A DNA stretch of 64,000 nucleotides from positions 25,061 through 89,060 of the forward strand of contig JAUWPV010000005.1 in NCBI GenBank assembly GCA_030611385.1. The letters run 5' to 3'. The DNA comes from Bacillota bacterium (GTDB lineage: Bacteria; Bacillota; Dethiobacteria; DTU022). The notes beneath the pieces were generated by a model. It was given only the letters and a program-made list of their open reading frames with translations. It ran no database searches and had not been told where the DNA came from. Position numbers and translations under genes: made by a program. Numbering within the stretch: the first letter of the stretch is position 1; each line of letters starts with the position of its first letter. Below, one piece after another: positions 1-64,000 of this stretch.

Positions 1-1210
1 GAATCGGTGTGCCGAGTAATGGAAAACGACGGGTTCCGGCATCGCCGGGGTCAGCAGGTCTGGCCACTCTTTCGGTTTCAAGAGCGTTGCGATCAACAGC
101 ATCGGTGAGCATCCCCCTGAATGGCGGTGGAAAATTACCACCTACAGATAGCTCGGCCATTCCAAATGCACAAAAAACCGCCTCGGCTTTAAAACCATGT
201 GGTTCGGCGGCGGCAATAAGTGTTTCGACTACATCTGGATCAACAGGCTCGGCACCGTTAAGAGCCAACCGCATCCGGGAGAGATCGAGAATTTCCCCGG
301 TATCGGTCATACGGCGAAAAGCACGGGTCGCTAATACCCATGAAAAATTCGGACCTGATGTTACAGTTGCCCTGTAGTTGTGCATCCAGCGCAGCCAATC
401 GGCTGGCTTGGAGAGAAAATCCTGTGGTGCAGCGAGAACCAGTGAACTACCAACTGTCATTGGCACAATAATCAACCCAATCAATCCCATATCGTGGTAA
501 AGAGGCAGCCAGGAAACAAAGGTATCTTCTGGCACTATTTGTGCAGCAGTAACCATTCCACTAACATTAGCCTCGAGGATGCGATATGGCAGCATAACCC
601 CTTTTGGATCAGAGGTAGAACCGGATGTAAATTGCAGTATAGCCAGGCGCTCGGGATCGTCGGGGCATTCTTTATAATCAGAAGCTGTCGGGCGATCCAC
701 TCCCGGTTCCAGTTCGTTTAAGAGCAGCATTGGGGGATCCCCCGGCTTGGTTTCATAAAAAGCGGCCAGGTCGGGATCGAGCAGAAGCAGGCTGATGTCA
801 CCGTGCAGCATCAGTGAGCGCGTTTGATTGGCAAATTCTTCTACTGAACCAAAGCGCATCGGTATCGGCAGCATGCTTACACTTGCCCCAACCAACCAGA
901 CAGCCTGAATAGCGGTTACCAGGTTACGGGTGGTCGGTCCAAGCAGGGCAACATGATCTCCGGGATTGACACCTTTAGCTTGCAGAATAGCAGCTACAGC
1001 CATAGCATCCCGGTGTAGTTCTCCCCAGGTCAGGGTTAGATGCTCTTTTTTTGCATTGCCCGCTGCGGAGCCGACAAAGGTTATTGTATTGTTTCCTGCA
1101 GCAACTTTACGAATTCGCGTAATCAGTGGCTCAATTTTAATCGCATCAGCCGGAGTGCTGATGATAAGCGGCATTTGCTGGTTGGATTCTGTTTGATTAT
1201 GAGTAATCAT
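1..1210 (-). CDS. Fatty-acyl-AMP ligase / AMP-dependent acyl-CoA synthetase-like protein, 3' end beyond the window
   Basis: Open minus-strand frame from ATG at 1210 (MITHNQTESNQQMPLII...) running off the edge; contains LQFTSGSTSDPKGVMLPYR (AMP-binding motif), WLPLYHDMGLIG and FGMAEL motifs typical of the family. Confidence 0.9.
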   Translation of the reverse strand, partial: MITHNQTESNQQMPLIISTPADAIKIEPLITRIRKVAAGNNTITFVGSAAGNAKKEHLTLTWGELHRDAMAVAAILQAKGVNPGDHVALLGPTTRNLVTAIQAVWLVGASVSMLPIPMRFGSVEEFANQTRSLMLHGDISLLLLDPDLAAFYETKPGDPPMLLLNELEPGVDRPTASDYKECPDDPERLAILQFTSGSTSDPKGVMLPYRILEANVSGMVTAAQIVPEDTFVSWLPLYHDMGLIGLIIVPMTVGSSLVLAAPQDFLSKPADWLRWMHNYRATVTSGPNFSWVLATRAFRRMTDTGEILDLSRMRLALNGAEPVDPDVVETLIAAAEPHGFKAEAVFCAFGMAELSVGGNFPPPFRGMLTDAVDRNALETERVARPADPGDAGTRRFPLLGTPI

Positions 1211-1233
1211 CGCTTACCTCCTGAAGTAACTAC

Positions 1234-2361
1234 TTATAATGACATCTGGTAGATGCGGTATTTTTTGTAGAGCTTTCCGCCGGCTTTCTGGGCATCGATG
1301 TTCATACGGCTGTTAAATTCATGAACGGTAGATCCTTCACCGTAAGTATAACCCAATCGGCGGGCGTTGATCATAGTATAGTAGTAGAGGGCGGCTGAAA
1401 CACCCTTTCGGCGACCCGGTGGTGTGACAAATAGGGCAAACATTCGTGTTCCGGTTATTTTTCGTTTGTACCATAGATACTTAAAAATGCCAACTGGAAA
1501 AAGCCGACCGTTTAAATGAGTTAATACCTGGTTATAGTCAGGCAAGGCGACCGCAAAACCTAAACAATCTCCATCATTGTTTTCGATAAAGAGAACCAGG
1601 TCCGGAATAGCCAACTGCTTCAATTTGGCAACCTCAGCAGATATTTCTTCCTCGCTTGGCGGAATCATATCCGGCCAGTCTGGCATAGATTGATCGAGAA
1701 CCTGCTTCATAACGATCATTTCACGGTGAAGGTTTTTCAGATCGAGCATGCGCACCTTAAAGCCGTAGCGTTTTTGGGCCAGAGCCACTCCCCGGCACAA
1801 TCTTTCCAGGGGTTCTTGACTTAGATCGTAATAATAGGCAAAGCGATCAAATTGCTTGCGAAATCCGTAACGCTCTAAATAATCGGCATAATATGGTGGA
1901 TTATATGAGTTCAATAAAACAGGGGGAGAATCAAATCCTTCGATCAAAAGGCCCCGGTAATCATCACCATTACTCGGTGACTGCGGTCCGGTTACCAGAT
2001 CGGCTCCCTGGCTTTTGAGCCATTTTAAACCTGTATCAACAAGAGCTTCCGTGACCGGGTAGTGGTCGATACTTTCATAAAGAGTGATATAGCTAAGGTT
2101 CTGCTGTTTGGCTTCATTCAGCCGACAGTCCATACCGACACCGAGACGCCCTACCGGAATACCTCTGTTATAGGCTACAAAGAAACAATTTGGACCTAAA
2201 CGTAAAAGGGCATTTTTATCAGGATCAAGTGTGTTATACATATCCATAAGCAGAGGAGGAATCCAGTTTGGATCATTCTGATAGATCATCCAGGGCAGTT
2301 CAATAAAATACCTCCGATCTCGCCTGGTTTGAACAACTTTAATTTCAATATTATCGCTCAA
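1234..2361 (-). CDS. GNAT-like N-acetyltransferase domain protein (375 aa)
   Basis: Full ORF; C-terminal FALFVTPPGRRKGVSAALYYYTMINARRLGYTYGEGSTVHEFN resembles an acyl-CoA N-acyltransferase core. Confidence 0.65.
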   Translation of the reverse strand: MSDNIEIKVVQTRRDRRYFIELPWMIYQNDPNWIPPLLMDMYNTLDPDKNALLRLGPNCFFVAYNRGIPVGRLGVGMDCRLNEAKQQNLSYITLYESIDHYPVTEALVDTGLKWLKSQGADLVTGPQSPSNGDDYRGLLIEGFDSPPVLLNSYNPPYYADYLERYGFRKQFDRFAYYYDLSQEPLERLCRGVALAQKRYGFKVRMLDLKNLHREMIVMKQVLDQSMPDWPDMIPPSEEEISAEVAKLKQLAIPDLVLFIENNDGDCLGFAVALPDYNQVLTHLNGRLFPVGIFKYLWYKRKITGTRMFALFVTPPGRRKGVSAALYYYTMINARRLGYTYGEGSTVHEFNSRMNIDAQKAGGKLYKKYRIYQMSL

Positions 2362-2469
2362 GGCTGCACTTCCCCTTAAATAGATATTTTATTCCGTACA
2401 AAATCTTATTTCACACAGATGAGTTAAAATCCTTTGTGGGTGGTAAATAATAGTGGAACAAAAATACAG

Positions 2470-2500
2470 AGGGCGCCCTGAAATAAATCAAGGGCGCCCT
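2470..2500 (-). terminator. Hairpin/terminator after codY, possibly bidirectional
   Basis: AGGGCGCCCT-gaaataaatca-AGGGCGCCCT, T-rich on both exits (plus: ttttaat; minus: ctgtattttt), directly 3' of codY. Confidence 0.75.
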
Positions 2501-2534
2501 TTTAATAACATCAGAACAATCCACTATTCATTCT

Positions 2535-3347
2535 TTACTGCTGGTAAGGCTTCGCCTTTTTAGCCAGGTAATCAAGCAGGAATGGATTCAACACCTTAAT
2601 ATAGGTCCCTTTCATGCCAAGCGAACGTGATTCAATAACTCCGGCGCTTTCAAATTTGCGCAGGGCGTTGACAATAACAGAACGGGTTATCCCCAACTGG
2701 TCGGCTATTTTACTGGCTACAAGCAAACCTTCAACTCCGCCAAGTTCTTCAAAGATATGTTCGACAGCCTCCAGTTCTGAATAAGAAAGGGTTGCCACTG
2801 CAAGCTGAACTACCGCCTTATTGCGGGCAGCTTCTTCGACTTTATCCTGTCTTGATCTCAATATTTCCATACCAACTACTGTTGCGCCGGTTTCAGCCAA
2901 AATGAGGTCCTCTGCGTCAAACAGTTCATTAAAACGAGCCAACAATAGAGAGCCAATGCGCTCCCCACCACCGAGGATTGGAATGACAGTGGTGATCTTG
3001 TTAGCAAAGAGACATCTCTCTGCATCCATAAAAACACAATCATTCGTTTTTTGGCGCAAGTTAACCCGGGATTCATCTTCTCTCAGTAAAAATTCATTGT
3101 ACTTCTCAGGGAATAACCCTTTTTCTAAAACATTGTTAACCATTAATTCACATTCAAATTCATCAACCAAAGACCAACCCAGAATCATACCTTGCTGATC
3201 TGCAATGTAGACATTGGCATGTATAACATTTTTAAGGACTTCAGATACTTCCTTAAAATCAACATGCAGCCCGGCAGTTTTTTGGAGAATCTTGTTAATA
3301 CGACGAGTCTTCTCAAGCAAGGGAGAAGAAATCACGTCTTTCACCAA
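2535..3347 (-). CDS. codY: GTP-sensing transcriptional pleiotropic repressor CodY
   Basis: LLEKTRRINKILQKTAG N-terminus, GAF-like region, C-terminal HTH (ASKIADQLGITRSVIVNALRKFESAGVIESRSLGMKGTYIKVLN); hslVU/xerC neighbours. Confidence 0.97.
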   Translation of the reverse strand: MVKDVISSPLLEKTRRINKILQKTAGLHVDFKEVSEVLKNVIHANVYIADQQGMILGWSLVDEFECELMVNNVLEKGLFPEKYNEFLLREDESRVNLRQKTNDCVFMDAERCLFANKITTVIPILGGGERIGSLLLARFNELFDAEDLILAETGATVVGMEILRSRQDKVEEAARNKAVVQLAVATLSYSELEAVEHIFEELGGVEGLLVASKIADQLGITRSVIVNALRKFESAGVIESRSLGMKGTYIKVLNPFLLDYLAKKAKPYQQ

Positions 3348-3366
3348 CCTTTCATCATTATGAATT

Positions 3367-4785
3367 TTACAAGATATACTTACTTAAATCTTTATTTTTT
3401 ACCACTTTTTGCAGCTTGCTTTGAACATATTCCCGATCAACAATTATCTCTTTTGATACTTCTTGATTGGGTAAATCGAAGGATAAATCTTCGAGCACTT
3501 TTTCCATGATCGTGTGCAATCGTCGGGCTCCAATATTTTCCATCTCCTGATTCAGATAACAAGCTGTACTGGCGATTTCTTCAATCGCGTCACGCTTAAA
3601 TGTCAATTTCACCCCTTCCGTCTCCAACAGCGCTTTGTACTGTTTTATTAAAGCATTGCTTGGCTCGGTAAGGATCTTTTTGAAGTCTTCTTCGGTCAGA
3701 CTGTTCAATTCAACCCTTATTGGGAATCTACCCTGCAGCTCTGGGATTAAATCGGAGGGCTTTGTCATATGGAATGCTCCTGCTGCGATAAATAAAATAT
3801 GATCAGTTTTAACCGGACCGTATTTGGTGACAACCGTAGATCCTTCCACTATCGGCAGTATATCTCGCTGGACTCCTTCTCTGGAAATATCGGGACCGGA
3901 TCCATGATAATCTTTACCGGCAATTTTGTCAATTTCGTCTAGAAAAATAATTCCTAACTGTTCCGATCTTTTGAGAGCTTCACTAGTAACGGCATCCATG
4001 TCAATTAACCGTTGTGCCTCTTCCTGTTCCAGGGCTTTTCTTGCTTCAGCCACAGTGACTCTTCTTTTTTTCGTTTTAGGCGGAACGATGTTTCCGAGAA
4101 CTTCCTGTAGGTTAATACCCATTTCTTCCATACCCTGTCCGGAAAAAAGCTCAATCATCGGTGATTTACGCTCTTCAACCTCGATCTCGACCATTTGATC
4201 TTCAAGTTCTTCATTCAGCAAGCGCTCTTTAATTCGTTTTTGCTCTTCCCGGGCCCTCTGCATTCTTTCTATAGTAACCGTATCTTCAACAGGGCTCTCT
4301 TCCTGGACAGGAGTGGTCTGAAAGAGAAAACCGAGCGGGTTGGTTGAACGCCTTTTTTTATGCGGAAGCGGAGCAATAACATTAACAAGCCTGTCATTGG
4401 CATTTTGAGTCGCTTTATCCTGAACAACCAGCATCCGTTCATTCCGAACAATTCTGACTGCAGTTTCAACCAGATCCCGAATCATTGATTCAACGTCACG
4501 CCCGACATAGCCCACTTCGGTAAATTTTGTGGCTTCGACCTTAACAAAAGGAGCTTTGACCAAACGGGCCAGCCGTCTGGCTATTTCGGTTTTGCCGACT
4601 CCGGTTGGTCCGATCATAATAATATTCTTAGGCATGATCTCTTCCTGCAAGTTATCCGGGAGTTGTTTGCGGCGATACCTGTTTCTCAAAGCTACCGCCA
4701 CACATCGTTTTGCATCTTCCTGGCCGATGATAAAACGGTTTAGCTCTTTTACTATTTCTACTGGTGTAAGTTCTTCAGTTGACAT
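3367..4785 (-). CDS. hslU: ATP-dependent protease ATPase subunit HslU
   Basis: [49 protein letters not shown] Walker [12 protein letters not shown] Walker B; adjacent to hslV. Confidence 0.98.
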
Positions 4786-4804
4786 ATGTGATTACTCAAC
4801 CCTT

Positions 4805-5335
4805 CTAAAGTTCTTCAATAATGATCTTGTCATTGGTATAGATACAAATTTCCGATACTATCTTTAGCGCTTCACCGGCAATTTCCCCCGGCGTTAGAGC
4901 GGTATTGCGTAGAAGGGCTCTTGCTGCCGCCAGGGCATAAGGCGCACCTGAACCGACAGCAGCAATGCTATCATCAGGTTCAATAACCTCACCCGTTCCC
5001 GAAATCATCAATAGAGCATCGCTACTTGCTGCAATCAACAAGGCTTCCAGCCTCCGAAGAACCCGATCAGTACGCCAGTCCTTGGCCAGTTCAACGGCAG
5101 CCCTCTGTAAATTCCCCTGGTAGCTTTCAAGCTTTCCTTCAAACCTTTCACAAAGTGTCAGTGAATCAGCCACTGCTCCGGCAAAACCTGCTATAACCTT
5201 GCCTTCATAGAGCCTGCGAACCTTTCTGGCACTATGTTTTATGATTATATTGTTGCCGAAAGTTACCTGACCGTCTCCGGCCACCGCTACTTTATCGCCA
5301 ATTTTTACCGCCAGTATGGTTGTACCCTGAAACAT
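4805..5335 (-). CDS. hslV: ATP-dependent protease peptidase subunit HslV
   Basis: [42 protein letters not shown]; 176 aa. Confidence 0.98.
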
Positions 5336-5356
5336 AGATCAACCGCCTTTTTCGGA

Positions 5357-6259
5357 TCAGTTTCGCAGAAAAGCCATCCTGTAAACCGCGTTTAGCCTTT
5401 CCTTGGTCACATGCGTATAGATCTGTGTAGTCGAAATGCTGACATGTCCCAACAGTTCCTGGACTACCCTTAAATCTGCACCTCCCTCCAACAGGTGAGT
5501 GGCAAAAGAATGCCGGAGAGAATGCGGCGAAATCCCTTCTTTACAGGAAACCTGAACAATATATTTATGAAAAATATAGCGCACACCGCGATCGCTCAGA
5601 GGGTTACCCCACCTGTTTAGAAAAAGCTCATCATACGACCGGTCATTTTTATTCAGAGCAGCCAAAACAGGGCGAACACTTTCGATATATTCTTTGATCA
5701 GGGCTACAGCAATTGTGCCCAAAGGCACTATACGTTCTTTTCTGCCTTTACCATATAATTTAACCAGTCTTTCTTCGAGCTGTAAGGAATCAATTTTCAG
5801 GTTCACCAGTTCGCTGACTCTTGATCCGGAAGCGTAGATAAATTCAAGCATAGTCCGATCCCGGAAACCAAGAGTTTTATTAGTATCTGGCGCCTCCAGC
5901 AAAGCAACCACTTCGTGATAGTAGAGGAACCGGGGCAGCGGTTTTCCCTGTTTCGGACGGGCAACGGTAGACCACTTTCCACCGTTGATCAGACCTTCTT
6001 TTTGTAAATAAAATAAAAAAGAACGCGTCGCAGATAATTTACGCGCAACTGAACGGCGATTATAGCCCTGATCTTTCAGCCAGGCAAGAAAGCGGCGGAG
6101 GGTTAGATGATTAACCTCTTGAAAGCCGACCTCATCATTACACTCCAATCCGATGAACTGTAAGATGTCATTCCGGTATGCTTGCAGGGTAAGCGGCGAT
6201 GCGTTTTTTTCATACAAAAGATAGGTCAGAAAACGTTCGAGCCATTCTAAAACTAGCAC
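5357..6259 (-). CDS. xerC: Tyrosine recombinase XerC
   Basis: Core-binding N-terminus and catalytic R...HSLRHSFATHLLEGGADLRVVQELLGHVSISTTQIYTHV; codY-hslUV-xerC synteny. Confidence 0.95.
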   Translation of the reverse strand: MLVLEWLERFLTYLLYEKNASPLTLQAYRNDILQFIGLECNDEVGFQEVNHLTLRRFLAWLKDQGYNRRSVARKLSATRSFLFYLQKEGLINGGKWSTVARPKQGKPLPRFLYYHEVVALLEAPDTNKTLGFRDRTMLEFIYASGSRVSELVNLKIDSLQLEERLVKLYGKGRKERIVPLGTIAVALIKEYIESVRPVLAALNKNDRSYDELFLNRWGNPLSDRGVRYIFHKYIVQVSCKEGISPHSLRHSFATHLLEGGADLRVVQELLGHVSISTTQIYTHVTKERLNAVYRMAFLRN

Positions 6260-6357
6260 AGCGCAACACCCTTATCATCCTAACATAACTATTCAACGGA
6301 CGCAAGCAAATAGTAAGGTTTTTAAAAAAAATTCAAGCTATTCAAATTCAAACAGCG

Positions 6358-8448
6358 CTAGCTCTCTGCAGTCGCTGTTTCATCAATGAGCGGCTTTTCA
6401 TCACCACAGTCTTTATTGGTACATTGGGCTATACTTTTTCCGCCCTTTCGTTTTTCAGTCATCAGTGAACCACACTGCGGACACTTCGTTCGCAAGGGTT
6501 TATTCCAGAGCGAGAAATCACATTCGGGATAATTATTGCAGCCGTAAAAAATGCGGCCTTTCTTACTGCGTCTTTCGACGATCAATCCGCCATCACGGGG
6601 GCAGGTAACTCCTGTATCTTTAATAATCTTTTTAGTGAACCGGCATTCCGGATAAGCCGGACAGGCCAGAAAACGGCCAAAACGACCATGTTTATAAATC
6701 AGCTGCTTCCCACAGTTAGGACAGACTTCGTCACTTAATTCCGGGGCGACTTCTACCTTCTCAATCTTTTGCTCGGCAACAGCCAATCGTTCTTTAAAAT
6801 AACCGTTATAAAAATCTTTTATGACTTTCCGCCACTCCTGTTTGCCTTCTTCTATTTCATCGAGCTGTTGTTCCAGCTTTACGGTAAAGTCAACATCGAT
6901 CACTTCCGGAAAATAGCTGATCATCAGCTCAACAACAACAAAACCGAGTTCGGTCGGCATAAAAGCCTTGTTCTCCTTAACCACATAACCTCGGCTCTGG
7001 ATAGTTTCGATTATCGGGCTGTAGGTGCTGGGCCGGCCAATTCCTTTTTCTTCGAGAGTCTTGATCAAAGATGCTTCGTTATACCGGGAAGGCGGCTGGG
7101 TAAAATGTTGGTCCGGCAAAAGTTCCAGCAGGGTAAGGTCTTGTCCCTCCGTCATTTCCGGTAATACAGTTTCTTTTTCTGGCTCCTCACTTTTATAAAG
7201 GATCAGAAAACCGGGAAAACGTAAAGTTGACCCGGTAGCTTTAAAGGTGTAATCGCCTGCCTTGATATTAACCCTGACCTGATCGAAAACAGCAGGGTTC
7301 ATCTGGCTGGCTATAAAACGATCCCAGATCAATTTATACAAACGGTTCTGATCACGACTTAAGTACTGCTTTATTAGTGCCGATTCACGCTGAACAGATG
7401 TCGGTCTGATCGCCTCATGCGCTTCCTGTGCCCCTTTTCGTGATTTATAAAAGGGCGGTTTTTCAGGGATATAACTGGCACCATATTTGTCTGAAATAAG
7501 CACCCGGGCTTCTTCCTGGGCCTGAGTTGATACGTTGACTGAATCTGTGCGGATATAAGTCAGCAGGCCGACTGTTTCACCGGAACCAATATTGATTCCC
7601 TCGTAAAGCTGTTGAGCAATGCTCATAGTTTTACGGCTGGTAAACCCAAGTTTTGACGAAGCATCCTGCTGTAGACTACTGGTTGTGAATGGTGGCAAAG
7701 GACTCCGTTTTCGCTGGCTGCGGATTATTGTATCAACAATAAATTTTTCGTTCTTAACAGCATTAACAATTTCTCCGGCCTGAGAACTGTTTTTCAGTTC
7801 GATCTTATTCAACTTATAACGATCGAGAGCAGCTTTAAACCGCCCTTTTGAGTTCTGATCTTCAAGATGAGCATCAAGAGTCCAATATTCCTCAGGATTA
7901 AAATTCCTGATCTCCACTTCGCGATCGCAGATCAAGCGAACAGCGACTGACTGCACCCGACCGGCACTGAGTCCACTACGAATCTTTCGCCAGAGCAAAG
8001 GGCTTATTTGATAGCCAACCAGGCGATCTAAAATACGACGGGCTTGCTGAGCATCAACCCTGTTACAATCAATCAGTCGTGGATTTTCAAAAGCCTCTTT
8101 TACCGCTTTTTTGGTAATTTCATTAAATTCAACCCGGCAGGGCTCTTCCAGATTAATCTTTAAAGCCTGACCTATATGCCTGCAAATTGCTTCGCCCTCG
8201 CGATCAGGGTCAGCGGCAAGGAAAATCCGATCTGCCTTTTTAGCAATTTCTTTGAGTTCTTTTAATATTTTACCCTTACCGCGAATTGTAATATAACTTG
8301 GTGTAAAATCATTCTCGATATCGATGCCAATTTTACTGCGCGGCAGATCAATCAAATGACCCTGGGAAGCTATAATTTTATAATTTTTACCTAAAAATTT
8401 GCTAATAGTTCGCGCTTTGGTCGGTGATTCAACAATAACCAAATTCAT
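6358..8448 (-). CDS. topA: DNA topoisomerase I
   Basis: MNLVIVESPTKARTISKFLG; TYIRTDSVNVS active site; C-terminal Cys4 zinc motifs. Confidence 0.98.
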   Translation of the reverse strand: MNLVIVESPTKARTISKFLGKNYKIIASQGHLIDLPRSKIGIDIENDFTPSYITIRGKGKILKELKEIAKKADRIFLAADPDREGEAICRHIGQALKINLEEPCRVEFNEITKKAVKEAFENPRLIDCNRVDAQQARRILDRLVGYQISPLLWRKIRSGLSAGRVQSVAVRLICDREVEIRNFNPEEYWTLDAHLEDQNSKGRFKAALDRYKLNKIELKNSSQAGEIVNAVKNEKFIVDTIIRSQRKRSPLPPFTTSSLQQDASSKLGFTSRKTMSIAQQLYEGINIGSGETVGLLTYIRTDSVNVSTQAQEEARVLISDKYGASYIPEKPPFYKSRKGAQEAHEAIRPTSVQRESALIKQYLSRDQNRLYKLIWDRFIASQMNPAVFDQVRVNIKAGDYTFKATGSTLRFPGFLILYKSEEPEKETVLPEMTEGQDLTLLELLPDQHFTQPPSRYNEASLIKTLEEKGIGRPSTYSPIIETIQSRGYVVKENKAFMPTELGFVVVELMISYFPEVIDVDFTVKLEQQLDEIEEGKQEWRKVIKDFYNGYFKERLAVAEQKIEKVEVAPELSDEVCPNCGKQLIYKHGRFGRFLACPAYPECRFTKKIIKDTGVTCPRDGGLIVERRSKKGRIFYGCNNYPECDFSLWNKPLRTKCPQCGSLMTEKRKGGKSIAQCTNKDCGDEKPLIDETATAES

Positions 8449-8505
8449 TTGATTAACTCTCCTCCGGGTCTGGAAAACTCTACGGAAGGTATTTTATCAC
8501 ACTTG

Positions 8506-9606
8506 TCAAGTCCGGCAAAAATATTTTCCCGGCGTCTGGCGAATACACTGTTTCAATTCCAGTGGCAAAAGGAGCACGCTGGTCTCAGCGGCGCTGATAC
8601 CGCTAAGCTGAATAATAGTGTCAATATGCATCGGTTGATAGGGTATTAGGGCCAGAAGTATTTTTTCCCGATCGGATAAATCGGCGCCAGCCATCCCCAG
8701 GGTCAGCTGCATGCCGGTTGAGGAATTCAGGTTGAGTTCTTCAAGAATATCGGCGGCAGATTCAACCAGGCAAGCCCCTTCTTTTAACAAACGGTGTGAG
8801 CCACGGCTGTAGGGGCTACCCACATTACCGGGAACAGCAAAAACTTCCCGATTCTGTTCGAGCGCATAACTGGCGGTGATCAAGGCACCACTTTTAGCCG
8901 TTGCCTCAACAACAACTGTTCCTAAAGACAAACCGCTGATAATACGGTTTCGCTGAGGAAAATGAATGGGTAGCGGTTCTGTACCGATCGGGAATTCGCT
9001 GAGAACGACTCCTGCAGCAATAATCTGTTCCATTAAATCTGCATTGGCCGGAGGGTAACATTGATCGACACCACAACCGAGAACAGCTGCCGTATAGCCA
9101 CTGTTTTCAAGAGAACCCCGGTGAGCGGCAGAATCGATGCCGAGAGCCATCCCGCTAACCACAGTTATTCCGGCCATCGACAGTTCACCAGCCAACCGGT
9201 GAGCAACCTCACGACCGTAAAACGTACAACGACGGCTGCCAACAATAGCGACCGCCGGTTGATTGATCTTTTTCAAACTGCCACGGTAATAGAGAATCGG
9301 CGGTGGGTAATGCAACTGCTTGAGCAGAGAAGGATATTCCAGGTCATCGGGAGTAATACAGTCAACTTTGTGTTCTTTCAGGAGATCCCAGGCATTGTTA
9401 GGATCTATTTTCAGGCGTTCCTTCTCAAGACGATCAGCATGTCCCAACAGGTCAAGCACTGATACAAGATCTTTGGCAGAAACTTCCCAGGCTGCCTCGG
9501 CCGAACCGAAATGCTTTAGCAATGTATCAATACGTTTCGGCCCCAAAAAAGTAATTAAATTTAAGGCATTCAAATAGAGGATCTCGTTTTGCTGGTCCTT
9601 TTTCAT
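8506..9606 (-). CDS. dprA: DNA-processing protein DprA
   Basis: VAIVGSRRCTFYGREVAHRLAGELSMAGITVVSGMALGIDSAAHRGSL...PLPIHFPQRNRIISGLS motifs; upstream of topA. Confidence 0.96.
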   Translation of the reverse strand: MKKDQQNEILYLNALNLITFLGPKRIDTLLKHFGSAEAAWEVSAKDLVSVLDLLGHADRLEKERLKIDPNNAWDLLKEHKVDCITPDDLEYPSLLKQLHYPPPILYYRGSLKKINQPAVAIVGSRRCTFYGREVAHRLAGELSMAGITVVSGMALGIDSAAHRGSLENSGYTAAVLGCGVDQCYPPANADLMEQIIAAGVVLSEFPIGTEPLPIHFPQRNRIISGLSLGTVVVEATAKSGALITASYALEQNREVFAVPGNVGSPYSRGSHRLLKEGACLVESAADILEELNLNSSTGMQLTLGMAGADLSDREKILLALIPYQPMHIDTIIQLSGISAAETSVLLLPLELKQCIRQTPGKYFCRT

Positions 9607-9613
9607 CAGTTAA

Positions 9614-11234
9614 TTAACTCCTTGTGCCCTTTAATTGCTCCAGAACAATTTTTGTTTCTTCTAACTCTGGAAGGTTACGATAGAGCAAACCGTATTCAAG
9701 GCTGTCAACCAGAGCGATCCAGCTGGCTTCGATAATGTTTGGAGAAACCCCGACAGTTCCCCAGCTTGTATGATCATCGCGTGATTCAATCAACACCCTT
9801 ACCTGGGCACCGGTTCCATCGACTCCATCAATAACCCGCACCTTGAAATCAATAAGCTTAATTTTTTTCAATGCCGGGTAAATACCCTCCAACGCTTTAC
9901 GTAAAGCATTATCGAGAGCGTTTACAGGACCGTTCCCTTCTGCGGCAGTATGAACCTGAATATCTCCGACCTGCACCTTGATCGTCGCTTCGGAGTAAAG
10001 TTGACCATTCTCTCTCTTTTCGATAATCAACCTGAACCCTTCGAGTTTAAAGAGAGGCTGGTAAAACTTTCATCATTTTAAGGACCAGCAGTTCAAATGA
10101 GCCCTCGGCACCTTCAAATTGGTAGCCATAGTGTTCCAGCTCTTTGATCCGCTGTAAAACCGCTGCTGTTTCGGTGCGGCCTTTATCGAGCTTGAAATTA
10201 TTATGATTGGTTTTTAATATGATATTGCTGCGGCCGGCCAATTCGGAAACAAGAATCCGCCGCTGATTACCGATCTGTTCGGGTTCAGCATGTTCATAAG
10301 TAGCCGGTTTTTTACTGACGGCATCAACATGAATACCACCTTTATGAGCAAAGCTGTAAAATCCGACATAGGGCTGATGATCGGCAGGAGCAATATTGGC
10401 CTGTTCAGCAATAAAGCGGGAAAGCTTGGTCAACCCCCGCAGCTGCTCCGGCGTAACCACCGGGAAGCCCATTTTAAGCTGCAGGTTAGGAATGATCGTG
10501 CAAAGGTTGGCGTTACCACAGCGTTCACCATAACCGTTGATTGTTCCCTGAACCTGGGTAATGCCCTCACGCACCGCCAATAGAGAATTAGCCGTAGCCA
10601 TGCCTGAATCGTCGTGGGCGTGAATACCCAGAGGTATCTTGATTCTATCTTTAACTACCGCTAAAATAGCGATCAGCTCCCAGGGCATTAATCCGCCGTT
10701 TGTATCACATAGCACGATCAGATCGGCTCCGCCTGCTGCTGCTGCCTCAATTGTGGCAAGGGCATAATCTGGATTAGCCTTGTAGCCATCAAAATAGTGT
10801 TCGGCATCAAAAAATACTTCATGACCAAGGGCTTTGAGATATTCAATACTCTCTTTAATCATGGCAAGGTTTTCTGCCAAGGTGGTTTCCAAAGCATCGT
10901 GGACATGAAAATCCCAACTTTTCCCAAATAAGGTGACCGTTTTTGTTCCTGCTTCGACAAGGGCACGGATATTTTTATCTTCGGTGACAGCAATCCCGGG
11001 CCGGCGGGTGCTGCTGAAAGCACACAACCGGGCATTTTTTAATTTAACTTTTGAAGCTCTCCGGAAAAATTCAATATCCTTGGGATTAGATCCAGGCCAT
11101 CCTCCTTCGATACAGCTGATTCCGAATTCATCGAGTTTCCCAACGATCTTTAACTTATCGGCTACCGAGAGAGATACTCCTTCGCGCTGTGACCCGTCCC
11201 TTAAGGTCGTGTCATATATATCTATCTTATTCAT
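9614..11234 (-). pseudogene. cimA: (R)-citramalate synthase, split into two ORFs (10047..11234 and 9614..10030) by an apparent single-base frameshift
   Basis: N part MNKIDIYDTTLRDGSQREGVSLS with HMGL-like catalytic domain; C part has the LeuA/CimA regulatory-domain sequence ([35 protein letters not shown]). Shifting one base at about 10060-10070 gives continuous ...[22 protein letters not shown]. Start chosen at 11234 (ATG after GGAGGG). Confidence 0.88.
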
Positions 11235-11325
11235 TTTTGCCCTCCCGCCTGACCGGTACATAAATTAATTGGTATTATACGATAATTTTTTACCAGGTGT
11301 CCAATAAATTTGCAGCGGACGGAAC

Positions 11326-13311
11326 TCAGAATCCGTCGTCTAAATTACATAGCTGGTAGCACTCAGGGGGAAGCTCTCGGAGGAAAAGTGACGGCCCTTC
11401 AGAAATTGCGCCGTAATTGCGATAATCTTCCCGGTAGGTAAGCAGATAAAGGTAACGGCGCGCCCGGGTGACAGCCACATAAAAAAGGCGGCGCTCTTCG
11501 GCAAGACTGCTGCTGTCGACGCGTTGGCCGGGAAAGTGACCCTGGTTCATACCGATAATGAAAACAGCTTCCCATTCCTTGCCTTTAGCGCTATGGATAG
11601 TGGACAAAGTAAGCTGTCCGCCGGAGGGATCTATAATAGAGTTGGCATCAGCAAATACAGATTCTTCGAGCACCAGCGATTCTAAAAAAGAGGCCAGCGA
11701 ATCAAAACGTTCGGCATAGATCATTAGTCTTTCGATACCGCGAAGCCGATCATCATATTGATCCGGGTAATTCTGATTGAGGATACAATTATAATTTTCA
11801 TCCATAACCGCAGCAAGCAACTGCGGTACATGCTCATGACCCATTTTATAAACACCATCAAGAGTGTGGATCAGCGCTTCCCAACCGGTTTTCCCTCTCG
11901 ATGGGGCCTCTCTGCCCTCCAGGGCCGCTTTAAGCGGACTTTCGTATTGTTTCAGTTTCGACCAGAGACTGTTAAAAGAAGCCTGGCCCAGACCTTGTTG
12001 AAGGGTAGTAATACGACGCCAGGAATTTTCATCATTGGGGTTATTGATTACCTTAAGATAAGCAAGCAGATCTTTGATATGCGCTTTTTGGAAAAACTTC
12101 ACACCCCCGTAGGTGCGGTAATTAATTCCCTTGCGGGCCAAAGCAAATTCAACCTCTGGTGTGAGGTATGAACTGCGGTAAAGAACAGCAATTTCATTTA
12201 AAGAGATCCCGTTGTTTTGCAGTTCCCAAATGCTCTGTAAGACATAAGAAGCTTCCTGCCGGGCATCATTTAATTTTATCACCAATGGCTTAGGCCCCGC
12301 CTGGTTCTTCGAAAACAGTTTCTTGGGAAGCTGCTCCCGGTTATAGCTGATCGAGTAATTAGCCAACTCAACAATTTCCGGGGTACTGCGGTAGTTTTGT
12401 TCCATCCGCACAAGCTGGCAGCCAGTATATTTTTCGGGAAATGATAAGATATTACCGATATGAGCATAGCGAAAAGCATAAATCGACTGGGCATCATCAC
12501 CGACCACACACAGTGAAGCTGCGCCGGCAAAAAGATCAATGATCCGGGCCTGAATGATATTTGTATCCTGGAATTCATCAACAAGCACATGCCTGAAGCG
12601 TTGACGGTACTGTTCCCTGACCTGGGGGTGCTGCTCAAAAAGCTCAAGCCAGCACAACAACAGGTCGTCAAAATCGAAAGCATTGCTGTCGCGTTTTCTT
12701 TGTTCATAAAACCCGGCTGTTTCACTGATTACTTCAAGGTATTCAAGACGGTAAGGGTAATCCTCTTCCATCACTTCTCTGATTGAAAGCCCGGAATTGC
12801 GGGCCTGGCTGATAACTCTACCTAAAAAACCGCGCTGCATAATTAACTTACGCTCTTCACTATCGATTGATAGTGTCGCGATAATCTGTTTCAGCATGAT
12901 TCTGCTGTCATCTTCATCAAAAATTGAAAAGTTTGGATTTCTTCCCGCCAGGGCAGCATGTTTTCTGAGGATTCGTGCGCCAATACTATGGAAAGTTCCG
13001 GCCCACAGATTGTGAGGCAGGAAAGAGAGTAAACTTTCCAGACGATCTTTCATCTCCCCGGCAGCCTTATTGGTAAAAGTAAGCAGCATAAGCTGTTCGG
13101 GCCGGATCCCGCTTTTTATCAGATGAGCCGCCCGGTAGACCAACGCTCTGGTCTTGCCTGAACCCGGGCCGGCCAGACCCAGCAGGGCTGATTCTTCGGC
13201 CGTGGCAAATTCAAACTGAGCCGGGTTGAGTGCCTGTTTTAAAAGATCAATCCATTCGGGATCTGGCTGATGCAATTTATCTTCGCTGTAAATATTATTT
13301 CCCACTGGCAC
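11326..13311 (-). CDS. UvrD/PcrA-like ATP-dependent DNA helicase (661 aa)
   Basis: LGLAGPGSGKTRALVYRAAHLI Walker A, VDEFQDTN, GDDAQSIYAFRYA, VFIIGMNQGHFP, EERRLFYVAVTRAR motifs. Confidence 0.95.
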   Translation of the reverse strand: MPVGNNIYSEDKLHQPDPEWIDLLKQALNPAQFEFATAEESALLGLAGPGSGKTRALVYRAAHLIKSGIRPEQLMLLTFTNKAAGEMKDRLESLLSFLPHNLWAGTFHSIGARILRKHAALAGRNPNFSIFDEDDSRIMLKQIIATLSIDSEERKLIMQRGFLGRVISQARNSGLSIREVMEEDYPYRLEYLEVISETAGFYEQRKRDSNAFDFDDLLLCWLELFEQHPQVREQYRQRFRHVLVDEFQDTNIIQARIIDLFAGAASLCVVGDDAQSIYAFRYAHIGNILSFPEKYTGCQLVRMEQNYRSTPEIVELANYSISYNREQLPKKLFSKNQAGPKPLVIKLNDARQEASYVLQSIWELQNNGISLNEIAVLYRSSYLTPEVEFALARKGINYRTYGGVKFFQKAHIKDLLAYLKVINNPNDENSWRRITTLQQGLGQASFNSLWSKLKQYESPLKAALEGREAPSRGKTGWEALIHTLDGVYKMGHEHVPQLLAAVMDENYNCILNQNYPDQYDDRLRGIERLMIYAERFDSLASFLESLVLEESVFADANSIIDPSGGQLTLSTIHSAKGKEWEAVFIIGMNQGHFPGQRVDSSSLAEERRLFYVAVTRARRYLYLLTYREDYRNYGAISEGPSLFLRELPPECYQLCNLDDGF

Positions 13312-13415
13312 GACCCTTTCTGAATTGGCAGTTTAGCAAATCGATACATGTTTTCAACTCAACAGCCCGGTGAACCTCCCGGTGAAAACTAAAATCTCAT
13401 GCTTAAAAAAGAATG

Positions 13416-13433
13416 GGAGGATTATTATCCTCC
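13416..13433 (-). terminator. Rho-independent terminator of rubredoxin gene
   Basis: GGAGGAT-4nt-ATCCTCC stem followed on the minus strand by cattcTTTTTT. Confidence 0.6.
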
Positions 13434-13466
13434 TGAGCAGCAAGCAGCTTTCTGTATAATTAAATA

Positions 13467-13625
13467 CTATAATTTGGTAAATTCGTCTTTTCCGACACCG
13501 CAGACCGGGCAAACCCAACCATCGGGAAGATCTTGGAAAGAAGTACCCGGGGCAATCCCACCATCACTGTCTCCTTCTGCCGGATCATAGACATACCCAC
13601 ATACCTGGCATTCCCACTTGTCCAT
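13467..13625 (-). CDS. Rubredoxin (52 aa; below the ORF-track length cutoff)
   Basis: Minus-strand translation [52 protein letters not shown] with both CxxCG knuckles. Confidence 0.96.
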
Positions 13626-13864
13626 GCCTTTCTTCCTCCTTCAAGTTATTTTCCTAATCCCTTATATGCATTTAATCTAGCATTCTGATTGATCGAACGT
13701 CCGTATTAAACACTTAGAATTATAACATAAATCTTCCTTACCGGGGAATATATTTCCATGCCCGGCAGGTATAAACGCTTTATCGAAGAATCTAAAGGAC
13801 TGTGCCGTTTGAAAATCTACCAATACTTGCAGCAACACATTGCAGTAATTTAGGAGGCGCTACG

Positions 13865-15400
13865 GTGCTCGCAAAAGTCCATTCGTGCACACTGTTAGGT
13901 ATTAAAGGAATTCCTTTGGAGATAGAAGTTGATATTGCCGATGGCTTGCCCGCTTTTGATATTATTGGCCTGCCGGACGCTTCTGTCCGGGAAGCTAAAG
14001 AAAGAGTGCGCGCAGCCATCCGTAACAGCGGTTTTTCATTTCCCTATTCACGGATTACAGTAAATCTTGCTCCGGCCGCCCTTAAGAAAGAAGGTTCTGC
14101 TTTCGATCTGGCCATTGCAATAGGCCTACTTGCTGCAACCGGCCAGATTCCAAGAGGCATAATGCTGGAAAATGCAGTTTTCATCGGCGAGCTTTCCCTG
14201 GATGGTAATCTGCGCGGTATAAACGGCACCCTGGCGATGGCTTTATCCTTGAGTGAATTTCCCGATTACCAGAATAAAATACTCTACCTTCCAGAGGCAA
14301 ACAGCACCGAAGCAGCTTTGGTGAATAGCCTGACAGTGAAAGGAACCGGCACTTTAATTCAACTGGCCAACTATTTGTGCGGAATTGGTGAACTGCAATC
14401 GGCTGAACCTCTGCTTGATCAACTGATCGAGGAAAACTGGGCTGACCTGGATTTCAGTGAGGTAAGAGGGCAAGAAACAGCTAAAAGAGCGCTCGAGATA
14501 GCAGCAGCCGGATCGCACAATGTTCTGCTTTACGGGCCTCCAGGCAGTGGTAAAACAATGTTGGCCAGGCGAATTCCTTCAATATTACCCGCTCCCACTC
14601 TTGATGAAATCCTTGAAATGACCAGGATTCACAGCGTTGCCGGGCAGTTGAACCCAGATAAACCACTGCTAACGCAGCGGCCCTTCCGCAGCCCGCACCA
14701 CAGTGCTTCAACCGCCGGTATAATCGGCGGCGGTAAAACCCCCCGACCGGGCGAAGTCAGTCTCGCCCACCGCGGAGTCCTTTTCTTTGACGAGCTGCCG
14801 GAGTATAACCGGGAAGTTCTCGAAGCACTCAGACAACCTCTTGAAGATAGAACGGTCTCAGTAACTCGCGTTGCCGCTACCGTTACCTACCCTGCCGATT
14901 TCATGTTTATCGGTTCGATGAATCCCTGCCCGTGCGGCAATTACGGTGACCCCCGCCAGGAGTGCCGTTGCAGTCCGACGCAAATTTTTCGCTACCGTTC
15001 AAAATTGTCCGGTCCACTGATCGACCGTATCGATATCCAGGTTGAAATGCCCGGCATTAAATTTGAACAACTGCAGCAAAAAGAATCTGGCGAAAGTTCT
15101 GCAAAAATCAGGGGAAGAGTTAATGCAGCCCGTTCAAAACAGCATGAGCGCTATAAAAGAATTAAAGTAATTTCTAACGCTCAGCTGCGTTCGCGTCATT
15201 TTGAAAAATACTGCCCTCTGAGCACAGAAGCCCGGCAGCTTTTACACCAATCTTTTCAAAGCTTAAATTTATCCATGCGCGCTCACGATCGGATTATCAA
15301 GGTTGCCCGGACCATTGCCGATCTGGATCATTCCGATATTATCGGGGCTCCCCATATCGCCGAGGCTGTGCAGTACCGAAACCTTGACCGGCAAAATTAA
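13865..15400 (+). CDS. comM: YifB/ComM family Mg-chelatase-like AAA ATPase
   Basis: VHSCTLLGIKGIPLEIEVDIADGLPAFDIIGLPDASVREAKERVRAAIRNSGF, GPPGSGKTMLARRIPSILP, GSMNPCPCGNYGDP. GTG at 13865 preceded by AGGAGG (13852-13857) preferred over the track start 13802. Confidence 0.96.
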   Translation: MLAKVHSCTLLGIKGIPLEIEVDIADGLPAFDIIGLPDASVREAKERVRAAIRNSGFSFPYSRITVNLAPAALKKEGSAFDLAIAIGLLAATGQIPRGIMLENAVFIGELSLDGNLRGINGTLAMALSLSEFPDYQNKILYLPEANSTEAALVNSLTVKGTGTLIQLANYLCGIGELQSAEPLLDQLIEENWADLDFSEVRGQETAKRALEIAAAGSHNVLLYGPPGSGKTMLARRIPSILPAPTLDEILEMTRIHSVAGQLNPDKPLLTQRPFRSPHHSASTAGIIGGGKTPRPGEVSLAHRGVLFFDELPEYNREVLEALRQPLEDRTVSVTRVAATVTYPADFMFIGSMNPCPCGNYGDPRQECRCSPTQIFRYRSKLSGPLIDRIDIQVEMPGIKFEQLQQKESGESSAKIRGRVNAARSKQHERYKRIKVISNAQLRSRHFEKYCPLSTEARQLLHQSFQSLNLSMRAHDRIIKVARTIADLDHSDIIGAPHIAEAVQYRNLDRQN

Positions 15401-15425
15401 ATTCTTGATCAGGTTTTTCCCCAGG
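15000..15425 (+). repeat. comM 3'-end repeat, copy 1 (within intact comM plus about 25 bp downstream)
   Basis: caaaattgtccggtccactgatcga... recurs at 17023; its last ~110 bp, including taaattcttga past the stop, recurs at 24238. Confidence 0.95.
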
Positions 15426-15494
15426 AGCTGAAATGAAAAACACTGCAGAAGGACGGAACCTTAAGAGGTGCTTTTTCCTATGAATTCTATAGTT

Positions 15495-15846
15495 AAACAC
15501 AAAGGGACAGTTCTTCTGTGTTGTTCATGAGACAAAACAGAATCTCATGGTTTAGATACCCCTTATAACCCCAAAGCTTACACCGGCTAACCTTTCAATT
15601 TGCCTGATTGATAAACCTTTTTCCTTAAGCAGTTTGATTAGTTTATTCCTTTTTTGCTTTTCATAAGCCTGAATATCTCCGGGGTTCTTTACGTTGGTAA
15701 TACTCTTAATCAGTTCGGCTGTCTTCATCATCTTCAAATATCCGTTGTTTATTTATATCTCTGAGGATAATATGATATATCGCGGTTTTAACCGTACCCA
15801 AAGTGTAGCGCTTCAGGGGGTCACTCCAAACCGTCCCTATGTGTTT
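15495..15846 (-). mobile_element. MITE-like remnant 1 of a REP-associated / Y1 (IS200-like) transposase element
   Basis: Left end aaacacaaagggacagttcttctgtgttgttcatg; right end aaaccgtccctatgtgttt. Inside, minus-strand TVKTAIYHIILRDINKQRIFEDDEDSR fused out of frame to AELIKSITNVKNPGDIQAYEKQKRNKLIKLLKEKGLSIRQIERLAGVSFGVIRGI (ORF 15552..15737). Confidence 0.75.
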
Positions 15847-15873
15847 ACCTATGTGTTTATCTATGTGTTTATC
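15838..15873. repeat. Short tandem repeat, 3 x 12 bp TATGTGTTTAYC
   Basis: tatgtgtttacc tatgtgtttatc tatgtgtttatc at the right end of remnant 1, overlapping the mazF stop codon. Confidence 0.9.
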
Positions 15874-16210
15874 GTTCTATACAGCCAAAGAGAATATCAA
15901 AAACCTCGTCAGTGATGCGGCGGGACGCCTTTTCAACAAATACTGCATTTCTCGCTTTAAGATCGAGGGACTTAACTTGCTCACACATTACTACCCCGCT
16001 GGTTTTCGTCTGTTCATCAAGCATAACATGCAGTGGAAAACCTTTAAGTGTGGTTGTGATCGGGCAGACAATAGCGAGATTAGTAAGGTAATGAAAATCC
16101 CGGTTGCTGGCAACAAAAGCGGGTCTTTTTCCTTTCTGTTCATGACCAGCCTGGGGGTTAAAATCAAGTGTTATAATATCGCCCTGTTCAGGTTGATACT
16201 GATCTACCAT
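15869..16210 (-). CDS. mazF: MazF/PemK-family toxin (endoribonuclease)
   Basis: QGDIITLDFNPQAGHEQKGKRPAFVASNRDFHYLTNLAIVCPITTTLKGFPLHVML...MCEQVKSLDL; overlaps the antitoxin ORF by 7 nt. Confidence 0.93.
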   Translation of the reverse strand: MVDQYQPEQGDIITLDFNPQAGHEQKGKRPAFVASNRDFHYLTNLAIVCPITTTLKGFPLHVMLDEQTKTSGVVMCEQVKSLDLKARNAVFVEKASRRITDEVFDILFGCIER

Positions 16211-16452
16211 ATTTCATTACCTGTCGGGTTGCCGCTAGCCCACTCCCGAGGTTTGTAACCCCCGTTATATTCAGCTGCACGTTCTCTCAAGGTTAGATGT
16301 TTTCTGGTAGGAGTGATAATAATATTGCCTTCCTTTACCACCAACTCGACACTATCATTTTCTTGTATACCGGCTTTTTCAAGAATTGATTTAGGCAGCC
16401 GCACCGCTCGGCTGTTACCCCACTTTTGAATTGTTGTATTCACCTGCTTCAC
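16204..16452 (-). CDS. mazE: MazE/AbrB-type antitoxin
   Basis: TTIQKWGNSRAVRLPKSILEKAGIQENDSVELVVKEGNIIITP swapped-hairpin DNA-binding signature. Confidence 0.93.
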   Translation of the reverse strand: MKQVNTTIQKWGNSRAVRLPKSILEKAGIQENDSVELVVKEGNIIITPTRKHLTLRERAAEYNGGYKPREWASGNPTGNEIW

Positions 16453-16550
16453 CTCATAATTAGTATATACCGCGTATATACATTAGTCAAGAGTTGTGTG
16501 TTAAATACACCTGAACTCTTTGTCTTTTTAATAACTTGACAACTATCCTG

Positions 16551-17021
16551 TAACACAAGGGACAGTTCTTCTGTATTGTTCATGAAACAAAACACAACCT
16601 CATGGTTTATATACCCCTTATAACTCCAAAACTTACACCGGTTAACCTTTCAATTTGCCTGATCGATAAACCTTTTTCCTTAAGCAGCTTGATTAGATTA
16701 CTCCTTTTTTGCTTTTCGTATGCCTGAATATCACCGGGGTTCTTTACAGTGGCAATACTTTTAATTAGTTCGGTTGCCTCAGGGTCATTTAATCTTCCGC
16801 CATCGTCGCATTCCGAGCAGCGATCATTGTTTTTTCCCTGAAGGAAATAACGGCTTTCTTCATCGCCTTCAAATATCAATTGTTTGTTTATACCTTTGAG
16901 GATAATATGATATATAGTGGTGCTGTTTTTCTTTCTCGCGCTTCTTGGCATATGATCACCCTAGTTAAAAATAGCAGAAAGGTAATCACAGAACAACACA
17001 AAAGAACCGTCCCCGTGTGTT
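16551..17021 (-). mobile_element. MITE-like remnant 2 of the same Y1/REP transposase family
   Basis: Ends are inverted copies: taacacaagggacagttcttctgtattgttc (16551-16581) and gaacaacacaaaagaaccgtccccgtgtgtt (16991-17021). Internal ORF 16607..16951 joins transposase N-terminus MPRSARKKNSTTIYHIILKGINKQLIFEGDEESRYFLQ to the C-terminus with the catalytic centre missing. Confidence 0.82.
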
Positions 17022-17022
17022 C

Positions 17023-17423
17023 CAAAATTGTCCGGTCCACTGATCGATCGTATTGATATCCAGGTTGAAATGCCCGGCATTAAATTTGAACAACTGCAGC
17101 AAAAAGAAGCTGGCGAAAGTTCTGCAGAAATCAGGGGAAGAGTTAATGCGGCCCGTTTAAAACAGCATGAGCGCTATAAAAGAATTAAAGTAATTTCTAA
17201 CGCTCAGCTGCGTTCGCGTCATTTTGAAAAATACTGCCCTCTGAGCACAGAAGCCCGGCAGATTTTACACCAATCTTTTCAAAGCTTAAATTTATCCATG
17301 CGCGCTCACGATCGGATTATCAAGGTTGCCCGGACCATTGCCGATCTGGATCATTCCGAAACTATCGGGGCTCCCCATATCGCCGAGGCGGTGCAGTACC
17401 GAAACCTTGACCGGCAAAATTAA
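17023..17423 (+). pseudogene. comM 3'-end repeat, copy 2 (about 400 bp, ORF intact but truncated)
   Basis: Near-identical to 15000..15400 (about ten substitutions by eye, several non-synonymous: S/A, K/E, S/L, L/I, D/E, I/T); starts immediately after the transposon end at 17021. Confidence 0.95.
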
Positions 17424-17441
17424 TTATTATATTTGGTTACA

Positions 17442-17459
17442 ATATAGCACTTGCTATAT
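17442..17459. repeat. Perfect inverted repeat ATATAGC-ACTT-GCTATAT
   Basis: Seen directly between comM copy 2 and the truncated serine recombinase. Confidence 0.8.
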
Positions 17460-17669
17460 AACCGGATGGCTCGTCATCGACTTACCGGAAAGAACCTCGA
17501 GGTGATAGACTTTTTTCCCCAGCCGGCTCTTTGATTCGGCATAATAAAGAGCACGCCTTTCGTAATACTCCGAACTGTCGCATCTGGCTTGGTCTTCGGT
17601 GGAGACTCTTATCCAAATACCAACCTGCTTTGGCTTCTTTATATTCTCACCTCGCCAAATCAATTCCAA
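17454..17669 (-). pseudogene. Truncated serine recombinase/resolvase N-terminus (71 aa)
   Basis: KPKQVGIWIRVSTEDQARCDSSEYYERRALYYAESKSRLGKKVYHLEVLSGKSMTSHP matches the start of the resolvase fold, then stops where a large serine recombinase would continue. Confidence 0.82.
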
Positions 17670-17816
17670 TCATATGGTTCTTGAAAGAATAGTCTCTAAA
17701 TATCTTTATAGCTAAATATGATTTAGTAGCTCCCAGGCATTGTTTTCTTTACGTACCTAATAGAGTAATCAGGAAAAAATCTTTATGTGTTTAGCAGTTT
17801 CTTATGTAATTAAAGC

Positions 17817-20426
17817 TTATGGCATAGACAGATTAAGCTTACCTCTTCTCTTTTCTAAGGCATCCTTACCTCCCTCTAATATTTCTATGATCTCCTCTCT
17901 TATTTTAGTATTCTCAATAGCACCTAAGTCATATTTAAATACCGGTTTTTTGCCTCCGCTTTTACTGGAAACAATGATTTCTTCACTATCGCTACACACA
18001 ACAAGGTTTGCGTTGTGTGATGCAACGATGATTTGTCTTTTTACTTTCTCCTCTTTTATAAAATCTACAATGTGCTTTGAAATCGCCCGTGCATCTAAAT
18101 CATCTTCCGGCTGATCAATTAATACGGGATAGTTGTAATCATCAAACTTAAAAATATACTCTAGTAAAACAAGGGCTTTTTCTCCATCTGACATATGGTC
18201 ATATTCTTCACCTTTTTTGTTTTTTATGCTCTTTTGAAAGTTTATTTTAAACCTGTTCTTGAATAATCTAATAAGTATATTTTCCTTATCTCTTCCTGCT
18301 TTTAACAGTAGATCACCAGTTAAAATACCAAGAAACAATTCCCTTAATAGTTTGAAATATTGACTTTTACTGTAAGTCCATTCTGCAGGATTAATTAAAA
18401 AGCTATTCGCTTCCTTATACCTTTTTTCTTCATCATTTCTAAATGAAGTTGAGTTGTGATAATTTATGTTTTCATCAATGAATAACTTAAAACTTTCTTC
18501 ACCAAAGCTTGTAGTAATTTCAACGACTGAAAACTCTAAGTACCCAACATCTAAAATAAGGTGTTTATACCGCTCGTTAAAAAGAAAGTATTTTTCTACG
18601 ATTTCTTTCTGTTTGTCATTGTAAACCTTTCGTAACTCCTCTAACTCTTTTTTAAGAGCAACAATCGATTGCAACACTTCCTTTTTATCTTGCAAAGACT
18701 TCGTTAGATCAACTAGGGACCGATGCTTTTCTACCTTTGCCTTTAGTGGTTTTAGACTTGTTTCTATATCAGAAATAATTTCCTCTAGTTCTGCTCTGTC
18801 GTTCTTGAGGTTACTTATTTCTAACTTAATAAATTCTTTCTTAAAAAGTTCATCGAATTCTTTCAGCTTTTTCTCAATTTTTTCTCGGTATTTTTGAGAA
18901 AATTCAAATTCAAATATCTTCTCAGCAGTGATAATCTCTTCTTCCTTTAAGGACTCAAACGAGGCTATATCTCTTTTATGAATATTAAGATTCTGTGCTT
19001 GTTTAATTTTTTCAGCGTTGAGCCGCTTGTAATCCTCTAACTCCTCGTTGGTAATTTTCTTTCCCGTTTTGTTAATTTCTTTTAGCTTATTGTCAATCCT
19101 TTCAATCTCACTTTCTATATCTTCTTTCTTGCCAAGTTTTTTAATTTTACTTTGCTTTTCTCTTTCGTCTTCTCTAATTGCAAGTAATTCTCTAGCCAAC
19201 GATGTTATCCTCAGAAAGTTTTCATTCTCAAATCTTCTATAATCTTGTAACGTTTGGCTAAAATCTTCTTTATTCTCAAATAAGCTCAACAAAAAGTCAT
19301 CGAATTGGGAACTTCTTTCATATACTAATTCCCCCAAATATCTTTGCGGGATAAATAATACCCCCTTTGCTTTATCTTCTGTTGAATCCAAAGTATTTTC
19401 TTTTTTGTCTCTCCAAAAAACCTTAAAGTCATTCAGTTGCAAAAAATCTTCTTGATCAATTCCTTTTTCTTTACACTGTTCTGGATCAACAGCGAAAGCA
19501 ATATTTTTAAGCAGATTTGATTTACCTGTTGCTCGGCTACCAATAATTGAGTTTAAGTTTTGATTGAAATACACAACCTGCTTTTCTGCGTCGGAAAAGT
19601 TTTTATACTCAACCCTGTCAATGATGTTGTAATTGGATTTTTCCTCGGGCTCCAATTCTTGAATTCTAACCCTTCCTTCCGGTTCATATACGATCTGCTT
19701 CAAACCATCAAATGTAGGATCAGCCTTAATCCAGCAATATGACTTTAGTTGGTACTTTCTTGCGTTGTGATTGTCCGAACAGATAATCATAGGATATGTA
19801 CCTATTTCGAGAAAAACTTTTTTAGTGTAACCTTCTTGATCTTTCTCTTGTCCCAATTCGAAGATGTCCGCACATTTAGCTATATCTTCCTTTTCAGCCA
19901 TTGTAACGGGCAAGGAATTGGTAATTTTCTCTATGGAATTTGACTTACTGCCTGCATGAAGAGAAACAATGCCGCCTAAATCTTTTATGAGCTTCGAAGT
20001 TATTTCTAGGTCGCAGTAAATTTCATTATCTCCCTTTCCTTCCTGTTTCTTTTTTGCGATGTCTGCTTTCGAATTGATCTCACTCCAAATATACTCAATG
20101 TTACTATCTTCAGGAAATATTCCTATAAAGTGAACGGGATCTCTTCCTCGAGCATCGGAACATAACTCTATCCCTGGAAGGATAACAATATCATTTATTG
20201 CTATATTTTTAAGGTCTTTTATTCTTTGAGCATCGATAAAATGATGGTCGGTAATAGCAACAACGCTTATGCCTTCTTTCCTCAAGCTCTCAATAATATC
20301 TTTATTGGTTACCGATTTATCGTCATAATCATGATGGGAACTGGGAGTATGAAAATGCAAATCCCACTTTCTCCATTCTGAACCCCTGTACATTTTTAAG
20401 TTTGTACCTGGCATAGATAATTTCAC
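17817..20426 (-). CDS. PHP-domain plus SMC/RecF-like AAA ATPase (869 aa), resembling TrlF/Spaf_1101-type ATPases; putative defence protein
   Basis: PHP motifs HFHTPSSHH, ITDHH, GIEL, LHAG, SDNHN; ATPase motifs GSRATGKSNLLKNIAF (Walker A), SDGEKALVLLEY (signature), YPVLIDQPEDDLD (Walker B), IVASHNANLVV; central coiled coil. Confidence 0.85.
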   Translation of the reverse strand: MKLSMPGTNLKMYRGSEWRKWDLHFHTPSSHHDYDDKSVTNKDIIESLRKEGISVVAITDHHFIDAQRIKDLKNIAINDIVILPGIELCSDARGRDPVHFIGIFPEDSNIEYIWSEINSKADIAKKKQEGKGDNEIYCDLEITSKLIKDLGGIVSLHAGSKSNSIEKITNSLPVTMAEKEDIAKCADIFELGQEKDQEGYTKKVFLEIGTYPMIICSDNHNARKYQLKSYCWIKADPTFDGLKQIVYEPEGRVRIQELEPEEKSNYNIIDRVEYKNFSDAEKQVVYFNQNLNSIIGSRATGKSNLLKNIAFAVDPEQCKEKGIDQEDFLQLNDFKVFWRDKKENTLDSTEDKAKGVLFIPQRYLGELVYERSSQFDDFLLSLFENKEDFSQTLQDYRRFENENFLRITSLARELLAIREDEREKQSKIKKLGKKEDIESEIERIDNKLKEINKTGKKITNEELEDYKRLNAEKIKQAQNLNIHKRDIASFESLKEEEIITAEKIFEFEFSQKYREKIEKKLKEFDELFKKEFIKLEISNLKNDRAELEEIISDIETSLKPLKAKVEKHRSLVDLTKSLQDKKEVLQSIVALKKELEELRKVYNDKQKEIVEKYFLFNERYKHLILDVGYLEFSVVEITTSFGEESFKLFIDENINYHNSTSFRNDEEKRYKEANSFLINPAEWTYSKSQYFKLLRELFLGILTGDLLLKAGRDKENILIRLFKNRFKINFQKSIKNKKGEEYDHMSDGEKALVLLEYIFKFDDYNYPVLIDQPEDDLDARAISKHIVDFIKEEKVKRQIIVASHNANLVVCSDSEEIIVSSKSGGKKPVFKYDLGAIENTKIREEIIEILEGGKDALEKRRGKLNLSMP

Positions 20427-20587
20427 CTCTGCTTAAAAACTTGATTAGTTTTTAATATAAGCATCATTAATCTTAACTAAGTTATTGTATTACCTTATCA
20501 AACTATTTAAATTATATAAAAGATTTCCGTGTCTTGCAATGCTGGACTTTGTAAAAACGTATAAAGCAGAGTAGTATCTGCCACCCG

Positions 20588-21224
20588 CTACAGTAACCTG
20601 AACTGTCCTCTTTCATTCCCTACTTTATTTGTATAGTGTTTTCTCGAGAATCTGATCACCTTCTCTTTATTTCCCTGCTCCTCAAACCTGTAGAAAGGTG
20701 GCGAGGTTATAGCCTAAAAAGGCAGTGATGGCTTGCCGTCTATAACCAGTTTGAGATAGATGTGATACTTATCTATCATAATTAAGTCTCCCCTCTTAAA
20801 TTCGGGGTAAAACTCCTTTTCTAAAAACTCACCGTCTTCCGGACCGACAGGAAAGGAAATAATCGTCCCCACGTTTCCAAAGACTGTCTTTCGTAAATCC
20901 TCGTCAAGCTGTCCTATATACTGGTGAGCTACTATTAAACTCAGCCGGTATTTTCTTACCTCAGAGAGAATACCTTTGAAGGCCTCCGCGGCAACAAACT
21001 CCTTAAACTCATCTACGTAGAGAAAATAATCTCTTCTTTTATCTTCTAAGACATCAATGCGGCTCATCGCTGCAAGCTGAATTTTAGTAACGATTAAAGA
21101 ACCAAGAAAAGAGGATATATCGGCCTCGAGCAGGAAATTAGGAAACATTGAAAAGTGTTTAAGGCCCAGATAATCGTCTGTTGCCCTGAAAAAAGACTGC
21201 TGAATAAGATAAGATCTCTCGCTT
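20588..21224 (-). pseudogene. Decayed conjugative / type IV secretion ATPase (TraM-recognition / DUF87 type) C-terminal fragment
   Basis: FLLEADISSFLGSLIVTKIQLAAMSRIDVLEDKRRDYFLYVDEFKEFVAAEAFKGILSEVRKYRLSLIVAHQYIGQLDEDLRKTVFGNVGTIISFPVG. Readable in-frame past a TAG at 20714 (AITSPPFYRFEEQGNKEKVIRFSRKHYTNK...); no N-terminal Walker A region. Confidence 0.8.
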
Positions 21225-21536
21225 TAGAGCGTTTTTATCAACATGAACAGGAAAAGTTGGTCTTTCTCCAATCGGAGGATTTTTTCTAATATCTTCAGAT
21301 GACGTCTGCCGCTTTAAGCGGTAGCGACGAAAAGGCAAAGGGTTACAAAGTCAAAGGCCAATACCGATCGATAGAGGAAGAAGAGCAGCTAGCTAAAAGG
21401 GGAGCGGCTCGCCCAGATCATCTTCTAGAGCCTGCGTCGACAGAAGGAAAATTGATTATGACCTAATTCATCGGGAGTGGAAACTACGTCAATTCAACCT
21501 AAATATTGTTAGACTATTTTGGGGGGAAGATAAACA

Positions 21537-22313
21537 ATGGAGATAGCATCCAGCGTAGCTCATAGGGTCCTCAAATATGCTGCTACAGTTGTACGTAGGA
21601 ACGTAGTCTTGTCAGTAGCCAATCTGCACAGATACGCTGAATCTCCGTTCCCGAAACAGCGAACGGTGTTCTCTTTGCCTCTATTTGATCTCTTTGTTCA
21701 AGAGGTAGAGGATGTAGTTGATTTTTTGCTTCGTGTGGGCTGGATATCTACGGTTCGGAATCAAGAAGATGAAAACGGTGAAAACCAGGCGGTGAAGCTT
21801 ACACCGGTGGGACTCGCTGTATTGGCTGAACTTGAGGAAACAACGAACACAAATATTTGCGAAGGCACTGAGACAGTGTTACTAGATGACAATGATCCAT
21901 TTTCTTACGCACGAGTTGTAGGACGAATCGTTGATCACGAAGAGTGTCTAATCGCGGATCCTTATTTTCGATTAGATCAGCTGGAGGACATAATACGTTT
22001 CACCAAGACCCGTCGAGTTTTGACGAGTCGTAAAATAGGTGAAGCACGTATAGCAGAGCTTGCAACAGCGGTACAGTTGCTGTCTGAAACCCAGCGTCCG
22101 GAGATCCGAGTTAGCTCAGCTGCAGAATTCCATGATAGATATATCATTTCCCTTAATCAGGATCGAGTGAGTTTCCTTGGTACTTCGCTGAACAGTGTTC
22201 AAGGTAAACTGTCACTGATTGGAAGGATACATGGACCAGTCGAAGGTAAGATTCGCGAAGCTTATAATCGACTTTGGAGCGAAGCGGATCCACTTGAACA
22301 GCGGAATGACTGA
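21537..22313 (+). CDS. Uncharacterised protein (258 aa), predicted winged-helix N-terminus and degenerate PLD-like C-terminus
   Basis: Full ORF after ggggggaa RBS; LIADPYFRLDQLEDIIRF...FHDRYIISLNQDRVSFLGTSLNSVQGKLSLI resembles one half of a PLD-like fold; KLTPVGLAVLAEL resembles a wHTH wing. Confidence 0.6.
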   Translation: MEIASSVAHRVLKYAATVVRRNVVLSVANLHRYAESPFPKQRTVFSLPLFDLFVQEVEDVVDFLLRVGWISTVRNQEDENGENQAVKLTPVGLAVLAELEETTNTNICEGTETVLLDDNDPFSYARVVGRIVDHEECLIADPYFRLDQLEDIIRFTKTRRVLTSRKIGEARIAELATAVQLLSETQRPEIRVSSAAEFHDRYIISLNQDRVSFLGTSLNSVQGKLSLIGRIHGPVEGKIREAYNRLWSEADPLEQRND

Positions 22314-22392
22314 GCAAGTGGTCAACTATCTAAGCGCAAGAATGTTAAATATGATTCATAGAGCCGATGTCAGATTCGAAATACTGGGTTAA
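22306..22392 (+). CDS. Possible 28-aa small ORF, translationally coupled between flanking genes
   Basis: MTEQVVNYLSARMLNMIHRADVRFEILG*; ATGACTGA overlap with the upstream stop; ends 6 nt before the ATG at 22399. Confidence 0.25.
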   Translation: MTEQVVNYLSARMLNMIHRADVRFEILG

Positions 22393-22398
22393 GGGGCG

Positions 22399-23004
22399 AT
22401 GACTGTGCCAGACTCTAAGTTCGGGTTGATGGAAGAGTATAGGTCGCTACGCGACGAGATTATGAAGAGGCAAGAAGCTCGCCAGTTGACGATAGGATTT
22501 ACCGTGACCGCCGTGGCGACCACGACGGGATTGTCACTTAGCGGTATTGCCCCAAATATAGAGGGGCCAAACCTCTTTGTCTTGGCCCTAGTCGGGCTCG
22601 CGCTGGCGCTAGTAGTCGCGGCACTTCTGTTGACGATACACCACACGCAACATATCGACCTCATGTCTACGTATATCAGACACTTCGTCGAATCGGAAAT
22701 ACCGGGGATTAGATGGGAATCACGCTGGACCCTCTATAGGAAAGCTTCGCGATCTAAGCTCTCGGGTGGTGGTTTACCCATGGGAACTTCGAAACCTCTG
22801 GCTTTTTTCTACGCATTAATGACTCTCGCTGATTTCTCAGTACTCTTTGTAACTGGACTATACAGTTACTGGTATGCCATCTCAGTCCTTTCTGGTCTGG
22901 CACTCTTATCACTATCTTTGTCATTTGACTTGTACTTCAGGAAGTCGCGTGGATGGAAAACCCGATGGGACCTCGTGGACCAGGAAAAGGTGAAGCCGTG
23001 TTAG
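22399..23004 (+). CDS. Uncharacterised membrane protein (201 aa, about 4 predicted TM helices)
   Basis: RBS aaggggcg; EYRSLRDEIMKRQEARQLTIGFTVTAVATTTGLSLSG, LFVLALVGLALALVVAALLLTIHH, then two further hydrophobic segments. Confidence 0.75.
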   Translation: MTVPDSKFGLMEEYRSLRDEIMKRQEARQLTIGFTVTAVATTTGLSLSGIAPNIEGPNLFVLALVGLALALVVAALLLTIHHTQHIDLMSTYIRHFVESEIPGIRWESRWTLYRKASRSKLSGGGLPMGTSKPLAFFYALMTLADFSVLFVTGLYSYWYAISVLSGLALLSLSLSFDLYFRKSRGWKTRWDLVDQEKVKPC

Positions 23005-23173
23005 TGAGTGATGCAGTTGTTAGCCAAAGTTTCCCAAGTTGATACGACTCACTTACTTATCAAACAAACAATTCCAGCATACAACAAGTCTATTTTAGTT
23101 ATAAGTGGTAGTTTTATGAAATTCTTGAGTCAATTTTTATAAAAAAATACTTTGTGGAAGGAAACCTGGTTTT

Positions 23174-23803
23174 GTGAAGTTTTATACTAAGATCACCTTA
23201 TGGGAAAATCAGCGCAGACTAAGAATACTTTTCGAGTTTCGTAATATTGTGAACACTTATTTTGACAATAGTCGTATTGAGTGGGCGTCTGGCGAACAAA
23301 TTGAAGACGTTGATGCTCAGAGAGCACGAGTCAAAATTAATCGAACTATGAGTGAAGTTTATAGTGTCATTTTGCATTCCAGGATGAATCCATCTGTACG
23401 ATGGACACCCCCACCAATTGTAGGTGGCTATGTTCAAGATGTCGATCTAATTCTTGACCTTTTCCATATACACCGGCTCCAGATCTCGCCAAAAAATGTG
23501 CTTGATTTTATCGATAGAGTTATAGGAACTTATGAAAATAATTATGTGCGAGCGATAGTAAGAACATTCAATCCTTTATTTTATATCGGACTGATACTGG
23601 ACTGGATAGCATCGCTTCCTTTTGTATTGATTAATAAAATCGGTTTTAATAGCGCAAAAGTAGAATCCTCGATTATTGGCAAACTTTTAAAAGGGTTCCT
23701 TTATGTGGTAACCGCTACCGCTTCAATTCTTACTATACTGCATCTACTAAACTACCTAGAATCTGTTAAGCAATTCATAGAACATATATTTGTTTCTAAG
23801 TAA
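23174..23803 (+). CDS. Uncharacterised protein (209 aa) with C-terminal hydrophobic segments
   Basis: Full ORF after aaggaaacc; NPLFYIGLILDWIASLPFVLI and LLKGFLYVVTATASILTILHLLNYL. Confidence 0.65.
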   Translation: MKFYTKITLWENQRRLRILFEFRNIVNTYFDNSRIEWASGEQIEDVDAQRARVKINRTMSEVYSVILHSRMNPSVRWTPPPIVGGYVQDVDLILDLFHIHRLQISPKNVLDFIDRVIGTYENNYVRAIVRTFNPLFYIGLILDWIASLPFVLINKIGFNSAKVESSIIGKLLKGFLYVVTATASILTILHLLNYLESVKQFIEHIFVSK

Positions 23804-23843
23804 CCTCTCCAAATTGAGGAGCAACCAACCCCTTTGAAGCTTT

Positions 23844-24180
23844 CTATAAGCATCTTTCGTTTCTCTCCCATCGGGCCAAAGTCGTAGGGTCAACGCCCAA
23901 TTGCCTAGCCGGTTCCTTCTGTGTCATACTGATAAACCTACGGTAGTATACTATCTTCTCCCCCAATGTTTCCGGATCTTTATCAAAAGGAACATAGCCC
24001 AGATACTTAACAATTCTTGGTATATGCTGCAGTTTCGGTAATGAGTAACCCTTTTCCCAGTTGTAGACTTTGGTTTTATCAACCCCGAGAACTGGAGCAA
24101 CATCCTTCTGAAGAAGTTTTAGATCAAGTCTTCTTTTCCTCAGGAGGTTGCCTATGGTCTTCAGCTCTCGGCAATGTATA
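23844..24180 (-). pseudogene. Double helix-turn-helix (XRE-like) regulator fragment without a start codon
   Basis: Minus-strand read: HCRELKTIGNLLRKRRLDLKLLQKDVAPVLGVDKTKVYNWEKGYSLPKLQHIPRIVKYLGYVPFDKDPETLGEKIVYYRRFISMTQKEPARQLGVDPTTLARWERNERCL*. Confidence 0.75.
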
Positions 24181-24237
24181 CTATTCCCAATGGGTGAGAC
24201 ACGAAAAAGAAAAATAAGTTACAATGGGTGCATTATA

Positions 24238-24345
24238 CATTGCCGATCTGGATCATTCCGAAACTATCGGGGCTCCCCATATCGCCGAGGCTGTGCAGTA
24301 CCGAAACCTTGACCGGCAAAGTTAAATTCTTGACCAAGTTTCTCC
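24238..24345 (+). repeat. comM 3'-end repeat, copy 3 (about 108 bp), abutting yraN
   Basis: cattgccgatctggatcattccgaaactatcggggctccccatatcgccgaggctgtgcagtaccgaaaccttgaccggcaaagttaaattcttga; shares GAAACT with copy 2 but GAGGCTGTG and post-stop sequence with copy 1. Confidence 0.95.
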
Positions 24346-24347
24346 TC

Positions 24348-24785
24348 CTAACCGGCTAAAATCCCCCGAATATGGTTTAATTTCCGGACAGTGTGATTAT
24401 CTTTATCGAGCATTATAGCGATTAGATCAATGCGGCAGGGCACTTCGCGTTTATAGGTTGACTGCAGGTAACAAAGAGCCAGGCGGCGTAAACGGCGCGC
24501 TTTTTCTTTTGTGATCGATTCTTCAGGCAGTCCGAAAGCCGAGCTAGTCTTAGTACGCACCTCTATAATAACAATAGCACCTTTATCGCGGGCGATAATA
24601 TCTATTTCCCCCAGAGAACATCGATAATTGGTTTCTATTATCCGGTAACCCAGTTTCTCCAGGTGTAGCCGGGCCGCTTTTTCACCTTCGTGGCCGACCT
24701 GTTGACGTTCTTTAGTCATAGTGGTTCTCCAGAGTTTTTTACTTAATTGTAGGTGAGCCTGAAAGATCGGCGGTGCGCCGGGCAA
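24348..24785 (-). CDS. yraN: YraN family protein (UPF0102)
   Basis: GEKAARLHLEKLGYRIIETNYRCSLGEIDIIARDKGAIVIIEVRTKTS. Confidence 0.94.
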   Translation of the reverse strand: MPGAPPIFQAHLQLSKKLWRTTMTKERQQVGHEGEKAARLHLEKLGYRIIETNYRCSLGEIDIIARDKGAIVIIEVRTKTSSAFGLPEESITKEKARRLRRLALCYLQSTYKREVPCRIDLIAIMLDKDNHTVRKLNHIRGILAG

Positions 24786-25513
24786 GGACCGTAATCAAAC
24801 AAAGCGCGGCGGTGTTCGAGGGTACCGTAGCCTTTATTTCGATCAAAACCGTATCGGGGATAGTGAACATGCAAATCGGTCATCATCTTATCCCTGGTCA
24901 CCTTGGCCAAAACTGAAGCCGCTGCTATGGATTGAGAGAGGGTATCCCCACCCTTAATTGCTTTTTGCCGGAATGAGCATTGTGATATTGGAAACCCGTC
25001 AACCAGAACAAAATCGGGCAGCAATTGAAGCCTGTCGAGAGCCCGCCTCATCGCCAACAGTGTAGCATGATGTATATTGAGTTGATCTATTTCTTCCCGC
25101 GACGCGCTGCCGATACCGTAGGCTTCGGCTTCCATAATAATATGCTCGAATATCCTTTCGCGTGTTGCCGCTGAAAGCTGCTTGGAATCGTTTAAACCGT
25201 TAATGTGGATGTCTGATTTAAAAATAACTGCTGCCGCCACTACCGGCCCGGCCAGAGGGCCGCGCCCGGCTTCATCCACACCGGCAACCGCTTTAAAACC
25301 TTGTTCCCATAATTTTTTTTCTTCTACCAGCATCTTTTGCAGACGGGCTTCTTCTTTAAATTGTGCTTCCCTTCGCCGATAATAAGTTTTAAGAAGATCT
25401 GCTGCACCATGTCTCTGATCGGCTTCGAGAAGGACCACCTCTTCCGGACACAGTTCTTTCTTGCAAGCAAGAAACGCAGCCAATTCTCTTATGGTCATCT
25501 TAGCGAAAGACAA
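24743..25513 (-). CDS. rnhB: Ribonuclease HII
   Basis: AGVDEAGRGPLAGPVVAAAVIF, QSIAAASVLAKVTRDKMM. Confidence 0.97.
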   Translation of the reverse strand: MSFAKMTIRELAAFLACKKELCPEEVVLLEADQRHGAADLLKTYYRRREAQFKEEARLQKMLVEEKKLWEQGFKAVAGVDEAGRGPLAGPVVAAAVIFKSDIHINGLNDSKQLSAATRERIFEHIIMEAEAYGIGSASREEIDQLNIHHATLLAMRRALDRLQLLPDFVLVDGFPISQCSFRQKAIKGGDTLSQSIAAASVLAKVTRDKMMTDLHVHYPRYGFDRNKGYGTLEHRRALFDYGPCPAHRRSFRLTYN

Positions 25514-25546
25514 AGAAGCCTCTCCTCCCGTGGGTATGCGTCAGCT

Positions 25547-26392
25547 CTAGGTAATTTTGAGTGGCGGATCCTCCAGAGACAATTCGCCCAGAGCCCCTCC
25601 CTGAAAATCACGCAAAACAAGCGCGGCAGTCCGATCCTGATCTATTTTCCCGCCTGACTGCAGGCAACCCTGCAATAATCCAATCTGGTCAAACATTTTT
25701 TCAGGAGTATCGAGACGCAGTCCGCCATAGCGGTTTATAAGAATACTTTCTTGTCTTTTTTCCAGGTAAAGTTTAATCAACCATAAGGCAATACCCTGTG
25801 AGTCAATCCTGCTGGGCGGTATCGCCCCGACAACGGCCAAAGGCCACGTAGTATTTTCATTCAGATTAGGCCAGAGGATGCCCGGTGTATCAAGCAGCTC
25901 CAGGCCCGGTGTAATGCGAATCCACTGTCTACCTCTGGTTATACCAGGTTGATTAGCAGTCCTGGTTACCGCTTTACGGACAAAGTAGTTGATCAGGGTT
26001 GACTTGCCAACATTGGGTATGCCGACAATAATCATGCGTAAAGGGCGTTTGATACGGGATGGTCGAAGATTATGCTCCTGCTCTTTAAGAAAACGAAGAA
26101 ATCGATCAAGATAGCGCTTGTTGTGGACACTAAATGCCATAGCCTGCAGTTGTTCCATGCCCCTAAAATACGAAAGCCAGCGCTCGGTAACAGCTTCTTC
26201 AGCCCGGTCAGCTTTGTGTAGCAAGATCAGGCGCCTTTTACCACCGAGTAAGCCGGCAATCACGGGGTTGCGGCTGCTAGTGGGAATACGGGCATCAAGC
26301 AGTTCCACGACCAGATCAACTATTTTGAAATCCTGACGCAGAATATTTATTGCCCTGGCCATATTCCCCGGGAACCATTGGCCGCTTTTCAA
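25547..26392 (-). CDS. ylqF: Ribosome biogenesis GTPase YlqF/RbgA
   Basis: WFPGNMARA, circularly permuted GTPase motifs LHKAD / GIPNVGKSTLIN / DTPGILWP. Confidence 0.96.
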   Translation of the reverse strand: MKSGQWFPGNMARAINILRQDFKIVDLVVELLDARIPTSSRNPVIAGLLGGKRRLILLHKADRAEEAVTERWLSYFRGMEQLQAMAFSVHNKRYLDRFLRFLKEQEHNLRPSRIKRPLRMIIVGIPNVGKSTLINYFVRKAVTRTANQPGITRGRQWIRITPGLELLDTPGILWPNLNENTTWPLAVVGAIPPSRIDSQGIALWLIKLYLEKRQESILINRYGGLRLDTPEKMFDQIGLLQGCLQSGGKIDQDRTAALVLRDFQGGALGELSLEDPPLKIT

Positions 26393-26922
26393 GGTTGCTG
26401 CACCTTATTGCTGATTACCCGGGCTTCCCAGAGAGGCCAAAATATAAAGAAAGCCTGTCCCTTGATATCTTCCTGCGAAATAAAACCAACCCGCGGGTCT
26501 CTGCTGTCCATGCTGTTTCGGCGGTAATCACCCATCATGAAGAGATACCCGGGAGGAACTTCTACCGGCCCGTAATCATACATTTCCATATTTTCAAGCA
26601 GATAAGGTTCCTCCAGCAGGATGTTATTGATATAAACCTGTCCGTTTACAATCTCAATTTTATCGCCAGCCACACCGATTATCCGTTTAATAAAATCCCG
26701 GCCGGGGTCATATTCAAATACAACTATGTCTCCACTCTTAGGTAAATCAAAACGATAAACCAGTTTGTTGACTATCAACCGTTCTGTCTCGTGCAGGGTC
26801 GGATACATCGACCGGCCTTCGACAATAAATACTTCAAAGAGAAACAGCCTGATCAAGAGAGCAAGGACCACTGCAATCAGAATAGTTCTAACCCAATCCC
26901 AAAGCTCTTTCCATTTATTCAA
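26389..26922 (-). CDS. lepB: Signal peptidase I
   Basis: TM anchor, EGRSMYPTL, RFDLPKSGDIVVFEY, KRIIGVAGDKIE, GDYRRNSMDSR. Confidence 0.97.
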   Translation of the reverse strand: MNKWKELWDWVRTILIAVVLALLIRLFLFEVFIVEGRSMYPTLHETERLIVNKLVYRFDLPKSGDIVVFEYDPGRDFIKRIIGVAGDKIEIVNGQVYINNILLEEPYLLENMEMYDYGPVEVPPGYLFMMGDYRRNSMDSRDPRVGFISQEDIKGQAFFIFWPLWEARVISNKVQQP

Positions 26923-26941
26923 TTAGATCATCCCCGCAACC

Positions 26942-27289
26942 TTAGCGACGTTCTTTAATTCGGGCTGCCTTACCAGTACGTTTTCTTAAATAATAAAGCT
27001 TGGCCCGACGGACCCGACCTTTCTTGATTACCTCGATCTTGCTAATCGAAGGTGAGTGGACGGGAAAGATTCTTTCAACACCGATACCAAAGGTCACCCT
27101 GCGAACAGTAAAGGTTTCTCTTGTTTCACTACCCTGGCGCCCGATGACGACTCCTTCAAATATCTGGGTTCGCTCGCGAGTACCTTCGACAATCTTAACA
27201 TGCACTTTTACCGTATCACCGGGACTAAATTGCGGCAGACCCTCTTTCCAGTTCCGCTTTTCAACTTCCTTCATTAAATCCATCACCAA
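26942..27289 (-). CDS. rplS: 50S ribosomal protein L19
   Basis: [33 protein letters not shown]...[22 protein letters not shown]. Confidence 0.98.
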
Positions 27290-27334
27290 ATACCTCCTTC
27301 AATTACTGGGTAATTATATCATATAAAAATTAGA

Positions 27335-28072
27335 TCAGAGCTGCTGCTTTTTAAGGCTCTCCAGGTAGACTTTTTCTCTGGGCCTAAGTTCAGCCTTGTC
27401 AAGCAGGTCAGGTCTGCGCTCGTATGTTCTTTTTATTGACTGCTGCCTTCGCCAGCGCGCTATCTCACCATGGTTACCGGATAACAGAATTGAAGGCACT
27501 TCCATTTCCCGAAATACAGGGGGGCGCGTGTAGTGCGGATGCTCAAGCAAAGAATCAGCAAATGATTCATTGGCGGAAGCTTCCTCGGCCAGGAATCCAG
27601 GTAGCAAACGAACGACTGCATCAACCAACACTGCTGCCGCCAGTTCTCCTCCGGTCAAGACAAAGTCCCCTATCGATATTTCGTCATCGACCAGCATCTC
27701 ACAAACTCTTTCATCGATGCCCTCATAACGGCCGCAAATCAAGACCAGGTGCTTTTCCTTCGATAGCTGCTGAGCCAGAGTTTGGTCAAATTTGCGTCCC
27801 TGCGGAGACAGGAGAACCACCAGGGAGCTGTCGGAACCAGAATTGGCTTTAAGTTGATCGACTGCTTCAAAGAGCGGTTCGGGTTTCAAGATCATACCGT
27901 ACCCACCGCCATAAGGGGCATCATCAACCTGGTGGTGCCGGTCATGGGTGTAAGTGCGTAAATCAACTAAATTAATTTCCACCAAACCCTGATCAACAGC
28001 CCTTTTTATCATACTTTCCTTAAAAGGCCCATCGAGTATGCCCGGGAAAATTGTAACCAGATCAATCTTCAT
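27335..28072 (-). CDS. trmD: tRNA (guanine37-N1)-methyltransferase TrmD
   Basis: DLVTIFPGILDGPFKESMIKRA, HHQVDDAPYGGGYGMILKPEP, GRYEGIDERV. Confidence 0.98.
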   Translation of the reverse strand: MKIDLVTIFPGILDGPFKESMIKRAVDQGLVEINLVDLRTYTHDRHHQVDDAPYGGGYGMILKPEPLFEAVDQLKANSGSDSSLVVLLSPQGRKFDQTLAQQLSKEKHLVLICGRYEGIDERVCEMLVDDEISIGDFVLTGGELAAAVLVDAVVRLLPGFLAEEASANESFADSLLEHPHYTRPPVFREMEVPSILLSGNHGEIARWRRQQSIKRTYERRPDLLDKAELRPREKVYLESLKKQQL

Positions 28073-28087
28073 CTTTCAACGGCTCCC

Positions 28088-28627
28088 TTACAGATCAAGC
28101 AGGCCTTCCGGTAGATCTACGACTATTCTTCCTGCTCCCAAATCAACCTGCCTGATAAACTTCTTTACCGCCGGGATCAGGGCTTTTTTGCCCTCTCCGC
28201 CGGCTTGCTCAACCAAGAAAAGATCGTGTCCACCGGTGGTGATAATATCAATAATCAAACCGATCAGTTCGTCATCAGGGCTATAGATCTGCAGGCCAAT
28301 CAGCTGGTCGTAATAGAAACGTCCCTCTGGGAGGGGCATCCGTTTATCCTTCTGGATCACCAACAGACTGCCGCTGAGACGGCGAGCCTCTTCCCTTGTA
28401 TCGACACCCTGATATTTAACCAACCAGAACCGCCCGTATAGAGAGGCATTTTCTACCGCCATGCTCCGACGGGTAGTCTCCCTGACCAGCTCAGCTTCAT
28501 GCAGCTTGTCTATTCTTTCCGGAAAATCGCTGTACGGAAATACTTTTAACATACCGCCAATACCGTGGGGCGAAAGAATTTCGCCAATTACCACATCATC
28601 TTTTTCATTGAACAATTTCAACAACAA
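28088..28627 (-). CDS. rimM: 16S rRNA processing protein RimM
   Basis: [30 protein letters not shown]-barrel C-terminus; next to trmD. Confidence 0.95.
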
Positions 28628-28844
28628 CCCGCTTATCGTTTTTTACTGCCCCCGCGCTAACAACAGTCCGGATGGCCTTGGCAATACGGCCTTGTTTACC
28701 AATTATTTTACCCATATCTTCAGGCGCTACTCTGAGCTCAAGCATAATTAGCCGCTCACTTTCAACCTGCCTGACTTCAACATGATCCGGTTCGTCAACC
28801 AGCGCTTTGGCAATATGTTCCAATAGCTGTTTCACAGATACCAA
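28605..28844 (-). CDS. khpA: KH-domain RNA-binding protein (YlqC/KhpA)
   Basis: [26 protein letters not shown]; rpsP-KH-rimM synteny. Confidence 0.93.
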
Positions 28845-28857
28845 CCTCCCTACAGAA

Positions 28858-29112
28858 CTACTTATTCAGAGCGGCTCTTTCAATAAGCGCCTTCACTGTA
28901 TCGGAAGGCTTGGCTCCTTTTGAAATCCATTGCTGGACCTTTTCTGCATCAACCTTAAATGTGGTCGGCTTAGTGGTCGGGTTGTAGTAACCGATCTCTT
29001 CAATGAAGCGGCCATCCCGGGGACAACGAGAATCTGCTACCACGATGCGGTAAAAGGGTTTCTTTTTAGCGCCCATCCTTTTTAATCTGATTCTTACTGC
29101 CAATTGTGTCAC
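28858..29112 (-). CDS. rpsP: 30S ribosomal protein S16
   Basis: [41 protein letters not shown]. Confidence 0.98.
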
Positions 29113-29169
29113 CTCCGTTGTCTAAATTTCTTTTTTTATTTTACCGGATTATAAATCCCGGGTTGTTTT

Positions 29170-30519
29170 CTAAAAAGGGAAACCTTTTTTAACTTTTTTA
29201 AGTTTCTTAAACTGCGCTTTCGTTTCCGGGGAGCCCACCTGCTTAAACATTTTCTGCATCTGCGCAAACTGGTTAAGAAGGCGGTTAACATCCGGGACGG
29301 TTGCGCCGCTGCCCGTGGCTATGCGGCGCCGGCGGCTGCTGTTTAATAGTGATGGTTCCTGTCGTTCATTTTTAGTCATTGAACCGATAATAGCTTCAAC
29401 CCGTTTGAAGTTGTTTTCATTCAACGACATCTGCTTGACTTCCTTGGGGATATTACCACCCCCGGGAATCATATTTAGTATTTCCTCCAGTGAACCCATA
29501 CTGCGCAGTTGTGTTAACTGATCTCTAAAGTCATCGAGAGTAAACTGCTGTTTTCGCAGTTTCTGTTCCAGCTCCCGGGCCTTAGATTTGTCCACTACTG
29601 CTTCTACTTTTTCGATCAGGGAGAGAACATCACCCATTCCTAAAATACGCGAAGCCATCCGATCGGGATGAAACGGCTCCAGGGCTTCCACTTTTTCACC
29701 GATGCCGCTAAATTTAATCGGGCATCCGGTCACTGCTCGCACTGAAAGTGCTGCACCACCACGAGAATCCCCGTCGAGCTTGGTAAGTATAACTCCGCTT
29801 AACCCGATGGCCTCATTAAATGAAGAAGCGGCATTGACAGCGTCCTGACCAGTCATGGCGTCAACAACTAACAACACTTCATCGGGATCAATTGTTTTTT
29901 TAATTGCAGCCAATTCGGCCATCATCTCGTCATCGATGTGCAGGCGCCCCGCAGTATCAAATATTACCGCATCAAAACCATCCCGGGTAGCCAGCTGCAG
30001 TCCCTCGCGGCAGATATCCACCGGAGCAGCATTGGAATTGCTGTAAGTCTGTTCACCTATTGACTCGCTGAGCACCTGAAGCTGTTGTATAGCCCCCGGC
30101 CGGTAAGTATCTGCTGCTACAAGAAGTGAACGCCGGTCGCTGCGGCGCAGGTGCGCGGCTAGTTTGACTGCTGTGGTTGTCTTACCGGAACCCTGTAAAC
30201 CAATAATTAATATTTTTGTCGGCCCTTTACCGGAATGAATCAGGCTGCTCTGTTTTCCCCCCATTAAGCTGGTCATTTCTTCGTTGACTATTTTTACCAC
30301 TTGATGGCCCGGTGTAAGGCTGCTCATCACTTCCTGTCCGACAACCCTCTCCCGGATTGCCCCAATAAAGTCTTTGACCACTTTGAAATTAACATCAGCT
30401 TCAAGTAGAGCCAACCGAATTTCCCTCAACGCCGCATCAACGTCTTTTTCGTTTAGTTTACCTTTGCCTCTGAGTTGGCGCAGGGTGTTTTGTAGTTTAT
30501 CGGCCAGGCTGGAAAACAT
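29170..30519 (-). CDS. ffh: Signal recognition particle protein Ffh
   Basis: GLQGSGKTTTAVKLAAHLRR, DTAGRLHIDDEMMAEL, Met-rich M domain. Confidence 0.98.
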   Translation of the reverse strand: MFSSLADKLQNTLRQLRGKGKLNEKDVDAALREIRLALLEADVNFKVVKDFIGAIRERVVGQEVMSSLTPGHQVVKIVNEEMTSLMGGKQSSLIHSGKGPTKILIIGLQGSGKTTTAVKLAAHLRRSDRRSLLVAADTYRPGAIQQLQVLSESIGEQTYSNSNAAPVDICREGLQLATRDGFDAVIFDTAGRLHIDDEMMAELAAIKKTIDPDEVLLVVDAMTGQDAVNAASSFNEAIGLSGVILTKLDGDSRGGAALSVRAVTGCPIKFSGIGEKVEALEPFHPDRMASRILGMGDVLSLIEKVEAVVDKSKARELEQKLRKQQFTLDDFRDQLTQLRSMGSLEEILNMIPGGGNIPKEVKQMSLNENNFKRVEAIIGSMTKNERQEPSLLNSSRRRRIATGSGATVPDVNRLLNQFAQMQKMFKQVGSPETKAQFKKLKKVKKGFPF

Positions 30520-30534
30520 ATAAGTTTTTCACTC

Positions 30535-30882
30535 CTACTGTTCGCTAACGATACGCAAATCGCTGACTATTTCTTTTAAACGTTTCAGATCATCCTTATT
30601 AAGTTCTTCCTGATCCAGCAACCGATCTGCTTTCATTAAAAGCTCCTGCTGATCGTTGAAAAGCTTATAAAGTCCAAGTTTTATTTCCAGTTTTTCGATC
30701 GAAGCAAGGGTTCGTCGAATCAGATCATAAACTGCCTGCCGGCTGATATTGTATTCTGAAGCAATCTCACTCAATGAATAGTTATCGCTAAAGTAGTATT
30801 GGAGTACCTCCTGCTGGTGTTTTGTCAGCAGGGGAGCGTAAATATCATAGAGCAGATTAATACGATTGATCTGATCAAGCAT
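30535..30882 (-). CDS. ylxM: YlxM family SRP-associated DNA-binding protein
   Basis: LLYDIYAPLLTKHQQEVLQYYFSDNYSLSEIASEYNISRQAVYDLIRRT; upstream of ffh. Confidence 0.94.
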   Translation of the reverse strand: MLDQINRINLLYDIYAPLLTKHQQEVLQYYFSDNYSLSEIASEYNISRQAVYDLIRRTLASIEKLEIKLGLYKLFNDQQELLMKADRLLDQEELNKDDLKRLKEIVSDLRIVSEQ

Positions 30883-31101
30883 TTTGACCTCTGTAAAGTA
30901 TTTTTCCTTAACAGGCAGAGTATAGCAAATTTCAAATACTAATGCAAACTATTTCTTAATTTTTTTCACTGTTTAGCAGAATACATTTGCAGCATATTGC
31001 ATTTAATCGAAGAAAGTGGTAATATAAGGTAACATAGTGCCTGCTTTCAATATATTTGCGGGGTAGCTTTGTAAACTTATTCTAAACTGGAGGGTTTACT
31101 T

Positions 31102-31533
31102 ATGAAAAACGGAGAATTGGCAGCTGCAGAAAAATATGTTGGGGTTGGATTGCGTTTTGTGGCTATTTTAATCGATGGCATTATTCTTTTTATCCTGGCC
31201 TACCTGATCGCTGCGGTCACCGGTGGTATCACAGCAGGTGGTTTTGAGATTCAGGGAGCGCCAGCGTTTCTTTTCTTCATTCTGAGCCTTCTTTATTATG
31301 TGCTTTTAGAGGCCTATCTCGGCGGCACTGTCGGTAAACTTGCCCTGGGAATGCGGGTGATTATTGAAGACGGCAGCCCCTGTACTATCAGCGCATCACT
31401 AATTCGCAACCTGCTGAGAATAGTTGATTTTTTACCATTTGCATATCTTGTAGGGGCTATTTTAATCTGGACTTCACCGATAAAACAGCGTTTCGGTGAT
31501 CGCCTCGCGAAAACAGTCGTGGTAAAAAAATAG
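31102..31533 (+). CDS. RDD family membrane protein
   Basis: VGVGLRFVAILIDGIILFILAYLIAA ... GGTVGKLALGMRVI ... FGDRLAKTVVVKK. Confidence 0.88.
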   Translation: MKNGELAAAEKYVGVGLRFVAILIDGIILFILAYLIAAVTGGITAGGFEIQGAPAFLFFILSLLYYVLLEAYLGGTVGKLALGMRVIIEDGSPCTISASLIRNLLRIVDFLPFAYLVGAILIWTSPIKQRFGDRLAKTVVVKK

Positions 31534-31604
31534 CAGCCGCGGGTAGCTCTTGGTCAGATCGTACAGTTCTACCGATCTTATGCCGGGAACCTTGATTTGT
31601 CTGA

Positions 31605-32513
31605 TCAGGTCTCAAGGAGAGCATGAACAAAGTCGGCTGCATTGAAAGGAATTAAATCTTCTATTTTTTCTCCCGTACCAACATAACGAACCGGTATTTT
31701 GAGAGCATCCTGGATACCGATAACAATACCCCCGCGGGCAGTTCCGTCAAGCTTGGCAAGGATTAACCCGGTAAGGGGCAGAGTTTCATTGAAACTCCTG
31801 GCCTGGTTCACTGCATTCTGGCCGGTAGTGGCATCGATAACCAGTAAAACCTCGTGCGGCGCTCCCGCCATATTGCGACCGATAACGCGATAGATCTTAT
31901 TCAGTTCTTCCATCAGGTTGTATTTGTTGTGGAGGCGCCCGGCAGTATCACCGATGACTATATCAACCGACCTGGCCTGTGCGGCATTAATGGCATCAAA
32001 AAAGAGGGCGGAAGGATCTGAACCCGACTGCTGTTTGATAAGATCAACGCCCGCTCGCTCAGACCAGATTTCCAGTTGTTCAACAGCAGCGGCACGAAAG
32101 GTATCTCCAGCTACGAGAAGAACTTTTTTGCCCTGTTTGCAGAAAAGGTTGGCCAGTTTTGCCGCGGATGTTGTCTTTCCGGAACCGTTCACCCCTACCA
32201 GCAGGATCACATGAGGCTGTTCAGTAATTTCTACAGCCGCTTCCCCTGAATAGACAAGATCGATTAACATCTGAAGCAGTAAATTCCTTACTTCACTGCT
32301 TTCTTTAAGTTTCAGCCGGCCAACTTCCTCTTTCAATTGCCCGACAAGTTTTAAGCTGGTCTGAAGCCCGACATCACCGGCAATCAGGGTCTCTTCAAGC
32401 TCATCATAAAATTCTTCGCTTAAGGCTCCACTACCAAAGAGTTTTTCCAGATTACCAATAAAACCGGTTTTACTACGGGCCAGGCTGCTTCTAAACTGAT
32501 GGACCAGGCTCAT
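31605..32513 (-). CDS. ftsY: SRP receptor FtsY
   Basis: [50 protein letters not shown]. Confidence 0.98.
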
Positions 32514-32519
32514 GAAACA

Positions 32520-35500
32520 TTAATTCTCCCTTGTTATAACATTATTTTCCAGCTTTAGCGACATCACGCGCGATACACCAGGTTCAGGCATTGTCACACC
32601 GTAAAGCACTTCAGCTTCTTCCATGGTCCTTTTACGGTGCGTGATCAGAATAAATTGGGTCTGCTCAGCAGTTTGCTTTAGAAATTTTGTAAAGCGGGAA
32701 AGGTTAGCGTCATCAAGAGTTGATTCAACTTCGTCAAGCAAATAAAAAGGCGCCGGCTTGAAACGCAGGATAGCGAAGACAAGGGCAATAGCAGTCAATA
32801 CCTTTTCGCCGGCCGATAGCAGGGTGATGTTCTGTAATTTTTTTCCTGGTGGCTGGGCAATAATTTCAATTCCCGATTCCAGTATATTATCGGTATCAGT
32901 CAACTTTAACATAGCCTGGCCGCCCTCAAAAAGCTCCCGGAAGGTTTGCATAAAGTTATCGTTGATCGTCTCAAAAGCAATATTAAAGTAATGCTCCATG
33001 CGCTGATCAATCTCAGCCAAAACCTTGTGTAGCGAAGCTTCACCTTTTTGCAGGTCATCCTTTTGGTCGGTCAGGAATTTTATTCTCTCTTCGAGCCTGG
33101 ACAGTTCCTCGATGGCTCCCAGGTTAACCTCGCCGAGCGCTTCTAAATCTTCCTTTGTATTCTCAATCTGCAAGCGGCTTTCTTCCGGTTCGAAATCTGC
33201 TTCAATTAAAGCCAGCACATCAGTATGAAAAAGCTCACTGTAGCGTATTTCCTGATAGTTGATTTCAGTCTGAAGCCTTGCCTGCTCCATGGAAAGCTGT
33301 CTTTCCTGCTTTTCCTGTCGGGTAACCTGATTCTGGCGTCGGCGGCCCCGTTCCTCGAAATCAATCAAATCAGCTTCTGTATTGTTAACCTGCTGTACTT
33401 TATTGTCCAGCTCAATAATCAATTCAGCTTTTTCACGGTTTAGATCTTGCACTCTGGTAGTAATGTTCTGCTGAACCTCTTTGTTTTCTGCTAATTCTTT
33501 TTGAAATACTGCCGATTCGCTGTCTTTTTCTTCTGTTTCGACCGCAGGCCTTTTGGCGGCTTCTTCAATTTCACCAATTCGTCCAACCAGAGCATCGTGT
33601 TGTTCCTGGCAAGAGCTAATTTTCACCATTTTTTCGGTTATTTTTTGTTCCAAAAACTGTTTCTCTTCGAGGAATTGCCGATAATCTTCTTTCATTACAG
33701 CCAATTCCTTCTCATAGATCTCTATAGCACAAGCAGAACTCTCTACATCTGATTTTGCAGCGGCCGTTCGCTGGCTATGCTCTGCTTCTTCTGATTCAAG
33801 TTCTTTCATGGCGGATGTTCCCGCCTGAAGACGATCGTTTAGCAAACTCAGTTCACGCTGCAGCCCTTCGGATTCCTTCTGCAGTGTGCTCACCTTTTCT
33901 GAAAGTTCCTGTCTTCCACCAGCAGCTTCAGCAACAGCTTCTGCTGCATTGGCCAGGAATATTTTAGCTTTTTCAAGTTCTGCTTCAGTTTTATTTAAAT
34001 CTTCGAGCGCTACTGAATGTTGCTTTTGCAGAGCCTCAATTTCTTTACGCCTGCCCAGGGGCATTCCGGCATTACGCTTGGGCAGACTGCCACCCCTGAT
34101 CATTCCGCCAGGGTTAATCATTTCTCCATCCAGGGTAACCACGCGACAACTGTGCTTGACAAAACGGGCTGCTTTTGAAGCATCTTCGAGGTTCCGGCAA
34201 ATAAGAATCGGTGACATCAGATAATCAACCGCTTTGCGGTATGTGGAAGCTACTTCAACCTGCTCCGAAGCCTTACCAATGACACCGGGAAGATCACGCC
34301 AACCCGGATAACGTTCAAGAGGATCGGCGGCCTGGTGAAGAATATCCAGTGGTAAAAAGGTAGCCCAACCCCGATTATTTGCTTTAAGGTAACCGATTGC
34401 GCCCTGCACCGCTTTTTCCGTATCGGCAACCAGGTACTGCAACCCACTACCGAGAGCTGCTTCGATTGCCTGGACAAACTGTTCATCCACTGAAATTAAA
34501 TCTGCCACCGGTCCGATTATTCCGGGTAAGCTTGAACGAGCCTGCATAATCTCTTTAACTCCACGATAGTAACCAGACAGGGCGGAGTCCTGTTCCTGCA
34601 GTAGCTGCAACCTGCTGCTAATACCATAGACAGTTTCTCTTTTCTTCTGTAACACCCCAGCCAGTTGTTCAAGTTTCTTCCGTAGAACATCCTCTTCATT
34701 AACAGTTATTTCAACCGCACTTACCGCAGCTCTGAATAGTTCTTTTGCCGTTTCGACCTGCTGATCAAAGGAAATTACATTCTTGTTCAACTGAGCCAAC
34801 TTTATCTGTAAAGAGGTTTCTTCATCACTTAAAGCTTTTTTTTGAACCAGTAAACGTTCCAGTCGACGATTAAGTTCTTCTATAACCGAGGCGGCTGTTT
34901 CCTTACGGTTCCTGGCCTTATAGATTTCTTCTTGTCTCTTTTCAACTTCTCCCGAAAGGGCGTTCGTTTCATGCCGGGATAACTCTTTTCGCAGATTTTC
35001 AAGATCTTCGTTAAGCTGACCAAGCTCTTCCTTTTTAGTTTGCCAATCCTGCTGCGCCTTGCTCGCTCGAGCGGAATACTCCTCTATAAAAATGGCCAGC
35101 TGTTTGACTCTCTGCTTATTCTGCCCAAGCTGATCCTGATAACGATTCTCCCTTTCGAGAAGTAGCCTCATTTCGTTTTCCTGCTGATCGAGTGTTCGTG
35201 AAGACTGGCTCAGCTTCTGTTCCTGTTCTCTCTTTTCGTTTAGCTGATCCTGCAGGTTGCTTTTTAAATCCTGGAATGCTTTTTCATGCAACCCACCCTG
35301 TGCTGCAGAAGTGAGCAGAGCATCGTTTACCGCCTGAAGATGTTTATTTGTTTTATTAAGTTGTTCACGAGATTGTTTGAGATGATAGGAGAGAAATCTC
35401 TTTTCTTCATCGTCCATGCGCTGCTTAAGGGAGCGGTACTGACGGGTTATTTCAGCCTGAATCTGCAGCGGCTCGATTTGGGTTTCAAGTTCATAGATCA

Positions 35501-36080
35501 GATCCTGAACTCGTACCAGGTTTTCCCGGGTTTCGTCAAGACGGCGCCTCGCTTCTCGTTTACGCAGCTTGTATTTAAATATGCCGGCGGCTTCTTCAAA
35601 TATTTCCCGTCTTTCTTCAGACCGGCTGTTAATAATTTCATCTACCCGCCCCTGACCAATGACCGAATAGACATCTTTACCCAACCCGGTGTCTAAAAAA
35701 AGCTCTGTAATATCTTTTAAGCGGCAGGGTGATTTATTTATATAATATTCACTATCACCATTCCGAAAGAGGCGCCTGGTAATGGTTATTTCTTCATAAT
35801 CAAGGTTCAGAAAATCACCGGCGCCATCAAAGGTGAGTGAAACTTCAGCAAAATTTAAGGCTTTCCGGCTTTCACTGCCTGAAAAAATAACCTCTTCCAT
35901 CCGCGTTCCCCGCAGAGATTTTACACTCTGCTCACCAAGGGCCCAGCGCACAGCATCAACCAGGTTGCTTTTACCACAACCGTTCGGACCGATAATTGCT
36001 GCAATACCCTGATTTAAGCCCAGTTCAGTTTTTTCAGCAAACGACTTGAAACCAAATAGCTCCATTCTTTTCAGGTACAC
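32520..36080 (-). CDS. smc: Chromosome segregation protein SMC (1186 aa)
   Basis: MYLKRMELFGFKSFAEKTEL...IIGPNGCGKSNLVDAVRW; hinge; LLSAGEKVLTAIALVFAILRFKPAPFYLLDEVESTLDD. Confidence 0.99.
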   Translation of the reverse strand: MYLKRMELFGFKSFAEKTELGLNQGIAAIIGPNGCGKSNLVDAVRWALGEQSVKSLRGTRMEEVIFSGSESRKALNFAEVSLTFDGAGDFLNLDYEEITITRRLFRNGDSEYYINKSPCRLKDITELFLDTGLGKDVYSVIGQGRVDEIINSRSEERREIFEEAAGIFKYKLRKREARRRLDETRENLVRVQDLIYELETQIEPLQIQAEITRQYRSLKQRMDDEEKRFLSYHLKQSREQLNKTNKHLQAVNDALLTSAAQGGLHEKAFQDLKSNLQDQLNEKREQEQKLSQSSRTLDQQENEMRLLLERENRYQDQLGQNKQRVKQLAIFIEEYSARASKAQQDWQTKKEELGQLNEDLENLRKELSRHETNALSGEVEKRQEEIYKARNRKETAASVIEELNRRLERLLVQKKALSDEETSLQIKLAQLNKNVISFDQQVETAKELFRAAVSAVEITVNEEDVLRKKLEQLAGVLQKKRETVYGISSRLQLLQEQDSALSGYYRGVKEIMQARSSLPGIIGPVADLISVDEQFVQAIEAALGSGLQYLVADTEKAVQGAIGYLKANNRGWATFLPLDILHQAADPLERYPGWRDLPGVIGKASEQVEVASTYRKAVDYLMSPILICRNLEDASKAARFVKHSCRVVTLDGEMINPGGMIRGGSLPKRNAGMPLGRRKEIEALQKQHSVALEDLNKTEAELEKAKIFLANAAEAVAEAAGGRQELSEKVSTLQKESEGLQRELSLLNDRLQAGTSAMKELESEEAEHSQRTAAAKSDVESSACAIEIYEKELAVMKEDYRQFLEEKQFLEQKITEKMVKISSCQEQHDALVGRIGEIEEAAKRPAVETEEKDSESAVFQKELAENKEVQQNITTRVQDLNREKAELIIELDNKVQQVNNTEADLIDFEERGRRRQNQVTRQEKQERQLSMEQARLQTEINYQEIRYSELFHTDVLALIEADFEPEESRLQIENTKEDLEALGEVNLGAIEELSRLEERIKFLTDQKDDLQKGEASLHKVLAEIDQRMEHYFNIAFETINDNFMQTFRELFEGGQAMLKLTDTDNILESGIEIIAQPPGKKLQNITLLSAGEKVLTAIALVFAILRFKPAPFYLLDEVESTLDDANLSRFTKFLKQTAEQTQFILITHRKRTMEEAEVLYGVTMPEPGVSRVMSLKLENNVITREN

Positions 36081-36169
36081 GCGTAATGGCTCCTAACTGC
36101 AATAAAGATTTTACGGGGTGGGACAAGTAACGCACCTACTTATCTCACCTACCCTGGTTAAGCATTTAA

Positions 36170-36430
36170 CTACCTTGGTGTAACAGTAATTTTTATTGCT
36201 GTTCTTTCTTCATCGTCAATCAATACCTCGACAAAAGAGGGAACCATAACAAGGTTTATGCCGTTTGGGGCCACATAGCCTCTGGCTATGGCCACAGCTT
36301 TAATCGCCTGATTAACAGCCCCCGCTCCGATCGCCTGTAGTTCAACAATTTCTTCGGTTCGAATAACAGCAGCCAAAGCTCCAGCCAGAGCTTTAGCCTG
36401 TGAATGGGCCGATACTTTTAAGGTTTCCAT
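36170..36430 (-). CDS. spoVS: Stage V sporulation protein S
   Basis: LKVSAHSQAKALAGALAAVIRTEEIVELQAIGAGAVNQAIKAVAIARGYVAPNGINL. Confidence 0.96.
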   Translation of the reverse strand: METLKVSAHSQAKALAGALAAVIRTEEIVELQAIGAGAVNQAIKAVAIARGYVAPNGINLVMVPSFVEVLIDDEERTAIKITVTPR

Positions 36431-36484
36431 TGCTCCTTAATTATGCTCCTCCCATAAAAATAATGAACCAGAGTTCGATCCAGC

Positions 36485-37180
36485 TTAAGGTGTAATTTTA
36501 CTCCAGGCTTCTTTCGCTGCCGCTTGTTCCGCCTCCTTTTTACTACGGCCGTAGCCGCTGCCAATCGAATTCAAATCGAGGATCACTTCTGCTTCAAACT
36601 CTTTGCTATGATCAGGACCACTTTCATGCGTTATCCGGTAAACCGGGGTTACTGCATAGCGAGCTTGTGAAAATTCCTGCAGTAATGTTTTATAATCGCT
36701 GCACAGTACTCCTTCCTGAAGTTCCAGTAAAATCGGCTTATAAAGTTCCAAAACATTTTTTCTGCATTCTTCCAGACCGCGATCCAGATAGATCGCCCCA
36801 ATTAAAGCTTCTACAGTATCACCCAACAGTGATGGGCGACTTGAACCACCGCTCACTATTTCTCCTTTACCAAGGCGAAGCTGCTGTCCTAAATTCAGTC
36901 CAAAAGCCAGCCGGGCCAGGGAAGCTTCACAAACCAGTTCTGCGCGAAGTCTGGTAAGTTTGCCTTCAGATAATTGAGGATATTTTGCATAAAGATAATC
37001 ACTGATTATTAACTCAAGGACAGCATCGCCAAGAAACTCCAGTCGTTCGTTATCACTGCGATGATGGCTTTTTTCATGAGCATACGAACTATGAGTCAGC
37101 GCCTGCTCGTAGAGGTCTAAGTTATTAACCTTCCAACCAATATTATCCAGGTATAGTTGGATTTTTTCAGGCCACTGCAT
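36485..37180 (-). CDS. rnc: Ribonuclease III
   Basis: NERLEFLGDAVLELIISDYLY, GDTVEALIGAIYLD, C-terminal dsRBD. Confidence 0.98.
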   Translation of the reverse strand: MQWPEKIQLYLDNIGWKVNNLDLYEQALTHSSYAHEKSHHRSDNERLEFLGDAVLELIISDYLYAKYPQLSEGKLTRLRAELVCEASLARLAFGLNLGQQLRLGKGEIVSGGSSRPSLLGDTVEALIGAIYLDRGLEECRKNVLELYKPILLELQEGVLCSDYKTLLQEFSQARYAVTPVYRITHESGPDHSKEFEAEVILDLNSIGSGYGRSKKEAEQAAAKEAWSKITP

Positions 37181-37347
37181 AGATATACCTCTTTCAGTGA
37201 TCCATTAATTGAATTCTGCAAATTGCTAAAAAAGCTCCTGAACCATTATAAGGCCAGGAGCGCTGATCAAACCTGCTATTTCATTGCAGAAATAAACTCC
37301 GGCTTTGGTGAACACTTCTCTGCGCGCATTTTCACCTCAAAAAACTG

Positions 37348-37575
37348 TTATACCTTGGATTCAATATACCGAATAATATCTCCAACGGTTTTGATATTTT
37401 CAATTTCCTTATCAGAAATTTCCAGGTCAAATTCTTCCTCCAAAGCCATAACCAGTTCCACGATATCCAATGAATCCGCGTCAATATCTTCAAAAGTTGT
37501 TTCCATAGATAGTTTATCGACTGCAGCTTCAAGTTGATTGGCAATAAGTTTTTTAACCTTTGCTTCAATACTCAC
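37348..37575 (-). CDS. acpP: Acyl carrier protein
   Basis: FEDIDADSLDIVELVMALEEEFDLEISD (DSLD phosphopantetheine site). Confidence 0.98.
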   Translation of the reverse strand: MSIEAKVKKLIANQLEAAVDKLSMETTFEDIDADSLDIVELVMALEEEFDLEISDKEIENIKTVGDIIRYIESKV

Positions 37576-37718
37576 TGAGTCACCTCCTTCTAAGTGCAGT
37601 TGCTTTTATTCTGGTAATAGTTTTAGACTCCAGCCAGATAATCATTGATCATAACGCTATTACTGTTAAGTATATCAATTCCTATAAAATGGTCAATAGC
37701 ATACGGCTGTCTGGAGCA

Positions 37719-38768
37719 TTAGCAAATCTGCCCCGAACCTGTTCCGAGCTCGCCAGCAAGTTCTTCCAATGCTAGCCGGAGCTGCCTTGTAACGTTTTTC
37801 TTTACAAACGGGTAAGCCTGTTTAATTAGGGCCTGCTCAATTGATCTGGCTCTTGAAGAACCGTGACACTTTATGCAGAGGCCTTTAACACCTAAAAGCG
37901 GCGCTCCTCCATACCCTGAGGAATCTATTTTTTTACGTAGGCTTATAAATACCGGTTTAAGTAGTGCAGCGCCCATCTTGTATCTTAGCTTACTATCAAT
38001 TTCCTGCCTGAAATAGCTGAGAATGGCCCTGGAGAGGCCTTCAGAAGTTTTCAAGAATATATTCCCGACAAAACCATCGCAGATAACAACATCTGCAGTA
38101 TCAAAAAAGGCTTCTGTTCCCTCAATATTTCCACAGAAACCGGGCAGATGTTCCTGAAAAAGAGCATACGCTTTTTTAACCTGGCTGTTTCCTTTATTCG
38201 GTTCAGTTCCGACATTAAGTAAAGCTATACGCGGTTCGGGGTAACCTGAAATTTGCTGGGCATAAATGCGGCCCATGAAAGCATACTGCAACAACAGTTC
38301 AGGGCTGGCGTCCATATTGGCGCCGACGTCGAGGAAAAGAATCGCTTTGCCGCTGAAGCTGGGCATCGGTGTCAGTAAAGCCGGACGGTTTATTCCGCTT
38401 AAGCGCCCCAGAAACAGCACAGCACCGGCCATCAAAGCCCCGGTATTACCGGCGCTCAGGACGGCATCGGCTTCGCCGGATCTAACCATCTCCAATGCTT
38501 TAACCATTGAAGCTTTTTTTTTGCCCCTGATCGACAAACCCGGGTCGTCAGCACATTGGATAACCTCTTCGGTATGACATATTTCTATACGGCTCTCCGG
38601 ATACTTCAAGATAGTCAGAGATTTATGAATAACCTCCTGGCGTCCGACCAGTATAAGATGCAAATCATCTAAATAAGAAAGCGCGGACAATGCCCCGTTA
38701 ATAATTTCATCAGGTGCATGATCCCCGCCCATAGCATCTATAGCCACTCGCACCACCAAACAGATCAC
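37719..38768 (-). CDS. plsX: Phosphate acyltransferase PlsX
   Basis: VAIDAMGGDHAPDEIINGAL, SAGNTGALMAG. Confidence 0.97.
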   Translation of the reverse strand: MICLVVRVAIDAMGGDHAPDEIINGALSALSYLDDLHLILVGRQEVIHKSLTILKYPESRIEICHTEEVIQCADDPGLSIRGKKKASMVKALEMVRSGEADAVLSAGNTGALMAGAVLFLGRLSGINRPALLTPMPSFSGKAILFLDVGANMDASPELLLQYAFMGRIYAQQISGYPEPRIALLNVGTEPNKGNSQVKKAYALFQEHLPGFCGNIEGTEAFFDTADVVICDGFVGNIFLKTSEGLSRAILSYFRQEIDSKLRYKMGAALLKPVFISLRKKIDSSGYGGAPLLGVKGLCIKCHGSSRARSIEQALIKQAYPFVKKNVTRQLRLALEELAGELGTGSGQIC

Positions 38769-38796
38769 TTCCTCTGTGACGCATTCAGAAACAGAT

Positions 38797-38837
38797 AGAG
38801 TACGCCTCTTAGTGCTTTAGTAAAAAGAGCGTACTCT
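38797..38837. repeat. Hairpin between rpmF and plsX
   Basis: AGAGTACGC(c)TCTT ... AAGAGCGTACTCT dyad. Confidence 0.65.
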
Positions 38838-38847
38838 AGACAGTTCT

Positions 38848-39024
38848 TTAATTCACCTTAACAACTTCCCGTTCTTTATAATAACCGCAACTTAAACAGA
38901 CCCGATGAGCGGGTTTTAGTTCGTGACAATGCGGACAAGGAATCAGCAGGGGAACTGTTAGTTTATGCTGTGCTCGTCGCATATCCCTTTTTTTCTTGGA
39001 AGTCCTTTGCTTTGGAACAGCCAC
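38848..39024 (-). CDS. rpmF: 50S ribosomal protein L32 (58 aa, GTG start)
   Basis: MAVPKQRTSKKKRDMRRAQHKLTVPLLIPCPHCHELKPAHRVCLSCGYYKEREVVKVN; between yceD and plsX. Confidence 0.96.
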   Translation of the reverse strand: MAVPKQRTSKKKRDMRRAQHKLTVPLLIPCPHCHELKPAHRVCLSCGYYKEREVVKVN

Positions 39025-39045
39025 TATAACGCCTCCTTATTAGAC

Positions 39046-39585
39046 TTAATTGTCGATATTCAGTTCTTTAAGCTTAAGTAATCTCACGTCAATCAGGTTC
39101 TGATCTTTACTGCACCGGCAGGTCGATTTATTTAAATCCGTACCACACCCGGCACAAATACCCCGGCATTCCACTTTACAAAGAGGACTATAGTCCTGAG
39201 CCAAAATAATCAACTGACGGATATATTCGTCGAGATACAGGTAATTTCCGGTCACTGTCAACATGTTGGCAGTTTCAGAAGCTATGATATCTGGAGTGGC
39301 TTCAACCTGCATTTCATTTACCACTGTAAAAGCTTCTGTAAAATCAGTCTTAGATAGATGAGCAAACGATTCAAGGCATCTTGAACATATAGCTGCTGCC
39401 GATACTTCAAGATTGCCGCTGACCACTACCATGCCCCCGCCGCAGGAGACACTCACCAACAGCTTAAGAGTTCCACCATCTGAAAAATCATGGAAGCAGT
39501 CGGAAAGATCTTCCTCAAACTTGTAATCGGCTGTTTCTCCACTTTTTAACCTTACTTCAGGCAGGTATATGCGCATCGTCCACAC
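39046..39585 (-). CDS. DUF177/YceD family metal-binding protein
   Basis: CSRCLESF...QDYSPLCKVECRGICAGCGTDLNKSTCRC; upstream of rpmF. Confidence 0.93.
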   Translation of the reverse strand: MWTMRIYLPEVRLKSGETADYKFEEDLSDCFHDFSDGGTLKLLVSVSCGGGMVVVSGNLEVSAAAICSRCLESFAHLSKTDFTEAFTVVNEMQVEATPDIIASETANMLTVTGNYLYLDEYIRQLIILAQDYSPLCKVECRGICAGCGTDLNKSTCRCSKDQNLIDVRLLKLKELNIDN

Positions 39586-39711
39586 TCCAAAAAAACTAAA
39601 GTAATTATATAGACCTTTATTTTCTTTGTCAACATGGATACACCTTTATTCCACACCTGTAAAAAGGAAATGCCGGGTCAAATAAATGGGGGATGTAAAG
39701 AGCAGCATACC

Positions 39712-40131
39712 TTAATAGGTTATTCCATCTATATCCTCTTTATTACCATCTAATGTATTTTCTGTAAATACAACCATGATCTGGTTGGGCAGACAAACAA
39801 TACTTTCGTAAGAGTACACTATCCAGCCGGTGTGTGCACAGATCCCCTGCGGACACAATTCTTCATCAAGTGGCAGCATTCTGATGCGCCCTTCCTGAAT
39901 CTCAACAACAGCAGTATGCTCATTTTCATCACCAAACTGAAATGAATAACTGAAGTGGTCATCGGAAATAAGTGAAAGTTCGACCACCTGCCGGTTTTGA
40001 ACATAGATTACCGCGTATTTGTGTTCTACAGCACTGACTTCCTGCAGGTTAAACCAGAAACCGACTAAACCCCAAACCAGAAGAGTGCCTGCAATGATAT
40101 AATCGGCAAATTTAATTTTCAGTTTTGGCAC
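39712..40131 (-). CDS. NusG domain II-containing protein
   Basis: N-terminal TM, then VEIQEGRIRMLPLDEELCPQGICAHTGWIVYSYESIVCLPNQIMV. Confidence 0.85.
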   Translation of the reverse strand: MPKLKIKFADYIIAGTLLVWGLVGFWFNLQEVSAVEHKYAVIYVQNRQVVELSLISDDHFSYSFQFGDENEHTAVVEIQEGRIRMLPLDEELCPQGICAHTGWIVYSYESIVCLPNQIMVVFTENTLDGNKEDIDGITY

Positions 40132-40246
40132 AGCACTTCACCCGTTATTGATTATAGCATAACTGGCAATTCGTTTTTAATCAGTTTCCCGTGATATCCC
40201 ATATTCTGGCGGCTAAGTCCTGATTATTTTGCCTTTAACAACTTAA

Positions 40247-42415
40247 TTATTTCGGTATGATCAGGGCATCTGCGGCCACGGCGCCTGATCCTTTCTCGTA
40301 TACTATCAGCGGGTTTATATCCATCTCTTCGATTGAATCTTCCAGTTCGACAGCCAGGCGTGATACTTTCAGCAGGATTGAAACCAGGGCGTCGACATCT
40401 CTGGGAAGCTGACCACGAACACCATCCAGAAGAGCTTTTCCTTTAAGTTCATTAATCATTGAACGGGCATCCTCTTCACACAGTGGAGCGACTCTCGTGA
40501 CAGCATCTTTTAGGACTTCAACAAAGATCCCACCCAAACCGAAAACAACTGCCGGGCCAAAAATCGGATCCTTTTTTATACCGATAATGGCCTCCAACCC
40601 CGGCGGTAACATTTCCTGAACGAGAACTCCCTCAATAATCGCTTCCGGCTTATAAAGGCCAACTCTTTCAATTAGTCCCTGAAAAGCTTTTTCTATCCCG
40701 GTCGAGTCGGAAACATTCAACACCACTCCCCCGGCTTCGGTTTTATGGAGCAAATCTGGGGACATAATTTTCAGGGCAACCGGATAACCGATTTCTGCAG
40801 CTGCCTGTAAGACATCTTCCCGGGTAACAGCTAAAATTTCTCTGGTTACAGGAATACCGTATGTTTCAAGCACAAGTTTGGATCGCCACTCTGTCATCGC
40901 ACCAACCGTTTCAGACTGGTCCGGATTAATCAAACCCAGACATTTCTCTTTTTCTTTCCCGGCAGTATAAACGGGATAAATGCGCGGTTTTTTTGTCTTC
41001 TGCACCCAGTCGGCCAGTGCACTGATCGCCCACAGGCCGCTTGGAACATGTTCAATCACCGGCACACCAGCGCGCACAAGATTATTTTTGGCTTCAAGCG
41101 CATAATCCTGCCCGGTTGGCCAGGTAAAAACTATCAACGGTTTTTTTATTTCATTGTATACTTCAATAATTTTTTTCACGGCTTCCGGATCAGGCATTTC
41201 AAGATTATAGAAAAAGCCACCCACATCAATTTCCGGATCCTGCATCACAAGGCGCAGGGCACGTTGAAAAAGTTCAGCATCAACAAAAAGCTGCGCGGTT
41301 AGATCGACCGGGTTACCAACAGCACCATACGCTGGAAAAAATTCGCGCAAACTCTGTTGGGTTTTCTCTGTCAAACTCACTACCTGAAGACCATATTCAG
41401 GACATTTATCAGTCACCACGACTCCGCCGCCGCCGGAAATTGTGATCACAGCCATCCTTTTTCCGGCAGGTAATCGCCCAGTTGCGTATAAGGCAATCAG
41501 GGCATTCATTTGCTCAACATCATCAGCCCGGGAAACACCATACTGTTTGAACAGGCCATCGTAAACAGCATCTGATCCGACCAGCGCTCCGGTATGCGAA
41601 GCCGCAGCAGCAGCGCCTCTGGCAGTGCGCCCTACTTTAAGTATGGTAACCAATTTTCGTTTTTCAAGTGCATTGCGGCAGGCTTCAACAAACAACTTCC
41701 CGTCACCCTGCAGCCCTTCCAGATAACCGGCGATAATTGATACTTCATCACGCTCCGTCAGGTATTTCATAACTTCGGCAAAACTGACATCTGCTTCATT
41801 CCCGGTACTGACAAAATAATTAAAACCGATCGAGAGTTGAATTACCATCTGGTAGATAATCCCACCCAAACCACCGCTCTGGGTAATGAAAGATAGCTTC
41901 TCGGGATGGAACAGATCGTTGCGTTCTTGATTGTAAAAAAAACTGGCCATAGAACCGTTATAATAATTCAATATTCCCAAACAATTTGGACCCAGAATGC
42001 GCATGCCGCTCTTCACAGCCAATTTTTTCATTTCAACCTGTTTTGATCGCCCTTCTTCACTAACCTCGGCAAAACCTGAAGTAAAGACAATGGCCGCCTT
42101 AACCTGCTTTTCGGCGCATTCTTTCAGGACCTTCATCGCCTGAGCCTCAGCAACGCCTATAATCGCCAGGTCTATCGGAGCACCCAAATCCAGAATGGAA
42201 GGATAACACTTCAGGCCTCCGACCCGGTCATATTGAGGGTTAACCGGATAAACATCTCCCTGATAACCAAACATGCTGAGCAAATACAATGGGATACCAT
42301 TCGGTTTTCGCGGGTTTTGGCTGGCCCCGATCACAGCGATCGAGTTTGGATAAAAAAATGCATGCAAATCATTTTCACGTTCTGAATTTAAGTTTTGCAT
42401 CGGCTGTATACTCAT
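40247..42415 (-). CDS. Acetate/acyl--CoA ligase (ADP-forming type, fused subunits)
   Basis: FFYPNSIAVIGASQNPRKPNG CoA-binding domain; succinyl-CoA ligase-like domain; C-terminal ATP-grasp. Confidence 0.93.
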   Translation of the reverse strand: MSIQPMQNLNSERENDLHAFFYPNSIAVIGASQNPRKPNGIPLYLLSMFGYQGDVYPVNPQYDRVGGLKCYPSILDLGAPIDLAIIGVAEAQAMKVLKECAEKQVKAAIVFTSGFAEVSEEGRSKQVEMKKLAVKSGMRILGPNCLGILNYYNGSMASFFYNQERNDLFHPEKLSFITQSGGLGGIIYQMVIQLSIGFNYFVSTGNEADVSFAEVMKYLTERDEVSIIAGYLEGLQGDGKLFVEACRNALEKRKLVTILKVGRTARGAAAAASHTGALVGSDAVYDGLFKQYGVSRADDVEQMNALIALYATGRLPAGKRMAVITISGGGGVVVTDKCPEYGLQVVSLTEKTQQSLREFFPAYGAVGNPVDLTAQLFVDAELFQRALRLVMQDPEIDVGGFFYNLEMPDPEAVKKIIEVYNEIKKPLIVFTWPTGQDYALEAKNNLVRAGVPVIEHVPSGLWAISALADWVQKTKKPRIYPVYTAGKEKEKCLGLINPDQSETVGAMTEWRSKLVLETYGIPVTREILAVTREDVLQAAAEIGYPVALKIMSPDLLHKTEAGGVVLNVSDSTGIEKAFQGLIERVGLYKPEAIIEGVLVQEMLPPGLEAIIGIKKDPIFGPAVVFGLGGIFVEVLKDAVTRVAPLCEEDARSMINELKGKALLDGVRGQLPRDVDALVSILLKVSRLAVELEDSIEEMDINPLIVYEKGSGAVAADALIIPK

Positions 42416-42642
42416 CTTAAAATCCTCCTTGGATATTACGGCAATAATTGGTTGATATACTTTTACCTCTTAATATTTTACATGATCAAGTAATAAATGG
42501 GTATACTTTTCTCTCTGCGTTCAAAATATGTTTCAATCGCCAGTAATGACATTCATTGGTCGCAAAATATGATAACTATTGAGCAATTATGCTATAATTG
42601 GGACTGACTGTTTTTCCAATATTTAAGGAGGTTTACACACGA

Positions 42643-45495
42643 GTGGCCGAAAAGAAGATGCCTTTTGATCAACAAAAAAATAAATTCATTAAAAATAATA
42701 GCCAGCCTCGCAAAAAACTCAGTACTATTAAAATTGTGTTGATAATTATCCTGCTGCTGCTTGTCCTGGCCGGAGGAAGCACCACTGCTGTAGTTTTTAA
42801 ATATGTTAATGAAGCCCCCTCTCTCGATCCGGCACGACTGGTCACAGTGGAGACATCCTACCTCTACGACAGCAGCGGTGAAGAAATAACCGCTTTACAC
42901 GATGAGCAAAACCGTATTGCCGTCGATTTAAAAGAAATACCGCCGCACGTTTGCCAGGCCTTTATTGCAATTGAAGACGAACGCTTTTATCGTCACTTCG
43001 GTTTTGACATTGTTGCCAGTATTAGGGCTGCCTTTGTCAATTTTCGAGCTGGAACCATTGTTCAGGGAGCGAGCACTATTACCCAACAGCTGGCCCAGAA
43101 TGCCTATCTGACTACTGAAACCAGCTATAAACGTAAAGTGCAAGAGATCTGGTTGGCCATACAGCTTGAGCGCAGTTACTCCAAAGATGAGATCCTGGAG
43201 CTGTATTTAAACCGCATTTACTTTGGCAACGGAGCCTATGGAGTAGAGGCAGCCGCTCTCACATATTTCAACAAGAATGTCGGTGAGTTAACCATTGCTG
43301 AAGCAGCAATGTTAGCCGGGGCGGTTCGCTCCCCAAATTATTACAACCCTATTAATAACCTGGAAGAAGCAGAAGCACGGATGAGCCTGGTTCTATCGAA
43401 CATGTTAAGGCTTGAATATATCAGTGAGGCCGAATACCAGCAAGCCCTTGATCAAAAAAAGATTTATTCCCGTGTACCCAGCCAAGACCACCCCTTTCCC
43501 CATTTTGTCGACTATGTGGTTCATCGCGAATTGATCGGTATTTTAAGCGCTATGCCTTCAATCGGTTCCCGGGAGGAAGCCTACCGAGCCATATATACAG
43601 GCGGCCTGCGTATCTATACTACCCTGGAACCATCACTACAAAACCACGTTGAAGAAGTTTTAAACAGGGCTGAACTCTATCCAACAACCGTTTTTTTGGA
43701 TATGCCGCGTGTCAAGAAAGCGGTAACCAACCTTCCGCCGGACCGTGATCTAACCAGGGCTCAAATACAGGAACTGGTTGATGAAGAAAACGGAGTACCC
43801 CAACCCCAGGCGGCAGTTGTTGTTGCCGACCCGACCACCGGCCAAATCAAAGCCCTGGGCGGTGGGCGTGATTATCGCAAGAAAATAGACGAAGTGCTTC
43901 GTTTTGTCACTCTTCGCCAACCGGGATCGTCAATTAAACCGATTATCAACTATGGTCCAGCTTTCGAGGAGGGGACCCTGGCCGGCGCCGGTTCAACTTT
44001 GGATGATTCTCCATATATCAATCCGCAGGGCAACTGGTTCCCGGAAAATTTCGATTACAAATTCAGGGGCATGATCACTATACGCGAAGCTCTCTACTTC
44101 TCATATAACATCCCGGCGGTTCGCTCTTTTGAAACTCTTGGTTCGCGAGTTGGCGCAGGCTATGCTGAAAAAATGGGGATCTCGACCCTGCATCCCAGCG
44201 AGGTCGATAATTTAAGCCTGACCCTGGGTGGTTTAACCTATGGGGTAAGTGCAATTGATATGGCCCAGGCTTATAGCGTTCTGGCTAATAACGGGATCAG
44301 AATCGACCTGCATACGGTGGAAAAAATTGTCGATCGCCACGGCGAAACAATCTATGAAAACAAGATTGATCCAAAACAGATTTTAAGCCCGCAGGCCTCG
44401 TTTCTGGTAAATGATATCCTCCAGGATTTCGTTACTGAATATCTTGGCAGAGCCCTTCAGATTGACCGGCCAGTAGCTGCTAAAACCGGCACAACCGACA
44501 ATTGGAAAGATGTATACCTGGTTGCCTATACCCCCAATCTGGTAGCCACATTCTGGATGGGCTATGACGAACCTAAAATAGGCAGCATTCAGCAAGGTTG
44601 GCGCTATTCGACCGTTTTCCTTCGAGAGGTTTTCCTGGAAGCATTTAAGAACCTCGAAATCATGGAGTTTGAACGACCGGAAGGAATCGTCCAGGTAACA
44701 GTTTGCAACAAATCCGGCCTAATCCCCAATAATTCCTGTCAGTCAGCAGGCACAGTGATCAGCGATTATTTCATTGAAGGCCGGGAGCCGACCGAAACCT
44801 GTGCCATGCACACAGGCTGGTTCTACAATCGCCCTCCTTATATTATTACTGATGAACGGTGGGTAGAAGTTGGTGGCGGCGGCGGACCCGGCAGAGGCCC
44901 GGAAGATGCCATGAATATGCCATCGAGCAGCCCTACAGCGATGACTGAGCAGACCGGTTCGGGTACCAGTGAAATCAACATGTTTAAAGCCTATAAGCTT
45001 TTTGACGGTATTACTCTGCAGTGGCTGTATAGTGGGCCGGCAATTTCCGGTTTTCAACTAACCAGAACTGCACAGGGGAGAGCAGGCGTGGAGGCCACAT
45101 TTGACATCGATGCCGATGCCCGTCAGTATTCGGATACAGATATCGTCTCTGGTAATGTCTATACCTATAGTCTCGCCTCACTCTATACAGACGGTAACCT
45201 TTCTGATCCGGCCACTGTGGTCGTCAGCTCAACTACCGCTCCCGGTGGGGGATTTATCCAACAACCGGCTACAACTATGGTTATTGTACCAAATGTAATC
45301 GGTATGTTCCAGGCGATAGCCGAAGTAAAAATTTCCATGGCTGGTTTACAAATTGGCTTTGTCGATCAGGAGATCAACGATTCAATGTCGCGGAAAACAG
45401 TGATATCCCAAATCCCGGAGGCCGGAGCATCTGTCAGAAGAGGAACTGAGGTCAGTCTTGTGGTTTCCAATTACAGCCTTTTTGAAAACAACTAA
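42643..45495 (+). CDS. Penicillin-binding protein 1A-like bifunctional transglycosylase/transpeptidase with C-terminal PASTA domain
   Basis: AFIAIEDERFYRHFGFD, GASTITQQLAQN, RQPGSSIKPIINYGPA, KTGTTDNWKD; VPNVIGMFQAIAEVKISMAGLQIGFV PASTA repeat. GTG at 42643 after AAGGAGG preferred over the track start 42598. Confidence 0.95.
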   Translation: MAEKKMPFDQQKNKFIKNNSQPRKKLSTIKIVLIIILLLLVLAGGSTTAVVFKYVNEAPSLDPARLVTVETSYLYDSSGEEITALHDEQNRIAVDLKEIPPHVCQAFIAIEDERFYRHFGFDIVASIRAAFVNFRAGTIVQGASTITQQLAQNAYLTTETSYKRKVQEIWLAIQLERSYSKDEILELYLNRIYFGNGAYGVEAAALTYFNKNVGELTIAEAAMLAGAVRSPNYYNPINNLEEAEARMSLVLSNMLRLEYISEAEYQQALDQKKIYSRVPSQDHPFPHFVDYVVHRELIGILSAMPSIGSREEAYRAIYTGGLRIYTTLEPSLQNHVEEVLNRAELYPTTVFLDMPRVKKAVTNLPPDRDLTRAQIQELVDEENGVPQPQAAVVVADPTTGQIKALGGGRDYRKKIDEVLRFVTLRQPGSSIKPIINYGPAFEEGTLAGAGSTLDDSPYINPQGNWFPENFDYKFRGMITIREALYFSYNIPAVRSFETLGSRVGAGYAEKMGISTLHPSEVDNLSLTLGGLTYGVSAIDMAQAYSVLANNGIRIDLHTVEKIVDRHGETIYENKIDPKQILSPQASFLVNDILQDFVTEYLGRALQIDRPVAAKTGTTDNWKDVYLVAYTPNLVATFWMGYDEPKIGSIQQGWRYSTVFLREVFLEAFKNLEIMEFERPEGIVQVTVCNKSGLIPNNSCQSAGTVISDYFIEGREPTETCAMHTGWFYNRPPYIITDERWVEVGGGGGPGRGPEDAMNMPSSSPTAMTEQTGSGTSEINMFKAYKLFDGITLQWLYSGPAISGFQLTRTAQGRAGVEATFDIDADARQYSDTDIVSGNVYTYSLASLYTDGNLSDPATVVVSSTTAPGGGFIQQPATTMVIVPNVIGMFQAIAEVKISMAGLQIGFVDQEINDSMSRKTVISQIPEAGASVRRGTEVSLVVSNYSLFENN

Positions 45496-45791
45496 TCATC
45501 ACATTGACATTTTTTGGTCCAGTAATATTGATTATTTTTATGCAAACAGCGGCATTGATCAGTGGACAAAGATCGTAGAATCTGGGATATGCGGGTAGAG
45601 GGCTGTTGCATCGAGCCACAGCTGCTGCCATAGAGTATTTCCCCCTCTTTTTCCAACTGCAGCCATTGAGCGGTGTATTCCATGCGAAATTCCTCGACCA
45701 GCTGAGCAGTAGTTTTATAGATAACGGGTTCGAGCAGGCTTAAAACAAGCTGCATCAGTAATTCAGTTTTTATCTGCTCTTTTTCAGTCAT
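45492..45791 (-). CDS. Hypothetical protein (99 aa) with Cys-containing C-terminus
   Basis: ORF immediately downstream of mutS2; no recognised family. Confidence 0.55.
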   Translation of the reverse strand: MTEKEQIKTELLMQLVLSLLEPVIYKTTAQLVEEFRMEYTAQWLQLEKEGEILYGSSCGSMQQPSTRISQILRSLSTDQCRCLHKNNQYYWTKKCQCDD

Positions 45792-45801
45792 CTCGTCACC
45801 T

Positions 45802-48189
45802 TTAGAGTTTAAGCAGAACGACGGTTACTCCCTCACCACCCTCCGCTGCGTTCCCACTGCGGAAGCTGTTAACAAGAGGATGCTCTTTTAAATAAATGCG
45901 CAACCCCTGTTTGAGTTTACCGGTGCCTTTTCCGTGAATAAGATCAACCTGGTTCAAACCAGCCCAGAGGGCGTTATCAAGAATCTTGTCGACCAGAGGC
46001 TGGGACTCTTCCAGGTTTAACCCACGTAAATCTATCGAATTACTTATAGCCATATCTTTCTTGACACTATAGCCACCACCGGCTGTATCTTTCTGATCGT
46101 TGTCTCTCTTCCGATCCTGTTTCTGATCTATTTTCAATTCATGAAAGGGCAGATGCACTTTCATTGAGCCTACCTGAACCAGCGCTTCACCGGTAGTTAA
46201 GGAAACTACTTTCCCCTTTTGCCTTAAACTGGGGATGTAAACAGGCTGACCGACTGTGAGATCCTCTCCGGTTAAACTGTAACCATCAAATTCTATTTCG
46301 TCATCGATTTCAAGATCCCGGCGGATCAGGTTCAGTTCCCGGCGGATATTTTCTGCACTGATTTCTGGTTTTTCAGTGCTGTCTCGCTTAATAGACCGCA
46401 GTTCTTTGATCAGTCTGTCGGTGGAATTTTTGGCCTGGCGGATCAACTGTCGCGCCTCTTCTCTTGCTTCCCTTAAAATATCTTCACGTCTTGCGCGCAG
46501 CAACTCACGCTCCTTTTCCAACTCATCCATTAATATTTCAGCCCGACTTCTTTCCATGGCTGCCTGACGACTGTCCCGGTGAAAACGATGTTGATCTTCA
46601 ACCAGGCTGGCAATAACCGATTCTACCTGATCATGGGAACGGTGAATAAAACTTTTTGCTTTCTCAAGAATCTGATGCGGCAGCCCTAATTGTTCGGCAA
46701 TATAAAACGCATTGCTCTGTCCCGGGATTCCCTGCAACAGCAGATAGGTGGGCGCAAGCGTGTCTGGATCAAATTCCATGGCTGCATTCTGCATTTTCTC
46801 CTGGACCTGTGCAAAAAGCTTAAGTTCATTAATATGAGTTGTTGCTACCGTCAGGGCACCTTTACGCGTAAGTTCTTCGAGAATTGCCATGGCCAGAGCT
46901 GAACCCTCCGAGGGATCTGTCCCCGCCCCCAGTTCATCAAAGAGAACAAGTGAACCGCGATCTGCATCCCTGACGATCTCGATAATATTTTTCATATGCC
47001 CTGAAAATGTGCTGAGTGATTGGGCAATACTCTGCTCATCGCCGATATCTGCCCTGATTTTATTAAAAACAGTTAGCCTTGTCTCTTTCCCGGCCGGCAA
47101 GTGCAGTCCGCTTTGAGCCATAACCGCCAGCAGGCCGATCGTCTTCAGAGAAACCGTTTTACCGCCGGTATTCGGACCGGTAATAACCAGGGTTTGCACC
47201 TGTTTACCCAGTTCTACAGACAGTGGGACCTTTTCGCCTGTTAAGAGGGGATGAACAGCGCTGTCGAGGCAATAAATCGGTTCATTCCCCGGGAGCAGCC
47301 ACGGATTACTGCCACCGGTGGTGAGGCTTAAACGACCACAGGCGGTAATAAAGTCGAGCTCGGCATATAATGATCTGTTTTGGCGCAAACTCTCTCCTGC
47401 GGCCGTTACCTGCCCGCTCAACTGATAAAGAATTCGCTCGATCTCCTGTTCTTCCTGACGCTGTAAGGCAGTAAGTTCATTCTGTATATGCACAACCGGC
47501 ATCGGCTCAATAAAGATAGTTGCCCCACTGGACGACTGATCATGGACAACCCCGTCAATATATTGTCTGTATTCCTGCTTAAACGGTAAAACATAGCGGC
47601 CGCTGCGAATTGTAACCAGCGCTTCCTGCAGATAGCGCCTGTAATTGGCACTGCGTATATATTCATCGAGTTTATCCTTGATTCTGTTTTGCAAAGAAAG
47701 CTTTTTACGGCGTAATGATGAAAGAGCAGGCGAGGCGCTGTCTAAGATATTGCCGTCCCGGTCAAGTGATCGTTCCAGTGAAGATCCCAGCGCCGGACAG
47801 GCGTTAATCTGTGCTGCCAGTTCATACATAAGCGGATAAAGCAAACTTTGATCCTTGTCCTTAAAAAATATCAGCCAGCGGTGAACGGCCTTGATAAACA
47901 TCATCACTGCTGCCAGTTCGGATCCCGATAGCAAAGCTCCTTTTGCCGCCCTTGACAACAGTGGTTTGATGTCTTCAACCTGAGTTGGGCTGAAAGCATT
48001 CTTTGAGCAGAGCAGCCGCCCTTCACTGGTTTCCCTTAGTTTTTTTTCAACAGCAGCAAAATCTGCATTGGGCGTTAATGTTTTTGCCATCTGTTCAGCC
48101 ATAGGGCTGACGGTCATCAGCACTAGTTGCTGCCGAATCTGATCGAACTCCAGTACTTTGATTTCTCGTTCAGTAATTACATCTGTCAA
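45802..48189 (-). CDS. mutS2: Endonuclease MutS2
   Basis: ITGPNTGGKTVSLKTIGLL, LFDELGAGTDPSEGSALA; C-terminal Smr domain DLRGLNLEESQPLVDKILD...LIHGKGTGKLKQGL. Confidence 0.98.
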   Translation of the reverse strand: MTDVITEREIKVLEFDQIRQQLVLMTVSPMAEQMAKTLTPNADFAAVEKKLRETSEGRLLCSKNAFSPTQVEDIKPLLSRAAKGALLSGSELAAVMMFIKAVHRWLIFFKDKDQSLLYPLMYELAAQINACPALGSSLERSLDRDGNILDSASPALSSLRRKKLSLQNRIKDKLDEYIRSANYRRYLQEALVTIRSGRYVLPFKQEYRQYIDGVVHDQSSSGATIFIEPMPVVHIQNELTALQRQEEQEIERILYQLSGQVTAAGESLRQNRSLYAELDFITACGRLSLTTGGSNPWLLPGNEPIYCLDSAVHPLLTGEKVPLSVELGKQVQTLVITGPNTGGKTVSLKTIGLLAVMAQSGLHLPAGKETRLTVFNKIRADIGDEQSIAQSLSTFSGHMKNIIEIVRDADRGSLVLFDELGAGTDPSEGSALAMAILEELTRKGALTVATTHINELKLFAQVQEKMQNAAMEFDPDTLAPTYLLLQGIPGQSNAFYIAEQLGLPHQILEKAKSFIHRSHDQVESVIASLVEDQHRFHRDSRQAAMERSRAEILMDELEKERELLRARREDILREAREEARQLIRQAKNSTDRLIKELRSIKRDSTEKPEISAENIRRELNLIRRDLEIDDEIEFDGYSLTGEDLTVGQPVYIPSLRQKGKVVSLTTGEALVQVGSMKVHLPFHELKIDQKQDRKRDNDQKDTAGGGYSVKKDMAISNSIDLRGLNLEESQPLVDKILDNALWAGLNQVDLIHGKGTGKLKQGLRIYLKEHPLVNSFRSGNAAEGGEGVTVVLLKL

Positions 48190-48419
48190 ATGTTTCTCTC
48201 TCCGATCAAAACTTATTTCCGCCAGCTCTAACTCGCAACATTATCAATAATTATACCAGAAACTAACCCGCATCTAGCTCACGACAGGGGTAGCAGTAGA
48301 TGAAAATGCCAATCTTCTCTGTTGACTCTTTAATTTTTGATTATAAAAAAAGCCAGCATCTCCCGGTGGTTTTCGGCCCCAAAGCCCAAATAAAGATTAC
48401 CGGTTGATACCAGCTTCTA

Positions 48420-48989
48420 CTAACTTCTCAGACTTAGATAAAAATTGATAGCCATTTCTTTCAGCTCTTCAGCAATCGGTGTTAAATAATGTTCGGCAAG
48501 GGTAGCTGCTTCCGATGATTCAAGGGCATCAACAAAGAGCTGAAGCGGAATCAACGAAACAGCAGCTATAATGATATAAACAAAGACCGCCCCGATAGCT
48601 GCGCCAAAAAAAGCACCGCCAATACGGTTAAAAAAACCGATCACCGGAATACGGTTAACCCACTTGAAACCACCAGAAAAAATACGAAAAGCAATGCTTA
48701 ACAATAAAAATAGTAGTAAGAAAGCAATCACTCCGGCAACCAACTGAGGCGCTTTCTCAAAAGCCATATCAATACCAATCGTTTGCATTACATCGTGGTA
48801 GGGAATAAGATCTTCTGGATTTATATATTTAGCCAATGATTCACAGAAATAACGGCTGCCCCAAAAGGATAAAATTATGATTACAACGAAGCCGACAATA
48901 TCAAATAGTTGTCTGACCAACCCGTGTGCAAAGCCATTGATAATATGCAAAATCATAACACCAAGTAATAAGATATCAAACCAGCTCAT
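48420..48989 (-). CDS. CvpA family protein
   Basis: MSWFDILLLGVMILHIINGFAHGLVRQLFDIVGFVVIII; start refined from the track start 49064. Confidence 0.9.
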   Translation of the reverse strand: MSWFDILLLGVMILHIINGFAHGLVRQLFDIVGFVVIIILSFWGSRYFCESLAKYINPEDLIPYHDVMQTIGIDMAFEKAPQLVAGVIAFLLLFLLLSIAFRIFSGGFKWVNRIPVIGFFNRIGGAFFGAAIGAVFVYIIIAAVSLIPLQLFVDALESSEAATLAEHYLTPIAEELKEMAINFYLSLRS

Positions 48990-49251
48990 CTTCAACCCCT
49001 CGCTCTCTTTGGTTACCTGAATACAAAGTCTTTTCTTCTTTAAGTTTGAGTAGTTCATCGGCAAGATTAAGGGCGGCTAAAACAGCGATTTTGTACTTGC
49101 TCATCTGGATATTCTTTTCGGATAAAGTCCTCATCAACCGATCGAGGTAGTGTCCCACTTTATGCATATCATCGGAGGTAGCAGAGCCCCTGAGAATATA
49201 TTCTTCTCCCATGATGATCACAGTGACCCGGCTTTTCTCTTTATCCGACAT
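48976..49251 (-). CDS. zapA: Cell division protein ZapA
   Basis: RVTVIIMGEEYILRGSATSDDMHKVGHYLDRLM...YKIAVLAALNLADELLKL. Confidence 0.93.
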   Translation of the reverse strand: MSDKEKSRVTVIIMGEEYILRGSATSDDMHKVGHYLDRLMRTLSEKNIQMSKYKIAVLAALNLADELLKLKEEKTLYSGNQRERGVEDELV

Positions 49252-49327
49252 ACCTTCGCCTGCCTTCCTGTCTACGGGAAGCTATTGGCACCATAATTCG
49301 AGATCATGGAGCAGATATCCTGCTTGT

Positions 49328-51739
49328 TTAACTGCGTAAAACTGCACCAAGATCAAATAGGGCTTTTTCAATATTCTTCTGGGCACTGTTTACCTCAGCG
49401 TCAGTAAGAGTACCTTCTTCAGACCGGAAGGTGATGGAGTAAGCCAGACTACGCTTGCCTTCAGGGATTTGCCTGCCTTCATAAAGATCAAATAACTTTA
49501 CCTGGTTGACAAGGCCTCCTCCGGCTTCCTTAATCGTCTCTCCCAGCTGAGACGCTGATATTTTCCGGGGAATCACTACAGCAATATCCCGATTGACCAC
49601 CGGGTAGCGGGATAACGATGAGACCCTTGGTACAAGGTTTGCCTGTTTTCCCAGGATCGCCAGATCAATTTCACAAACCGTAACCGGCTGGTTAACTCCC
49701 CAGGCTTCGGCTACTTCGGGATGAAGCTGCCCCAGGAAACCAAGCTCTTCTCCACCAGACATAATCACGGCACTGCGCGTCGGATGGGTAAAAGGCATTG
49801 CCGCCGGAATAAAATCGACTGACTCAATCTGAAGTCTGCTGAATAAGAATTCCAGTGTTCCTTTGATAGTGAAAAAATCCGCTTCCCGGGAAGGCGAGAT
49901 CCAATTAGGATCCAGAATCTGGCCGGTTACAGCGAGGGCCAGCTTTACCTTTTCCACTGGTAGTTTTTCCAAAGGCAGCGAATCGGCCTCATAGATTGAA
50001 CCGATCTCACAGATCATCTGGTTAAGTTCACGATAACTGAAGTTGTGCTGGATCACTTTGAGTAATCCAGTCAGCAAAGTTGTCCGCATGACTGCCTGCT
50101 CCTCCGAAAATGGGTTAAGGACAGGAATAGCCTGCAATCTACGGTCGTTTTCAGGCAGCCTGAGTCTAAACAGGCTGGACGGGTTAATAAAAGAATAGGT
50201 GATACACTCATAAAAGCCACAGGAAACAGCGATCTCCCTGACCAGGTTTTGCAGTCTTTGTTCTCTCGTTTCCCGGTTTTCGAGCAGCTTTCCCCGGGGT
50301 AGCGTGATCGGTATCTTATCATAACCGTAAAGCCGGGCGACCTCTTCGATAATATCTTCTTCCAAAACCAGATCTGCCCGCCGTACAGGCACGGTTACAT
50401 TCAAAAGACCGTTTTCCTCTTGCTGAACAGAAAAACCGAGGCGGGAGAGGATAGCAGTAATCTCATCTGTCGGGATAGTCAATCCCAGTATTTCATTGAT
50501 CCGCTCGGGTTTGGCAGAAATCCGACGTGGTTGGCTGATAGACATATTTTGATCGATCAAACCCCGTAAGACCTTACCTCCAGTCAGATTGCTTATGAGC
50601 AGAGCGGCCCTGTCCTGGGCCCAGATCACTGCTTCCGGATTAACACCTTTTTCAAAACGCTGCGAGGCTTCTGAAGAAAGATTATAGCGTCGAGCTGTGC
50701 GCCGAATGTTGATCGGGTTAAAACCAGCTGCTTCTATAAGCACCTCCTGTGTACTAGCGGTAATTTCGGTATCTTTGCCGCCCATAACCCCGGCAAGCCC
50801 CACCGGAACAGCCCCATCGGCGATCACGAGTATTTCCGGATCTAGTTCCCGTTCAACACCATCCAGAGTAACCAGCCTCTCACCGGCGCGGGCCCTGCGA
50901 ACCACAATTTCGCTGTTTTTAAGCTGCTTCAAATCAAAGGCGTGCAGCGGTTGCCCAAATTCCCACATTACATAATTACTAATATCGACTACATTACTAA
51001 TTGGCCGGATACCCGCTTTTAGCAGTCTGATCTGCATCCATAAAGGAGATTTTTCGATAATTATATCCTGGACAGCACGGGCTGTATAGCGCGAGCAAAG
51101 ATCGGCATCCTCTACCGAAATCTTAATAATTTTATTGATATCTCGCTCCATTTCCTGCGGAGTAAGTGGAGGCATTTTTACCGGCCTCCCGGTCAGGGCG
51201 GCAACTTCATAGGCAACTCCAATCATAGAAAGACAGTCGGCCCGGTTAGGAGTCAGTTCAAGATATAATATGCGATCGTCAAAGCCTAAAATCTCATCTA
51301 CCGATTCACCGATCACTGCGGTTCCTTCCAGGATCAAAATTTCATCCTCCGCATCGAGTTCCAAACCCAGTTCCCTGGCTGAACAGAGCATCCCGGAAGA
51401 TGAAGCGCCATAGATAACCGCTTCTTTAATCAGGCGCGAGCCCGGCAGTTTAGAGCCGGGTTTGGCAACGGCTACTTTGTCGCCGACCTGCATATTCTTC
51501 GCTCCGCAAACAATTTTTAAAACATTCGTCCCGACATCCGCTTCAACCAGAGTAAGATTGCTTCTACCCGGGTGAGGCTCCAGCGAGTTTACCTTCCCAA
51601 CCACTACACCCGGCAGGGATGGTCCGAAAACTTCTAAGGCGCCCACTTCAACTCCCGAGAGTGTGAGTCTTTCGGCCAGTTCATCAGCAGAAATACCCGG
51701 GTCAATATAATCTAAAAGCCAATTATATGAAACATACAT
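49328..51739 (-). CDS. pheT: Phenylalanyl-tRNA synthetase beta subunit
   Basis: MYVSYNWLLDYIDPGISADELAERLTLSGVEV; tRNA-binding, B3/B4 and FDX-ACB domains. Confidence 0.98.
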   Translation of the reverse strand: MYVSYNWLLDYIDPGISADELAERLTLSGVEVGALEVFGPSLPGVVVGKVNSLEPHPGRSNLTLVEADVGTNVLKIVCGAKNMQVGDKVAVAKPGSKLPGSRLIKEAVIYGASSSGMLCSARELGLELDAEDEILILEGTAVIGESVDEILGFDDRILYLELTPNRADCLSMIGVAYEVAALTGRPVKMPPLTPQEMERDINKIIKISVEDADLCSRYTARAVQDIIIEKSPLWMQIRLLKAGIRPISNVVDISNYVMWEFGQPLHAFDLKQLKNSEIVVRRARAGERLVTLDGVERELDPEILVIADGAVPVGLAGVMGGKDTEITASTQEVLIEAAGFNPINIRRTARRYNLSSEASQRFEKGVNPEAVIWAQDRAALLISNLTGGKVLRGLIDQNMSISQPRRISAKPERINEILGLTIPTDEITAILSRLGFSVQQEENGLLNVTVPVRRADLVLEEDIIEEVARLYGYDKIPITLPRGKLLENRETREQRLQNLVREIAVSCGFYECITYSFINPSSLFRLRLPENDRRLQAIPVLNPFSEEQAVMRTTLLTGLLKVIQHNFSYRELNQMICEIGSIYEADSLPLEKLPVEKVKLALAVTGQILDPNWISPSREADFFTIKGTLEFLFSRLQIESVDFIPAAMPFTHPTRSAVIMSGGEELGFLGQLHPEVAEAWGVNQPVTVCEIDLAILGKQANLVPRVSSLSRYPVVNRDIAVVIPRKISASQLGETIKEAGGGLVNQVKLFDLYEGRQIPEGKRSLAYSITFRSEEGTLTDAEVNSAQKNIEKALFDLGAVLRS

Positions 51740-51834
51740 CTTTGTATATCCTCCAATCAGCAATCACTCATTTAACCGGATCTGATCATTTATTCTGATC
51801 ACTGAATCCTGACCAGCGTCGCCTGTGTCTGTAT

Positions 51835-52860
51835 TTATCCGAACTGCTTTAGGAAACGCAGATCGTTGGAAAAAAAGAGGCGAAGATCACTAACACCATA
51901 TTTGAGCATTGCAATCCGTTCCACTCCCATTCCGAAAGCAAAGCCGGTTACTTCCCGTGGATTATAACCGGACACTTCCAACACCCGCGGATGGACCATG
52001 CCTGAACCCAATATCTCCAACCAGCCGGTATTGCTGCAAACACGGCATCCTTTACCGCCACACATAACACATAATATATCAACTTCCGCACTTGGCTCTG
52101 TAAACGGAAAATAGCTGGGCCGCAAGCGGATTTTTTGGTCAGAACCGAACATTTCCCGGGCAAAAAGCAGTAAGGTGCCCTTTAGATCGGCAAAAGTGAT
52201 ATCCCGATCAACAACCAGACCTTCAACCTGGTGAAACATCGGCGAGTGAGTGGCATCGTCGTCACGTCGGTAAACCTTACCTGGTGCAATTATACGGACC
52301 GGAAGATTTGGAGCCAACTTCTCCATAACTCTGATCTGAACCGGAGAAGTGTGTGTCCGCAATAATAATTGTGGGTTGAGGTAAAATGAATCCTGCATAT
52401 CCCTGGCCGGGTGATCAGCCGGAATATTCAGGGCTTCAAAATTATAGTAATCACTTTCTATATCCGGTCCATAAGCTACCTGGAATCCGAGGCCATAGAA
52501 GATTTCTTTAATTTCCTCTATGATTATAGTCAGGGGATGCTTCTGCCCTGAGTCGATCGGCCTGCCGGGGAGAGTAACATCGATACGCTCCTGCTCCCAT
52601 TGTCCCGCTTTGACAAGATCCCGCAGCGAGCTTTCTTTAAGTTCAATGACCCTTTCCAGTTCTTCTCTTAAAATATTAGCTTCCCGACCTAATCCAGGTC
52701 GCTCTTCCGGGGCCACAGTTCCCAGGCTGCGCAAAAGAGCGGTAAGCGCACCCTTCTTACCCAAAAGTTTAACCTTGATCTCCTTCAATTCGGCCAGATT
52801 ATTAACTCCGGCAATGCTCTGACGCGACTGATCTTCAAGTTCCTTTAATTTTTTTAACAA
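51835..52860 (-). CDS. pheS: Phenylalanyl-tRNA synthetase alpha subunit
   Basis: [68 protein letters not shown]. Confidence 0.98.
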
Positions 52861-52879
52861 ATCTAAACACCTCCGGAAA

Positions 52880-53140
52880 ATAAAAAACCCTCTTAGAAGA
52901 GGGACGAAAGGTTACCTTCCGCGGCACCACCCATCTTAGCCACCGCTGACTCACTTAATATCGCTAACGGGATTACCGTCACCAACCTACCAGACCATAC
53001 GACCATGGCCCTTCAGTGGGAAGTTCCGGAGTGAATTTCTGCAGGCAACGCCGGGACAGCTCGCAATCAAGGCTAATCCTCCCTGGTCGGCGTTTATTCC
53101 TACTTACTTATCTCCTTCATTACCTTGACTATTCATGTTG
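52880..53140 (-). promoter_or_regulatory. T-box riboswitch leader upstream of pheS
   Basis: Minus strand carries GGGTGGTGCCGCGGAAGGTAACC (T-box core) followed by CCCTCTTCTAAGAGGGTTTTTT terminator, about 30 nt upstream of pheS. Confidence 0.93.
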
Positions 53141-53170
53141 ATTGCATTATAGCATCTGCAGTCATACTCT

Positions 53171-53980
53171 TCAAGACTTGCGAATGCTGCGCTGACGAAT
53201 AACCTCATATAGAATCACCCCGGTGGCGACGGCTGCATTCAAGGAGTCGATTGATCCAACCAGTGGTATTGATACATTAAAATCAACAGCTTCTTGCAGT
53301 TGCTCAGAGATACCATCTGTTTCGTTACCGATAATCAGGGCTGTTGGTTTGCTGTAATCCACCGACCAGTAGCAAAGATTTGATTGGGCACTGCCGGCAA
53401 TCAATTGCATGCCACTTTTCCGGAGAGTTTTGATCAGAGAACCGGGGTCGCGGGTTAACTCAAGGGAAAGGCTAAAAATATTTCCGGTAGTTGCTCTTAA
53501 AACCTTGGGGCTAAAGGGATCTACGCTACCAGAGGTGTAATAGACCAGGTCCACACCGGCCGCCGCCGAAGTGCGGATAATTGTACCCATATTACCAGGA
53601 TCCTGCAGCCTGTCGAGGATTAGAATTAAATCCGGCATCGTTTTTAATGGTTGTATAGTCTTTTCACTGCTATAAGGCAAAATAGCCGCTACTGCCTGGG
53701 GGGTTTCCGTATCGGCAATACTTTTGAAAACTGACTCAGGCAGGATGAGCTGTTTGACTACAGGCGGCAACTTGTCCAGCCAATCTCCGCCACCGCTGTC
53801 ATAATACTCCTGCGTAAAAAAAACCGCCAGGGGGATCAATCCGGCCTTTAAAGCTTCTCTGACCAGATTCGGTCCTTCCAGGGCAATTTTTTGAGCAATC
53901 TGCCGGTAGCGGCGACTTTTCAGCAGTTTAATATATTCTCTAAGCAGCGGATTGCGAGGACTGCTCACACGTGTTGCCAT
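53171..53980 (-). CDS. TrmH/SpoU family RNA methyltransferase
   Basis: LILDRLQDPGNMGTIIRTSAAAG, LIIGNETDGIS, VSIPLVGSIDSLNAAVATGVILYE. Confidence 0.94.
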   Translation of the reverse strand: MATRVSSPRNPLLREYIKLLKSRRYRQIAQKIALEGPNLVREALKAGLIPLAVFFTQEYYDSGGGDWLDKLPPVVKQLILPESVFKSIADTETPQAVAAILPYSSEKTIQPLKTMPDLILILDRLQDPGNMGTIIRTSAAAGVDLVYYTSGSVDPFSPKVLRATTGNIFSLSLELTRDPGSLIKTLRKSGMQLIAGSAQSNLCYWSVDYSKPTALIIGNETDGISEQLQEAVDFNVSIPLVGSIDSLNAAVATGVILYEVIRQRSIRKS

Positions 53981-53983
53981 CAG

Positions 53984-54640
53984 CTAAATCCACTTCAACT
54001 TTTTCAAGTGTTTATTTTCGCCGATTGCCACAATTATATCCTCGGTTTCAATAATATCATCGGCAACCGGAGAAATATTGGTTTTACTACCGTTATTCCG
54101 GCGTAAGGCAATAATGCTAATTCCAAAGCGGGCCCGTATATTGAGTTCCATCAACGATTTGCCGACCATTTCTTTCGGCGCCATCACTTCAACAACACTG
54201 TAATCATCCGACAACTCAATCAAGTCAATCATTGTTGGGGCAATTAGACTATGCGCCAATTTTTGGCCGGTATCCCGTTCCGGAAATACTACCTGGTTTA
54301 CCCCGATTTTCTTGAGGACTTTACCGTGGAGTTCAGTCTGAGCCTTAGCGATAATATGTTTAGCTCCCAATTCGATCAGGAGAATCGCCGCCATAATACT
54401 GGTCTGCACATCAAACCCGATCGCCAGAACCACAGCATCGAAACCCTTGATGTCAAGTGCCTTCAGACAAACTTCGGAAGCAGCGTCTGCTTTGACTGCA
54501 TTTGTAACTTCACTGCTGATCTGCTGAACCAGAGTTTCATCATTATCTACAACCATGACATCGTGCCCCAGGCCATAGATCGTTTTGGCCACACTTGATC
54601 CGAAACGACCGGCACCAATCACTAAAATTTGTTTACTCAT
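53984..54640 (-). CDS. TrkA/KtrA family potassium uptake protein
   Basis: ILVIGAGRFGSSVAKTIYGLGHDVMVVDND RCK_N; C-terminal RCK_C. Confidence 0.95.
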   Translation of the reverse strand: MSKQILVIGAGRFGSSVAKTIYGLGHDVMVVDNDETLVQQISSEVTNAVKADAASEVCLKALDIKGFDAVVLAIGFDVQTSIMAAILLIELGAKHIIAKAQTELHGKVLKKIGVNQVVFPERDTGQKLAHSLIAPTMIDLIELSDDYSVVEVMAPKEMVGKSLMELNIRARFGISIIALRRNNGSKTNISPVADDIIETEDIIVAIGENKHLKKLKWI

Positions 54641-54679
54641 AATTAAGCCTCCTGAAATGCTATAACGTTATTATCTGCT

Positions 54680-56014
54680 CTATCCGAGCATCAAGTGCTC
54701 TTCAGGATACTGCAATACATCATCGGCCTTTTTGCGGGCCAGTGCGACAAGTAAGGTCAGTGGGCCGACTCTTCCGCCAAACATGGTTATAATCAGGGCA
54801 ATCTTGCTGGGGCTGCTCAATTCCGGTGTAATTCCGGTAGAAAGCCCAACTGTGCCGAAAGCAGAAAATGCTTCAAATAGTAATGAGAGAAAATCATAAT
54901 CTTCGAACAGAGTCAAAATAAAGGTGGTTATAAAAATCAACGCTGTGGCCGCACTGATGATTGATACTGCTTTCATAATCTGCGGCAATGGAAACCGCCT
55001 TCGAAAAACAACCGGCTCGTGACGCCCCCAAATCATGCTAATAAAAGTAATCAGCACAATGCCAAAAGTAGTCGTTTTTACCCCGCCTCCCGTTGAAGTG
55101 GGAGAAGCACCGATAAACATAAGGGCCATCAAAATAACCATAGTTGAATAGTTTAGTGATCCAGTATTTAATATACTAAAACCGGCAGTACGCGGTGTGG
55201 CGGCAGTAAAAAAAGCGGTAAATACTTTTGCTCCGCCGGATAAACCACCCATGGTTGCCGGGTTATTATATTCCAAAAGCAAGACCAGAGCTGTTCCGCT
55301 TAATAGTAAAAGGGAAGTGATAATTAAAACAAAACGGCTGTGTAAAGAAAGACGACTGCGAAAACGAAAATATTTGGTCAGTTCCAGAATTACCGTGAAT
55401 CCGAGACCTCCAATAATAAAGAGGGTCATAATTGTCCCGTTGACAAGGTAATCTGTGGGGGAACGGGTAAGGCTGCTAAAGTTGCCAAAAAGATCAAAAC
55501 CGGCATTGCCGAAAGCTGATATGGCATGAAAAAGAGCGACAAACATGCCCCGTCCATAACCAAACAGCGGTACAAACCGGAAACTGAGCAGGATTGACCC
55601 GATTATGATAAATAATATAGCCATACGGGCCACAGTTTTAACCAGCGGCACTAAACCGGCTAGTGATTCCTGATTCAAGGCTTCTTTAACGACAAGACGA
55701 TCCCGCAAAGATATGCGCCGCCCAAGAAATATAAACACCAAGGTCGTCATGGTCATAAACCCAAGGGAACCGATAAAGATCAAAATCATTATTATGCTCT
55801 GCCCCAGTGGTGTAAAGAATGTTCCAGTGTCAACAACAACCAATCCGGTTACGCAAACAGCGGAAGCAGCAGTAAATAATGCATCAAGATAAGCCATATC
55901 AACGCCTTCATGCATCGGGGGTAAACTGAGCAGCAGCGACCCGGTTAGAATAACTCCCAGAAAACCGATAGCCATAGCACGAGCCGGGTTTAACTGTAAT
56001 CGCCTGCTTTGCAA
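54680..56014 (-). CDS. TrkH/KtrB family potassium transporter
   Basis: LDALFTAASAVCVTGLVVVDTGTFFTPLGQ; GASPTSTGGGVKTTTFG. Confidence 0.95.
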   Translation of the reverse strand: MQSRRLQLNPARAMAIGFLGVILTGSLLLSLPPMHEGVDMAYLDALFTAASAVCVTGLVVVDTGTFFTPLGQSIIMILIFIGSLGFMTMTTLVFIFLGRRISLRDRLVVKEALNQESLAGLVPLVKTVARMAILFIIIGSILLSFRFVPLFGYGRGMFVALFHAISAFGNAGFDLFGNFSSLTRSPTDYLVNGTIMTLFIIGGLGFTVILELTKYFRFRSRLSLHSRFVLIITSLLLLSGTALVLLLEYNNPATMGGLSGGAKVFTAFFTAATPRTAGFSILNTGSLNYSTMVILMALMFIGASPTSTGGGVKTTTFGIVLITFISMIWGRHEPVVFRRRFPLPQIMKAVSIISAATALIFITTFILTLFEDYDFLSLLFEAFSAFGTVGLSTGITPELSSPSKIALIITMFGGRVGPLTLLVALARKKADDVLQYPEEHLMLG

Positions 56015-56073
56015 AAATGATCATCTCCAAATGGAGCTTAAGGTATACCGATATTGATTTGAAATAGCTAACT

Positions 56074-56427
56074 TTAAATATTATTTTTGGCTACTTCAAC
56101 AAGCTGGGCGAAAGCAGCTTTATCGTTAACAGCCAAATCGGCCAAAACCTTACGGTTAATCTGGACATCGGCTTTTTTCAAACCATTGATGAAACGGCTG
56201 TATGAAATACCGCCGATGCGGGCAGCAGCATTGATCCGGGCAATCCACAGTTTACGAAAATTCCTTTTGCACTGCCTGCGGTCACGGTAAGCATAAGAAA
56301 GTGACTTCATCACTTGCTGGTTAGCTATTCTGAACAGCTTACTCTTCGCACCATAATAACCCTTAGCAAGCTTTAATATTTTTTTTCGCCTTTTTCTGGC
56401 GACATTACCTCTCTTGATGCGAGGCAT
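56074..56427 (-). CDS. rplT: 50S ribosomal protein L20
   Basis: [51 protein letters not shown]. Confidence 0.99.
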
Positions 56428-56548
56428 AGCTAATCATCCTCCTAAATATTTACATAATCTTGAATAGTTCACTTTTTTAGCAATAACCCATGGTTCGGTC
56501 TTATACGAATGAATACCCAGACCGGGTTGTCCGGGTATTAGGGTTAAT

Positions 56549-56740
56549 TTAAGGTATTAAGAGCTTGACCCGCTTGGTATCGGCAGGTTTAACTAATGTC
56601 GACTTACGCAACCGCCGTTTGCGACCGGGGCTTTTCTTGCCGAGAAGATGGCTGGCAAAAGCTCGAAATCGTTTGATTTTGCCGCTACCGGTTTTTTTAA
56701 ACCGCTTCGCCGCGCCGCGGTGAGTTTTCATTTTAGGCAT
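56549..56740 (-). CDS. rpmI: 50S ribosomal protein L35
   Basis: [45 protein letters not shown]. Confidence 0.99.
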
Positions 56741-56761
56741 TATAATAACAACCTTCCTCTA

Positions 56762-57271
56762 CTATGATTTGGGCGACATAATCATAATCATGTTACGCCC
56801 TTCCTGTTTGGCAGGTTTTTCCACAACGCCGAAATCAGCTAAATCTTTAGCCAGCTGTTGGCAGAGGCGCTGGGCGATCTCGGGATGGGTTATCTCCCGG
56901 CCTCGAAACATAAACGTAATTTTAAGCTTGTCACCATTTACTAGAAATTTCTGGCCTCGTTTTACCTTGACATCAAAATCATGTTTGTCGATATTAGGCC
57001 TTAATTTAATTTCTTTAATCGTCGTAACCTTTTGCTTTTTGCGCGCTTCACGATCCTGCTTGCTTTGCTCGTACTTATGTTTTCCATAGTCCATCAGTCG
57101 GCAAACCGGCGGGCGCGCACTTGGCGCAACATTAACCAGATCCACGCTCTTTTCCCGGGCTAATCGTAAAGCCTCGTCTGTCTTCATCACACCAAGTTGA
57201 GTACCGTCAGCATCAATAACCAATACTTCCCGGGCATTAATTTGTTCATTCACGAACAAATTTTTACTAAT
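56762..57271 (-). CDS. infC: Translation initiation factor IF-3, probable ATT start
   Basis: VNEQINAREVLVIDADGTQLGVMKTDEALRLA; track start is an internal TTG at 57259, but GGGGGTGAAATAAA-ATT-AGTAAAAATTTG gives ATT at 57269-57271 with good SD spacing. Confidence 0.93.
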   Translation of the reverse strand: MSKNLFVNEQINAREVLVIDADGTQLGVMKTDEALRLAREKSVDLVNVAPSARPPVCRLMDYGKHKYEQSKQDREARKKQKVTTIKEIKLRPNIDKHDFDVKVKRGQKFLVNGDKLKITFMFRGREITHPEIAQRLCQQLAKDLADFGVVEKPAKQEGRNMIMIMSPKS

Positions 57272-57425
57272 TTTATTTCACCCCCAAATAAAATTTAAGA
57301 GCAGGCGCATACCACCTACTCTTAATATCCGTGAGACTTATGGATAAACCCTGGTAGCATCAAAACACCTCAGGGTGAGAAGCGGTGGCTTCTGCTTCAA
57401 GTACCTTTATTTCACCGTATTGAAT
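57272..57425 (-). promoter_or_regulatory. Probable structured 5' leader of infC-rpmI-rplT
   Basis: Long untranslated region with GAAGCcacCGCTTC and AGAGTAGGTGGTatgcgcCTGCTCT-like pairing segments upstream of infC, position as for known L20/IF3 autoregulatory leaders. Confidence 0.5.
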
Positions 57426-57447
57426 ATATCAGAATAAAGAGGTTTGG

Positions 57448-59355
57448 TCAAATAGTTTTTTCGGTGATTTCCTCTTTTAGTTTTTTGATAAAATTCACGA
57501 TCGCATCGGTGCCAAGATCGCCATGATCACGGTGACGTATTGCTACCAATCCGCTGTCTACTTCACGATCGCCGATCACCAGCATATAGGGAATCTTCTT
57601 AACCTGGGCTTCCCTGATCTTATAGCCCATTTTCTCGTTGCGCTGATCGAGAGTGACTCGGAAGCCCTCTCTCTGCAGCTGATCTTGGACACTCTCAGAG
57701 TAGTCGTGGCTTCTCTCGGTTATCGGTATAATTGCTACCTGTACCGGAGCCAGCCAGATTGGAAATGCGCCGCCGTAATGCTCGATCAAAAGCGCCATCA
57801 ACCGTTCCATCGATCCGTAAATGGTCCGATGGACCACCACAGGCCGGTGTTTCCCACCATCTTCCCCGATATAGGTCAAATCGAATTTTTCCGGCATCTG
57901 GAAATCAAGCTGAATGGTCCCACACTGCCAGCTTCGACCAAGACAGTCCTTTAAATGAAAGTCGATTTTCGGACCATAAAAAGCGCCATCCCCTTCATTT
58001 ACGCGAAAATCAACATCTTTATCCTGTAAAACAGATTTCAGGATAGCCGTTGCTTTGTCCCACATCTCGATTCTGCCCATCGCCTTTTCCGGCCTGGTGC
58101 TCAGTTCGACACGGTAATCAAAGCCAAAAACGCGATAGAAGAGATCCATTAGAGCAATGATGCCGGCAACTTCAGCTTCAATCTGTTCTGGGAGCATAAA
58201 TATATGAGCATCGTCCTGAGTGAAACTGCGCACACGCATTAATCCCTGGAGCGTACCGGATAGTTCATGACGGTGCACAATGCCCATCTCAGCAATACGA
58301 CGCGGAAGGTCACGATAACTGTGCATCTTTGAACGGTAAACCAGCATCGCCCCGGGGCAGTTCATCGGCTTGACCGCAAAGTCCTGATCGTCAATCTTTG
58401 TGAAATACATATTCTCGCGGAAATGATCCCAGTGACCGGACTGCTCCCAGAGACTGCGGTTAAGGATCAGTGGAGTCTTGATTTCTTCATAACCGGCCTG
58501 ACGATGTTCATGGCGCCAAAAATCAGTCAGCTCCTGCCAGATAACCATGCCGTTGTTGTGAAGAAATGGAAATCCGGGACCCTCATCATGCAGACTGAAC
58601 AGCTCAAGTTCACGACCAAGCTTACGGTGATCCCGTTTTTTAGCTTCCTCGATCATATTCAGGTAATGCTCGAGACGCTCTTTAGTCGGGAAAGCCGTTC
58701 CGTAGATACGCTGTAGCATCGGGTTGTGTTCATCACCGCGCCAGTATGCACCGGCCAGACCAGTCAACTTAAAAGCCTTGACCATCCCGGTATTAGACAG
58801 GTGTGGACCGGCACAGAGGTCGATGAAATCAGCCTGCTCGTAACAACTGATCACGACATCATCGGGTAGATCATTAATCAGCTCTAATTTATAGTTTTCG
58901 CCCATTTCCCCGAATAACTGCAAAGCTTCAACTCTGCTCATTTCTCGGCGCTTGATCGGCTTTCTCTCTTTAATAATATTTTTCATTTCCTTCTCAATGG
59001 CTGGCAGATCATCGGCAGAAATCGATTGATCAAATTCAATATCATAATAAAAACCGTTTTCGATCGCCGGTCCAATCCCGAGCTTTGCCTTTGGGTAGAG
59101 CCGTTTTACAGCATGAGCCAGAACATGGCTGGCGCTGTGACTGTAAATTCTCGCCCCCGGCGGTGTATCAAAATCTATAAAAGATATCGTGCTATTCTCC
59201 GGCAATGGAAGGCTTAAATCACATTCTTTCCCGTCAACAAGAACAGCGATCAGTTCTTTATTTTCAGCCTTTTTTTCACTTAAAAGATCCATACATGTCG
59301 TACCCCCAGGGTAGACAGCCTCTTCACCATTCTCCATTATCACTTTTATTGACAA
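57448..59355 (-). CDS. thrS: Threonyl-tRNA synthetase
   Basis: TGS domain, SHSASHVLAHAVKRLYP, MNCPGAMLVYRS, class II motifs. Confidence 0.98.
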   Translation of the reverse strand: MSIKVIMENGEEAVYPGGTTCMDLLSEKKAENKELIAVLVDGKECDLSLPLPENSTISFIDFDTPPGARIYSHSASHVLAHAVKRLYPKAKLGIGPAIENGFYYDIEFDQSISADDLPAIEKEMKNIIKERKPIKRREMSRVEALQLFGEMGENYKLELINDLPDDVVISCYEQADFIDLCAGPHLSNTGMVKAFKLTGLAGAYWRGDEHNPMLQRIYGTAFPTKERLEHYLNMIEEAKKRDHRKLGRELELFSLHDEGPGFPFLHNNGMVIWQELTDFWRHEHRQAGYEEIKTPLILNRSLWEQSGHWDHFRENMYFTKIDDQDFAVKPMNCPGAMLVYRSKMHSYRDLPRRIAEMGIVHRHELSGTLQGLMRVRSFTQDDAHIFMLPEQIEAEVAGIIALMDLFYRVFGFDYRVELSTRPEKAMGRIEMWDKATAILKSVLQDKDVDFRVNEGDGAFYGPKIDFHLKDCLGRSWQCGTIQLDFQMPEKFDLTYIGEDGGKHRPVVVHRTIYGSMERLMALLIEHYGGAFPIWLAPVQVAIIPITERSHDYSESVQDQLQREGFRVTLDQRNEKMGYKIREAQVKKIPYMLVIGDREVDSGLVAIRHRDHGDLGTDAIVNFIKKLKEEITEKTI

Positions 59356-59434
59356 GCGTTAAACACCTTCTTTTCACCACTATAATATGAAACTGATTAT
59401 AAATCCTGCCAGTAACCCTGTTAAGACGGATTCG

Positions 59435-60361
59435 TTAACTCTTTAAATTTAAAATACGGGGCAGCAGTTCAATTTCAACCGGGGCCCGCCCCGGCTGTTC
59501 TCCATCGAGATCAATCAGAGCGATATCCCCGGAGGTCACGGTAATTTTTTTGCCCTGTAAGCTGGTGACCAGCGGATGGCTGAGGTGGCTGCCGCTGTAT
59601 ACTCTGGGCAAATTAATCAGCAGATCAAGCTTACTGAAATTACGTAAAATTATAATATCGAAAAGGCCGTCATCGATCACAGCGTTGGGGGCAATACACA
59701 TTCCTCCACCAAAATAGCACCCGTTACCGACTACTATAATTGTTATCGGTTCGTCACAAATTTGCTCTCCATCAACAATTATTCTCATGTTTTTGTTTTT
59801 GTAGAGCAGTAACGTGATTACGGTGCCCCATAAAAACGAAACGAAACCACCGAGAGCTTTACTTGTTCGGTTGACCCGGGCAACAGTATCACCGTCGAGA
59901 CCCAAACCGGCCACATTAATAAAGTAGCGGACTCCCTGTTCACCCTGGCTAGCGGCGTAGGTTATCTTACCAACATCTACAAGCCGTAAAGGGCTTTTAA
60001 GAATATGGCGAATAGCCTCGGCGGCATCAGTGGGGACACCAATAGTCCGACCTAAGTCTCGACCGGTGCCGGTCGAGATAAAACCGACTGCGGCAGTTTT
60101 TCGTACCAGTTCTCCATCAGCGAAAAACCCGTTTGTTACTTCATTGGCCGTGCCATCCCCGCCAACCGAGATAATTAAATCATAGCCTTCTTTTAAATAC
60201 CGGCGAGTGATTTCTGTAGCGTGGCCCTGGGATTCCGTAAACGAGTGAACAAACGACAGACCTTCCTGTTTAAATGAGGCGGCTATCTCCGGCCAGCGTT
60301 TGCCGGTTGCGCCATTAGCTGAAGCCGGATTAACCACTACCGCAGCTCTGGTTGCCTGCAA
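59435..60361 (-). CDS. Diacylglycerol kinase-family lipid kinase (YegS/DagK-like)
   Basis: VVVNPASANGATGKRWPEI, ISVGGDGTANEVTNGF, STGTGRDLGRTIG. Confidence 0.93.
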   Translation of the reverse strand: MQATRAAVVVNPASANGATGKRWPEIAASFKQEGLSFVHSFTESQGHATEITRRYLKEGYDLIISVGGDGTANEVTNGFFADGELVRKTAAVGFISTGTGRDLGRTIGVPTDAAEAIRHILKSPLRLVDVGKITYAASQGEQGVRYFINVAGLGLDGDTVARVNRTSKALGGFVSFLWGTVITLLLYKNKNMRIIVDGEQICDEPITIIVVGNGCYFGGGMCIAPNAVIDDGLFDIIILRNFSKLDLLINLPRVYSGSHLSHPLVTSLQGKKITVTSGDIALIDLDGEQPGRAPVEIELLPRILNLKS

Positions 60362-60496
60362 ATCTTACACCCCTTTTCATGTTGCTTCATTTAATAAGCA
60401 GCTCTGATGCGGCTTAGCAACGATCTATTAAATGGTTTAAGTTCACTGAGCTATTGATTAATTATAGCATAACCAATTGCCAGGCAAATAGCAAAA

Positions 60497-60525
60497 TACC
60501 GGGCAATGATCAAGTCTGCCCGGTA
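60497..60525 (-). terminator. Terminator of the arsenic-resistance operon
   Basis: TACCGGGCA ... TGCCCGGTA stem followed on the minus strand by TTTTgcta. Confidence 0.65.
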
Positions 60526-60573
60526 TTGTTCTAATTTGTTCCAGCATTCCCAATGACCAGTTCAAAACACCGA

Positions 60574-61635
60574 TCAGCTGGCCTTTTTCAAAGCAGGAAA
60601 CCATTTACGCGACCGCAGGCAGATCCGAACCAATATCAGCATAATCGGCACTTCAATCAGCACGCCGACTACGGTCGACAGAGCTGCCCCTGAAGTCAGA
60701 CCAAAAATGGTAACCGCGGTGGCAATAGCCACTTCAAAGTGGTTGCTGGCACCAATCATTGAAGAAGGTGCTGCTTCTTCATACGTAAGACCAATAAACT
60801 TCGCTGCAATATAACCAATGGCAAATATAACCAGGGTCTGAATGATTAAAGGTACGGCAATCATACCGACCACCAGCGGTGCTTCAAGAATTACGCTCCC
60901 CTGAAGCATAAAGAGAAAAATAAGGGTTAGTAATAGTGCTACTGTGGATATTGTTCCCATATGTTTTAAAAATACTCTTTCGTACCAATCAATACCACGC
61001 GTCTTGATCAACCGGGTGCGGCTGATGAAGCCTGCGACCAGTGAGACACCTACATAAAGCATGACACTTAAGAATATAGTCATAAAGGGTACATACATAT
61101 CAGCTACGCCAAGTAGAAAATTACCGAGGGGAGCATATAGAACCAGCATGGTCAGCGAGTTGATCGCCACCATCACCAGGGTTAGCCCCATGAAACCACG
61201 CGCCAGGTAGCTCCATACCAGTACCATGGCAGTGCAGGGGGCAATGCCTAACAAGATCATTCCGGCAATGTATTCACCGGCCAGGGTTTCGTCAAGATAA
61301 GGAGCCCAGATCACCCGCATGAACAGCCAGGCCAAGAAATACATGGTGAAAGGTTTAATGGCCCAGTTGACAATCAGAGTTAGTAAAACCGCCTTGGGTG
61401 CTTTGAATGCGTTGACGACTTCCCTGAAATCGATCTGGACCATAATCGGATACATCATCGCAAATAGAAAGATCGCCACAGGAATATTAACCTGGGCCAC
61501 GACCAGAGAATTTAGAAAAAGTGCCGCCCCAGGGAAAGCGGCGCCCAGCCCGATACCTATGAGAATACATAAGGCTACCCAAACACTCAAATATTTGTGG
61601 AAAAAACTAAGTTCGTACTCTTTTTGCGCACTCAT
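60574..61635 (-). CDS. ACR3-family arsenite efflux permease
   Basis: LSVWVALCILIGIGLGAAFPG, YPIMVQIDF, GIAPCTAMVLVWSYLARG, ASNHFEVAIATAV. Start refined to MSAQKEY. Confidence 0.94.
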   Translation of the reverse strand: MSAQKEYELSFFHKYLSVWVALCILIGIGLGAAFPGAALFLNSLVVAQVNIPVAIFLFAMMYPIMVQIDFREVVNAFKAPKAVLLTLIVNWAIKPFTMYFLAWLFMRVIWAPYLDETLAGEYIAGMILLGIAPCTAMVLVWSYLARGFMGLTLVMVAINSLTMLVLYAPLGNFLLGVADMYVPFMTIFLSVMLYVGVSLVAGFISRTRLIKTRGIDWYERVFLKHMGTISTVALLLTLIFLFMLQGSVILEAPLVVGMIAVPLIIQTLVIFAIGYIAAKFIGLTYEEAAPSSMIGASNHFEVAIATAVTIFGLTSGAALSTVVGVLIEVPIMLILVRICLRSRKWFPALKKAS

Positions 61636-61670
61636 AGCTAAACATATCACCCTTTCTTTGATTAGATACT

Positions 61671-62846
61671 TTAATGGACCAGGTTGCCGAAAACCATTCC
61701 TGAAATGGTAGCCATGATTACAACCAGTAAGACAAACGTGGCGGTTTTTTTCGTTCCCAAAACGCTACGGATTACCAGCATATTCGGTAGGCTCAAGGCC
61801 GGCCCAGCCAGCAGCAGTGCCAGGGCAGGACCTTTACCCATTCCAGCACCCAACAAACCCTGCAGGATCGGTATCTCTGTCAAGGTTGCGAAATACATAA
61901 AAGCGCCGACCACTGAAGCAACCATGTTGGCCTGCAGACTGTTACCGCCGACTAAAGCTTCAATATATCGAACCGGAATCAGTCCAGCATCAGTTCCTGG
62001 ACGACCCATCAGCAAACCAGCCATCAGCACACCGAAAAAAAGCAAAGGTAAAATTTGCTTGGCAAAATCCCAGGTTGTGTTTACCCACCGAATACGTTCT
62101 TCCCGGTCAAACCAGTGTTTTACAATATATCCCAGTAAAAGCAGTAAGGCAACGACAACCGCCCATTTCATCTGGTAGAGTGTATTGTAGAAACCTAACG
62201 GCTCCCCCGGCTTGCCCCAAGTGGCGAATATCAGGATCAAAACCAAGGTTAGGAAGAAAAAAATATTCTGGAGTGGATTACGCCTTTCCGCCTCTTCTTC
62301 ACTGATACCAGCCATGGAAGCAGCAAGCCTTTCTTTGTCCTCGCGGCGGAAAATAAAGGCCATCAGTAAGCCGATCACCACGGCAAAAATTACCGCCCCG
62401 ACAGCACGCGCAAGGCCCAGTTCCCAACCGAGCACGCGGGCAGTAAGCACAATCGCTAAAACGTTGATCGCCGGGCCGGAATAGAGAAAAGCAATCGCCG
62501 GGCCGAGGCCGGAACCGCGGCGGTAAATGCCGCAAAACAGGGGGAGCACGGTGCAGGAACAAACAGCCAGAATAGCTCCGGAGATTGAAGCCACTGAGTA
62601 AGCTACCCAGGGTTTAGCCTGGCTTCCGAAGTACTTGATTACTGCCCCTTGCGAAATAAAGTTGGCAATGGCGCCGGCAATAAAGAAGGCCGGGACCAGG
62701 CAGAAAAGGACATGCTCCCGGGCATACTCCTGTAACAGGTAAAAAGCTTCAATAATTGAGGCGCTCACCAACGGACTTTCAAACGGTATAAAATAAGCCG
62801 CCAGAAACACTCCCACGATCAAAATAAGCTTGTGGTATTCCTTCAT
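61671..62846 (-). CDS. Permease (DUF318/ArsP-like)
   Basis: LVPAFFIAGAIANFISQGAVIKYFG, CSCTVLPLFCGIYRRGSGLGPAIAFLYSGPAINVLA. Confidence 0.9.
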   Translation of the reverse strand: MKEYHKLILIVGVFLAAYFIPFESPLVSASIIEAFYLLQEYAREHVLFCLVPAFFIAGAIANFISQGAVIKYFGSQAKPWVAYSVASISGAILAVCSCTVLPLFCGIYRRGSGLGPAIAFLYSGPAINVLAIVLTARVLGWELGLARAVGAVIFAVVIGLLMAFIFRREDKERLAASMAGISEEEAERRNPLQNIFFFLTLVLILIFATWGKPGEPLGFYNTLYQMKWAVVVALLLLLGYIVKHWFDREERIRWVNTTWDFAKQILPLLFFGVLMAGLLMGRPGTDAGLIPVRYIEALVGGNSLQANMVASVVGAFMYFATLTEIPILQGLLGAGMGKGPALALLLAGPALSLPNMLVIRSVLGTKKTATFVLLVVIMATISGMVFGNLVH

Positions 62847-62916
62847 TACAATTTCATCCCCTTGTCTTGATCAGCCGAAGCGGTAAAAGCCGGTATTGAC
62901 TAACTGATCTTTCGCC

Positions 62917-63156
62917 CTATATTTCTTCCTGGATGAATTTTTTTAACTCGTCCCGCTTGGGAACGCGTCCCGAAACTTTGACCTTCTCGTTGACTATAAG
63001 CGCCGGGGTTATCATCACAGCGTACTGCATAATCTCATCCATCTTGGTAATCTTCTGCACATCCGCCGCAACATTCAGCTCGGCCAGGGCATTGATCACT
63101 TCCTTTTCCATACTCTGGCATTTACTGCAGCCTGTCCCCAATATCTTGATGATCAT
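62917..63156 (-). CDS. Small redox-active disulfide (thioredoxin-fold) protein
   Basis: MIIKILGTGCSKCQSMEKEVINALAEL...VMITPALIVNEKVKVSGRVP. Confidence 0.92.
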   Translation of the reverse strand: MIIKILGTGCSKCQSMEKEVINALAELNVAADVQKITKMDEIMQYAVMITPALIVNEKVKVSGRVPKRDELKKFIQEEI

Positions 63157-63195
63157 ACATAATCACTCCTCTATTTATAATAACGTGAACAGCAG

Positions 63196-63507
63196 TTAGC
63201 ATATACCGATCGCTTTATCGTGCCAGATCTGTCTTGTTATCTTAGCAGACAGTTCTACAATTTCATTAATTCGGGGGTCACTGATCCGGTAGATCACTTT
63301 TAAGCCATCTTTCCGTGATTGCAGCAACCCCTCTTTTTTTAATACGGCCAGATGGCGGGATACATTTGATTGCTCCATAGCAAGCGCGGGAAAGATTTCG
63401 CATACACATCGCTCTCCGGGTTTTAAAAACTCTAATATTTGCAGGCGGGTTGGATGAGCCAGGGCTTTAAAGAAATCTGACTGGGTTTGATGCAGCTGAT
63501 AAGACAT
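63196..63507 (-). CDS. ArsR/SmtB family transcriptional regulator
   Basis: FKALAHPTRLQILEFLKPGERCVCEIFPALAMEQSNVSRHLAVLKKEGLL (ELCVCDL-type metalloid site). Confidence 0.95.
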   Translation of the reverse strand: MSYQLHQTQSDFFKALAHPTRLQILEFLKPGERCVCEIFPALAMEQSNVSRHLAVLKKEGLLQSRKDGLKVIYRISDPRINEIVELSAKITRQIWHDKAIGIC

Positions 63508-63544
63508 CTGGAACCTCCCTATCGTTAACAGTGGTTACAAAAAA

Positions 63545-63596
63545 GCTACGCTATGCTACTATATGCTTATATATGCATATAGTAGCATAGCGTAGC
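63545..63596. promoter_or_regulatory. Long perfect palindrome upstream of the arsR operon, putative operator
   Basis: GCTACGCTATGCTACTATATGC-ttatatat-GCATATAGTAGCATAGCGTAGC: two perfect 22-bp arms, 8-nt spacer, 37 bp upstream of the arsR start. Confidence 0.8.
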
Positions 63597-63683
63597 AAAA
63601 TTATCAACGTAATTTCAGAATAATTTATAAGATCACGTTGGGAATACAATGGTGATTTGAAAGTAAAGCACAACAAGGACAGA

Positions 63684-63719
63684 GTTATTAACGTCATTAC
63701 TAGTAATGGCATTAATAAC
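63684..63719. repeat. Second dyad in the same intergenic region
   Basis: GTTATTAAcgtCATTACT|AGTAATGgcaTTAATAAC, 18+18 nt with two mismatched pairs. Confidence 0.75.
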
Positions 63720-63853
63720 CTTGCCCCTGGATCATCAATTTACACGGGTAGAGTACCCCTTTATTTTACAACAAGCTAACAATAAGAATGCAGCGATAGC
63801 AGTTGCTCTGTTTCTTGTTTCTCACTGCCAACTTCTCGCACCTTACTTCCCAT

Positions 63854-64000
63854 CTAGCGGGCACCTCCGCCACCTCCGCCGCCACCGCCGCCACCTCACC
63901 GGAGAAACCACCACCACCGCCGGAACCGGAGGAAGATGCTGAACGAAACGCTGTTTTAAAAGACTGATCCATGGATGATGTCAGGCTGTTAAAACGAACC
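63854..64000 (-). pseudogene. C-terminus of a DUF2207-like protein with Gly-rich tail, apparently frameshifted; 5' part beyond the window
   Basis: Minus strand reads SFKTAFRSASSSGSGGGGGFSG then EVAAVAAEVAEV; a one-base shift at about 63896 restores GGGGGGGGGGGAR* ending at 63854. Confidence 0.6.

Follow-up and report, generated by a model that had tools for sequence, protein, structure and literature searches.

Do three consecutive, uncharacterized genes in a bacterial accessory island form one system, and what might the first of them do? The genes, termed P1, P2, and P3 here, lie in a 64,000-nucleotide stretch of a Bacillota genome (the window; contig JAUWPV010000005.1, positions 25,061 to 89,060), and their coordinates and those of the surrounding features are collected in Table 1. 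All three open reading frames (ORFs) are present and intact on the plus strand where the original prediction had placed them, and a purine-rich stretch lies 5' of each start codon (GGGGGAAG for P1, AAGGGG for P2, and GGAAGG for P3). They are far longer than chance would give; when the 3.1-kb region was simulated 2000 times with a first-order Markov model, the longest ORF had a median of 91 aa, while 201 aa was reached in 1/2000 simulations and 258 aa in 0/2000. A promoter and terminator scan gave a result no better than that for shuffles. The orientation against the neighbors was also confirmed, with P1 to P3 on the plus strand and the TrlF gene, the TraG/TraD fragment, and the XRE frame on the minus strand.

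Table 1. Features of the island, in window coordinates
Feature	Coordinates	Strand	Description
comM (yifB) 3' end, copy 1	15313-15420	+	direct repeat, ~108 bp
comM (yifB) 3' end, copy 2	17336-17443	+	left border of the P1-bearing segment
TrlF-family AAA-like ATPase	17817..20426	-	PHP-like N-terminus; NF045780, 460 bits (cut-off 350)
TraG/TraD/VirD4-type coupling protein	20714..21148	-	C-terminal fragment; PF12696, 25 bits (cut-off 22)
P1	21537..22313	+	258 aa, ATG start; predicted wHTH + PLD-like half-domain
P2	22399..23004	+	201 aa, ATG start; rare family, ~4 hydrophobic/TM segments, unlinked to P1 elsewhere
P3	23174..23803	+	209 aa, GTG start; soluble N-terminal part, 2 hydrophobic segments near C-terminus
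XRE-like helix-turn-helix frame	23847..24218	-	no usual start codon; HTH_3, 57.5 bits
comM (yifB) 3' end, copy 3	24238-24345	+	right border of the P1-bearing segment

The comM repeats and the mobile-element setting

Three copies of the comM 3' end, sharing a core of ~85 to 90 bp that ends at the comM stop codon, bracket two accessory segments. Gene-end repeats of this type are the trace left when an element integrates site-specifically at the end of a gene, and they suggest that the comM 3' end is an integration site, into which the element would have inserted. Between copies 2 and 3 lie the TrlF gene, the TraG/TraD fragment, P1, P2, P3, and the XRE frame, which is probably truncated; no integrase was recognized among the ORFs of this interval. 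Because of the comM repeats and the fragmentary element genes, we regard the P1-bearing segment as a decayed mobile element.

The surroundings thus agree with the earlier description of intact ORFs amid decayed mobile genes, namely, the TraG/TraD fragment, the start-less XRE frame, and the triplicated comM ends. The same fragmentary neighbors would be expected if the whole segment were leftover cargo, a set of unrelated genes without present function whose ORFs are intact because the insertion is recent. This explanation is improbable in our judgment, since all three ORFs are intact and preceded by plausible ribosome-binding sites, and since P1 retains every residue that is invariant among its relatives (see below).

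The TrlF-family ATPase is intact and related to the anti-phage protein Ppl; a literature search combining TrlF with phage found nothing. It is companion cargo, outside any demonstrated system. In the first accessory segment, a MazF/PemK-like ORF was recognized by eye (15869-16210, minus strand), and the stretches 15502-15786 and 16557-16921 are diverged copies of one another (86 to 90%) that overlap a transposase-like ORF remnant, also identified by eye.

P2, P3, and the question of a three-gene module

The original prediction described P2 as a four-TM protein and P3 as a TM-tailed protein. Hydropathy gives P2 about four hydrophobic segments, of which three are clear, whereas the first is weak, and gives P3 two hydrophobic segments near its C-terminus. 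The AF2 model of P2 consists of long helices with a pLDDT of 55, too poor for a fold search. P2 has one good homologue (31% identity), which is flanked by genes for a ZIP-like transporter and a small membrane protein (both named by eye) and has no P1 near. Assignments of P2 to 8xMP, DUF2244, or PspM (E values of 0.1 to 0.3) and to ABZJ_00895 (19 bits; cut-off, 33) were rejected. For P3, searches of genomes, viral contigs, plasmids, and P1-bearing genomes returned no convincing homologue; matches in two genomes (E values of 0.004 to 0.006) had partial coverage and were rejected. Neither P2 nor P3 was found in viral contigs, P2 was not found in phages, and P2, its homologue, and P3 were not found in plasmids.

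That the three genes are consecutive, intact, on the same strand, and carried by an accessory element would be consistent with one operonic anti-phage module, in which P1 would act as the sensor and P2 and P3 as membrane effectors. However, no P2- or P3-like ORF adjoins any of up to nine actinobacterial relatives of P1. P2, as a single sequence or a two-row profile, gave nothing in six P1-bearing genomes, and the P2 profile gave nothing in 248 sampled Actinomycetota, where the short profiles make for a weaker search than that of a full database; P3 is absent from the P1-bearing genomes checked. In addition, the known homologue of P2 occurs elsewhere without P1. The ORFs do not overlap and are separated by gaps of 85 bp (P1-P2) and 169 bp (P2-P3), and their third-position GC contents are 38% for P1, 57% for P2, and 31% for P3, that of P2 differing from those of P1 (p = 7e-5) and P3 (p = 3e-7).

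A conserved P1-P2-P3 module was not found by protein or profile searches of the phylum of this bacterium, Actinomycetota, or the genomes with P1 relatives. Because of these co-occurrence negatives and the GC difference of P2, a three-gene module is unsupported; the sensor/effector cluster that had been proposed is very doubtful, since a lack of co-occurrence, which the original prediction had named as grounds for refutation, is what the sampled genomes show, and a membrane effector pair is unlikely.

Domain build and conserved site of P1

P1 has a predicted N-terminal winged helix (approximately residues 1 to 100) followed by a single C-terminal PLD-like half-domain (approximately residues 112 to 250). 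Its signature residues are D141PY, H199DR, G215TSLN, and W247, and residues 198 to 219 form the motif FHDRYIISLNQDRVSFLGTSLN. The D, the HDR, the G-S-N, and the W are invariant in 9/9 aligned proteins from three families with differing N-terminal parts, and the pattern D…HDR…GxSxN…W is common to P1, PDC-S05, and VPA1262-type proteins. Such conservation suggests that the HDR-type domain has kept an active or binding site. Compared with the HxKx4D motif of the PLD superfamily, the His is kept, the catalytic Lys is Arg in all nine proteins, and the HKD Asp is unconserved; the GSxN-type motif that lies past HKD is present (GTSLN in P1), with its G, S, and N likewise invariant in the nine. Since the catalytic Lys is replaced and the Asp is unconserved, the P1 site may not catalyze.

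The AF2 model of P1, built from an alignment whose rows are genome loci of relatives, is of moderate quality (pLDDT of 70, pTM of 0.56) and contains one PLD-like half preceded by a winged helix. In a Foldseek search of the PDB, ranks 1 to 7 are occupied by TrmBL2/TrmB structures (best E value of 2.8e-7, for TrmBL2; TM-scores of 0.31 to 0.36 over the whole chain), followed by human BJ-TSA-9, Nuc (1byr; E value of 1.5e-4, TMt of 0.59), SauUSI, and MITD1, with the NgoAVII R protein weaker; because the TM-scores are low (0.3 to 0.4), these matches are statements about fold class. The order of elements in the model and the matches to Nuc and SauUSI place P1 in the PLD superfamily fold, and the position of the motif together with the predicted wHTH-PLD half fold bears out the wHTH/PLD-like assignment made earlier for P1. 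At the sequence level, P1 and P2 match PDB entries no better than by chance, and Pfam gave no match for P1 at E values up to 10. No curated family among those searched models P1 over its full length, whereas its parts are of known kinds.

Like the TrmB/TrmBL2 proteins, which are archaeal regulators or a chromatin protein, P1 has a winged helix and then a PLD-like domain. Unlike them, it is bacterial and borne by a mobile element, and the HDR/GxSxN signature is invariant in its family, a contrast with TrmB that is drawn from the P1 side. In overall build, the nearest described parallel is provided by the PLD-wH restriction enzymes Aba4572I and CbaI, modification-dependent endonucleases and small single proteins that also combine a winged helix with a PLD-like domain (PMC11037411). 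However, the PLD domain precedes the wH in these fusions, as their name says, whereas the winged helix comes first in P1, and their conserved catalytic set of His, Asp or Glu, and Lys differs from the HDR motif of P1, which has no Lys (PMC11037411).

Two further protein families share the HDR-type domain. PDC-S05 is a single-gene phage defense candidate of PADLOC that, like P1, is one protein with a C-terminal PLD-like domain and HDR and GxSxN motifs, and its models (285 and 306 positions) are similar in length to P1. These models are matched by 5/6 P1-family members (best E value of 3.9e-6); P1 itself matches model positions 166 to 289 only (E values of 4.5e-4 to 6.8e-4), leaving the N-terminal part unmatched, and in our alignment the PDC-S05-type protein of locus L028 shares the C-terminal domain alone with P1. 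The N-domain of the VPA1262 family (NF040700/NF040699) ends in the same HDR-type PLD-like domain. P1 matches VPA1262_N_dom (NF040700) over its C-terminus only (E value of 9.8e-11; 41.1 bits, below the curated cut-off of 80), and one VPA1262-type relative passes the Pfam PLDc_2 threshold (30.5 bits; cut-off, 27). Unlike P1, the VPA1262-type proteins found here are ~500 to 550 aa long, have a long and different N-terminus, and in two loci are accompanied by an extra same-strand ORF. In these loci (L029, 5644-8921; L030, 4724-8273), the ORF lies directly downstream of the VPA1262_N-type protein, is 556 or 688 aa long, has no accepted family match, and stands in defense-like surroundings; protein and ORF possibly form a two-gene system.

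Distribution of P1 and candidate functions

Full-length homologues of P1 exist. Plasmid searches with P1 gave four actinobacterial records, and when the alignment of these four was used to scan genomes, three further loci appeared, one of which, from Streptomyces bluensis, is ~43% identical over its full length. Within the Streptomyces family, the P1 profile matched 4/151 genomes, a count that includes the query genome and a partial match. In the phylum of this bacterium, the single sequence found no other carrier among 199 genomes, and the profile found the C-terminal domain only, in three other genomes; three of these matches proved to be VPA1262_N proteins that score higher than the curated cut-off, and one a PDC-S05-type protein (3.1e-22). 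P1 was not found in viral contigs or phages. Its distribution is thus rare and patchy, and its near relatives belong to another phylum, where they occur on plasmids or next to transposases or an integrase-like gene.

A few relatives have defense genes nearby. One adjoins a divergent DISARM run, drmD and then drmMI and drmA (L017, 5710-10676; L032, 173-7904), another is directly upstream of a PDC-S39-matching gene, and a third has a restriction-type helicase within a few kilobases; a VPA1262-type relative lies among AbiH-, SIR2-, and AbiEi-type genes. These neighborhoods are suggestive; they concern few of the relatives and carry no background rate.

The sequences give P1 a two-domain build with an invariant motif, a domain shared with PDC-S05 and VPA1262-type proteins, a mobile setting, and no conserved partner. 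Our tentative preference is that P1 acts on its own, as a DNA-binding protein in which paired PLD-like sites cleave or grip phosphodiesters, possibly in defense. P1 would be cargo of an integrative element, now decayed, that had inserted into the comM 3' end, with P2 and P3 as independent cargo. Its winged helix would bind DNA, and its single half-domain would mediate dimerization, bringing two HDR/GxSxN motifs together into one phosphodiester site. Nuc is a single-half PLD nuclease in which two motifs form one site. The P1 site would most likely cleave or grip nucleic acid, and the protein could be a single-gene restriction or defense nuclease. Such an effector is supported by the predicted fold, which matches Nuc and SauUSI and, to a lesser degree, the NgoAVII R protein, and it is favored by a site that is invariant in families whose N-terminal parts differ; the ties to PDC-S05 and VPA1262, the mobile or defense-gene settings, and the rare, patchy spread support a role in defense. 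Against it stand the low TM-scores, the moderate AF2 model, and the small number of relatives with defense neighbors.

The Arg in place of the HxK Lys and the unconserved HKD Asp, with which the putative nuclease may not catalyze, speak against it and for a TrmB-like regulator, in which the winged helix would sit on an operator and the PLD-like domain, having lost catalysis, would sense a phosphate-bearing ligand; such a protein would perhaps control defense or mobile-element genes. The seven best structural matches of the P1 model, with the same predicted domain order, are regulators or chromatin proteins, and the relatives divergent from DISARM and just upstream of the PDC-S39-like gene are placed as a regulator might be. 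However, P1 relatives have no conserved neighboring target gene, the TrmB models of Pfam match neither P1 (E values up to 10) nor its relatives (up to 1), and HDR and GxSxN are kept in proteins that lack the P1 N-terminus, which suggests that the site has a function in its own right. A regulator is nearly as likely as the stand-alone phosphodiester-site protein, which we still prefer.

As for the original view of the locus as a candidate undescribed system, what stands is the presence of P1 in an accessory island and its domain in common with PDC-S05 and VPA1262, and what falls is the three-gene unit; within a decayed island, genes clustered on one strand do not necessarily make up a system. 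It is rather unlikely, though worth stating, that P1 founds an undescribed single-gene defense family, whose Arg-bearing motif would cleave or sense phage nucleic acid and to which PDC-S05 and VPA1262 would be effector-domain relatives. The HDR-type PLD-like domain appears to be common to at least three accessory-genome protein sets, the P1 family, PDC-S05, and the VPA1262 type, and P1, with its predicted DNA-binding domain, is the smallest of the three. Should the activity of the domain be the same throughout, the biochemistry of P1 would inform all three sets.
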